A DNA stretch of 39,238 nt from Deltaproteobacteria bacterium. GTDB taxonomy: Bacteria; Desulfobacterota; Desulfuromonadia; Geobacterales; Pseudopelobacteraceae. The position numbers and the translations under genes are program-made. The stretch covers positions 1 through 39,238 of the forward strand of contig JAFLLC010000230.1 in NCBI GenBank assembly GCA_019162745.1, in the 5' to 3' direction. Every line of letters begins with the position of its first letter. Position 1 is the stretch's first letter. The notes beneath the pieces are model-generated. The model saw nothing but the letters and a program-made list of their open reading frames with translations. It was not told where the DNA came from and made no database searches. Positions 1 to 39,238 of this stretch are shown here, piece by piece.

Positions 1-648
1 GATTCTTATGTGATGCTCCTGCTACTGGAGGATTTGCGCCGGAGGGCCCCGGTGAAGTTTGAGTTGATCGCCGTTAATATAGACTCCGGTTATCCCGGTT
101 ACCGTGTCGATGTAATTGAGCATTTTTTCCGGAAGAGCGGTTTTTCATACCGGATGGTGCCAAGTCAGCATTATGCCATCATTAAAGAAAAACGCCGTCC
201 CGGCTCTTCCTACTGTTCGATCTGTTCGCGCCTGAAGCGGGGAGAGCTCTATGAAGCTGCCCGGACGTTGGGGTGCAATAAACTGGCGCTCGGCCATCAT
301 CGGGATGATTTTATTGAGACCCTGCTGCTGAACCAGTTTTTTGTCGGTTCACTGAAGTCGATGTCTGCATCCATGCTGGCCGATAATGGCATTACTACTG
401 TAATCAGGCCGCTGGTATATCTTGCCGAAGAAGATATAACCGAGTTTTCCCGACAGGCGGGGTTGCCGGTAGTCTGCTGCTGCTGTCCGGTCTCAGGAAG
501 CGCTGACAAGCAGCGCAAACGGATGAAACAGCTGCTGGTTGAGCTGCAGACGGATATTCCGCAAGTCAAGAGCAGTCTGCTGAAGGCCCTTTCAAATGTT
601 CACCCCCGTCATCTGCTTGATCCTATGCTGCACAGGGATGTAGGGTGA
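1..648 (+). CDS. ttcA: TtcA-like tRNA 2-thiocytidine synthetase, 5' end cut by window
   Basis: The reading frame is open from base 1, so the gene starts upstream of the window. The first visible residues, Asp-Ser, fit the end of the SGGKDS PP-loop that binds ATP in this family. A CxxC pair in YCSICSRLKRG and the GHHRDDFIETLLLN segment are typical of TtcA, which uses a [4Fe-4S] cluster to thiolate C32 of some tRNAs in the cytoplasm. The third family cysteine falls in a run of four (CCCC, encoded at 475-486) followed by PVSGSADKQR. The gene converges on motB, and I see no clear terminator in the 45-bp gap. TtcA-like is secure; a related TtcA/TtuA subfamily with another tRNA target cannot be excluded. 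Confidence 0.85.
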   Translation, partial: DSYVMLLLLEDLRRRAPVKFELIAVNIDSGYPGYRVDVIEHFFRKSGFSYRMVPSQHYAIIKEKRRPGSSYCSICSRLKRGELYEAARTLGCNKLALGHHRDDFIETLLLNQFFVGSLKSMSASMLADNGITTVIRPLVYLAEEDITEFSRQAGLPVVCCCCPVSGSADKQRKRMKQLLVELQTDIPQVKSSLLKALSNVHPRHLLDPMLHRDVG

Positions 649-693
649 GCGGGAGAAATTTATATGGCAGTGAGATATCTGGGGTTTTTTGCT

Positions 694-1479
694 TCAGGGT
701 TCGCCGCGTTCAGCTTCTCCTGACAGCATGACGAGATCGACCCGCCGGTTTCTGGCGCGCCCGTCCGGAATGGCGTTGTCGGCGATCGGCCGGAATTCGG
801 CATAGCCGGTTGCCGATATCTTGTTGGGGTCTATGTTGAAGTGCTTCAACAGGTATTTCAGGCCATAGGTTGCTCTCGCCGTCGAAAGCTCCCAGTTGGA
901 CGGGAATTGAGCCGAGCTGATCGGGATGTTATCGGTGTGCCCTTCAAGCCGTAACGGATTGTTGTACTGGGTCATCACTTCAGCGATGGTGTTGATCAGA
1001 TCATACGCCTCAGGTTTAATGTTTGCCTGGCCGGAGTTGAAAAAGCCGGCTTCCTTGAGGCTGACGATCAGACCGCGCCGGGTTATTTCAAGGGTTACCT
1101 TGTTTTGCGCCCCATGTTTGACAAGATACGCATCTACAGCTGATTTGATCTGGCGAAAATCCTTCTCTTCCGCACGTGTCTTTGCCTGTCCACTTCTTGT
1201 CCTGCCCATCGGCGATATTTGTATCTCCGGCTTGAGCGATGGAATTACCGTGATCGCCTGCGATGGGATGACGTTGATTTTTGGTGCTGATGCGCCCGCG
1301 GTTGCCATGCCGAATGATGACTGAATGGACTGCATGACCTCTTCAACCTTCTTCTTGTCGCTCTGACCCATTGCATAAAGCACGACGAAAACGGCAAACA
1401 ACAACGTAATGAAGTCAGCGTAGGAAACGAGCCAGCGCTCGTGGTTTACATGCGGTTCCGGTTGTTTCTTGAGTGCCAT
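694..1479 (-). CDS. motB: Flagellar motor stator protein MotB
   Basis: This 261-residue protein has a short basic N-terminus and one membrane helix (about residues 17-37, WLVSYADFITLLFAVFVVLY). Asp22 in YADF is the proton-carrying residue of the stator channel. The C-terminal half is an OmpA-like peptidoglycan-binding domain, with LEGHTDNIPI, NWELSTARA and ARNRRVDLVM, which anchors the stator to the cell wall. MotB pairs with MotA to turn ion flow into flagellar torque. Its start lies 6 nt after the motA stop and the order flbD-motA-motB is the common arrangement, so it is the last gene of a three-gene operon. The length is normal for MotB. Confidence 0.96.
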   Translation of the reverse strand: MALKKQPEPHVNHERWLVSYADFITLLFAVFVVLYAMGQSDKKKVEEVMQSIQSSFGMATAGASAPKINVIPSQAITVIPSLKPEIQISPMGRTRSGQAKTRAEEKDFRQIKSAVDAYLVKHGAQNKVTLEITRRGLIVSLKEAGFFNSGQANIKPEAYDLINTIAEVMTQYNNPLRLEGHTDNIPISSAQFPSNWELSTARATYGLKYLLKHFNIDPNKISATGYAEFRPIADNAIPDGRARNRRVDLVMLSGEAERGEP

Positions 1480-1485
1480 GGTTTG

Positions 1486-2232
1486 TTAGTGCCCGCCTAC
1501 GAAGGCCATCAGTTTTTGCTCGATAAAATGGGGGTTCTCGCCGTTCTGGATGGCAATCAGACCTTCCAGTATCATTACCCGCCGCAAGATTTCCTCTTTC
1601 ATGCGGATTTTCAGTTTGGTGCCTATCGGAAGACAGATAACATTGGCGATCAACAGGCCGTAGATGGTAGCAACGAAGGCGACCGCGATACCTCCCCCCA
1701 GTTTGGAGGTATCGGACAGGTTACCCATAACATGGATGAGCCCGAGCACAGCGCCGATGATACCGATTGTCGGTGCAAAGCCTCCGGCTAAATCATAGAA
1801 CTCGATGCTGTGCTTGGAGTGATCCTCGTACGCCATGATATCCGCCTCCAGCGTTTCGCGCAGTTTCTGCGGATCGATGCCGTCAACCACCAGCGATATC
1901 CCTTTTTTGATGAAGGGGTCCCGTACCGACTGAGCCTCCTGTTCCAGTGAAATCAATCCGTTGCGCCTGGCCTTGGTAGCGTAATTGATGATATCCTTCA
2001 CCACTTGCTCATGGTCCACTTTTTGCGGAAGAAAAACACCTTTGATCGCCTTCAAGGCGCCGATAATCGCCGGCAGCGGCATGGAAACAAACACGGCGCC
2101 GAATGTACCTCCCCCGACTATTAATGCAGCGGTTGGCTGAATCAAAGCACTTATGTGAACACCCTCAATTACGGCCCCACCGACAATGCTCCCGAAGGCC
2201 ATCACCAACCCTACAATGGTAGCTAAATCCAT
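1486..2232 (-). CDS. motA: Flagellar motor stator protein MotA
   Basis: This 248-residue protein shows the four-helix MotA pattern. An N-terminal pair of helices (about residues 4-22 and 32-52) is followed by a cytoplasmic domain containing DPFIKKGISLVVDGIDPQ, and then a second pair around AGGFAPTIGIIGAVLGLIHVM and GGGIAVAFVATIYGLLIANVI. The conserved proline of the APTIG segment belongs to the torque-coupling region of the family. It forms the inner-membrane stator with MotB. The ATG starts 3 nt after the flbD stop and motB follows 6 nt downstream, which implies translational coupling. MotA/ExbB relatives such as PomA look similar, but the flbD/motB context settles the identity. Confidence 0.96.
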   Translation of the reverse strand: MDLATIVGLVMAFGSIVGGAVIEGVHISALIQPTAALIVGGGTFGAVFVSMPLPAIIGALKAIKGVFLPQKVDHEQVVKDIINYATKARRNGLISLEQEAQSVRDPFIKKGISLVVDGIDPQKLRETLEADIMAYEDHSKHSIEFYDLAGGFAPTIGIIGAVLGLIHVMGNLSDTSKLGGGIAVAFVATIYGLLIANVICLPIGTKLKIRMKEEILRRVMILEGLIAIQNGENPHFIEQKLMAFVGGH

Positions 2233-2235
2233 ATG

Positions 2236-2547
2236 CTAATAGTCCCGACTGTGAAATGGAGTGTGGTTTGGATCCGGAGATGGATCGTCTAACGGACTTT
2301 TGTCCCGGTGAAACTGGCTGGATCTGATACGGCCCAGGTATTTCTTTGCTGATCTGCTTGCTGACCGCCGTGAAATCTTTGCACGGAAAGCAATTATCCG
2401 GTTTATTATAGCGCTGGCCCGGTCAACGACAATATAGCGGTTGCCGTTAAAAAGTGTAATAACGGTGTCAGGGGTTTCTTCGATGCATATAATGTGGTCC
2501 GGATTCAGGTACATCAGCTGTTTATCCAGCCGCGTCACTACGATCAT
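2236..2547 (-). CDS. flbD: FlbD-family flagellar protein with extended tail
   Basis: The first 55 or so residues match the small FlbD family found beside motA: MIVVTRLDKQLMYLNPDHIICIEETPDTVITLFNG and so on, a predicted all-beta domain. The biochemical role of FlbD is poorly known; genetically it is linked to flagellar and swarming motility. Family members are usually about 60-80 residues. This one is 103, with a basic, Ser/Arg-rich then Asp/Pro/His-rich tail (about residues 57-103) that looks disordered. The start is backed by GGAG six bases upstream of the ATG. It is the first gene of the flbD-motA-motB operon. The name does not imply relation to the Caulobacter NtrC-type regulator also called FlbD. 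Confidence 0.85.
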   Translation of the reverse strand: MIVVTRLDKQLMYLNPDHIICIEETPDTVITLFNGNRYIVVDRASAIINRIIAFRAKISRRSASRSAKKYLGRIRSSQFHRDKSPLDDPSPDPNHTPFHSRDY

Positions 2548-2579
2548 AAAAAACTCCGACGGATGGATGAGTATTTTTC

Positions 2580-2608
2580 TATAAATATCAAAAGGTGTAT
2601 AAGGTCAA
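2580..2608 (-). promoter_or_regulatory. Candidate sigma-70-type promoter for flbD-motA-motB
   Basis: On the minus strand TTGACC (2608-2603) is followed after 17 bases by TTTATA (2585-2580). Transcription would begin near 2573, leaving a leader of about 25 nt that contains the flbD ribosome-binding site. The -35 is good and the -10 only moderate. This is a by-eye call. Confidence 0.35.
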
Positions 2609-2647
2609 GAAGTTTTTACCCTTCTGCGCTTCTGGCGATGCAATTGA

Positions 2648-3739
2648 TCAGATCATGGCATCGATCGCATCAAAGTCGATATAGCGTTCAGCAATTGAAT
2701 TTATCAGCTCAATTTTTTCATGATCCTCGGGACCAATTTTGGAAACATGCTCACGCAACTGGTAAAATATTTCCGAGGACGTCTCCTTTATACGGATATA
2801 AGGGATGTTGCTGTCGTCAAGAATACGCTGGGTTATATTGGAAACTGGTACATGACCTGCAATAATCAAGCCGGCAAGCCGCGTATTGTATTCCGGGATG
2901 TGATGCAGTGCCGAAGCGGTAACCAGCAGCTCGTCACGTGAACTGGTAACAATCAGGAGGGTAGACATCTCCAGATGGTCAATAACCATCTGCGAGGAGG
3001 CCGCACCGAGTTGAATATTATGACAGATGCGGCTCCGTTCAACTGAGTCGCCATTCAGGGCGAGGCCAAGGAGTTCGGAAACATGGAGAAGAGTCGGATC
3101 GGCTAGTGTCGGCAGATAGTCGAAGGCACTTGTGACCATCATACCGCTTTCGGCAAAAGACTTTGCAAGATAGCCAAGGGTGTTTGACCTTTTTTCTGGG
3201 ACCAGTTTGTTGGCCATAATGATGCGCACATCGGCCTTCTCCCGATGATAAAGCGCCAAATTGAGCTCTACAGAGTCAATAACATTCCCGATCCCACCTC
3301 CAGTTACCAGCAGGACCGGAGCGTTAAGTTCAGCTGCAATCTGGGCATTATTCATGCCGACCACCGAACCTACCCCACCATGGCCGGCACCCTCTATTAT
3401 CAGGAAATCATACTTGCTTTCCAATGCATCACAGGCAGAACGTATGGCTCTGCGCGGTTCCTTCGAATCAATCAATCCGTCAAGATACCGGCGCGTTGTC
3501 CCAGGAGTCAACGTCACCGGAGACATGAGTGCAACATCCTCCTCAACCCCAAAAACGCTGGAAAACATGGCGGCATCCTTGTCAACAAACGTGCCGTTAA
3601 AGTCCACCCACTTGGGGCCGATAGGTTTCATGAATCCGACCCGCCCATACTTTTTTAGCGCCAGATGCATCAACGAGAGGCTGATAGTAGTTTTACCGCA
3701 ATGCTGCCCCGTAGCGCCAATAAATATCTTTCTGCACAT
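2648..3739 (-). CDS. BioD/CobB-like P-loop ATPase with DRTGG-type C-terminal domain
   Basis: The 363-residue protein opens with a P-loop, GATGQHCGKTTISLSL (about residues 8-23), and then shows the dethiobiotin synthetase/cobyrinate amidotransferase-like fold: KPIGPKW, VDKDAAMF, and the IIEGAGHGGVGSVVGMNNAQIA switch region. The C-terminal third (about residues 215-330) resembles the DRTGG regulatory domain that sits in the middle of long phosphotransacetylases. Such stand-alone ATPase-DRTGG proteins have no firmly established reaction; a nucleotide-sensing or amidation role is inference. AGGAG about ten bases upstream supports the start. The gene is transcribed away from the thiamine operon and ends 100 nt before flbD, with a separate candidate promoter in that gap. 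Confidence 0.75.
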   Translation of the reverse strand: MCRKIFIGATGQHCGKTTISLSLMHLALKKYGRVGFMKPIGPKWVDFNGTFVDKDAAMFSSVFGVEEDVALMSPVTLTPGTTRRYLDGLIDSKEPRRAIRSACDALESKYDFLIIEGAGHGGVGSVVGMNNAQIAAELNAPVLLVTGGGIGNVIDSVELNLALYHREKADVRIIMANKLVPEKRSNTLGYLAKSFAESGMMVTSAFDYLPTLADPTLLHVSELLGLALNGDSVERSRICHNIQLGAASSQMVIDHLEMSTLLIVTSSRDELLVTASALHHIPEYNTRLAGLIIAGHVPVSNITQRILDDSNIPYIRIKETSSEIFYQLREHVSKIGPEDHEKIELINSIAERYIDFDAIDAMI

Positions 3740-3954
3740 GGCCTGGCCTCTCCTTCGAAACCCATCGAAATGCGTTTTGATGCGCCTGATGTCCGGCTTT
3801 TCTGCCTTATTTTCCGCCCTTGATGCCGGATTTGGAATAATAGTCGGAGCGCACGCAGGACAGCATGCCAGAAATCGGCCTTAATATCAATAAATAGCGG
3901 ATAATGCGTGGGTAAAAACCTCTTCATATACTGGCAGCACGGGTAAAATTTAAA
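3740..3954. other. Non-coding divergent region before the thiamine promoter
   Basis: The gap between the divergent ATPase gene and thiS (3740-4135) is 396 bp. The part nearest the ATPase gene holds its ribosome-binding site (AGGAG close to 3756) and no credible open reading frame. I see no clear repeat or second regulatory RNA here. The remainder, 3955-4118, holds the thiamine promoter, TPP riboswitch and terminator listed separately. Confidence 0.5.
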
Positions 3955-3983
3955 TTGACAGAGCAATCGCTATCCTTTACTCT
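3955..3983 (+). promoter_or_regulatory. Sigma-70-type promoter of the thiamine operon
   Basis: A perfect TTGACA (3955-3960) is followed after 17 bases by TACTCT (3978-3983). Transcription would start near 3990, immediately before the TPP riboswitch aptamer. That placement makes the call more credible than the motif alone. Confidence 0.6.
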
Positions 3984-3993
3984 GCAAATCATA

Positions 3994-4075
3994 GCTAGGG
4001 GAGTTTCGACTGAGAGCGGTTTAACCGCGACCCTTTGTACCTGATCCGGATAATACCGGCGTAGGAAAGCGCGAC
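3994..4075 (+). ncRNA. TPP riboswitch (THI-box aptamer)
   Basis: The conserved aptamer elements appear in order: GGGGAG (3998-4003), CTGAGAG (4010-4016), ACCCTTTG (4030-4037), CCTGATCCGGATAATACCGG (4040-4059) and CGTAGGAAAG (4060-4069). This is the thiamine-pyrophosphate-binding fold placed before thiamine biosynthesis genes in most bacteria. An intrinsic terminator follows within 30 bases, so TPP binding most likely favours premature termination of the thiSGE message. Boundaries are approximate. Confidence 0.95.
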
Positions 4076-4095
4076 ATACTTATTGTATCTATGAT

Positions 4096-4118
4096 AAGCC
4101 GCTTCTGCGGTTTTTTTT
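4096..4118 (+). terminator. Intrinsic terminator, expression platform of the TPP riboswitch
   Basis: A hairpin (4096-4102 with 4107-4113, core CCGC-TTCT-GCGG) runs straight into eight T residues (4111-4118). It lies after the aptamer and 18 bases before the thiS start codon, so it acts as the regulated OFF switch of the operon rather than as an operon end. Confidence 0.85.
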
Positions 4119-4135
4119 CGTTTATGGGGGTTAAT

Positions 4136-4336
4136 ATGCAGATTGTGCTGAACGGTGAGATTAAGGATGCGGTGGGGTGCAGCACGGTCGAATCTCTGCT
4201 GCAGCAGCTTGGTATCAACCGGGAGCGAGTTGCGATTGAGTTGAATGCCGACATTGTCCCGAAGGCAGAATATGAAAAACAGCTCCTTTCAGATGGGGAT
4301 AAAATCGAGATAGTCCAATTTGTTGGCGGAGGGTAA
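4136..4336 (+). CDS. thiS: Sulfur carrier protein ThiS
   Basis: This 66-residue protein has the ubiquitin-like ThiS layout: MQIVLNGE at the start, ADIVPKAEY in the middle, and the diagnostic C-terminal Gly-Gly (FVGGG). The terminal glycine is adenylated and thiocarboxylated, and it donates sulfur to ThiG for the thiazole ring. The frame is open further upstream, back through the terminator hairpin, but the ATG at 4136 gives the normal family length. ThiG begins 5 nt after the stop. The partners that load sulfur (ThiF, a cysteine desulfurase) are not in the window. Confidence 0.95.
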
Positions 4337-4341
4337 AGGCG

Positions 4342-5121
4342 ATGACACAGGCAATAGATAAATTGGTGATTGGCGGGCGTGAGTTCAATTCGCGTCTCAT
4401 GGTAGGTACCGGTAAGTATGCCAGTTTTGAACAGACCGCCCTGGCGCTGGAGGCGTCCGGAGCCGAGATTATCACCGTGGCGGTGCGGCGGGTAAATCTG
4501 GATCGCAGCAAGGAATCGCTGCTTGATTACATTGACCTGAAAAAATACACGCTGCTGCCCAATACTGCCGGCTGCTATACGGCTGACGATGCGGTGCGCA
4601 CCTGCCGCCTGGCTCGAGAAGCCGGCATGTCGGATTTCGTCAAGCTGGAGGTACTGGGGGATGAAAAAACCCTGTTTCCGGATAATGAAGAGCTGCTTAA
4701 AGCCGCAAAAATACTGGTGGCTGAGGGCTTTACCGTCCTTCCTTACTGCAGTGACGATGTGATCGTCTGCAAAAAGCTTGAAGACCTCGGCTGTGTAGCG
4801 GTTATGCCACTGGGAGCGCCAATCGGCAGCGGACTCGGTATCCGCAACCCCTACAACATCCGCATCATTCTCGAAAATGTCAGCGTCCCGGTCATCGTTG
4901 ATGCGGGAGTCGGAAGTGCATCGGACGCCGCCATCGCCATGGAGTTGGGCTGTGCCGGGGTTCTCATGAACACCGCCATTGCCGGCGCGCAGGATCCGAT
5001 CGCCATGGCTGAAGCGATGAAGCTTGCGGTGATTGCCGGCCGATTATCATTCAAGGCGGGCCGGATCCCGCGCAAGCTCTACGCCAATGCCTCCAGCCCG
5101 CTGGATGGTATGATCGGTTGA
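4342..5121 (+). CDS. thiG: Thiazole synthase ThiG
   Basis: ThiG condenses 1-deoxy-xylulose 5-phosphate, dehydroglycine and the ThiS thiocarboxylate into the thiazole phosphate half of thiamine, in the cytoplasm. The 259-residue TIM-barrel protein shows [12 protein letters not shown] near the N-terminus and the Schiff-base lysine in [10 protein letters not shown] (Lys101). It also has the phosphate-binding loops [12 protein letters not shown] and [12 protein letters not shown], and the typical ending [18 protein letters not shown]. The length is normal. It lies between thiS and thiE under TPP riboswitch control. Neither ThiH nor ThiO, the alternative sources of dehydroglycine, is encoded in this window. 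Confidence 0.97.
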
Positions 5122-5137
5122 GTTGCGCACCCTGCAG

Positions 5138-5773
5138 ATGACGGATTTCAGCCTGTATCTGATCACCGATCGGCATCAGAGTGGCGGCAGAGAACTGACA
5201 GATGTCGTGCGCGAAGCGCTTGAAGGTGGTGTCAGAGCCGTTCAGCTGCGCGAGAAAGATCTATCAAGTGCCGCACTGTATCGGCTGGCGGTAGAGCTGA
5301 GGTGCCTCACCTCTGAGTATGATGCCCGCCTCATCATTAACGACCGTCTCGATATCGCCCTGGCGGTTGATGCCGATGGTGTGCATTTTGGCGTAAGCAG
5401 CTTGCCGGTTTCCGCTGCCCGCCTGCTGCTGGGGCAGGGTAAGATTATCGGTTATTCTGCCCATGCAATTGACGAGGCGCTGGTCGCAGAGGCCGCTGGC
5501 GCCGACTTCATCACTTTCAGCCCGGTGTATCAAACTCCCTCCAAGGCGGTCTACGGCGAGCCGTGCGGTGTCAAAAAACTGGCAGAGGCTGTCTGCGCCA
5601 TTGGAATACCGGTTATTGCCTTGGGAGGAATCGGGCAATCAAACATTACTGAAACACTGTCCGCCAAAGTACAGGGCATTGCTGTTATATCGGCCATATT
5701 ATCCGCCGATGACCCGCGTGCCGCTGCCGCATCCCTGCTGACAAAGATTGAAGAGTATGCTCAAGACCCCTGA
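5138..5773 (+). CDS. thiE: Thiamine-phosphate synthase ThiE
   Basis: ThiE joins the pyrimidine and thiazole halves to make thiamine phosphate. The TIM-barrel protein shows LYLITDR at the N-terminus, VQLREKD for the diphosphate site, LIINDRLDIAL and ADGVHFG. The late IALGGI loop and the GIAVISAIL phosphate-binding end are also present. I chose the ATG at 5138, giving 211 residues and the usual start just before LYLITDR. A TTG at 5123, 1 nt after thiG, is the alternative; neither has a strong Shine-Dalgarno sequence, which suggests coupling to thiG translation. The end of the gene overlaps the next one by about 17 nt. Confidence 0.95.
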   Translation: MTDFSLYLITDRHQSGGRELTDVVREALEGGVRAVQLREKDLSSAALYRLAVELRCLTSEYDARLIINDRLDIALAVDADGVHFGVSSLPVSAARLLLGQGKIIGYSAHAIDEALVAEAAGADFITFSPVYQTPSKAVYGEPCGVKKLAEAVCAIGIPVIALGGIGQSNITETLSAKVQGIAVISAILSADDPRAAAASLLTKIEEYAQDP

Positions 5774-6776
5774 TGAACGGCTCCACCCACAACTGCACAT
5801 AAACTCCTACGGTCATTATCTTCGTTGCCGCTTCGGGCTCCGGGTCAGCAAGGTTAACGTGGATGCCGGTTTTACCTGCCCCAATCGTGACGGCAGCAAG
5901 GGGACCGGCGGCTGCATTTACTGCGATAATGAATCGTTTTCACCCAAGGGCACCCATTCTGTCGTACCGCTGGAGGAACAGATGGCGGCGGGAATGGCCT
6001 ACCACCGCACGCGCCTCGGTTCTCAAAAATTCATCATCTATTTTCAGAAATATACCAACACCTACGGCTCGATCGAACTGCTCTCAGGTCTATATCACCG
6101 GGCTCTCAATCATCCGGATGTAATCGGGATCTCGGTCGGAACACGTCCCGATTCGATCAGCGATGAAGCTCTCGATCTGTTAACAGAAATCGCGAGAACA
6201 AAATACGTTTGTCTTGAACTTGGGTTACAGTCTGTGGATGACGCAATTCTGAGTCAAATTAATCGTGGCCATACCGTTGATGATTTTATCGTGGCGGTAA
6301 ACCGTGCCGCTGGTCGCAATTTTGATATCTGTGCCCATCTTATTCATGGCTTTACCGGGGAGAGCTCTGTCGATTTCCTGAAAGCTGCCGAACTGATGGC
6401 TGGCCTGCCGATTGACTCAATCAAGTTGCATCAGTTGCATGCCGTAAAGGGGACTGTTTTGGCGGAGCAGTTCCGGTGCGGGGAGTTTATCCCATTGACT
6501 CTGGAAGCATACGTCACGACAATTGCCGACTTTCTGGAACTCCTTCCGCCGCGGATAGCGATCCAGCGGCTGTACGGTTCGGCGCCCCTGGATATATGCA
6601 TCGCCCCGCAGTGGGGACTAAAAAACAATCAGATGTGGTACGCTGTTATCAATGAATTGACGCGCCGGGGTAGTTGGCAGGGGTGCCGCTTACCTGAATC
6701 AGAGCCATCAACATTAATTGCCGAGCGCTTCATGCGGGTAGAAAATGCTTTTTTGGAGGGGTCGGGAATGCTATAG
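5757..6776 (+). CDS. TIGR01212/YhcC-family radical SAM protein
   Basis: This protein of about 339 residues carries an Elp3-like radical SAM core. Cysteines 41, 53 and 56 (CPNRDGSKGTGGCIYC) have the long first spacing typical of the YhcC family, unlike the classical CxxxCxxC. Further marks are IIYFQKYTNTY, GTRPDSIS, CLELGLQS and IKLHQLHAVKGT. The reaction of the family is not established; tRNA or other RNA modification is often suspected from the Elp3 similarity. The gene overlaps the end of thiE, so it is translated from the thiamine operon message, but a role in thiamine synthesis is only a guess. A TTG at 5748 is an alternative start. Confidence 0.85.
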   Translation: MLKTPDERLHPQLHINSYGHYLRCRFGLRVSKVNVDAGFTCPNRDGSKGTGGCIYCDNESFSPKGTHSVVPLEEQMAAGMAYHRTRLGSQKFIIYFQKYTNTYGSIELLSGLYHRALNHPDVIGISVGTRPDSISDEALDLLTEIARTKYVCLELGLQSVDDAILSQINRGHTVDDFIVAVNRAAGRNFDICAHLIHGFTGESSVDFLKAAELMAGLPIDSIKLHQLHAVKGTVLAEQFRCGEFIPLTLEAYVTTIADFLELLPPRIAIQRLYGSAPLDICIAPQWGLKNNQMWYAVINELTRRGSWQGCRLPESEPSTLIAERFMRVENAFLEGSGML

Positions 6777-6830
6777 TGGCGTCATCATTCATCTACTTAA
6801 GCAGTACCCCATTTAAAGGAGTAACCATAA

Positions 6831-8234
6831 ATGTCTGAACTTCGCGTCCGTTTTGCCCCCAGCCCAACCGGGTATCTTCACGTCGGTGGTGCCCGCACCG
6901 CCCTTTTTAACTGGCTGCTGGCCAAAAATAAGGGCGGCACGTTCATTCTGCGCATTGAGGACACCGACGTGGAGCGTTCCACGAAAGAGTCTGTGGATGC
7001 CATTCTGGAAGGGATGAAGTGGCTCGGTCTGGAATGGGATGAGGGGCCTTTTTATCAGTCAGATTCTTTTCCGCTTTACAAGGAGTATGTCCAGAAGCTG
7101 CTTGATGCCGGCAAGGCCTATAAATGCTATTGCACTTCAGAAGAACTTGATGCCAAGCGGAACCTGGCGATGCAGGAAGGGCGCAAGCCGAAGTACGACG
7201 GTACCTGCCGAGAGCGTGCCGATCAGCCTGACGGTCAGCCTTATGTCGTCCGCTTCCGGGCGCCGCAGGGTGGTGTGACCTCTTTTGATGATCTGATCAA
7301 GGGGACCATAACGTTCCCGAATGAAGAGCTGGACGACCTGATCATCCAGCGCACCGACGGCACACCGACCTACAATTTCTGCGTGGTGATCGACGATGCC
7401 ACCATGCGCATCACGACCGTTATCCGTGGGGATGACCATGTCAACAATACGCCGCGCCAGATCCAGCTCTACGAAGCGCTCGGTTTTCCGGTGCCGCAGT
7501 TCGCCCATGTGCCGATGATTCTCGGAGCCGACAAGGCGCGCCTCTCCAAACGGCATGGCGCCACCAGCGTCATCGCTTACCGGGACTTGGGGTATCTGCC
7601 GGAGGCGCTGATGAACTATCTGGTCAGGCTGGGGTGGAGTCATGGCGACGACGAGATATTCAGCCGCGAAGAGATGATTCAAAAATTTGACATCGGCAAC
7701 GTGGGGCGCTCCGCCTCTGTTTTCAACACCGAAAAATTGAACTGGCTGAACGCGCACTACATTAAAAACTGCGCTCCGGAACGGCTAGCCGACCTGCTGC
7801 TGCCGCATCTCTCTGCTCGTGAGGTAACGACGCTTAATGGTCCTGATCTGATGGCGGTTGTACGCACGCTGCAGGAGCGGGCTCAGACACTGGAAGAGAT
7901 GGCTGAACGTGCTGTGTTCTACTACAACGCTCCGGTCAGTTATGATGAGGCGGCACTGGCAAAGTTCGACAAAGAGCTGCTATTAGCCGTTTTTGCTGCG
8001 GTTACGGAGAGGCTTTCATCGGCGTCGGCCGCAGATGCCGCTGGAATTGACGGCCTCTTCAAAGAGATCTGCAGCGAAAAAGGGTGGAAGATGGGACAGG
8101 TCGGGCAGCCGGTCAGAATAGCCCTCTCTGGTGGTACGCAGGCGCCCGGTATCGGCGAAATCGTGGCGACACTCGGAGTGGCGGAAACGGTCAGGCGGAT
8201 TCAGCGTGCGCATGAGTTTGTAGCAGGAAAATGA
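6831..8234 (+). CDS. gltX: Glutamyl-tRNA synthetase
   Basis: This class I aminoacyl-tRNA synthetase has 467 residues. It has the HIGH-equivalent motif in [17 protein letters not shown] (about residues 8-24) and the KMSKS-equivalent in [10 protein letters not shown] (about residues 234-243). It charges tRNA-Glu. Where GatCAB operates, as the gatCAB operon later in this window suggests, one GltX often also misacylates tRNA-Gln with glutamate; whether this copy is discriminating cannot be told here. The start is supported by AAAGGAG seven to eight bases upstream. The gene is monocistronic and converges on the hybrid kinase gene across a 44-bp gap containing a palindrome. Confidence 0.97.
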
Positions 8235-8235
8235 C

Positions 8236-8270
8236 CACTCCTAACTCCTCCTGTTAAGGAAGGAGGGGGA
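8236..8270. repeat. GC-rich palindrome between convergent genes, degenerate dispersed repeat
   Basis: The gap after gltX holds CTCCTCCT, a GTTA loop, and AGGAAGGAG. This is an eight-pair stem with one bulged A (8246-8266), preceded by CCACTCCTAA and followed by GGGGGACA. I remember similar 'CCTAACCCCTCCTTGTTAAGGAGG' palindromes as dispersed repeats in Geobacter-type genomes, so I read this as a degenerate copy. No T-run follows on either strand, so terminator function is uncertain. Confidence 0.5.
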
Positions 8271-8278
8271 CAAAACGC

Positions 8279-10738
8279 TTAATATACTGACCCTTTGAGC
8301 ACCCGCGACAGCTCTGCCGTCAGGTTCTTCAGACTGTACGGTTTCGGGATAAAACCGTTCAGGCCCATCCCGCTGAAGCGTTCTGAGACCTCCTGCTGAC
8401 TGAAACCGCTGGCGAGCAGAACCTTGATGTCCGGCCGGATACTGCGCAGCTCCTTTAACAGGGTGCCGCCGTCCATGCCGGGCATGACCTGATCCAGCAG
8501 TACAACGCCGATGCTGTCTCCCTCGCGGCGGAGTAGCTCCAGTGCCTCCTCACCGCTCGCTGCGGCAAGCGTTTCGTAGCCGAGCTCTTCCAGCATCGCG
8601 GTTGATACGGTACGGATCATTTCCTCATCGTCGACGACCAGAACCTTGACCGAGTGCCCGATCAGTTTTTCCTGAACAAATTCAGCCGCACTGAGCCGAT
8701 CCAATCCGGCCGGTTGGTCGTCACCAGTCGGGAAGAGAACCTCGATTGTCGTGCCGGTCCCCGGGGCACTTTCCACCAGAAAGGCCCCTTTATGGGCGCG
8801 GATGATGCCCAGAACAGCCGACATTCCCAGGCCTCGTCCGGTAAATTTTGTGGTAAAAAACGGATCAAAGAGTTTCTGTTGTGTTTCCCTGTTCATGCCA
8901 CAACCGTTGTCGCTGACTTCCATCCAGACATAGCGTCCTGCCGGTTGCTTCTCCTCCAGTCGACTGCAGTTCAAAGTGGCCTGATCAAATTCTTTCACCC
9001 CGGTCGAAAGTTTGATTCTACCTCCCCTGTCGCCGATCGCTTCGGCCGCATTTGTGATCAGGTTCATAATCACCTGCTGCAGTTGCCCTGCATCCGCCCT
9101 GATTGTCGGAATAGCATGATCAAGGCACTGTTCAAGCGATATCGACTTGGGTATGGCGGCTTCCAGCATGGCGGCGTTTTCCTCCACCAGCTTGGTCAGA
9201 TTGAGCGGTTTGATGTCGAAAAGCCCTTTACCGGAGTAGGCGAGCATCATGTGGGTCAGTTTGGCTGCACTCCGGGCCGCTTTGATAGCACGGTCGATAT
9301 TTTTTCGGGCAGGAGTCTCCTGCGGCAGCCTCATCAGTGCAAGATCAAGGTTGCCGAGCATAGCTTGGAGCAGATTGTTGAAGTCATGGGCGATACCACC
9401 GGAGAGCATGCCGAGGCTCTCCAGCTTCTGGCTATGCAGTAGTTTACGCTCCAGGTTCAGCCGCTCTTCTTCGGCTTTTTTCCAATCAGTAATGTCGCGC
9501 CCTTCGGGAACCAGAAAAACGACTGTACCTGACTGGTCTTTTACCGGTCGGAGAGAAAAGTCTATATGGCGAAGTGTCCCGTCCGGAGCCGGGTGGGTTG
9601 TCTCAAATGCGACATAAATCCCCTCTGCAGCGCTTTTTACCGCACTGCGCAGCTTTTCCTGAAGATCTTTGGAGTGTTCCCACCAGGGTGTTTCCCAGAA
9701 CGGCCTGCCGATGACATCATCTTTTCCTGCACCAATGAGTTGGAGTGCCGTGTCGTTAACATCGGTAAGCGTTCCGTTCAAATCCAGCAATCCGGCTAAA
9801 TAGTATCCCTGCTCAAAGAAAGCCTTAAACTTTTCTTCACTTGTGCGAAGGATCTGCTCCGCACTCTTCAACTCTGCCGTCTGCTTCTCTACACTGTTTT
9901 TAAGAGTACGGTTCCAGGTAAAAAGGATCAGTACCAGCAGGGAGAGTGTGGCAACGCCGACAAAAATCGGCGTGGTTAGCGAGCTGTTTCCAAGAGATGA
10001 TCCGTACCATTTTTTATCAATCTTTTTTAAATGCTCGGGTGGGATAGCCGCAAAACCGTCATCAACAATCTTCAGCAGTTCGCTGTTGCCTCTTTTGACG
10101 GCACGGTAGAATTGATTAACGTGTAGCGGGGCGGATTGTCTGAAACGGTCGGCAATGCCGTATTTATTGAGGAAATAGAGAGCCGGTGGTTTACCCATCA
10201 CAAAGACGTTTACCTTATGCTCTTTGGTGGCCTGTATGAGCGACTCAAAGCTGTCAAAAAGCTGCAGGTTTTCGACGCCATGCTCTTTGAGGACATGTAT
10301 CATGGCATCGCCGCGTTTATCCGCAACGGTAAAACCTTTAAGTGAAGCAGCGTCTGTAATTCCGCTGATATCCTTGTCAAAAAAAATCGGGACTTCGATT
10401 GTTGCGTAGGGTTTGGTAAAATCGAGCCATTCCGAGCGTTCATCCGTTTTGAAGAGGGTATCGATAACATCAAATTCACCGCTCTTCATGCCGGCAATCG
10501 CCTTGCCCCAGTCAATGGCGTGGATTTCGGCCTTGATGCCGGTCTGCTGCTCCCATAGTCGCCACTGGTCGATAAGAATGCCCTGCTGTTTGCCGGTGCT
10601 ATCCTTGAAGCTGAAGGGGGGGTAGTTGTCGTCCATGACAATCCGGATTTTGTCCGGACGTGCGGAAGAGAAAGAGGGGAGCAGGAAGGAAAGGCAGCAG
10701 GATATGAATAGAATGCGCAGGAAACCGTTAGCCGTCAT
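8279..10738 (-). CDS. Hybrid histidine kinase with periplasmic SBP sensor, PAS and receiver domains
   Basis: The 819-residue protein reads as follows: signal peptide (1-26); a type-3 periplasmic solute-binding domain (about 30-245, with DDNYPPFSFKD and FDVIDTLFKTDERSEWLDFTKPY); one membrane helix (about 256-275); a short coiled coil; a PAS domain (about 300-420); a kinase core with His451 in GGIAHDFNNLLQ; and an ATPase domain (N-box QVIMNLITNAAEA near 555-567, NGCGM and GRGLGMSAV). A receiver domain with phospho-acceptor Asp749 ends the protein. It should bind a small solute, perhaps an amino acid, in the periplasm and pass phosphate to its own receiver. No output partner is adjacent, so its target is unknown. 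It diverges from uvrB. Confidence 0.93.
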   Translation of the reverse strand: MTANGFLRILFISCCLSFLLPSFSSARPDKIRIVMDDNYPPFSFKDSTGKQQGILIDQWRLWEQQTGIKAEIHAIDWGKAIAGMKSGEFDVIDTLFKTDERSEWLDFTKPYATIEVPIFFDKDISGITDAASLKGFTVADKRGDAMIHVLKEHGVENLQLFDSFESLIQATKEHKVNVFVMGKPPALYFLNKYGIADRFRQSAPLHVNQFYRAVKRGNSELLKIVDDGFAAIPPEHLKKIDKKWYGSSLGNSSLTTPIFVGVATLSLLVLILFTWNRTLKNSVEKQTAELKSAEQILRTSEEKFKAFFEQGYYLAGLLDLNGTLTDVNDTALQLIGAGKDDVIGRPFWETPWWEHSKDLQEKLRSAVKSAAEGIYVAFETTHPAPDGTLRHIDFSLRPVKDQSGTVVFLVPEGRDITDWKKAEEERLNLERKLLHSQKLESLGMLSGGIAHDFNNLLQAMLGNLDLALMRLPQETPARKNIDRAIKAARSAAKLTHMMLAYSGKGLFDIKPLNLTKLVEENAAMLEAAIPKSISLEQCLDHAIPTIRADAGQLQQVIMNLITNAAEAIGDRGGRIKLSTGVKEFDQATLNCSRLEEKQPAGRYVWMEVSDNGCGMNRETQQKLFDPFFTTKFTGRGLGMSAVLGIIRAHKGAFLVESAPGTGTTIEVLFPTGDDQPAGLDRLSAAEFVQEKLIGHSVKVLVVDDEEMIRTVSTAMLEELGYETLAAASGEEALELLRREGDSIGVVLLDQVMPGMDGGTLLKELRSIRPDIKVLLASGFSQQEVSERFSGMGLNGFIPKPYSLKNLTAELSRVLKGSVY

Positions 10739-10836
10739 AGTTACACCTGTGATATATTTTTGCCCTCTGATGATACATTATTGAGGCATAATCCATGATA
10801 AGTCAATGTAATCCAGTTAGTTAAGAGTATTTTGAT

Positions 10837-12954
10837 ATGACAACCTTTAAACTTACCACAACCTACACCCCGCGTGGTGACCAGCCACAGGCAATCAAAG
10901 AACTGACTGAAGGAATCCTGCGCGGCGACCGCCACCAGACGCTGCTGGGGGTTACCGGATCCGGTAAAACGTTCACCGTTGCCAACGTCATCGCCCGTAC
11001 CGGTCGGCCCGCTCTGGTACTAGCGCCCAATAAAACGCTGGCGGCCCAGCTCTACGGTGAATTTAAGGAGCTTTTCCCAGATAATGCCGTCGAGTATTTT
11101 GTCTCCTACTACGATTATTACCAGCCGGAAGCGTACATCCCGACCAGTGACACCTTCATTGAAAAAGATTCCGCCATTAACGACGAGATCGACAAGATGC
11201 GCCACTCCGCCACACGCAGTCTCCTGACGCGGCGGGACGTTATCATCGTTGCCTCGGTTTCCTGCATCTACGGCATCGGCTCACCTTCGGCGTATCAGGC
11301 GATGCACATATTTTTCCATCAGGGGGAGGAGGTTGGCCGCGACGAACTGCTCAAGAAGCTGATCGAGATTCAGTACGAACGGAACGACATGGATTTCCAT
11401 CGCGGCACGTTCCGGGTGAGAGGGGATGTGATCGAGATTTTCCCCGCTTACGACAGTGACCGGGCGCTGCGGATCGAATTTTTTGGCGACGAGGTGGAGG
11501 CTATCAGCGAAATTGATCCGCTCCGCGGGATCGTGCTGCAAAAACTATCGAAGTGCTCCATCTATCCAGCTTCGCATTATGTCTCCACCCGCGAAACGCT
11601 GGAGCGCGCGGTGGGGCAGATCCGGGTCGATCTGACGGAACGGATCAGTTATTTCCGCAGTCAAAACATGCTTCTGGAGGAACAGCGCCTCGAGCAGCGC
11701 ACTCTCTATGACATCGAAATGATGGAGGAGATGGGGTTTTGTCACGGTATCGAAAATTATTCACGCTACTTCGACGGCCGGCAGACGGGTGAAGCCCCTT
11801 ATACGCTGATCGATTACTTCCCGGATGACTTCGTGCTGTTTGTGGACGAGTCGCATATCACAATACCGCAGACCGGCGCCATGTACCGGGGGGACCGCTC
11901 GCGCAAGGAGACGCTGGTCAATTACGGCTTTCGCCTGCCGGCGGCGCTTGATAACCGCCCGCTCAATTTTCAGGAGTTCCAGGCCCGCATCCGGCAGGTG
12001 GTCTATGTCTCTGCGACTCCGGCCGATTATGAGCTTGAAGCGAGCGGCGGTGTGTTTGTCGAGCAGGTCATCCGGCCGACCGGACTGGTTGATCCGGTTA
12101 TCGAGGTGCGGCCGGTAACGGCGGGAAAGCAAATCCCCCTAAATCCCCCTTTCTCAAAGGGGGACTTGACTTCTTCTCTCGTAGAAATGGAGAGATTATC
12201 TCCCCCCTTTATGAAAGGGGGGTCGGGGGGGATTTCGGTTGGCCAGGTGGACGACCTCCTTCATGAAGTCCGCGAGGTCGTTGCCCGTGGCGAGCGGGTG
12301 CTGATAACGACACTGACCAAGCGGATGTCCGAAGAGCTGACCAACTATTACCGTGAGTTGGGGGTGCGGATAAAATATCTCCATTCTGATATCGTCACCA
12401 TCGAGCGGATGCAGATCATCCGTGACCTGCGCTTGGGGGAATTCGACGTGCTGGTCGGGATCAACCTGCTGCGGGAAGGGCTGGATCTGCCGGAGGTTTC
12501 TCTGGTCGCCATTCTTGATGCCGACAAGGAGGGTTTTCTCCGTTCGCAGCGGTCACTCATCCAGACCTGCGGCCGCGCCGCCCGCAATATCAATGGCCGG
12601 GTGCTGATGTACGGCGACAGCGTGACCCGCTCCATGCAGGCGTGTATCGATGAAACCGGGCGCCGCCGGATCAGGCAGCTGGCCTACAATGAAGAGTACG
12701 GCATCACCCCTGAAACGGTTAAGAAAGGGCTGCGCAGCATTCTGGAGTCGATTGAGGAGAAGGATTATGTCACACAGCCGACCGGAGTAGGCGAGACTGG
12801 TGAGGAATATATCGCACCAAAAGAGATCCCTAAGCTGGTAAAGAAGCTGCGCAAGGAGATGCTGGCGGCGGCAAAAGATTTGAACTTCGAGAAGGCGGCC
12901 GGGTTGCGTGACCGGGTGAAAAAACTGGAAGAGAGGGAGCTGGCGTTGCGTTAA
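10837..12954 (+). CDS. uvrB: Excinuclease ABC subunit UvrB with in-frame repeat-derived insertion
   Basis: UvrB is the damage-verifying helicase-like subunit of nucleotide excision repair, working with UvrA and UvrC. The Walker A motif GVTGSGKT (38-45), the beta-hairpin region around [12 protein letters not shown] (about 92-103), VDESH and [10 protein letters not shown] are present. So are [41 protein letters not shown] and QTCGRAARN, and the C-terminal UVR motif [22 protein letters not shown]. The length of 705 exceeds the usual 660-675. The excess is about 40 residues between EVRPVT and GQVDDLL (about residues 429-468), encoded by a palindromic repeat (see 12131-12235). All later motifs stay in frame, so the gene looks functional. 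The Shine-Dalgarno sequence is weak. Confidence 0.97.
12131..12235 (+). repeat. Double-palindrome repeat element inserted in frame in uvrB
   Basis: The 105-bp segment starts with AAATCCCCCT and ends with GGGGGGATTT, an inverted pair. Inside are two perfect hairpins: CCCCCTTT-CTC-AAAGGGGG (12145-12163) and C6TTT-ATG-AAAG6 (12202-12222). The length is exactly 35 codons and the uvrB frame has no stop, so it is translated as [11 protein letters not shown]...[14 protein letters not shown]. The same architecture, with an identical second hairpin, recurs at 25023-25100 outside any gene. That shows it is a dispersed element rather than native uvrB sequence. Confidence 0.92.
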
Positions 12955-12955
12955 C

Positions 12956-12991
12956 AAAATGAGGGTAACGCAACAGCGTTACCCTCATTTT
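12956..12991. terminator. Bidirectional intrinsic terminator between uvrB and the cytochrome gene
   Basis: A perfect 16-bp stem (12956-12971 with 12976-12991) closes a four-base AACA loop. It begins with AAAAT and ends with ATTTT, so each strand presents a GC-rich hairpin followed by T residues. It should end both the uvrB transcript and the convergent cytochrome transcript. Confidence 0.88.
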
Positions 12992-13023
12992 AAATCGTTA
13001 TTAGCGGATAAAGATCCCGCAGC

Positions 13024-13302
13024 TTATTTCTTGTGACAATCCTTGCAGCCGACCGGTCCCTTTTTCATTTCTTTATGACAGCCAGTACAGGTCTTGTGAG
13101 CCCAATCCTTGTTCATTTCGGCAATCTTGCCGGGAGCGCCAGTATGGCACTTTTTACAGTTTTTAAGCATGGCAATATGTTTTGCGTGTGGAAAGGTGAC
13201 CTTGCCGAACGAGGCTGGCAACTCAATTACGTCGGCTGCTAAGGCTGCTCCAGCAAAAGCGGTGACGGCAAACATGGCTACTACGGCGCTGATTTTTTTC
13301 AT
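13024..13302 (-). CDS. Periplasmic triheme cytochrome c7 (PpcA family)
   Basis: This is a 92-residue secreted cytochrome. After a signal peptide (about residues 1-22, ending ALA) come three CXXCH haem-binding motifs: CKKCH, CTGCH and CKDCH. Distal histidines sit in TFPHAKH and WAHKTC. The small size, three haems and the ending EMKKGPVGCKDCHKK closely resemble PpcA-E of Geobacter. Those proteins carry electrons through the periplasm from inner-membrane oxidoreductases to outer-membrane conduits during metal or electrode respiration. I chose the ATG at 13302, which has AAGGAG seven bases upstream; the frame is open 25 codons further back but those codons do not fit. Which ppc paralogue it is cannot be decided here. 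Confidence 0.93.
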   Translation of the reverse strand: MKKISAVVAMFAVTAFAGAALAADVIELPASFGKVTFPHAKHIAMLKNCKKCHTGAPGKIAEMNKDWAHKTCTGCHKEMKKGPVGCKDCHKK

Positions 13303-13348
13303 TTGATTTCTCCTTTGTTGGTTTGTCGTGCATAAAAATATGGAGAAA

Positions 13349-13377
13349 AGCATACACTTAATATTGCTATTATTCAA
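13349..13377 (-). promoter_or_regulatory. Candidate sigma-70-type promoter of the triheme cytochrome gene
   Basis: On the minus strand TTGAAT (13377-13372) and TATGCT (13354-13349) are separated by 17 bases. Initiation near 13342 would give a leader of about 40 nt containing the AAGGAG site. This is a by-eye call. Confidence 0.5.
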
Positions 13378-13685
13378 GGTCGATTAACCTTCAGCATATT
13401 GAATGCCAATGTGCAAGCCCGAGTGGAATCGCTTGAATCCATTGAGTAATGTTTTTTGGCGTGCTAAAAAAAGTGCATTTAAATACCGCAGATGAGGCAG
13501 CGGTGATATCATCCTGAGTGGTTGACGGGTTGAAAGAGCTTGCCATGTAGAGTATCTATAAGTAAGTTAGAAACTCTTTGCCACGGTATTTGGCAGGGAA
13601 TGTTTCTCGCTAGTCACCTGCCCTGCTTTTCAGGGGCGAGCAGAGCTACGGAAGTAGAAAATCAAAGCAGGGGGGACACGCCGAT
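13378..13685 (+). promoter_or_regulatory. Divergent intergenic region with a structured leader before gspG
   Basis: These 308 bases contain no credible gene. A weak promoter candidate, TTGACG (13522-13527) with ATGTAG 17 bases on (13545-13550), would leave a leader of about 125 nt. The leader holds several dyads: TGCC...GGCA (13569-13584), CTCGC (13606-13610) with GCGAG (13636-13640), and inside that CCCTG-CTTTT-CAGGG (13621-13635). The segment after them (13634-13650, GGGGCGAGCAGAGCTACGG) faintly recalls the core of GEMM-I riboswitches, but the conserved elements are incomplete. The ribosome-binding site is the AGGGGGG run about nine bases before the gspG ATG. Confidence 0.4.
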
Positions 13686-14126
13686 ATGAAGCATGTAAAC
13701 AATAATAAAGGATTTACCCTGATTGAGATCATGGTCGTGATCGTCATACTAGCGCTTTTGGCGGCGCTGGTCGGCCCAAAGCTGATGGGGCGCACGGATG
13801 ATGCCAAGATTACCGACGCGCGGGTACAGATCAAAAACCTCGAGACGGCTCTCAAGCTTTACAAACTTGATAACGGCAGTTATCCGACCACGGAGCAGGG
13901 GCTGGGGGCGCTGGTTACCAAGCCTACCGTCGGTGTGATCCCAAAAAGCTTCAAGGATGGTGGCTATCTGGAGAGCAGCAAGATTCCCAAGGACCCGTGG
14001 GGCAACGAATACCTGTACCTCTCCCCCGGTGAACATGGTGACTACGACATATTTACCTACGGTTCAGACGGCACCAAGGGGGGTGAAGGGAAGGATATCG
14101 ATATCACCAGTTGGGATACGAAATAG
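13686..14126 (+). CDS. gspG: Type II secretion major pseudopilin GspG-like protein
   Basis: The 146-residue protein begins with a type III (prepilin) signal. The cleavage site is NNNKG|FTLIEIMVVIVI, with Phe+1 and the conserved Glu+5, followed by the hydrophobic N-terminal helix. The rest matches the GspG globular domain: LETALKLYKLDNGSYPTTEQGLGALV and IPKDPWGNEYLYLSPGEHGDYDIFTYGSDG, a region that binds calcium in this family. GspG polymerises into the periplasmic pseudopilus that drives type II secretion. No other gsp gene is nearby, so it is an orphan copy. In Geobacter an OxpG pseudopilin is needed for insoluble Fe(III) oxide reduction; equating this protein with OxpG is inference. Confidence 0.9.
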   Translation: MKHVNNNKGFTLIEIMVVIVILALLAALVGPKLMGRTDDAKITDARVQIKNLETALKLYKLDNGSYPTTEQGLGALVTKPTVGVIPKSFKDGGYLESSKIPKDPWGNEYLYLSPGEHGDYDIFTYGSDGTKGGEGKDIDITSWDTK

Positions 14127-14282
14127 GAAAATATTTTTCACAATATAGTTGATATTTTATAAATATAAGCTATAAATATGACCTGCTGCCTTAAGCTCTA
14201 AGCTGTTATATTTATTATAAATAAAATGTTTTTAGTCCCTGTAGTGCAGACGTTACTATTCTACGAACAAGGAGATGGTACT
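14127..14282 (+). promoter_or_regulatory. AT-rich spacer with candidate ppdK promoter
   Basis: This 156-bp gap is far more AT-rich than its surroundings, especially 14128-14228. TTGATA (14149-14154) followed after 16 bases by TATAAA (14171-14176) is a plausible promoter, giving a leader of about 100 nt. An AAGGAG ribosome-binding site lies just before the ppdK ATG. I see no strong terminator for gspG, so some readthrough into ppdK is possible. Confidence 0.45.
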
Positions 14283-16934
14283 ATGGCGCAGAAGTTTGTT
14301 TATTCTTTTGGAAACGGGCAGGCTGAAGGTCGGGCTGATATGAAAAACCTGCTGGGGGGGAAGGGGGCCAATCTGGCCGAGATGTCCAGTATCGGTCTTC
14401 CGGTCCCACCCGGCTTCACACTTACCACGGATGTGTGTACCGAATTTTACAAGAACAACAGCAATTATCCCGACTCGCTGGCCGCCGAAGTTGCCGATCA
14501 CCTTTCCAGAGTCGAAGCTATCATGGGTCGTAAATTCGGCGACGCGGCCAATCCGCTGCTGGTATCAGTACGTTCCGGTGCACGCGCCTCCATGCCGGGG
14601 ATGATGGACACGGTTCTGAACCTTGGCCTCAACGACACAACCGTGCAGGGGATCATTGCCCAGAGCGGTGACGAGCGCTTCGCCTATGATGCCTACCGCC
14701 GCTTTGTCCAGATGTATTCGGATGTTGTCATGGGGATGGATAAACAGGTACTTGAACATCTGCTGGAGCAGAAAAAGGAAGGGCGCGGCGTCCACCTCGA
14801 CACCGACCTGACTGCAGGCGACTGGAAGGAACTGGTAGCGGCCTTCAAAGCCGCTATCAAGGAAGAGCTTGGTGTAGCGTTCCCCGAAGATCCGCAGGAT
14901 CAACTCTGGGGGGCGATAGGGGCCGTGTTCGGTTCGTGGATGAATCCGCGCGCCATTACCTACCGCCGGCTGAATAACATCCCGGCTGAATGGGGCACCG
15001 CCGTCAGTGTCCAGTCCATGGTCTATGGAAACATGGGTGATGACTGTGCCACAGGCGTGGCTTTTACCCGCGACCCCTCTACCGGTGAAGATTACTTCTA
15101 TGGCGAATATCTGGTCAATGCCCAGGGTGAAGATGTCGTCGCCGGCATCCGTACTCCGCAACCGATCAACCGCGCCAAAGCAACCAAGTTGCCGCCGATG
15201 GAAGAGGTGATGCCGGAGTGCTACAAGCAGCTTGATTCTATCCGCTTGATTCTCGAAAAGCATTACAAGGATATGCAGGATATCGAATTTACCATCGAAA
15301 AAGGTAAGCTCTTCATGCTGCAGACCCGAAACGGCAAGCGTACTGCGCCGGCCGCAATCAAGATTGCGGTTGACATGGTTGCCGAAGGGCTGATCGACGA
15401 AAAAACCGCGGTGAAGCGTGTGGCTCCGGAACAGCTTGACCAGCTGCTGCACCCGTCACTTGACCCGAAAGCGGTCAAGAATATCATCGCCAAAGGATTG
15501 CCTGCCTCTCCCGGCGCTGTGTCCGGTCTGGTCGTCTTTACCGCGGACGAAGCTGAATCAGAAGCGAAGGTCGGCCGCAAAGTGATTCTGGTTCGTGTTG
15601 AAACCTCACCTGAAGATATTCACGGCATGCACGCCGCCCAGGGGATTCTGACTGCCAGAGGCGGCATGACGTCGCATGCGGCTGTCGTTGCCCGCGGCAT
15701 GGGCAAGTGTTGCGTCGCAGGGTGCGGCGACATCAAGGTCGATTACGCCGCCCAGTGTTTCACCGCCAGAAACGGGGTTGTTGTCAAAAAAGGGGATATG
15801 ATCACGCTGGATGGCTCGCTGGGTGAGGTCATACTGGGTGAGGTACCGACCGTGTCGCCGCAGTTGACAGGCGATTATAATACATTGATGGGTTGGGTGG
15901 ATGGAATCCGGCGGCTGAAGGTGCGGGCCAATGCCGACACGCCGCATGATGCCAAGGTGGCCAGGCAGTTCGGCGCCGAAGGGATCGGCCTCTGTCGCAC
16001 CGAGCATATGTTCTTTGACGCCGAGCGGATTGCCGCTGTGCGTGAAATGATCCTGTCAGAAGATGTTGAGGGGCGTGAGCTCGCCCTGGCCAAGATTCTT
16101 CCGATGCAGAAAGGGGACTTTATCGGTCTGTTCCGCGAGATGAAGGGGCTGCCGGTGACCATCCGTCTGCTTGATCCGCCTCTGCATGAGTTTCTGCCGC
16201 AGGAGGAAAAAGATATTCAGGAACTGTCCAAGACCATGAAGGTGCCTGTTAGTGCACTCAAGCACAAGATTGAGACGCTGCATGAGTTCAACCCGATGCT
16301 TGGCCATCGAGGCTGTCGTCTCGGCATCACGTACCCGGAAATATACAATATGCAGGTCACGGCGATCATGGAAGCAGCCTGCGAACTGGTCAAGGACGAG
16401 GGTTTCAGTATCGTTCCGGAAATCATGATCCCGCTGATTGCGACAGCCAGGGAGCTCTCTGTCCTCAAGCAGAATGCCGTTGCCATCTGCGACGAAATTA
16501 TCACCCGTTACGGTGTCAAGGTCGAGTACCTGATCGGTACGATGATCGAGCTGCCTCGCGCCGCCCTGACAGCAGACGAAATAGCGGTCGAAGCCGAATT
16601 CTTTTCTTTCGGTACTAACGATCTGACCCAGACGACATTCGGCCTGTCGCGCGATGATGCCGGTAAATTCCTTCCCTTTTATGTAGATAACGGCATATTG
16701 CCGGAGGATCCCTTCGTGTCTCTTGATCAGAACGGCGTCGGTAAGCTGGTCAGGATGGCCTGCGAACTCGGGCGCAGCACGCGACCGAATATCAAACTCG
16801 GCATCTGCGGCGAGCATGGCGGCGATCCGTCATCGGTTATTTTTTGCCACAACGTCGGGCTCGATTATGTTTCCTGCTCGCCGTACCGGGTGCCTATCGC
16901 ACGCCTCGCTGCGGCTCACGCGGTTTTGGGGTAG
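14283..16934 (+). CDS. ppdK: Pyruvate, phosphate dikinase
   Basis: PPDK interconverts pyruvate + ATP + phosphate and PEP + AMP + pyrophosphate, a gluconeogenic entry point when acetate-derived pyruvate must become PEP. The 883-residue protein has the N-terminal ATP-grasp domain (LLGGKGANLAEM, VRSGARASMPGMMDTVLNLG). The swivelling phosphohistidine lies in GGMTSHAAVVARGMGK (His near 465). The C-terminal PEP/pyruvate barrel shows GIGLCRTEHMF, MLGHRGCRLG, FSFGTNDLTQTTFG and the catalytic cysteine in CGEHGGDPSS. I chose the ATG at 14283, which has AAGGAG nine bases upstream and gives the normal N-terminus; the frame is open 19 codons further back. A terminator follows. Confidence 0.97.
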   Translation: MAQKFVYSFGNGQAEGRADMKNLLGGKGANLAEMSSIGLPVPPGFTLTTDVCTEFYKNNSNYPDSLAAEVADHLSRVEAIMGRKFGDAANPLLVSVRSGARASMPGMMDTVLNLGLNDTTVQGIIAQSGDERFAYDAYRRFVQMYSDVVMGMDKQVLEHLLEQKKEGRGVHLDTDLTAGDWKELVAAFKAAIKEELGVAFPEDPQDQLWGAIGAVFGSWMNPRAITYRRLNNIPAEWGTAVSVQSMVYGNMGDDCATGVAFTRDPSTGEDYFYGEYLVNAQGEDVVAGIRTPQPINRAKATKLPPMEEVMPECYKQLDSIRLILEKHYKDMQDIEFTIEKGKLFMLQTRNGKRTAPAAIKIAVDMVAEGLIDEKTAVKRVAPEQLDQLLHPSLDPKAVKNIIAKGLPASPGAVSGLVVFTADEAESEAKVGRKVILVRVETSPEDIHGMHAAQGILTARGGMTSHAAVVARGMGKCCVAGCGDIKVDYAAQCFTARNGVVVKKGDMITLDGSLGEVILGEVPTVSPQLTGDYNTLMGWVDGIRRLKVRANADTPHDAKVARQFGAEGIGLCRTEHMFFDAERIAAVREMILSEDVEGRELALAKILPMQKGDFIGLFREMKGLPVTIRLLDPPLHEFLPQEEKDIQELSKTMKVPVSALKHKIETLHEFNPMLGHRGCRLGITYPEIYNMQVTAIMEAACELVKDEGFSIVPEIMIPLIATARELSVLKQNAVAICDEIITRYGVKVEYLIGTMIELPRAALTADEIAVEAEFFSFGTNDLTQTTFGLSRDDAGKFLPFYVDNGILPEDPFVSLDQNGVGKLVRMACELGRSTRPNIKLGICGEHGGDPSSVIFCHNVGLDYVSCSPYRVPIARLAAAHAVLG

Positions 16935-16973
16935 AAAGCCGCTTTCAAAAAAGCAGAACTGGCGAAATAAAAA

Positions 16974-17016
16974 AGTCCGTTCATCGGCTGTTAATACAGG
17001 GATGAACGGACTCTTT
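16974..17016 (+). terminator. Intrinsic terminator after ppdK
   Basis: A 12-bp perfect stem (16974-16985, AGTCCGTTCATC, with 17001-17012) encloses a 15-base loop and ends in CTTTT. The 5' flank is an A-run, so it may also stop the convergent cbiET transcript, which ends at 17077. Confidence 0.85.
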
Positions 17017-17076
17017 TATGATAATTATTAAAAGGCAAAGAAATCGAGCGACTCCCCCTCGTATACACAACTGCCG

Positions 17077-18294
17077 CTATTCGCCACCCCTCCGGGCTGA
17101 AATCACATAGACTGGGTTCTGGGCTTCAAAAATCCTGTATTCGCTCAGGTTGCTGGTCTTGGCAACATTGATACAGGTCGCTTCGACCGAAAAACCGTGG
17201 TCTTCAAGAAACTCCACCGCTCTGGTGAGGGTGTCAAGAGTCACCGCATTAACAACCACAATACCCTCCGGTCTCAGCCGCTGAGAAACGATATCAATGA
17301 TCTCGTCCAGTTTACCGCCGGCCCCGCCGATGAAGACGCGATCCGGATCAGGCAGCTCTTCCAGGCCGTCCGGGGCGTACGCCTCAATCAATTTTATGTT
17401 GCGCGCACAGAATTTTTTCAAATTTTCGTTGATAAAGCCGATGCACTGCTGATTCTTTTCTATGGCAAAAATCCGGCCATCCGGCATCAGGTTTGAGGCT
17501 TCGATTGATACGGAACAGCTGCCGGCACCGATGTCCCAGAGAACCAGATCATCCTGAAGCTGGAGTTTAGCCAGGGTGACAGCCCGCACTTCCTGTCTGG
17601 TGATCAGTTTCTTTGAGGTGTGGAACTCATCATCATCGATGCCGATCAGTGGATAGTGGACGAGGTTCGGCTCATAGGTGCGGATCAGAATCAGGATATT
17701 CAGCTCGGAGGCCGCAATATCGAGGAGGCCGCGCACGGTCGTCTTGGTGAATTTTTCGCTCGGCATGCCGAGATCTTCGCAGAGCCACGCTTCATACCCT
17801 TCGGCACCCCGTTCGATCAGTTCAGCGGCGATGGCGGCGGGGGTGTTGACCTTGTCGGTCAGTACACACGCTTTTTCAGCGGCGATGATTTTGTCTACCG
17901 CCTGATTCATGCCGCGCCCATGCGCAGAAACGAAAATACCATCGTCCCACGGCTCCTTGATCCTGGCAAAGGCGTACTGCATGCTGGTTACATTGGGAAA
18001 TATCTCGATACGTTCTTTGGGGAGGTTGCGCAGCAGGAAGCGGGAAATGCCGAAAAAAGTCGGATCACCCGAGGCGAGCAGAACTATCCGCTGATCGGAA
18101 TTCTTGAGAAAATCGATCAGCTCGGGAAGATCGCCCAGAACTCTTTTCTCACCTCTAAAATCGGGGAAAGCCGCCAGGTGACGCTGATGGCCGATCATGA
18201 TGTCAGCTTTGCCGATAATGTCCAGCGCCTTGGCCGGGAAACCGTCCCAGCCGGTAAAACCTGCCCCAATCAGATAGATCGTTTGCTGCGTCAT
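17077..18294 (-). CDS. cbiET: CbiE-CbiT fusion, precorrin C5,15-methyltransferase/decarboxylase
   Basis: The 405-residue protein fuses two enzymes. The N-terminal half (about 1-205) is a tetrapyrrole methylase of the CbiE type, with IYLIGAGFTG, LLASGDPTFFG and the VTSMQYAFARI segment. The C-terminal half (about 215-405) is CbiT, a Rossmann methyltransferase with DIGAGSCSVSIEAS as its SAM-binding motif and RVFIGGAGGKLDEI. Together they methylate C5 and C15 of the corrin ring and decarboxylate the C12 acetate during cobalamin synthesis; CobL is the aerobic-route name for the same fusion. No other cobalamin gene and no cobalamin riboswitch is visible nearby. A terminator separates it from the upstream typA. 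Confidence 0.95.
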   Translation of the reverse strand: MTQQTIYLIGAGFTGWDGFPAKALDIIGKADIMIGHQRHLAAFPDFRGEKRVLGDLPELIDFLKNSDQRIVLLASGDPTFFGISRFLLRNLPKERIEIFPNVTSMQYAFARIKEPWDDGIFVSAHGRGMNQAVDKIIAAEKACVLTDKVNTPAAIAAELIERGAEGYEAWLCEDLGMPSEKFTKTTVRGLLDIAASELNILILIRTYEPNLVHYPLIGIDDDEFHTSKKLITRQEVRAVTLAKLQLQDDLVLWDIGAGSCSVSIEASNLMPDGRIFAIEKNQQCIGFINENLKKFCARNIKLIEAYAPDGLEELPDPDRVFIGGAGGKLDEIIDIVSQRLRPEGIVVVNAVTLDTLTRAVEFLEDHGFSVEATCINVAKTSNLSEYRIFEAQNPVYVISARRGGE

Positions 18295-18390
18295 GGTTCA
18301 TGCTCCGTATTGGAAGTATGATGCTTTTGAGGGGGGACTATAACACCCGCGCCATCAAAAATCACCAGATTACTTCCGCTTCAAGTTCCA

Positions 18391-18422
18391 AAAAAAACGG
18401 GCCGGAGAAAAATCTCCGGCCC
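18391..18422 (-). terminator. Intrinsic terminator after typA
   Basis: On the minus strand a 10-bp perfect GC-rich stem (18422-18413 with 18408-18399, GGGCCGGAGA/TCTCCGGCCC) and a four-base loop are followed by a run of eight T residues. It lies 25 bp beyond the typA stop and isolates cbiET from typA. Confidence 0.93.
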
Positions 18423-18446
18423 GCATATCCTTTGTTTACGGAATGT

Positions 18447-20252
18447 CTACCCCTTGAATAAGCGCTTGCGGCGGGTAGGATCCAGTTCTTTCTTGCGCAG
18501 GCGGATGGAAAGCGGCGTGACCTCCACCAGTTCGTCGTCCTCGATGAACTCCAGCGCCTGTTCAAGCGTCATTATCCGCGGCGGAGTCAGCTTGATGGCG
18601 TCATCGGTGCCGGAGGCGCGCACGTTGGTCAGCTTTTTCCCCTTGCAGGGGTTGATTTCAAGGTCGTTGTCCTTGTTGTTCTGGCCGATGATCATGCCGC
18701 CGTAGACCTCGACGCCGGCCCCGATGAAGAGGGTGCCGCGCGGCTGCAGTGCGTCCAGCGAGTAGGCGGTTGTTTCGCCATGGTCCATGGCCATCAGGGC
18801 GCCGTTTTTACGGCCGGGGATATCACCCTTGTAGGGGGCGTATTCATGAAAAGTGTGGGTCATGACGGCGGTGCCGCGGGTATCGGTCAGAACCTCACCG
18901 CGCAGGCCGATCAGGCCGCGTGCCGGTATGATAAATTCGAGACGGACCATATCCCCCATCGGGGCCATGGCGACCATCTCCCCCTTGCGGGGTCCCATCT
19001 TCTCGATGATTGCGCCCTGGAACTCGGAGGCGACGTCCACTACCAGGTACTCCATCGGCTCCATCTTGACGCCGTCCTTGATCCGGACGATGACTTCAGG
19101 TTTGGAAACGGCAAGTTCGAACCCTTCGCGGCGCATGGTTTCAATCAGGATCGAGAGGTGCAGTTCGCCGCGCCCTGAAACCATGAAGGTATCGGCGCTA
19201 TCTGTATCGTCCACCCGCAGAGAAACATTGGTACGTAGTTCCTTGGTAAGGCGCTCGCGGATGTTGCGCGAAGTGACCCATTTGCCTTCACGGCCGGCAA
19301 AAGGGGATGTGTTGACCATAAAGTTCATCGACAGAGTCGGTTCGTCAATTGAGACGTAAGGGATTGCGATCGGAGTCTCGGCCGAGGCCAGCGTCTCACC
19401 GATGCTGACCTCCTCAAAACCAGCGACGGTGACGATATCGCCTGTTCCGGCCTCTTCAATCTCGACCTGCTTCAGCCCTTCGTAACCGAGCAGCTTCGTG
19501 ATGCGCCCTTTTGTGATTGTTCCGTCCTTCTTGATCATTGCAACGGTCTCGCCGGCCTTGACCGTGCCGTTGAAGATACGGCCGGTCGCCATGCGGCCGA
19601 TGTAGTCATTGTAATCGATGTTGGCGATCAACATCTGGAACGGCGCGTTGGCATCACCCTTGGGGGGGCGGACGTTCGACTCTACCACAGCGAAGAGCGG
19701 TTCCATGTTGTTTGATTCAATATTGATATCCAGCTTGGCGTACCCCATCTTGGCGCTGGTATATACAACTGGAAAGTCGAGCTGGTCGTCTGATGCGTTC
19801 AGTTCGCAGAACAGATCGAACACCATGTTGAGCACTTCGTCCGGGCGGGAGCCTGGTCGATCGATCTTGTTGATGACAACGATCGGCTTCAAGTTCAGGT
19901 CGAGTGACTTTTTCAGTACGAAGCGGGTCTGCGGCATGGGGCCATCCAGGGCATCCACGAGCAGCAGCACAGAGTCGACCATTTTGAGGACGCGTTCCAC
20001 CTCGCCGCCGAAGTCGGCGTGACCGGGGGTATCAACGATATTTATTTTGTAGGGGCCGTGATGGATCGAGAGGCTCTTGGCCAGGATGGTGATGCCGCGT
20101 TCTTTTTCAAGGTCGTTTGAATCCATGACCCGCTCGGTGATGGCTTCATTGGCGCGGTAAACTCCGGCGTGTTTAAGCATAGCATCAACCAGGGTGGTTT
20201 TGCCGTGGTCGACGTGTGCGATGATGGCGATATTTCTGATTCGTTCCTGCAT
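18447..20252 (-). CDS. typA: Ribosome-associated GTPase TypA/BipA
   Basis: This translational GTPase has 601 residues. The G1 P-loop is AHVDHGKTT (about 12-20), followed by [14 protein letters not shown] (switch I), [13 protein letters not shown] (G3) and VINKIDRPG (G4). The EF-G-like domains and the TypA-specific C-terminal domain follow, with [32 protein letters not shown]. It binds 70S ribosomes and assists large-subunit assembly and growth under cold or stress. The length matches the family. GAGGAG eight bases upstream supports the start. The gene stands alone between two terminators on the same strand. Confidence 0.97.
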
Positions 20253-20279
20253 GGGTAAAACTCCTCAATTCCGCAAAAT

Positions 20280-20310
20280 AAAACGACGGGCATTAGGTGC
20301 CCGTCGAAGA
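20280..20310 (-). terminator. Intrinsic terminator after the proA/CoA-binding gene pair
   Basis: On the minus strand a 9-bp stem (20306-20298 with 20292-20284, CGACGGGCA/TGCCCGTCG) with a five-base loop is followed by TTTTATTTT. It lies between the CoA-binding gene and typA. Confidence 0.88.
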
Positions 20311-20391
20311 TTTTATACTATGTCAGGTTTTTGTTGATTTGACAACTGTTTATCCGATAGTCAAGTAAAAAATCTTTTACGCCCCGTTGAC

Positions 20392-20796
20392 TTAATGTTC
20401 ATGATATCCCAGGACAACCAGTACGCAACTGCCGTCGGCGATGACGTTGACCCCTTTCTCTCGGCAGAGCGCTACCGCATCGGGATGTTCGGCTCCTGGC
20501 TGCATCCAGATATTCTTTATCCCCTTTTCGATCGCCAGCGGTACAAGCTTGGCGGTGACGACCGGCGGAGTGATCATGGATATGCTCACGACATCTGCCG
20601 GCAGGTCGCTGATTGTGGCCGCGCAAGGTACCCCTTCAATTTCAGGCTCATTGGGGTTCACCGGTATGGCTTTTTTGCCGCTCTGCTGGAAACAGCGCAG
20701 CACCTTGTTGCCGTATTTTTCGCGGTTGGTGGAAGCGCCGACCACCCCGAAAGCGGGTGAGGCGAGGAACTGGCTGATCTGTTCTTCAATTTTCAT
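20392..20796 (-). CDS. CoA-binding domain protein (YccU-like)
   Basis: The 134-residue protein is a stand-alone CoA_binding Rossmann domain like the N-terminus of succinyl-CoA synthetase alpha and like E. coli YccU. Marks are FGVVGASTNREKYGNKVL, ALPVNPNEPEIEG-type sequence (here AIPVNPNEPEIEG), and GIKNIWMQPGAEHPDAV near the C-terminus. Its cellular role is not established; it probably binds CoA or a related nucleotide. I chose the ATG at 20796, which has AAGGAG seven to eight bases upstream; the frame is open 17 codons further back into proA. It lies 25 nt after proA, so the two are probably co-transcribed, and a terminator follows. Confidence 0.88.
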   Translation of the reverse strand: MKIEEQISQFLASPAFGVVGASTNREKYGNKVLRCFQQSGKKAIPVNPNEPEIEGVPCAATISDLPADVVSISMITPPVVTAKLVPLAIEKGIKNIWMQPGAEHPDAVALCREKGVNVIADGSCVLVVLGYHEH

Positions 20797-20821
20797 GATC
20801 TGCTCCTTGATTGTGAAATGT

Positions 20822-22078
20822 TTACTCTCGTATCTGTCCATCTCCATAAACGATGAACTTGGTGGTCGTCAGATCCTCCAGCCCCATCGGCCCGAAGGAG
20901 TGCAGCTTGGTGGTTGATATGCCTATTTCTGCACCGAGACCGAGCTGGCCGCCGTCGGCGAAACGGGTCGAGGCGTTGACCATCACGCAGGAGGAGTTGA
21001 CCTCGCGTATGAAACGCTGGGCACGACTGTAGTCACTGGTGATGATCGATTCGGTGTGCAGCGAGCAGTAGCGGTTGATGTGGGCGATAGCGGCATCGAT
21101 GTCATCCACCACCCGGCAGGCCAGGATCAGTTCGAGATATTCGGCACCCCAGTCTTCTTCAGCCGCCGGTTTCGCCTGTGGTGCGTAGCGACAAAACATA
21201 GGGTCGCCGCGCAGTTCCACGCCCAGCGCAGTCAGGGTAGCGGCTATTTTGGGGATGAATTCAGCGGCCACATCCCTGTGGATCAGCAGTGTCTCCAGTG
21301 AATTGCAGACGCCGGGGCGCTGGACCTTGCTGTTGATAATTATCTGCTCGGCCTTATCAAAATCAGCCGACTGATCGACAAAAATGTGGCAGACCCCCTT
21401 GTAATGTTTGATGACCGGAATCCTCGAGTTCTCAACGACAAAGCGGATCAGGCTTTCGCCGCCGCGCGGAATGATCAGGTCAATGGATTCTTCCTGTTTG
21501 AGCATCTCCAGCACCGCTTCGCGTTCGGTGAAGGGGATCAGCGTCAGGGCCGCCTCCGGGATATTCAGTTCCTTCAGTACACCCTGCAGAATTCCGGCGA
21601 TAGCCATATTGGAGTTGATCGCCTCGGAGCCCCCCCGCAGGACTACGGCGTTGCCGGCCTTGAGGCAGAGGGCGGCGGCATCAGCGGTCACATTGGGGCG
21701 CGACTCGTAGATAATGCCGATCGTACCGAGCGGGATGCGCATCTTGCCGACCATCAGTTCGTTGGGGCGCTTCCACATCTTGGTCACTTCGCCGACCGGA
21801 TCAGGGAGGGCGGCGATCTCGCGCAGCGCAGCGGCAATCCCGCTGATACGAACTTCATCAAGCATCAGGCGATCGAGCATGGCGGTCGAAAGCCCCTTCT
21901 GCTCTCCGGCAAGAAGATCTTTTCGGTTCTCTGCTATCAGGATCGGTGCTGCATTTTCGAGGGCAACGGCCATTTTCAGCAGCATATCATTTTTGGCCGT
22001 CGTTGAAGTCCGTGCCATGACCAGCGATGCCTGATGGGCATCCTGCGCGATCTTTACAACTTTTTCTGTAATACTCAC
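20822..22078 (-). CDS. proA: Gamma-glutamyl phosphate reductase ProA, GTG start
   Basis: ProA reduces gamma-glutamyl phosphate with NADPH to glutamate-5-semialdehyde in proline synthesis. Features include PLGTIGIIYESRPNVTADAAALCLKAGNAVVLRGGSEA for the nucleotide fold and the catalytic cysteine in QRPGVCNSLETLLIH. The ending AEIGISTTKLHSFGPMGLEDLTT is typical. The frame is open to 22156, but the normal N-terminus (SITEKVVKIAQDAHQ) and a GGAG site about nine bases upstream mark a GTG start at 22078. This gives 418 residues, the usual family length. ProB, the partner kinase, is not in the window. It diverges from the outer-membrane gene and is followed by the CoA-binding gene. Confidence 0.97.
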   Translation of the reverse strand: MSITEKVVKIAQDAHQASLVMARTSTTAKNDMLLKMAVALENAAPILIAENRKDLLAGEQKGLSTAMLDRLMLDEVRISGIAAALREIAALPDPVGEVTKMWKRPNELMVGKMRIPLGTIGIIYESRPNVTADAAALCLKAGNAVVLRGGSEAINSNMAIAGILQGVLKELNIPEAALTLIPFTEREAVLEMLKQEESIDLIIPRGGESLIRFVVENSRIPVIKHYKGVCHIFVDQSADFDKAEQIIINSKVQRPGVCNSLETLLIHRDVAAEFIPKIAATLTALGVELRGDPMFCRYAPQAKPAAEEDWGAEYLELILACRVVDDIDAAIAHINRYCSLHTESIITSDYSRAQRFIREVNSSCVMVNASTRFADGGQLGLGAEIGISTTKLHSFGPMGLEDLTTTKFIVYGDGQIRE

Positions 22079-22203
22079 GATGTCAGCTCCAAGGGTCAAA
22101 TAAATTGAAGCAAATATTACGCAAAAACAGACCATCCAGCAAGACAATTGAACCATGAAAGAAAGCCGTCAAAAGAGCATTGGAGTAAAATAACGCGTGC
22201 CGG

Positions 22204-22232
22204 TTGACACTCCAAGCGCTCAATGCTACAAG
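22204..22232 (+). promoter_or_regulatory. Strong sigma-70-like promoter close to the barrel gene start
   Basis: TTGACA (22204-22209) and TACAAG (22227-22232) are separated by 17 bases. The expected start of transcription, 22238-22240, coincides with the A of the ATG chosen for the next gene. Either the mRNA is leaderless or the true start codon is further in. Confidence 0.5.
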
Positions 22233-22239
22233 ACTGACC

Positions 22240-23511
22240 ATGCTGACGATCTTTACAATACTCCATTCGATCCGCCCTGCCCGTATCATCCTCTGCGCCG
22301 GCCTGTCGCTGCTGGTCGGATGTACCAGTTACATTCCCCGTGAAAAAGCATATCTCCCTCTGCTCACCCAGTCGGCCGAAGATACGATAAAACTGGTTAC
22401 GGTACCTCTGCCGGTGATCGCTTCGAGCCCGAACGAGGGTGTCACGACCGGCGCCTTGGCCGCGTTTCTGGGCCACAACAGGCAGGACGAGGTTACGACC
22501 TTGCTTGCTCCTCAGGTGACTTACAACAACACCTTCGGGGCCACCGTTTCATTGTACGGAGCGTACTACCCCTCTGCTGACCGGAATATTGAATTCAATC
22601 TGTCACACTCCGGCAGGGTAAACCATGATTACGAACTTCGGATCAGAGACACTTCACTATTGGATCGTAAACTGGAGCTGAACGGATTCTTCTTTAATCT
22701 GATAGACGGTTCCTCACGTTTTTTCGGTTTCAACGCTAAGAGCCCGCAGCAGATGGAAACAAATTATGCCAATGATGAACTGGGTTATAATATTTCCGCC
22801 GGTTACCAGCTTGGGCGGCATTACCAGATCAGCTTCGGCGACCGTTACCGTGATGTCGGAATTCGCCCGGGGGCTTTTGTTGGGCTCCCTGACATCAAAG
22901 ATAAATTTTCGTCGGCAACGGTGCCGGGTATTGACGGTTTTACCACTCATGCTATGCGCATTTCGCTCTCGTACAGCACCCTTGACAACCGGGATACCCC
23001 CACCTACGGCGGCTATGCCCGGATTTCATTCGAGCCGACAATGAAGGAAACCGGGGGAGCCGGTAATTACCGGCACTACGAGGTTGAAGCCAAGGGATAC
23101 ATCCCGCTTAGTAACGCCAGGTATATCAGTGTCTTCCGGCTAATGTACAACCAGACTCTCGGTGCAGACGTGCCGTTTCTGGAACAGAGTATCCTGGGGG
23201 GGGAAAGTACCCTGCGGGGATACGGCCGCAACCGCTTTATCGACAGCAGTTTTCTGCTCTGCAACCTCGAAGAGCGCATCCGGCTTTTCCGCTGGGAGGT
23301 GTTCGGTGTGACGGCAGACTGGGAAGTGGCGCCGTTTATTGATCTTGGAGCGGTGATGGAGGCGTTGAACAAGGTTGACAGTTCGAATTTTGAATTTAAC
23401 CCCGGCATCGGTTTTCGGGCAATTGTGCGCCCGAATATTATCGGCAGAGTCGATCTGGGGTTCGGTAAGGACGGACCGGCGGTGTTTGTCGGGTTGGGGT
23501 ATCCGTTTTAA
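22240..23511 (+). CDS. Omp85/BamA-TamA-like outer-membrane beta-barrel with lipobox, no POTRA
   Basis: This 423-residue protein begins with a signal sequence ending in a lipobox, LVGC, so Cys28 could be lipidated. It continues as amphipathic strands with aromatic girdles and ends in the terminal Phe (FVGLGYPF) of an outer-membrane barrel. LGGESTLRGYGRNRF matches the VRGF/Y substrate-lock loop of Omp85 proteins, and FIDLGAV plus PGIGFRAIVRP match their last strands. There is no room for POTRA domains before the barrel. It is probably a transporter or assembly factor of unknown substrate; 'surface antigen D15-like' is the usual label. No ribosome-binding site precedes the ATG, and a promoter sits immediately upstream. 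Confidence 0.82.
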   Translation: MLTIFTILHSIRPARIILCAGLSLLVGCTSYIPREKAYLPLLTQSAEDTIKLVTVPLPVIASSPNEGVTTGALAAFLGHNRQDEVTTLLAPQVTYNNTFGATVSLYGAYYPSADRNIEFNLSHSGRVNHDYELRIRDTSLLDRKLELNGFFFNLIDGSSRFFGFNAKSPQQMETNYANDELGYNISAGYQLGRHYQISFGDRYRDVGIRPGAFVGLPDIKDKFSSATVPGIDGFTTHAMRISLSYSTLDNRDTPTYGGYARISFEPTMKETGGAGNYRHYEVEAKGYIPLSNARYISVFRLMYNQTLGADVPFLEQSILGGESTLRGYGRNRFIDSSFLLCNLEERIRLFRWEVFGVTADWEVAPFIDLGAVMEALNKVDSSNFEFNPGIGFRAIVRPNIIGRVDLGFGKDGPAVFVGLGYPF

Positions 23512-23525
23512 TCTCAAAGCCGAAT

Positions 23526-23554
23526 AACACGGAGAAACGGAGAGCACAGAGAAA
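23526..23554. repeat. Short imperfect CACGGAGA/CACAGAGA repeat tract
   Basis: Just after the barrel gene the sequence runs as imperfect eight-to-nine-base units ending in GGAGA or AGAGA (ACACGGAGA, AACGGAGAG, CACAGAGAA). Tracts of this kind occur between genes in many bacteria, including deltaproteobacteria as I remember. Chance reading frames through it on the minus strand are not genes. Confidence 0.5.
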
Positions 23555-23592
23555 AGCAAGATTAAAAACTGGAGCTTTTTGGGTTAAAACTA

Positions 23593-23612
23593 TAAACCTG
23601 ATTTCTGGTTTA
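23593..23612. terminator. Weak hairpin between convergent genes
   Basis: TAAACC (23593-23598) pairs with GGTTTA (23607-23612) across an eight-base loop. It sits 5 bp beyond the stop of the response-regulator gene on the minus strand and about 80 bp beyond the barrel gene on the plus strand. The stem is short and AT-rich and the T-run is poor. Confidence 0.3.
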
Positions 23613-23616
23613 ATCT

Positions 23617-25002
23617 CTACCTTGCCCGCTTGTCGGGGCGCTCGATCTCAAACTTGTCCAGCCGGTACTGCAGGGTCTTGTAACTCATCCCGAGGAGCGG
23701 TGCAGCCTTGCCGATCACCCATTCCGCGCGTTCCATCGCCTTGACGATCAGCTCTTTTTCGAGTGCCTCGAAATCAATCCCCTCAGCCGGGAGGTCGAAA
23801 TGAATGCCTCCCGCCAGTGAACCGCAGGAGGTAATCTCGGTCGGGAGGTCGTCCGGTTCGATATAGTTGCTTTCGGCCATCAGGATCGAGCGTTCAATCA
23901 CCGACTCCAACTGGCGAACATTTCCGGGCCAGCTGTAGTTCATCAACAGCTTCAGCGCCTTTTTAGATATGCCGTTCATAGTGATTCCGGCAGCTTTGCT
24001 GTATTTATCCAGAAAGAATTCTGCCAGAGTCTTGATGTCGCTCCCACGCTCGCGCAGAGGGGGGAGGTTGACACGGATGACGTTCAGCCGGTAGAACAGA
24101 TCCTCCCGGAAAGTCCCTTTTTTTATCTCCTGCTCGAGCTCTTTATTGGTAGCAGAAACCAGCCGTACGTCAAGCCCGATATTGACCTTGCCCCCCACCC
24201 GGCGGATCTCCTTTTCCTGAATGGCCCGCAACAGCTTGGCCTGCATGGCGACATTCATCTCGCCGATCTCATCCAGAAACACCGTGCCGCCGTCGGCTGC
24301 TTCAAAGATGCCGATCTCGCGGGAATCGGCACCGGTAAAGCTCCCTTTTTCATGGCCGAACAGCTCGCTTTCGATGAGCGTCTCCGGGATCGCTGCACAG
24401 TTGATCGCGATAAAAGGATTACCCCGGCGTGGGCTCGCTTCGTGGATCGCCCGGGCTATCAGCTCCTTGCCGGTTCCCGATTCGCCCACGATCAGGACGG
24501 TTGAATTCGAAGGGGCAATTTTGGCAACGATCCGGAAAACTTCCTTCATTTTCGGGTGCTCGCCCTGCATGTTGGGTATCGTTGCGATCGATTCAACTCT
24601 CTTCTGCAGTACCCGGTTTTCGCGCATCAGGCCGATCCGCTCGAATGCCCGCAGCAGGGTCAGTATCAGGTTGTCACGCTCCAGCGGCTTTTCCAGATAA
24701 TCAAAGGCCCCCCTGCGCATCGCTTCCACCGCTGAATCCACCGAGCCATGGGCCGTCATCATGATGATGCACTGCTGCGGGTCATCGGCATGGACCTTTT
24801 CAAGCAGGTCAAGCCCGTTCTGGCCCTGCATCTTGAGGTCAGTCATGATCAGGTCGAACTCGCGCTTTTCCAGCTGCGCCAGCGCTTCGCGTACGCCCGG
24901 CACATCGACGACGTCATAACCATCTTTTTTCAGGATCAGGTGGAGAATATCCCGCTGTCCCTTTTCATCATCAACTATCAGTATGCTGCCGCGACTCTTC
25001 AT
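23617..25002 (-). CDS. NtrC-family sigma-54-dependent response regulator
   Basis: The 461-residue protein has a receiver domain (phospho-acceptor Asp55 in LIMTDLKMQG). A sigma-54-activating AAA+ domain follows, with Walker A GESGTGKE (173-180), the sigma-54 contact loop GSFTGA (220-225) and Walker B TVFLDEIGEM (240-249). A C-terminal Fis-type helix-turn-helix contains GKAAPLLGMSYKTLQYRLDKF. It activates RNA polymerase carrying RpoN from enhancer sites; its targets are unknown. GAGGG just upstream supports the ATG. It is co-oriented with and downstream of its likely kinase partner, separated by a 103-nt spacer filled by a palindromic repeat. Confidence 0.95.
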   Translation of the reverse strand: MKSRGSILIVDDEKGQRDILHLILKKDGYDVVDVPGVREALAQLEKREFDLIMTDLKMQGQNGLDLLEKVHADDPQQCIIMMTAHGSVDSAVEAMRRGAFDYLEKPLERDNLILTLLRAFERIGLMRENRVLQKRVESIATIPNMQGEHPKMKEVFRIVAKIAPSNSTVLIVGESGTGKELIARAIHEASPRRGNPFIAINCAAIPETLIESELFGHEKGSFTGADSREIGIFEAADGGTVFLDEIGEMNVAMQAKLLRAIQEKEIRRVGGKVNIGLDVRLVSATNKELEQEIKKGTFREDLFYRLNVIRVNLPPLRERGSDIKTLAEFFLDKYSKAAGITMNGISKKALKLLMNYSWPGNVRQLESVIERSILMAESNYIEPDDLPTEITSCGSLAGGIHFDLPAEGIDFEALEKELIVKAMERAEWVIGKAAPLLGMSYKTLQYRLDKFEIERPDKRAR

Positions 25003-25022
25003 AGTCCCTCAGTCTCTAAGGC

Positions 25023-25100
25023 AAATCCCCCTCAATCCCCCTTTCATAAAGGGGGAGGCTTACATTCCCCCCTTTATGAAAGGGGGGCCAGGGGGGATTT
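25023..25100. repeat. Double-palindrome repeat element between kinase and regulator genes
   Basis: This 78-bp element is bounded by inverted AAATCCCCCT and AGGGGGGATTT. It contains two perfect hairpins: CCCCCTTT-CAT-AAAGGGGG (25037-25055) and C6TTT-ATG-AAAG6 (25067-25087). The second hairpin is identical to the one inside uvrB at 12202-12222. It fills most of the gap between the histidine kinase and regulator genes. In the mRNA it should fold strongly and could affect translation or stability of the downstream regulator message. Confidence 0.9.
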
Positions 25101-25105
25101 CCTTT

Positions 25106-26518
25106 TCAGGTTTCAATCGGCTGCAGCGGCAGTGAAACGGTAAAGACTGTTCCGCTGCCAACAACACTTTCAACATCTATTCGGCCACCATGTTCCTTGA
25201 TGATCCGTTCAGTGATAGCCAGCCCAAGACCGATGCCGACATCTTTGGTTGTAAAGTACGGCTGGAATATCTTGCCGAGGTCATCCGGAGATATGCCGCT
25301 CCCCTGATCGCAAAAGGTCAGTTTCACCTGACCCTCTGCAAAGCGTGCGCCCAGAGTGATCGTTCCCCCCTCCGGCATGGCCTGGGAGGCGTTGGTGATA
25401 AAATTGAGGATGCAGTTCCTGAACAGCTCTCTATCGATCCAGAGTGGCGGCAGATCGGCAGGGATCTGCTTGTCCACTACAACATGCTGTTCCGTTAACC
25501 GGTCCTGAAGCACAGGCAGAACCTTGTCCAGCAGTTCCGTGTAGACGACCTGCGTCCGACGCAGCTTGAGCGGTCGACCATAATTCATGAAGTTCACCAC
25601 CATATAATTAGCGCGGCGCACCTCTTCCTTGATCTTTTCCGCCAGCTCCTCGAGCTCGGAGCACTTGTCGCCGCTGCAGGGGAGGAGCTCTGCTTTGAGG
25701 TGGTCAATCGCCAGGCTGATATAATTAAGCGGATTCCTGATCTCGTGGGCGATGCCTGAAGCCAGCTGGCCGACCCTTGAAAGATGTTCGGCCTCATAAA
25801 GGCGTTTTTCCAGAGCTTCACGCTCCCTCAGCTTTTCAACCATGTTGTTGAAGCCTGCTGCCATCTCTCCGATCTCGTCACTGCTCTCCACCGGAATAGT
25901 CACCGACAGGTCACCGGCGGAGATCCTCTTGAAGTATTCCACCAGGTTTTTGATCGGGGTCGTATAGCGGCGGGCGAGAAAGATTGTCAGGGCGATGCCG
26001 ACGGTGAAAACCATGCCGGTTGCAAACAGGCGCTGGATGAAATTGGCCCGCTGTATGTCGCGGATATTGTCCAGCAGCATATTGATCTGGACATAGCCGA
26101 GCTGCTCATCTCCGACAATGACCGGCACCACTACTTCATACGGTTTCTGGGAGAGCATTGCCCCGCCAACCGGTCGCCGGACCGCGTGGATACCCTTCTC
26201 CAGTTTTTTGAGTTCGCGCTTCTTGCCGATCTTTGCAGGATCGGAAGAGTCGATAATCTCACCCTCCGCATTGATGATGTTGATTTCGTTGATACCCTTT
26301 TCGCGGGCCTTTATCAGATAATCGGTCAGACGGGAGGTCTGGGCATCGGAGGTGAGATCCTCAATACTCATCTGGATCGCCTTGGATATCTCCTGAGAAC
26401 TGTCCTGAATCTCGTTCACAAGGGCTGTCTGTGCGTACTGATTGAGGATGAAGAGGGTCAGCAGCACCAGAACCAGCAGCGAGAGCATGATGATGACCAG
26501 CTTGGTATTAAGCTTCAT
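25106..26518 (-). CDS. Membrane sensor histidine kinase (HAMP, HisKA, HATPase)
   Basis: The 470-residue protein has a first membrane helix (about 7-27), a periplasmic sensor segment (about 30-160, single-domain Cache/PAS-like with INEINIINAEGEIIDSSDP) and a second helix (about 161-182). A HAMP linker (183-235) follows. The kinase core has His258 in GIAHEIRNPLNYISLA, and the ATPase domain has NCILNFITNASQAMPEGG, DQGSGI and GIGLGLAI. It resembles the NtrB/AtoS/ZraS type that pairs with sigma-54 activators, which agrees with the NtrC-type gene downstream. Its signal is unknown. It begins 9 nt after rimO, suggesting co-transcription with the lolA-yajQ-rimO genes. Confidence 0.94.
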   Translation of the reverse strand: MKLNTKLVIIMLSLLVLVLLTLFILNQYAQTALVNEIQDSSQEISKAIQMSIEDLTSDAQTSRLTDYLIKAREKGINEINIINAEGEIIDSSDPAKIGKKRELKKLEKGIHAVRRPVGGAMLSQKPYEVVVPVIVGDEQLGYVQINMLLDNIRDIQRANFIQRLFATGMVFTVGIALTIFLARRYTTPIKNLVEYFKRISAGDLSVTIPVESSDEIGEMAAGFNNMVEKLREREALEKRLYEAEHLSRVGQLASGIAHEIRNPLNYISLAIDHLKAELLPCSGDKCSELEELAEKIKEEVRRANYMVVNFMNYGRPLKLRRTQVVYTELLDKVLPVLQDRLTEQHVVVDKQIPADLPPLWIDRELFRNCILNFITNASQAMPEGGTITLGARFAEGQVKLTFCDQGSGISPDDLGKIFQPYFTTKDVGIGLGLAITERIIKEHGGRIDVESVVGSGTVFTVSLPLQPIET

Positions 26519-26527
26519 GGGTGCCTG

Positions 26528-27874
26528 CTATTCCACCATTTCGCCGATCAGATCATAATCTGACGAGTCGGTGATCTTGATCGTGACAATATCGCCGATG
26601 TCAGCGGTTCCGGAGGTGATATAGACCTGTCCGTCGATGTCAGGTGCCTGGCGTGATGAACGCCCTTTGAGGAGCAGTTCGGTCTCCTCGCTGTACCCCT
26701 CGACAATAACCTGTTCGGTTGTCCCGATCAGTGTGCGGTTGTGACGGAAGGAAAGTCGCGCCTGGGCACGCATCAGTTTACGGTAGCGTTCCCGTTTGAC
26801 GCGCTCCGATACCTGGTCCGGCATCTCTGCTGCGGGCGTCCCCTCCTCCCGAGAGTAGCAGAACACCCCCAAACGGTCGAAGCGAGTCTGCTCAATAAAG
26901 TGGGTCAGCGTGGTAAAATCTTCCATAGTTTCACCAGGGAAGCCGACGATCAGCGATGTACGCAGGGCTATACCGGGGATTTCGCGCCGGAGTTTGCCGA
27001 TCAGGTCTCTAATCTGCTGTTCACTACTCCTCCGCTTCATCGCCTTCAGCACCGGATCGGAGATATGCTGGATCGGAATGTCCAGATACTTGCAGACCTT
27101 CGGTTCATCGCGAATTACGGCGATCAGGCTGTCGGTGATCCCGTCCGGATACGCGTAGAGCAGCCGAATCCATTGCAACTCCTCAATCGCGGCCAGCCGC
27201 CGGACAAGTTCTTCCAGTGTGCTGCCGTCAGCCATGTCGCTGCCGTAGCGGGTTATATCCTGGGAGATGACGTTGATTTCCTTGACCCCCCGTGCGACCA
27301 GCATTTCAGCCTCCGCCACCAATGCGTCGATCGGACGCGAACGGTAGGAGCCGCGGAGTTTTGGAATGATACAGTACGAACAGCAGTTGGAGCACCCCTC
27401 ACCGATCTTGAGATACGAATACCAGGCAGGCGAGGAGTTAAGGCGCGGCAATGTTTCGTCATAGATAAAATAGGGATCACCGACGTAGCGGAGCTGACCT
27501 TCTGTACCGCTCTTTTCGGCCAGGATCTCGGCGATCCGGGGATAGTCTCCGGTGCCGATGAAGATATCGACCTCAGGCAGTTCCGCAGCCAGCTCCTCCT
27601 GATAGCGCTGCGGCAGACAGCCGGACACGATCAGGGTGTGGCAGCGCCCGTCATGCTTCCGTTCGGCCAGATCGAGGATGGCGTCGATGCTTTCCTGCTT
27701 GGCTTCCTTGATGAATGAGCAGGTGTTGACGATGATGACATCGGCCTCTTTTTCGTCGGTGGTTATCGCGTAATCCTGCTTCGCAAGGATCCCCAGCATA
27801 ATTTCGGCATCCACCAGATTTTTCGGGCAGCCGAGGCTGACCATGCTGACCTTCTGCTTTGCTATTTCGCTCAA
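26528..27874 (-). CDS. rimO: Ribosomal protein S12 methylthiotransferase RimO
   Basis: RimO adds a methylthio group to an aspartate of ribosomal protein S12 (Asp89 in E. coli). The protein of about 448 residues has the N-terminal UPF0004 domain with three cluster cysteines (Cys16 in [13 protein letters not shown], Cys52 in NTCSFI, Cys86 in VSGCLPQ). The radical SAM motif is CSNCCSYC (Cys161, 165, 168), and a C-terminal TRAM domain ends the protein. NLVDAE and CSFI distinguish RimO from MiaB. The longest frame uses TTG at 27874, with GAGGG about five bases upstream. An ATG at 27844 with AAGG upstream is possible but leaves only five residues before Cys6 of that form. Confidence 0.95.
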
Positions 27875-27919
27875 AATGTCCCTCGCTCCTCACAATTAGT
27901 AAGCAGTATGTTTTCTGAC

Positions 27920-28405
27920 TTATTCTCTGAAATTGGTAAACTGCATCTCGACATCAAGATCTTTCCCTTTAAGTGCGGCAATAGCTTCCTGCAGATCGTC
28001 GCGGTTCTTGCCGGTCACCCGTACCTGTTCGTCCTGTATCTGTGCCTGGACCTTGAGTTTTAATTCCTTGATAACGGCAATTATCTCTTTGCCTTTCTCC
28101 TTGGAAATCCCCTGCTGGACGGTGATAATCTGGCGGACCATCCCCCCCGATGCCTGTTCAACCTTGCCGTATTGCAGCGCCTTGATCGAAATGCCGCGCT
28201 TTAAAAATTTGGACTGAAGAACGTCGATGACCGCCTTCAGTTTGTAATCATCATCAGCCAGCACCTTGACGGAATCCTTTTCAGGAGTGATGGAGCTCTT
28301 TGACCCCTTGAAATCATAGCGCTGACTGATCTCTTTGGCTGCCTGCGTGACGGCGTTATCAACCTCCTGCATGTCTACTTTTGAAACAATGTCGAATGAC
28401 GGCAT
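27920..28405 (-). CDS. yajQ: YajQ-family nucleotide-binding protein
   Basis: This 161-residue protein matches the DUF520/YajQ family over its full length: [22 protein letters not shown] at the start, [11 protein letters not shown], then [26 protein letters not shown] and the ending [11 protein letters not shown]. Family members bind nucleotides or RNA. In Xanthomonas a YajQ protein binds cyclic di-GMP and alters the activity of a transcription factor, but that role is not general knowledge for all members. GGAGG seven bases upstream supports the start. It lies 20 nt after lolA and 45 nt before rimO on the same strand. Confidence 0.95.
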
Positions 28406-28425
28406 AAAGTAACCTCCGGATTGAT

Positions 28426-29136
28426 TTACGGTTTTATTACCTCGACCCCTGCCGGGATCTTAAAGTTGAAGTTTCTGTCGGCTATCCCCCTGTTGACCCG
28501 CACACGGCTGTAGTCAATCCGGGTCCGGTTGCCGCCGGCGTCATGAACTGTCGAGGATACGACCGGGAAGATGTTTTTGACCTCCCCGGACCCCTGCAGC
28601 TGTTTAACCGCTTCGGCGGATATCGTCAGCTCGAGTCTGGCTAGAACCGGACTCGCGTTTTTCGGCGTTAATTCAAGCTGGAAGTTGCCGTTTTTGTCCT
28701 GCGTTTTAGCCGCAAAGGTGACATTAAAATCGCGTGAGACGTGACCGAGACCGGTCAGGTATGACAGGGCGATGGAGTTCCCCCCGGCGAACATCCCGGC
28801 GACACTATTGACCATCACCTGCTTGCTTTCCGGTGTATAGAACCAGACCTGCCTGCCGTTGGAGATGATCTGCTGTTTCGGCCGGGAGTAATTGAAACGG
28901 AACATGGCGGTTGCCGATGCGGGGCGCTTCAGCAGCACTTCGCCGCTTCCTTTCTGCTCACGATTGATGGCAGCTATGCTTGTTTTTTGGGAAAAATCTG
29001 CCTGTACATCCTGCAGCCCTGCATATCCTTTCTCCAGGGCGGTGATAACATCCTTGAGAGAAGCGGGTGCCGGCGCAGCTGACAGCGGGAGGGCGAAAAG
29101 CAACAGTAGCATGCATGCGGTAAAAGTTTTTATCAT
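28426..29136 (-). CDS. lolA: LolA-like outer-membrane lipoprotein carrier
   Basis: The 236-residue protein has a Sec signal peptide (about residues 1-19, ending LSAAPA) and a LolA-type beta sheet domain: [55 protein letters not shown]. It is expected to ferry lipoproteins through the periplasm from LolCDE to the outer membrane. I chose the ATG at 29136, which directly precedes the signal peptide and has AAAGG nine bases upstream; the frame is open another 25 codons. It is the first gene of the probable lolA-yajQ-rimO-kinase-regulator operon. Other LolA-fold lipoprotein-binding proteins are possible, since sequence similarity in this family is low. Confidence 0.85.
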
Positions 29137-29208
29137 TATGAGTACCTTTCTTTGAATCTGGTTTGGCGCCGCAGATAATACCGCCGCTGCGGCAATATGC
29201 GATTCTGC

Positions 29209-29239
29209 CATATATGCGCGTCCGCCGCAACCGTTTCAA
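29209..29239 (-). promoter_or_regulatory. Possible promoter before lolA
   Basis: On the minus strand TTGAAA (29239-29234) and TATATG (29214-29209) are separated by 19 bases, longer than ideal. It lies in the 141-bp gap after the Hpt gene. The spacing makes this a weak call, but some promoter is likely here because the gap separates two functional groups. Confidence 0.25.
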
Positions 29240-29277
29240 TATTCGTTTACATGTCAGCCCGTACGCATCCTGCGGGG

Positions 29278-29700
29278 TCATACCTGCGGCCGGCTGTCTT
29301 GAGGATGCGGGTGGAATACAGCGGAGGGGGTATAAGCCGCCAGTCGTTTGATCAGGTCAGAGGTGTCTTCAGCTGAGCTGATCCCTGTTTCAACCAGTGA
29401 TACCTGGCGGGTCAGCGCATCGCACCCCTCCAGCAGCAGGTCTGCAAGAGCGGGGGATAATAGGAGTTCTCCGTTGCGGACCCGTCCCAACTGGTCCTCC
29501 ATGGTGTAGGCAATCCCTGCAATCTGCTCATACCCCATGACCGCCGCCATTCCTTTCAGAGAGTGGGTATGGCGAAAGAGTTCGTTTATTGAAGCGCTGT
29601 CGCCTGTGGATTCTTCAAGGTGTGCGATCAGCTCACTGAACGCGGAAAGATGGCTGCGGGCTTCAGAGACGAACAGATCCCGATAGTGGGACATTTCCAT
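29278..29700 (-). CDS. Stand-alone Hpt phosphotransfer protein
   Basis: The 140-residue protein looks like the N-terminal P1 domain of CheA: a helical bundle with ELFRHTHSLKGMAAVMGY, where His46 of HSLKG is the likely phosphorylated histidine, followed by MEDQLGRVRNGE. There is no kinase core. It may therefore relay phosphate between a kinase encoded elsewhere and a receiver. The start codon lies 3 nt after the CheY-like gene, so the two are translationally coupled and very likely work together. A second ATG six bases in (29694) is an alternative start. It may also derive from an eroded cheA. Confidence 0.85.
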   Translation of the reverse strand: MEMSHYRDLFVSEARSHLSAFSELIAHLEESTGDSASINELFRHTHSLKGMAAVMGYEQIAGIAYTMEDQLGRVRNGELLLSPALADLLLEGCDALTRQVSLVETGISSAEDTSDLIKRLAAYTPSAVFHPHPQDSRPQV

Positions 29701-29703
29701 TGG

Positions 29704-30066
29704 TCAATCACCCAGGCTTTCCAATGCTTCTGTAATTTTTTCGGGGGAAAAAGGTTTCTGGATAAAGGCCCTGGCGCCCAGATCCAGCGATTTTCTGATG
29801 ACCTGCTCCTGCCCGATCGAGGAGCAGACAACAATCTTTGACTTCGGGCAGATGCTGATGATTGACCCCAGGAGGTGGAGACCGTTTGAGTCAGGGAGGA
29901 TGATGTCCAGCAGGATGATATCCGGGTGGCTGGCATGGAGTTGTTTTAGCGCCTCTATGCCGCTTGCCGCCTCGGCGACGATGTCGTACCCCATTTCGGC
30001 AAGGATCCCGCGCAGAATCTTGCGTATGAAGAGCGAATCATCGACAATCATCACGGTCCGGCCCAT
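29704..30066 (-). CDS. CheY-like single-domain response regulator
   Basis: The 120-residue protein is a complete receiver domain: VMIVDDSLFIRK with Asp9/Asp10, phospho-acceptor Asp54 in ILLDIILPD, the switch Ser in VVCSSIG, and Lys104 in FIQKPFSPE. It has no output domain, so it must act by protein contact or as a relay intermediate. AAAGGGG upstream supports the ATG. It begins 3 nt after the gatB stop, and the Hpt gene starts 3 nt after its own stop. The signalling pair thus shares the gatCAB message. It resembles receivers used in motility and in Frz/Che-like pathways, but its partner is not known. Confidence 0.93.
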   Translation of the reverse strand: MGRTVMIVDDSLFIRKILRGILAEMGYDIVAEAASGIEALKQLHASHPDIILLDIILPDSNGLHLLGSIISICPKSKIVVCSSIGQEQVIRKSLDLGARAFIQKPFSPEKITEALESLGD

Positions 30067-30069
30067 AGC

Positions 30070-31512
30070 TTACCCCTTTAATTTGCTCAGCAGCAGCTCG
30101 TTGACGACTGACGGATTGGCTTTCCCCCGGCTGGCTTTCATGACTTGGCCGACGAAAAAGCCGAATACTTTCTCCTTGCCGCCGCGATACTCTTCCACCT
30201 GTCCGGCATTGGCAGCCATGATTTCATCGATGATGCCCTCTATCGCACCGCTGTCAGATACCTGGACCAGTCCCTGTTCTTCAACAATGCTCTGCGGAGT
30301 CTTGCCGCTTTTCCACATCTCTTCAAAAACAGTTTTGGCGATCTTGCCGGAAATAGTACCGATGTCAATCAGCTTCAGCAACTCTGCCAGCTGCCCCGGT
30401 GTCACCGGACACGCCTCAATGGACACTCCGCTGTCATTCAGAGCCCGGGTAATTTCGCCCATGATCCAGTTGCCGATCGCCTTCGCGTTGCCGCCGGCTG
30501 CAACGCCGGCTTCAAAATAATCGGCTAGAGCCCGGCTTGAGGTCAGCACTTCGGCGTCGTAGAGTGTCAGTCCCAGATCGTCAGTAAAGCGCCTCTGCCG
30601 TTGCTCCGGCAGTTCCGGCAACTCCTGGCGTGAGCGCTCTATCCACTGGTCGCTGATAACCAGCGGCACCAGATCGGGATCGGGGAAATAGCGGTAATCG
30701 TGGGCCTCTTCCTTGCTGCGCATCGAGCGGGTTGTGCCGCTGTCCGGGTCAAACAGGCGCGTTTCCTGAACAACTGTGCCGCCATCCTCGATAAGCTCGA
30801 TCTGGCGCCCGATCTCGTATTCTATCGCCTGCTTGACAAATTTGAAGGAGTTGACGTTCTTGATCTCGGCCCTCGTGCCCAGAGTGCTTGATCCGGCCGG
30901 CATGACCGACACGTTGGCATCACAGCGGAAACTCCCTTCCTCCATGTTGCCGTCGCAAATCCCGAGCCAGGTGACAATCTGGTGCAGCTGTTTCAGGTAG
31001 ACTACCGCCTCGTCAGATGAACGGAGATCCGGTTCGGAGACAACTTCCAAGAGTGGTGTACAGGCCCGGTTCAGGTCAACGCCAGAGCCATCGCCCGGGC
31101 CGGAAAGTTCTCCATGCACCAATTTACCGGCATCCTCTTCCATGTGGATGCGGGTGATCCGTATCCGTTTGGTTTCCTCTCCGTCGACCTTGATATCCAG
31201 CCATCCCCACTGACAGATCGGATCTTCAAACTGGCTGATCTGGTACCCCTTGGGAAGATCGGGATAAAAGTAGTTCTTGCGGGCGAAAAGGCTGCGCGGC
31301 GTGATGGAACAGTTGGTGGAGAGACCGGCCTTGATGGCGAATTCCACGACCTTTTTGTTGAGGACCGGCAGGGCTCCGGGGAGTCCGAGGCAGACAGGGC
31401 AGGTCTGGGAGTTCGGCTCAGCGCCGAATTTTGTCGAGCAGCCGCAGAATATTTTGGTGTCGGTCAGGAGCTGGACATGAACTTCAAGACCGATGACAGG
31501 TTGGTATTTCAT
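30070..31512 (-). CDS. gatB: Asp-tRNA(Asn)/Glu-tRNA(Gln) amidotransferase subunit GatB
   Basis: GatB binds the mischarged tRNA and its catalytic cradle activates Glu-tRNA(Gln) or Asp-tRNA(Asn) with ATP. It then receives ammonia from GatA. The 480-residue protein shows the classical start [23 protein letters not shown]. Zinc-site cysteines follow (CGC and [15 protein letters not shown]), along with [20 protein letters not shown] sequence (here [20 protein letters not shown]). The helical and YqeY tail ends in [28 protein letters not shown] seven bases upstream supports the ATG. It is third in gatC-gatA-gatB, 15 nt after gatA. Confidence 0.97.
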
Positions 31513-31527
31513 AGTATACTCCGGAAG

Positions 31528-32982
31528 TTAAATCGTTGCTTTTCTGCTGTGCCACTCGGTAACCTGCTCAAACGCGTACCCGGCCTGCAGGAGGGTTTCC
31601 TCACCGAACGGTTTGCCGATCAATTGCAGCCCGATCGGGAGTCCGCCTGCCGAAAACCCGGCAGGGAGCGACATGGCGCAGGTGCCGGCCAGATTGACCG
31701 GGATGGTGAAAATATCGGACAGGTACATCTGGAGCGGATCGTTGATCTTCTCGCCGATCTTGAACGCCGGTGTTGGTGCTACCGGTGTCAGCATGACATC
31801 GACGTTTGCAAAAGCCGCCATAAAATCATTCATGATCAGCGTGCGCACCTTCTGGGCCTTGACGTAATAGGCGTCATAATAGCCGGATGAGAGGGCGTAG
31901 GTGCCGAGCATGATGCGGCGCTTCACTTCAGCCCCGAAACCCTCACTCCGGCTTTTACCGTACATATCGAGCAGGCAGTTGGCTTCGGCGCGGTGACCGA
32001 AACGGACGCCATCGTAGCGGGCCAGGTTGGAGCTGGCTTCAGCGGTAGCGATCAGATAATAGGTTGCCACGGCGTAATCGGTGTGCGGCAGCGATATATC
32101 AACAAATTCGGCTCCGAGCCGCCGGTATGTCTCAATCGCAGCATCCATGGCCACCTGTACTTCAGGATCGAGGCCGGCGATGAAGTACTCTTTCGGCAGG
32201 CCGATCTTCAGCCCCTTTACACCTGTTGTCAGTGAGGCGGTATAGTCCGGCACCGGAGTATCGACGCTGGTGGAATCCTTTGGATCGTGGCCGGCAATCG
32301 CACCCAGCATGATCGCGCAGTCAGCCACATCACGGGTCAACGGTCCGACCTGGTCAAGAGAAGATGCGTAGGCAATGACACCGTAGCGGGAAACCCTGCC
32401 GTAGGTCGGTTTCAGGCCGACGCAGCCGCAGTGGGAAGCCGGCTGGCGTATGGATCCGCCGGTGTCCGTTCCGAGCGTGGCAATAGCCTCACCTGCGGCA
32501 ACCGCCGCCGCTGAACCACCCGAAGACCCACCCGGAATACAGGAGGTGTCCCACGGGTTGCGGGTAATTCCGTAAGCGCTCGATTCGTTTGAGGAGCCCA
32601 TGGCAAACTCGTCCTGATTCAGCTTGCCGAGCAGGACCGCTCCCTGGTCTTTCAGTTTCTCCCAGGAAGTTGCGCTGTAGGGCGGGATAAAATTTTCGAG
32701 AATGCGGGAGCCGCAGGTTGTGCGAATGCCTTCGGTGAGGAAGATATCCTTGAGAGCAAGGGGAATCCCGGTCAGCACACCGGCTTTACCTGCGGCAATC
32801 CGAATGTCGGCAGATGCTGCATCAGTCAGCGCCTGTTCTGGCGTTAAGGTGATGAATGAGCCGACCTGCGGCTCCACTGCTTTAATGCGTGCCAGCATGG
32901 CTGTTGTAGCTTCTACTGATGAGAGCTGTTTCTCTTTCAGTGCGCTATGGAGCTGGTGAATTGTCATGTCAAAAATATTCAT
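31528..32982 (-). CDS. gatA: Asp-tRNA(Asn)/Glu-tRNA(Gln) amidotransferase subunit GatA
   Basis: GatA is the glutaminase that releases ammonia for tRNA-dependent amidation. The 484-residue protein carries the amidase signature: catalytic Lys in LALKDIF, the Gly/Ser-rich stretch [16 protein letters not shown], and the nucleophilic serine in [20 protein letters not shown] upstream supports the ATG start. It lies 19 nt after gatC and 15 nt before gatB. The presence of gatCAB implies that Gln-tRNA and/or Asn-tRNA is made by the indirect route. Which tRNA is served depends on whether GlnRS or AsnRS is encoded elsewhere. Confidence 0.97.
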
Positions 32983-33001
32983 GGTGATGAATTCCTTGCT
33001 T

Positions 33002-33289
33002 TTATTCGATTACTTTCGGTACGGCAAAAAAACTGCCTGCACGTTCCGGGGCATTGGCTAAAGCCTTCTCCAGACCGATGGAAGGACATACGATATCTTC
33101 TCGAAACGAATTTTCCATCGGTACGGCGTGCGAGGTCGGTATAATCCCGTCAGTATCCACCCCTTTCAGCTTTTCCACATAACCGAGGATTGCATCCATC
33201 TGTCCGGCAAACAGCTCTTTTTCACCGGCGGTGAGTTCAAGCCGTGCCAGCCGTGCCACATACTCGACATCTGCTGTCGTCATCTTCAT
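33002..33289 (-). CDS. gatC: Asp-tRNA(Asn)/Glu-tRNA(Gln) amidotransferase subunit GatC
   Basis: GatC is the small belt-like subunit that wraps and stabilises GatA against GatB. The 95-residue protein has the usual [19 protein letters not shown] opening helix, [16 protein letters not shown], the proline-containing [12 protein letters not shown] linker and the closing [15 protein letters not shown] chose the ATG at 33289, which has GGAG eight bases upstream, over a longer frame to 33334 and over the internal ATG at 33283. It is the first gene of the gatCAB-receiver-Hpt operon and diverges from rplM. Confidence 0.96.
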
Positions 33290-33392
33290 AGTATCAACTC
33301 CAAAAAAACGATAATTGCCGGATATTTCTAACATGAAATCCTTTTCGTTACAACATTGATCAAATCAATTAAAGGCCCGGAAAATTTTTCAC

Positions 33393-33421
33393 TTGACACG
33401 ATGGCACTCTTTCGGTACGTT
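33393..33421 (+). promoter_or_regulatory. Promoter of the rplM-rpsI operon
   Basis: A perfect TTGACA (33393-33398) and TACGTT (33416-33421) are separated by exactly 17 bases. Initiation near 33428 gives a leader of about 57 nt before rplM. It excludes the longer frames upstream of the L13 start from translation. Confidence 0.7.
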
Positions 33422-33484
33422 ACACCTCTTCAAAAAAATCATGGCCTGTATTATCTACAGGTTGTACTGCGGATGGGGAAATTT

Positions 33485-33913
33485 ATGAAAACAGAAGTAG
33501 CTAAAGCAGAAAATGTGAAACGTGACTGGTACATTGTTGATGCACAGGACGCTGTCCTTGGACGGCTTTCGACACAGATTGCAAGTGTGCTGCGCGGTAA
33601 AAACAAGGTTCTCTTCACACCCAGCGTTGATACCGGCGATTTTGTCATCGTCATAAACGCTGAAAAGATAGCCCTGACCGGCCGCAAGTTAGCTGACAAA
33701 ATCTATTACAGCCACTCCGGTTATGTCGGTGGACTGAAAGAGATTTCGGCGGGTAAACTGCTTGAAAAGAAGCCTGAAGATCTTATCAAGAAAGCTGTCA
33801 AAGGGATGCTCCCCAAGAATAAACTTGCAAGCGCCATGCTCAGCAAGCTTAAAATCTATGCGGGACCAAGCCATCCACATGCTGCCCAGCAGCCCAAGAA
33901 CCTGGCATTTTAA
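33485..33913 (+). CDS. rplM: Ribosomal protein L13
   Basis: L13 is a primary-binding protein of the 50S subunit. From the ATG at 33485 the product has 142 residues, the normal length. It has [85 protein letters not shown] and the ending [11 protein letters not shown]. The frame is open 43 codons further upstream, but that part lies over the promoter and is not protein. The ribosome-binding site is GGGGAA just before the ATG. rpsI follows after 21 nt, the universal rplM-rpsI pairing. Confidence 0.98.
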
Positions 33914-33934
33914 TACTTTTAAGGAGAAAATGAT

Positions 33935-34327
33935 ATGGCAGCAGTCAGTTTTTATGGAACAGGCAAGCGCAAGACTTCAATTGCCCGTGTATGGCTTAAA
34001 CCTGGTGTAGGTACTTTTACCGTCAACCACAAAACTCTGGATGAATACTTCGGTCGCGAAACCTCCAAGATGGTTGTTCGTCAGCCGTTTGAACTGGTTG
34101 AAAAAGTCGGCATTTTTGATGTCTTCGTTACTGTTTCCGGTGGCGGCGATACCGGTCAGGCCGGCGCCATCAAGCACGGCATCACCAAAGCTCTGCTTTT
34201 GCATGAGCCGGAACTGCGCGGCGTACTCAAAAAAGCCGGTTTCATCACCCGTGATTCACGCATAAAAGAGCGTAAAAAATACGGCAGAAAAGGTGCCCGT
34301 GCCCGCTTCCAGTTCTCCAAGCGTTAA
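33935..34327 (+). CDS. rpsI: Ribosomal protein S9
   Basis: S9 is a 30S-head protein whose C-terminal Lys-Arg tail reaches the P-site tRNA. The 130-residue product shows [19 protein letters not shown], the central [19 protein letters not shown] and the C-terminal [26 protein letters not shown]. The length is typical. AAGGAG eight bases upstream supports the start. It is the second gene of the rplM-rpsI operon, which ends at the hairpin after 34356. Confidence 0.98.
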
Positions 34328-34355
34328 TCGTTGGATTAGATCATACAGTCGTATC

Positions 34356-34390
34356 AAATGGGGAGATCCGCAAGGGTTTCCCCATTTTTG
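34356..34390 (+). terminator. Intrinsic terminator after rpsI
   Basis: A nine-base perfect stem, AAATGGGGA (34356-34364) with TCCCCATTT (34379-34387), and a 14-base loop lead into a T-run (34385-34389). It separates the ribosomal protein operon from the zinc-ribbon genes. Confidence 0.88.
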
Positions 34391-34463
34391 TTAAATAGTT
34401 GAAATGTAGTAAAATTGCAAAGTTATCCACGCAGTCATTTATGCGACAAGGAGTCCCCTACAG

Positions 34464-35036
34464 ATGATTTGCCCTTACTGTAAAGAAACTGTTCAGGATG
34501 GTGCGACGAAATGCCGCTACTGCGGTTCAATGATCAATCTCAATCCTGCCAATACCATTAACATTGACACCATCAGCAGTGATGAAATCCGCGCGTTTGT
34601 AGGGGCTAATGCCGGCTACTACATCCAAAGTTTCTCAAAGTTTACGATAGCAGGTAGAGAGAAGTTCTGTGTGACCTGGAACTGGTCCTGTTTTGCTTTC
34701 ACTTTCCTCTGGCTGCTGTACAGGAAGATGTATGCATCAGCTTTTATAACTTTTGTTGTCTTCTGTATTCCGGGAGTCAATATCATTCTGCATATCGGGA
34801 TTGGAATGATCGGCAACTATCTGTACTACAGGCAGGTAAAAGGGAAAATTATTGAGATAAGAGCGACACAATCAGCGCAGAACTTTTATCCCCTGCTGGA
34901 GGAAATGGGTGGGGTGAATAAGTGGGTTATCTCCACAGGTGTCATCATGGGCATAATCATTGCGATCCTGTTTGTTTTATTTTTCTCCACAATGATCGCC
35001 TTCATGGGAGAGCATATCTCAAGGATAACGATATGA
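34464..35036 (+). CDS. Zinc-ribbon membrane protein, DUF2628-like
   Basis: The 190-residue protein starts with a two-CxxC zinc ribbon (CPYCKETVQDGATKCRYCGS, residues 3-22). A region with WNWSCFAFTFLWLLYRKMYASAFITFVVF, typical of DUF2628 membrane proteins, follows. Two hydrophobic stretches lie at about 75-120 and one near the C-terminus (about 152-178). Zinc-ribbon plus DUF2628 proteins are common in bacteria but have no known function. AAGGAG upstream supports the ATG. The following methyltransferase, which also carries zinc-binding cysteines, starts shortly after, so the pair is probably co-transcribed. The gene follows the rpsI terminator and must have its own promoter, which I could not place. 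Confidence 0.75.
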   Translation: MICPYCKETVQDGATKCRYCGSMINLNPANTINIDTISSDEIRAFVGANAGYYIQSFSKFTIAGREKFCVTWNWSCFAFTFLWLLYRKMYASAFITFVVFCIPGVNIILHIGIGMIGNYLYYRQVKGKIIEIRATQSAQNFYPLLEEMGGVNKWVISTGVIMGIIIAILFVLFFSTMIAFMGEHISRITI

Positions 35037-35069
35037 TGTTTTAACATAATGCCCGTCCTGGAGAAGAAT

Positions 35070-35876
35070 GTGTACGATTTCAACCGCTGCAAGCTCTGTG
35101 CAAAAAATACCGCCGTACCGACGTACAAGCTGAAAAACACAACTATTTATGTGTGTGCAGCGTGCGGGTTTCATTTTATCAATCATCTGGACACAATGCC
35201 GTCCAACAACCAAAGCGGAGAGGACCGGATTCTCGACCGGAAATCATACGACTATATTGAAGGGAAGCTCATCGCAAACGGAAAAGAGCTTGCAGAAAAA
35301 CTGTGTCTCGTTAAGAAACATCACCCTTTGCATCAGTCACACAGTCTTGACATCGGTGCCGGCGCTGGACTCTTCAGCCACCTTATGGCCGAAGAGGGGG
35401 CCCTGGTTCATGGTATTGAACCACAAAAAATCTTCCGCGAGTTTGCCCTGAAAAAATATGGCATCAGTTTAACCGGGGAGACGGTTGAAGATAGTTATTG
35501 GCAGCAAGGCTTTGCCGGTTTTTTTGATGTTGTCACCCTCTGGGACGTCCTTGAACATGTCAATTTCCCTGCAGAGACACTGGCTCAGCTCTATAACGTG
35601 ACGAAGGAGGGTGGGTGGCTGTTTCTCGACACTCCCCGCCGGGACTCGTTTTTTTACAAGATGGGAGAATGGTCGTATCGGTTCAGCAGCGGCTCAAACC
35701 GGTCAATTTTTGAATCCATATATTCTTCGCAGCCGTTCCGGCACAAACAGTTGTTCACCCTTAACCAGTTGACTCAACTCGTAGAGAAAGTCGGGTTTTC
35801 CGTTATTAGTATGAATGCTTCATTTTTCAAACCGCAGAACAAGATGATACTTGTGTGCCGGAAACCGTTGATGTAG
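35070..35876 (+). CDS. SAM-dependent methyltransferase with N-terminal zinc ribbon
   Basis: This protein of about 268 residues begins with two cysteine pairs (CKLC and CAAC, about 28 residues apart) forming a likely zinc ribbon. A class I methyltransferase domain follows, with SAM motif [20 protein letters not shown], an acidic residue in VHGIEP, and [16 protein letters not shown]. The architecture (Methyltransf_23 type) is shared with enzymes acting on sugars, lipids or polyketides; the substrate is unknown. An ATG at 35049 has no ribosome-binding site, whereas a GTG at 35070 has GGAG six bases upstream, so I prefer the GTG. The first cysteine pair is kept either way. It follows the zinc-ribbon membrane gene. 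Confidence 0.8.
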
Positions 35877-35934
35877 GGTCAACTGCTCTCAGCCGGCCTT
35901 ACCTTTTTCATTTTTATTTAAAGGAGTCATATCA

Positions 35935-36975
35935 ATGTTGAAGATCGCTATTGTAGGTGCCAGCGGCTACACCGGACTGGAGTTGATCCGTATCCTCCAT
36001 TGCCATCCGGAGGTGATGGTGACCTGTCTTACCTCCGAGCAGAGCGCCGGCAAGCGTATATCCGAGGTGTTTCCGACCCTGAGAGGGCGCTGTGATATCG
36101 TGCTGGAAAACCTGGAGCCGGTGCGGGTTGCCGAAAAAGCGGATCTTATATTCACCGCTCTCCCGCATAAAGCGGCGATGGAGGTTGTGCCGACCTTTCT
36201 CGAACTGGGTAAAAAGGTCATCGATCTGTCGGCTGATTACCGTCTTTCCGATCCGGCGGTGTACGGAGAATGGTACGAGCCGCATCTCAATCCTGACAAC
36301 CTGAAGAAAGCTGTCTACGGGTTGCCGGAACTCAGGCGGGAGAGGATCAAGGGGGCAAAGCTGGTCGCGAACCCGGGCTGCTATCCCACCAGCATCATCC
36401 TCGCTTTGGCGCCGCTGCTGAAGGGCGGGTTGATCGACCCGTCAAGTATAATTGCCGACTCAGCTTCCGGCGTCACCGGTGCCGGCCGCTCCGCCAAGGT
36501 AGACAGCCTCTACTGCGAGGTGAACGAGGGGTTCAGGGCGTACGGCGTCGGTGGAATCCACCGGCATATCCCGGAAATTGAACAGGAACTTTCCCTCCTG
36601 GCGGGGGAACCATTGAAAATTACCTTCACTCCGCATCTGGTGCCGATGGACAGGGGCATTCTTTCAACGGTCTACGCCGCACCGGAAAAGGCGGTCAGCA
36701 ACGAAGCGCTCGCGGCTTTGTACCGGAAATTCTATGGCGGCGAGCCATTCGTGCGGGTCCTCACGAACGGTAATCTCCCCTCCACCGCGTACGTGCGCGG
36801 CTCCAACTTCTGTGACATCGCTCCCCTGGTTGATCCCCGCACCGGCCGGATCATAATCGTATCGGCAATCGACAACCTCGTAAAAGGGGCTTCCGGCCAG
36901 GCGGTGCAGAATATGAACCTGCTCTGCGGATTCCCTGAAACATCCGGGCTGGAAGGTCTGGCAATTTTCCCCTGA
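35935..36975 (+). CDS. argC: N-acetyl-gamma-glutamyl-phosphate reductase ArgC
   Basis: ArgC reduces N-acetylglutamyl phosphate with NADPH in arginine synthesis. The 346-residue protein has the nucleotide-binding [14 protein letters not shown] (8-21) and the catalytic cysteine in [15 protein letters not shown] (Cys149). [41 protein letters not shown] for substrate binding and the ending [19 protein letters not shown] are also present. AAAGGAG upstream supports the ATG. The ygiQ gene starts 3 nt after the stop, so the two are coupled. No other arg gene is adjacent. Confidence 0.97.
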
Positions 36976-36978
36976 CCT

Positions 36979-38799
36979 ATGCCATTTATTCCAACAACAG
37001 AGGAAGAAGCACGGCAGCGGGGGTGGAGCGAGTTCGACGTCATCTTCGTCAGCGGTGACGCTTATATTGATCATCCCGCTTTCGGCGTGCCGCTGTTGGC
37101 CCGCTGGCTTGAATCCCACGGTTTCCGGGTCGGCATCATCGCCCAGCCGGACTGGCGCTCGAAAGAGCCGTTCATGACCCTTGGGCGCCCCCGGTTCTTC
37201 TTCGCCGTTGCGGCCGGCGCCATGGACTCGATGGTGGCCCACTACACTCCCGCCCGCAAACTGCGGCGCGATGATGCCTACACACCCGGCAACCGCCACG
37301 GCGCCCGCCCCAATCGTGCCACGACCGTCTATACCTCGCGTCTGAAGGAAGCGTTCAAGGACGTCCCGGTCGTGATTGGCGGCATCGAGGCGTCGCTGCG
37401 CCGTTTTGCTCACTATGACTTCTGGGAAAACAAGGTGCGTCGCTCGGTCCTGTTTGATGCCAAAGCGGATCTGCTGATCTACGGCATGGCCGAACGTCCG
37501 ATTCTGGAGTTGGCAGAGCGGATGAGAGGCGGTGAACCGCTCGGTGAGATCCGCGACCTGCGGGGCACGGCATACCGTTGCAGCGGGCTTGGTGAAGCAC
37601 CAGGTATTGAAATACCTTCCTATGAGGAGATACTTGCCTCCAGGGAAAAATTTGCCGAAGCCTTCCGCCTGGCGTACCTCCAGCAGAATCCCTGGTCGGC
37701 CTGGATCGTGAGCCAGAGGCACGGCAATCAGCTGCTTGTCTGTAATCCTCCGGCGCTCCCGCTGACAGAAGCCGAGATGGACGCCGTTTATGACCTGCCG
37801 TTTGAAAAGGGCCCGCATCCGTCGTACCATGAAACAATCCCTGCCTGGGAGCAGATCAAAACTTCCGTCACCACCCATCGCGGCTGTTTCGGCGGCTGCG
37901 CGTTCTGCGCCATTACGATGCATCAGGGTAAAGTGGTCCAGTCCCGCAGCAAAAGCTCCATTATTGCGGAAATTTCGGCAATGACCCGAAAATCGTGGTT
38001 TCGCGGCAGCGTCAGCGATATCGGCGGACCGACCGCCAATATGTATGGTCTCGGCTGCGGCAACATGGACGCGATGAAAAAATGCCAGCGCGAAAGCTGC
38101 CTTTTCCCGGCTATCTGTCCAAACCTCCGTACCGGTGACAGTGCGGCGACCAGGCTGCTGCAGGCTGCCCGCTCTCTTGTTGGCGTAAAGCATACGGCGG
38201 TCTCCTCCGGGGTGCGTTATGATCTATTGGAGAGGCAGCCGGCCTATTTCAGCGAGCTGATCGGCCATCACGTCAGCGGCCTGCTTAAAATCGCTCCCGA
38301 GCATCTGGTTGACGGGGTAACGGAGATCATGCGCAAACCGGGGAAGAAAACATTTGAAACGTTCCTGTCACGGTTTCGGGAGGAAAGTGATCGGCTTGGC
38401 AAACGTCAGTTTATCGTGCCGTACCTTATCTCGGGGCATCCTGGCTGTACGCTGGCTGACATGCTTGAACTGGCATTGATCCTTAAAAAAATGGGGATGA
38501 AGGTGGAGCAGGTCCAGGACTTTACCCCCACTCCCGGTACGGTTGCCACCTGCATGTTTCACAGCGGCATCGACCCGATGAGCGGAAAGTCGGTCTATGT
38601 TGCGACAAGCGATCGTGAAAAGGGGCTGCAGAAGTCTCTGCTGCTCTGGCATCTGCCGGCAGAGCGGGGCAAGGTGCTGGAGGCCTTGAAGGAGTTGGGA
38701 CGCGAAGGAGATTCGTGGCTGCTCTGGGGCGCCGGAACCGGGAGCAATACGGGCTTTACGCCGGAGCGGAAGAAACTACCCGTAAAAAAAGCCCGCTGA
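36979..38799 (+). CDS. YgiQ-family radical SAM protein
   Basis: The 606-residue protein matches the YgiQ (UPF0313) family throughout: the N-terminal [18 protein letters not shown] region resembles a B12-binding-like fold, and [25 protein letters not shown] follows. The radical SAM motif is CFGGCAFC (Cys303, 307, 310) in [35 protein letters not shown] and [18 protein letters not shown] come later. The biochemical function of YgiQ is not established. It starts 3 nt after argC, and its stop codon lies inside the terminator stem. A long open frame on the opposite strand (36664-38193) is a codon-bias shadow of this gene. Confidence 0.92.
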
Positions 38800-38816
38800 C
38801 CTCAGCGGGCTTTAAA
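38788..38816. terminator. Bidirectional terminator between ygiQ and the cold-shock gene
   Basis: AAAGCCCGCTGA (38788-38799) pairs with TCAGCGGGCTTT (38802-38813), with poly-A before and TTT after. It ends ygiQ on the plus strand and the convergent cold-shock gene on the minus strand. The ygiQ TGA forms part of the upstream arm. Confidence 0.85.
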
Positions 38817-38841
38817 AATATCATAAGATGTCAGGCTGAAA

Positions 38842-39042
38842 TTACCTCTTGACTACGTTAGCGGCCTGCAGCCCTTTCGGACCCTGGGTGATTTCAAAGG
38901 TTACTTCATCGCCCTCTGCAAGCGATTTGAAACCGTCACCGCCAATTGCGGAGAAATGGACAAAAACGTCCTCTCCCCCTTCCTGCTCGATAAAGCCGAA
39001 ACCTTTTGTGTCGTTAAACCATTTAACTTTGCCCTGTGCCAT
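38842..39042 (-). CDS. CspA-family cold-shock protein
   Basis: This 66-residue single cold-shock domain has both nucleic-acid-binding motifs, KGFGFIEQ (RNP1) and VFVHFSAI (RNP2), and the usual opening [13 protein letters not shown]. It binds single-stranded RNA and DNA and acts as an RNA chaperone. GGAGG seven bases upstream supports the ATG. The nearest credible promoter is about 150 bp upstream, so the message has a long leader, as is known for cspA-type genes. Whether this copy is cold-induced or constitutive cannot be told from the sequence. Confidence 0.97.
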
Positions 39043-39238
39043 TTCCTGCCTCCTTTTTTGTCCGGTCCTGCGCCGGAACGTTTGGTTACCGCTAAAATTT
39101 CAGGAGTCTGATGCAGGAAAAGCGCAAAGCCTGGTCAAACGTGCTACTTGCAACGTTCTGCAAAAACTTCCGAAACTGCGAGCCCGAGTCGTTTATCACA
39201 GCCGCAAAGCGGGTGTCAAGATAATTCACGCCAATTAG
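39043..39238 (-). promoter_or_regulatory. Cold-shock gene promoter and long 5' leader
   Basis: On the minus strand TTGACA (39219-39214) is followed after 16 bases by GATAAA (39197-39192), with TG just before it in an extended -10 arrangement. Initiation near 39185 gives a leader of about 143 nt. Long leaders of cspA-type genes fold differently at low temperature. No open reading frame of note lies in this stretch. Confidence 0.5.

Follow-up and report, generated by a model that had tools for sequence, protein, structure and literature searches.

Palindromic elements of several families come and go, in frame, at one linker of UvrB

The linker that joins EVRP to QVDDLL in UvrB undergoes serial turnover among the bacteria surveyed here: insertions come and go, and they stem from several families of palindromic repeat. 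The four families tested, A to D, are multicopy in their carrier genomes, with the exception of G018, whose linker is labelled C and whose genome has no C match. The site looks like a recurrent landing place for palindromes, not a single accident. We consider it probable that these inserts are selfish, non-autonomous palindromes of the REPIN or MITE kind, which are tolerated in permissive disordered linkers and of which several families arrive and leave at a few sites. A single UvrB site repeatedly occupied by different families, with footprints, is something that we did not find described in the open-access literature.

The window, that is, the whole 39,238-nt stretch of DNA that was analysed, carries uvrB at 10837..12954 (all coordinates are on the forward strand), an intact frame of 705 aa that harbours a family A element at 12131..12235. 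A preliminary description of this DNA had claimed a two-hairpin palindrome with inverted ends, and the arms fall exactly on the span that it gave: they are inverted, 33 nt each (12131-12163 and 12203-12235) and 82% complementary. Both hairpins have 3-nt loops. Hairpin 1 (12145..12163) is CCCCCTTT-CTC-AAAGGGGG and reads PPFSKGD; hairpin 2 (12202..12222) is CCCCCCTTT-ATG-AAAGGGGGG and reads PPFMKGG. The left terminus (12125..12140), (A)GCAAATCCCCCT, is a variant of the GGCAAATCCCCC end found at other copies with unrelated flanks, and the right terminus (12223..12240) is GGGGGGGATTTCGG, whose GGGGGGGATTTCCGT form is what G028 and G068 retain where the site has been vacated. At 105 nt, the element amounts to 35 codons with zero stops inside the uvrB ORF. 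The intact ORF bears out the earlier statements that these codons are in frame and that the flanking UvrB motifs are preserved, and the inserted segment is presumably translated. RNA folding of 12122-12243 gave -60.8 kcal/mol versus -45.1 ± 4.1 for 200 shuffled sequences (z = -3.85), a prediction that beats all 200. A second family A copy lies at 25018..25105, outside any long spanning frame (the longest stop-free frame across it has 135 codons). Its arms are 90% and 94% identical to those in uvrB and its inter-arm spacing is 12 nt versus 39. The claim that the same element recurs in non-coding DNA at 25.0 kb thus holds at the level of the family, but the middles of the two copies differ.

Family A is abundant in its own genome (G000; 4.50 Mb in 237 contigs). 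Hairpins of the form CCCCCTTT-n-AAAGGGGG occur 34 times and the reversed pattern 0 times, so their number is above chance; a blastn search with the element returned 51 matches, the two strands of one palindrome being counted apart. When the loop was fixed at 3 nt, at least one hairpin was present in 51 of the 76 genomes of the taxonomic family and the reversed pattern in one of the 76. Copies with unrelated flanks have common ends of the type GGCAAATCCCCC...GGGGGATTTGCC, which are therefore part of the element. Under the criterion used for the B and C host census below, two of 22 hairpin clusters are in frame, in uvrB and in the gene for MurG, an essential enzyme. At the MurG locus (L011:649-2154, on G000:C22), in-frame A-like and B-like repeat peptides stand directly before VFGGSQGAHAIN, apparently in an interdomain linker. 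A plasmid search yielded one short match, in an Acinetobacter plasmid.

Comparison of homologues shows how foreign the stretch is. The variable linker of the window's UvrB (12115..12243) comprises residues 427-469, 43 residues flanked by EVRP and QVDDLL. Eighty distant UvrBs were fetched and, 10 being unparsed, all 70 readable ones have three residues between EVRP and QVDD. Since the stretch is missing in 70 of 70, a conserved UvrB domain or linker motif is ruled out; the protein-level conservation in many UvrBs that would speak against a repeat was found in 0 of 70, in agreement with the initial reading. Among order-level outgroups, 7 of 11 also have three residues and the remaining four have 14, 14, 17 and 21. 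A gain of about 40 residues had been proposed, which stands against distant UvrBs (43 versus 3) but shrinks to 34 against close relatives, where the linker is mostly nine residues long.

Nor is the linker empty in those relatives. Of the 76 family genomes searched, 66 linkers were parsed by script, two (G086 and G096) were read by eye and eight were unreadable; 25 of the 68 readable linkers have 17-62 residues and 43 have 3-13. Such a hotspot, occupied by different families and often vacated, lay beyond the reach of the preliminary description. Linkers of at least 17 residues occur in 14 of 37 readable UvrBs of the genus (39 genomes) and in 53 of 117 readable sequences among the 120 closest database proteins, and no long linker that could be read in a family UvrB breaks the reading frame. 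The window's UvrB is 100% identical to P0001 and 96-97% identical to P0002 and P0003, which are both JGI-listed and have equal linker length. Two unusual proteins were encountered: the UvrB of G096 (L185) has 41 linker residues in which no palindromic peptide is obvious, and AVDDLL replaces GQVDDLL; P0124 (794 aa, on a contig of 3460 bases) is an ABC transporter that runs on in frame, across a B repeat, into UvrB's C-terminal half, either an assembly chimera or a product of repeat-mediated recombination.

In an AlphaFold2 model of the window's UvrB, built from 37 sequences and with a mean pLDDT of 82.2, residues 429-465 stay below a pLDDT of 50 and separate a strand at 421-425 from a helix at 468-483; other low-pLDDT stretches are 632-658 and 679-685. 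The nearest UvrB chains in the PDB align up to residue 427/428 and restart at 429, which positions the insert exactly between aligned blocks. This alignment gap and the low pLDDT corroborate the proposed location in a linker between helicase domains, which we take to be the boundary of domain 1a and domain 3. A disordered loop at a helicase-domain boundary, as modelled, fits with tolerance, and the insert may be nearly neutral for UvrB.

Family labels at the linker were assigned by eye. Family A (...PPFMKGG) is found in G000, G059, G079, G078 and G060; family B (PLPNPPLEGEG...LPLQGGGREGDG) in G032 and G058, contig G058:C21 ending within the repeat; family C (PLPNPPPLGEG...GGGELERG) in G023, G008 and G012 and, by eye, in G067 and, decayed, in G018; and family D (SPLPNGEG...ERVAEGRVRG) in G030, G017 and G062. 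Further insert types are E (G014 and G069), F, H and K (G063), plus the two odd linkers of G086 and G096. With both strands of one palindrome listed separately, genome-wide matches to B number 22 and 27 in its carriers G032 and G058 and 12 and 32 in G011 and G021; those to C number 37, 9, 43, 9 and 0 in G023, G008, G012, G067 and G018; and those to D number 59, 9 and 39 in G030, G017 and G062. Family D appears mostly intergenic in the 30 loci read, except for three UvrBs and a few others. The 62-residue linker of the G062 UvrB (L183) apparently consists of a D element with a C-like one inside. A distinct repeat of the SDKSD/SDLSDLSE type was seen in the UvrB of G063 (L182), in P0097 and in UvrA of G008 and G010.

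The occupants change over short distances on the tree. In a quick maximum-likelihood tree of 79 UvrBs, computed with the linkers removed, the 11 labels require 23 changes (mean of shuffles 26.5; 0 of 200 shuffles needed so few) and the filled and empty states 21 (mean of shuffles 22.5; 134 of 500 needed so few). Filled versus empty is thus distributed nearly at random, and at least 10 changes are forced by well supported branches. The window's own genome (A) clusters with G027 (empty), and one supported clade contains G030 (D), G023 and G008 (C) and G031 (empty). At least 60% of the rows have a residue in 665 of the 674 columns of the linker-free alignment, which leaves UvrB without another insertion site of such size. 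The empty sites of G028 and G068 have the form GACGGC-GGGGGGGATTTCCGT-GGCCAG-like, and because GGGGGGGATTTCCGT represents the final bases of filled sites, they are read as vacated. Comparison of filled and empty uvrB sites revealed no clean target-site duplication, and the outer junctions vary between families.

Other proteins carry such repeats as well. The count of hosts drew on almost every match to B or C in eight carrier genomes (G058:C123 was left out and L331 had no cluster), with queries taken from uvrB copies; a place was called in frame if the frame had at least 180 codons, with at least 40 on either side of the element. The census comprised 108 distinct places, 37 of them in frame: five in uvrB, 25 in 17 named protein families, and seven that were dropped (L231, L296 and L322 without a family; L251 unscanned; L250, L293 and L346 with the element preceding the matched domain). 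Recurrent hosts, at one site each, are HypF and Pol I (three species each) and RNase R and Mfd (two each). HpnN is hit in two species at an equal profile position by our own arithmetic, and the UvrA copies of the census, from two species, differ in site. Single hosts are CobB, ThiL, an AMP-binding ligase, a hybrid histidine kinase, a FabA-like protein, HsdR, NuoL, a PabB fusion, PcrA/UvrD, MurB and a TPR protein. Seven of the 25 named places are partial copies of less than 50 nt (L306, L310, L323, L329, L340, L341 and L350), PcrA/UvrD included; the PcrA/UvrD assignment scored 906.3, slightly below its cut-off of 911.2, and L341 falls below every NCBIfam cut-off. Searches with the A and B insert peptides, their reach limited by a length filter and a word requirement, returned UvrBs and the UvrB-containing P0124 and so did not widen the set of hosts.

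Length variation within the genus tells a similar story for UvrA and Pol I. Full-length UvrA spans lie 21-144 nt above the median in 11 of 33 genomes and Pol I spans take 17 values from 2724 to 2793 nt (n = 34), whereas all 37 full-length matches to AlaS, the sole control protein, measure exactly 2562 nt, without insertions. Linkers could be read in 32 of 33 UvrAs and 17 of 34 PolAs, the PolA inserts being judged by eye. Among the UvrA linkers, those of G011, G031, G003 and G032 contain composites that end in GTAG on either side, that of G025 one GTAG palindrome, those of G030 and G027 a D element, that of G021 a B element and those of G008 and G010 the SDKSD type; B- or C-like peptides occupy the Pol I linker of G032, G020, G023, G012, G030, G008 and G002. 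UvrB, UvrA and Pol I are therefore alike in that different families occupy the same linkers. In the UvrA loci L290, L291, L382, L396, L404, L466 and L468, the inserts in the linker that precedes SEKLAC are GTAG-ended REP composites or B or D elements, and the UvrA of G032 is also hit at a second site, by a B element.

Excision-repair genes are apparently over-represented among the hosts. Mfd, Pol I, UvrA and PcrA/UvrD, which act in or assist excision repair, make up 4 of the 17 host families other than UvrB and 8 of the 25 places; without the seven short copies, excision-repair proteins are 3 of 10 host families. If such genes are assumed to make up 0.43% of the genome, the Poisson probability is 1.1e-6 (strict set 1.3e-5), and with a broad replication and repair share of 3.3% it is 0.0026 (strict 0.0047). 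Both shares are our own estimates, the orthologue places are not independent, the queries derive from uvrB, and the category was picked after the data were seen, though it was in print earlier. The variation of UvrA and Pol I spans against the invariant AlaS supports the bias independently. Its candidate causes are permissive linkers in long multidomain proteins, transposition timed with DNA damage, or selection on repair. We regard as rather unlikely the stronger proposition that excision-repair genes (UvrB, UvrA, Pol I, Mfd and possibly UvrD) are preferred homes with fixed linker sites, where many unrelated repeats arrive and depart in frame and this traffic either tunes repair capacity or preserves a record of transposition bursts at times of damage. 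Were it true, the mechanism of the preference would act in several phyla, since a 2013 survey, in the parts consulted, saw an equal bias elsewhere (PMC3733652).

The course of events that we favour would begin with a non-autonomous palindromic element being copied into uvrB by some enzyme supplied elsewhere, and its mobility through transposition is a likely reading of the dispersed copies. The element would persist because its length and frame keep the ORF open and its 35 codons land in a disordered linker; insertions that break frame or fold would be purged, and those in linkers would persist, decay, be deleted or be replaced. Different families would reach the same few linkers because few sites in conserved proteins tolerate such cargo. 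Tolerance alone does not explain the excision-repair share of hosts. Neither the 11 Y1 transposase loci of the window's own genome nor a 4-kb interval flanked by two A copies yielded a mobilising enzyme. At all 11 Y1 loci, A, B, C, D and GTAG motifs are absent within about 1.5 kb on either side or to the contig end, which leaves a Y1 transposase unsupported as the mover of family A and, with it, the REP-RAYT link. The 4-kb interval, on contig C102, held no obvious transposase by eye. At one of the Y1 loci (L160, on G000:C138), the reading frame is interrupted by one TGA.

Several other explanations deserve weight. The C, F and H inserts of G023, G008, G010, G024 and G021 start with the A-type GGCAAATC and that of G008 terminates in the A-type GGATTTCCGT, while for most C copies elsewhere the match starts at query position 12 or beyond and so omits the GGC. 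These starts are suggestive of replacement within an older A copy, to judge from the sequences, although empty sites share the bare GGCAAA, which makes the argument depend on the longer GGCAAATC. Taken further, they could mean that family A was inserted once, ancestrally, and then overwritten through recombination between C-rich arms, with few true insertions; the repeat-located joins in P0124 and at the G058 contig end would suit this. We hold it to be a minority possibility, as A ends are absent from the D inserts of G030 and G062, the E inserts of G014 and G069 and the K insert of G063, and the site is empty in many close relatives. Mis-assembly of metagenome bins at repeats would account for P0124, if a chimera, and for contig G058:C21 ending inside a repeat, and the genomes are indeed drafts. 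Such an artefact is nonetheless very improbable as a general explanation: frame is preserved in all readable family UvrBs with a long linker, the identical insertion stands in P0001 on a contig of 101,814 bases and recurs in the 96-97% identical P0002 and P0003, and large contigs also carry insertions (e.g. G078:C3, beyond 3.85 Mb).

The repair bias invites two further readings, both of which we judge improbable, and to about the same degree. Insertions, or their gain and loss, could alter repair, a hypomorphic or tunable excision repair being kept for its mutator advantage. The 8 of 25 named in-frame B and C copies outside uvrB that lie in Mfd, Pol I, UvrA or PcrA/UvrD, the long UvrA spans in 11 of 33 genomes and the equal bias in other phyla, for which the consulted parts of PMC3733652 propose mutators, are all in keeping with this. 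Yet HypF, RNase R and HpnN likewise have recurrent sites, the other in-frame A copy of the genome sits in MurG, and the insertions are found in apparent linkers, not in catalytic motifs. Alternatively, a preference for target site or timing could be at work, for example if the elements transpose when DNA is damaged and then enter repair genes that are induced, single-stranded or heavily transcribed. This would match the excess of excision-repair genes and the different families in identical linkers of UvrB, UvrA and Pol I, but the outer junctions vary by family with no shared target motif established, and non-repair genes are hit too. Selfish palindromes tolerated in permissive linkers thus remain our preferred account. 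The one UvrB site offers a natural series across dozens of related species, with empty, filled, nested, decayed and vacated states and several families, which the parallel sites in UvrA, Pol I and Mfd extend. The series permits direct tests of neutral passengers against altered repair, of the rate of gain and loss and of the identity of the mover.

In-frame palindromes in proteins are already known from Rickettsia, and their predilection for repair genes was remarked on, but left unexplained, in 2013. Rickettsia palindromic elements are multicopy, about 100-150 bp long and in frame within unrelated protein genes (Ogata 2000, 2002, as summarized in the consulted parts of the review PMC10969869). 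The suggested resemblance of the uvrB element to them holds as an analogy drawn from descriptions, not sequence: family A is a multicopy palindrome of similar size that has hit more than one protein gene in frame (UvrB and MurG). The elements described here belong to another bacterial group, share one protein site among several families and turn over among close relatives. A Correia element at Neisseria gonorrhoeae uvrB is likewise a small inverted repeat tied to this gene but, as that review's consulted text has it, provides a promoter outside the coding frame (PMC10969869). Closer in phylogeny are the multicopy nucleotide sequences of Geobacter metallireducens, some within genes and interpreted as regulatory; uvrB has 0 occurrences in the main text of that paper (PMC2700814).

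Family A resembles MITEs in having terminal inverted repeats and no coding capacity of its own, and REPs and REPINs in consisting of two short palindromes in inverted orientation. It differs from RAYT-associated elements in its outer ends, which in the copies compared are GGCAAATC and GATTTGC-like without GTAG, and in that 0 of 11 Y1_Tnp loci in its own genome are flanked by the same repeat. The 2013 survey, as far as its consulted parts go, described intragenic GTAG/CGTC REP dimers in frame, many of them in replication and genome repair genes; its hosts include excinuclease ABC proteins, UvrD and Pol I, R. conorii uvrB and other uvrA genes are listed, chance was called hard to accept, and a mutator speculation was offered (PMC3733652). 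The GTAG-both-ends composites of four UvrAs here (G011, G031, G003 and G032) are like those dimers, whereas families A to D lack the GTAG tag, and the consulted parts of the survey contain no mention of Geobacter. They report REPs at about one site only in recB of two Xanthomonas species, the sites differing elsewhere (PMC3733652). One-site recurrence, an exception there, is the rule for UvrB here.
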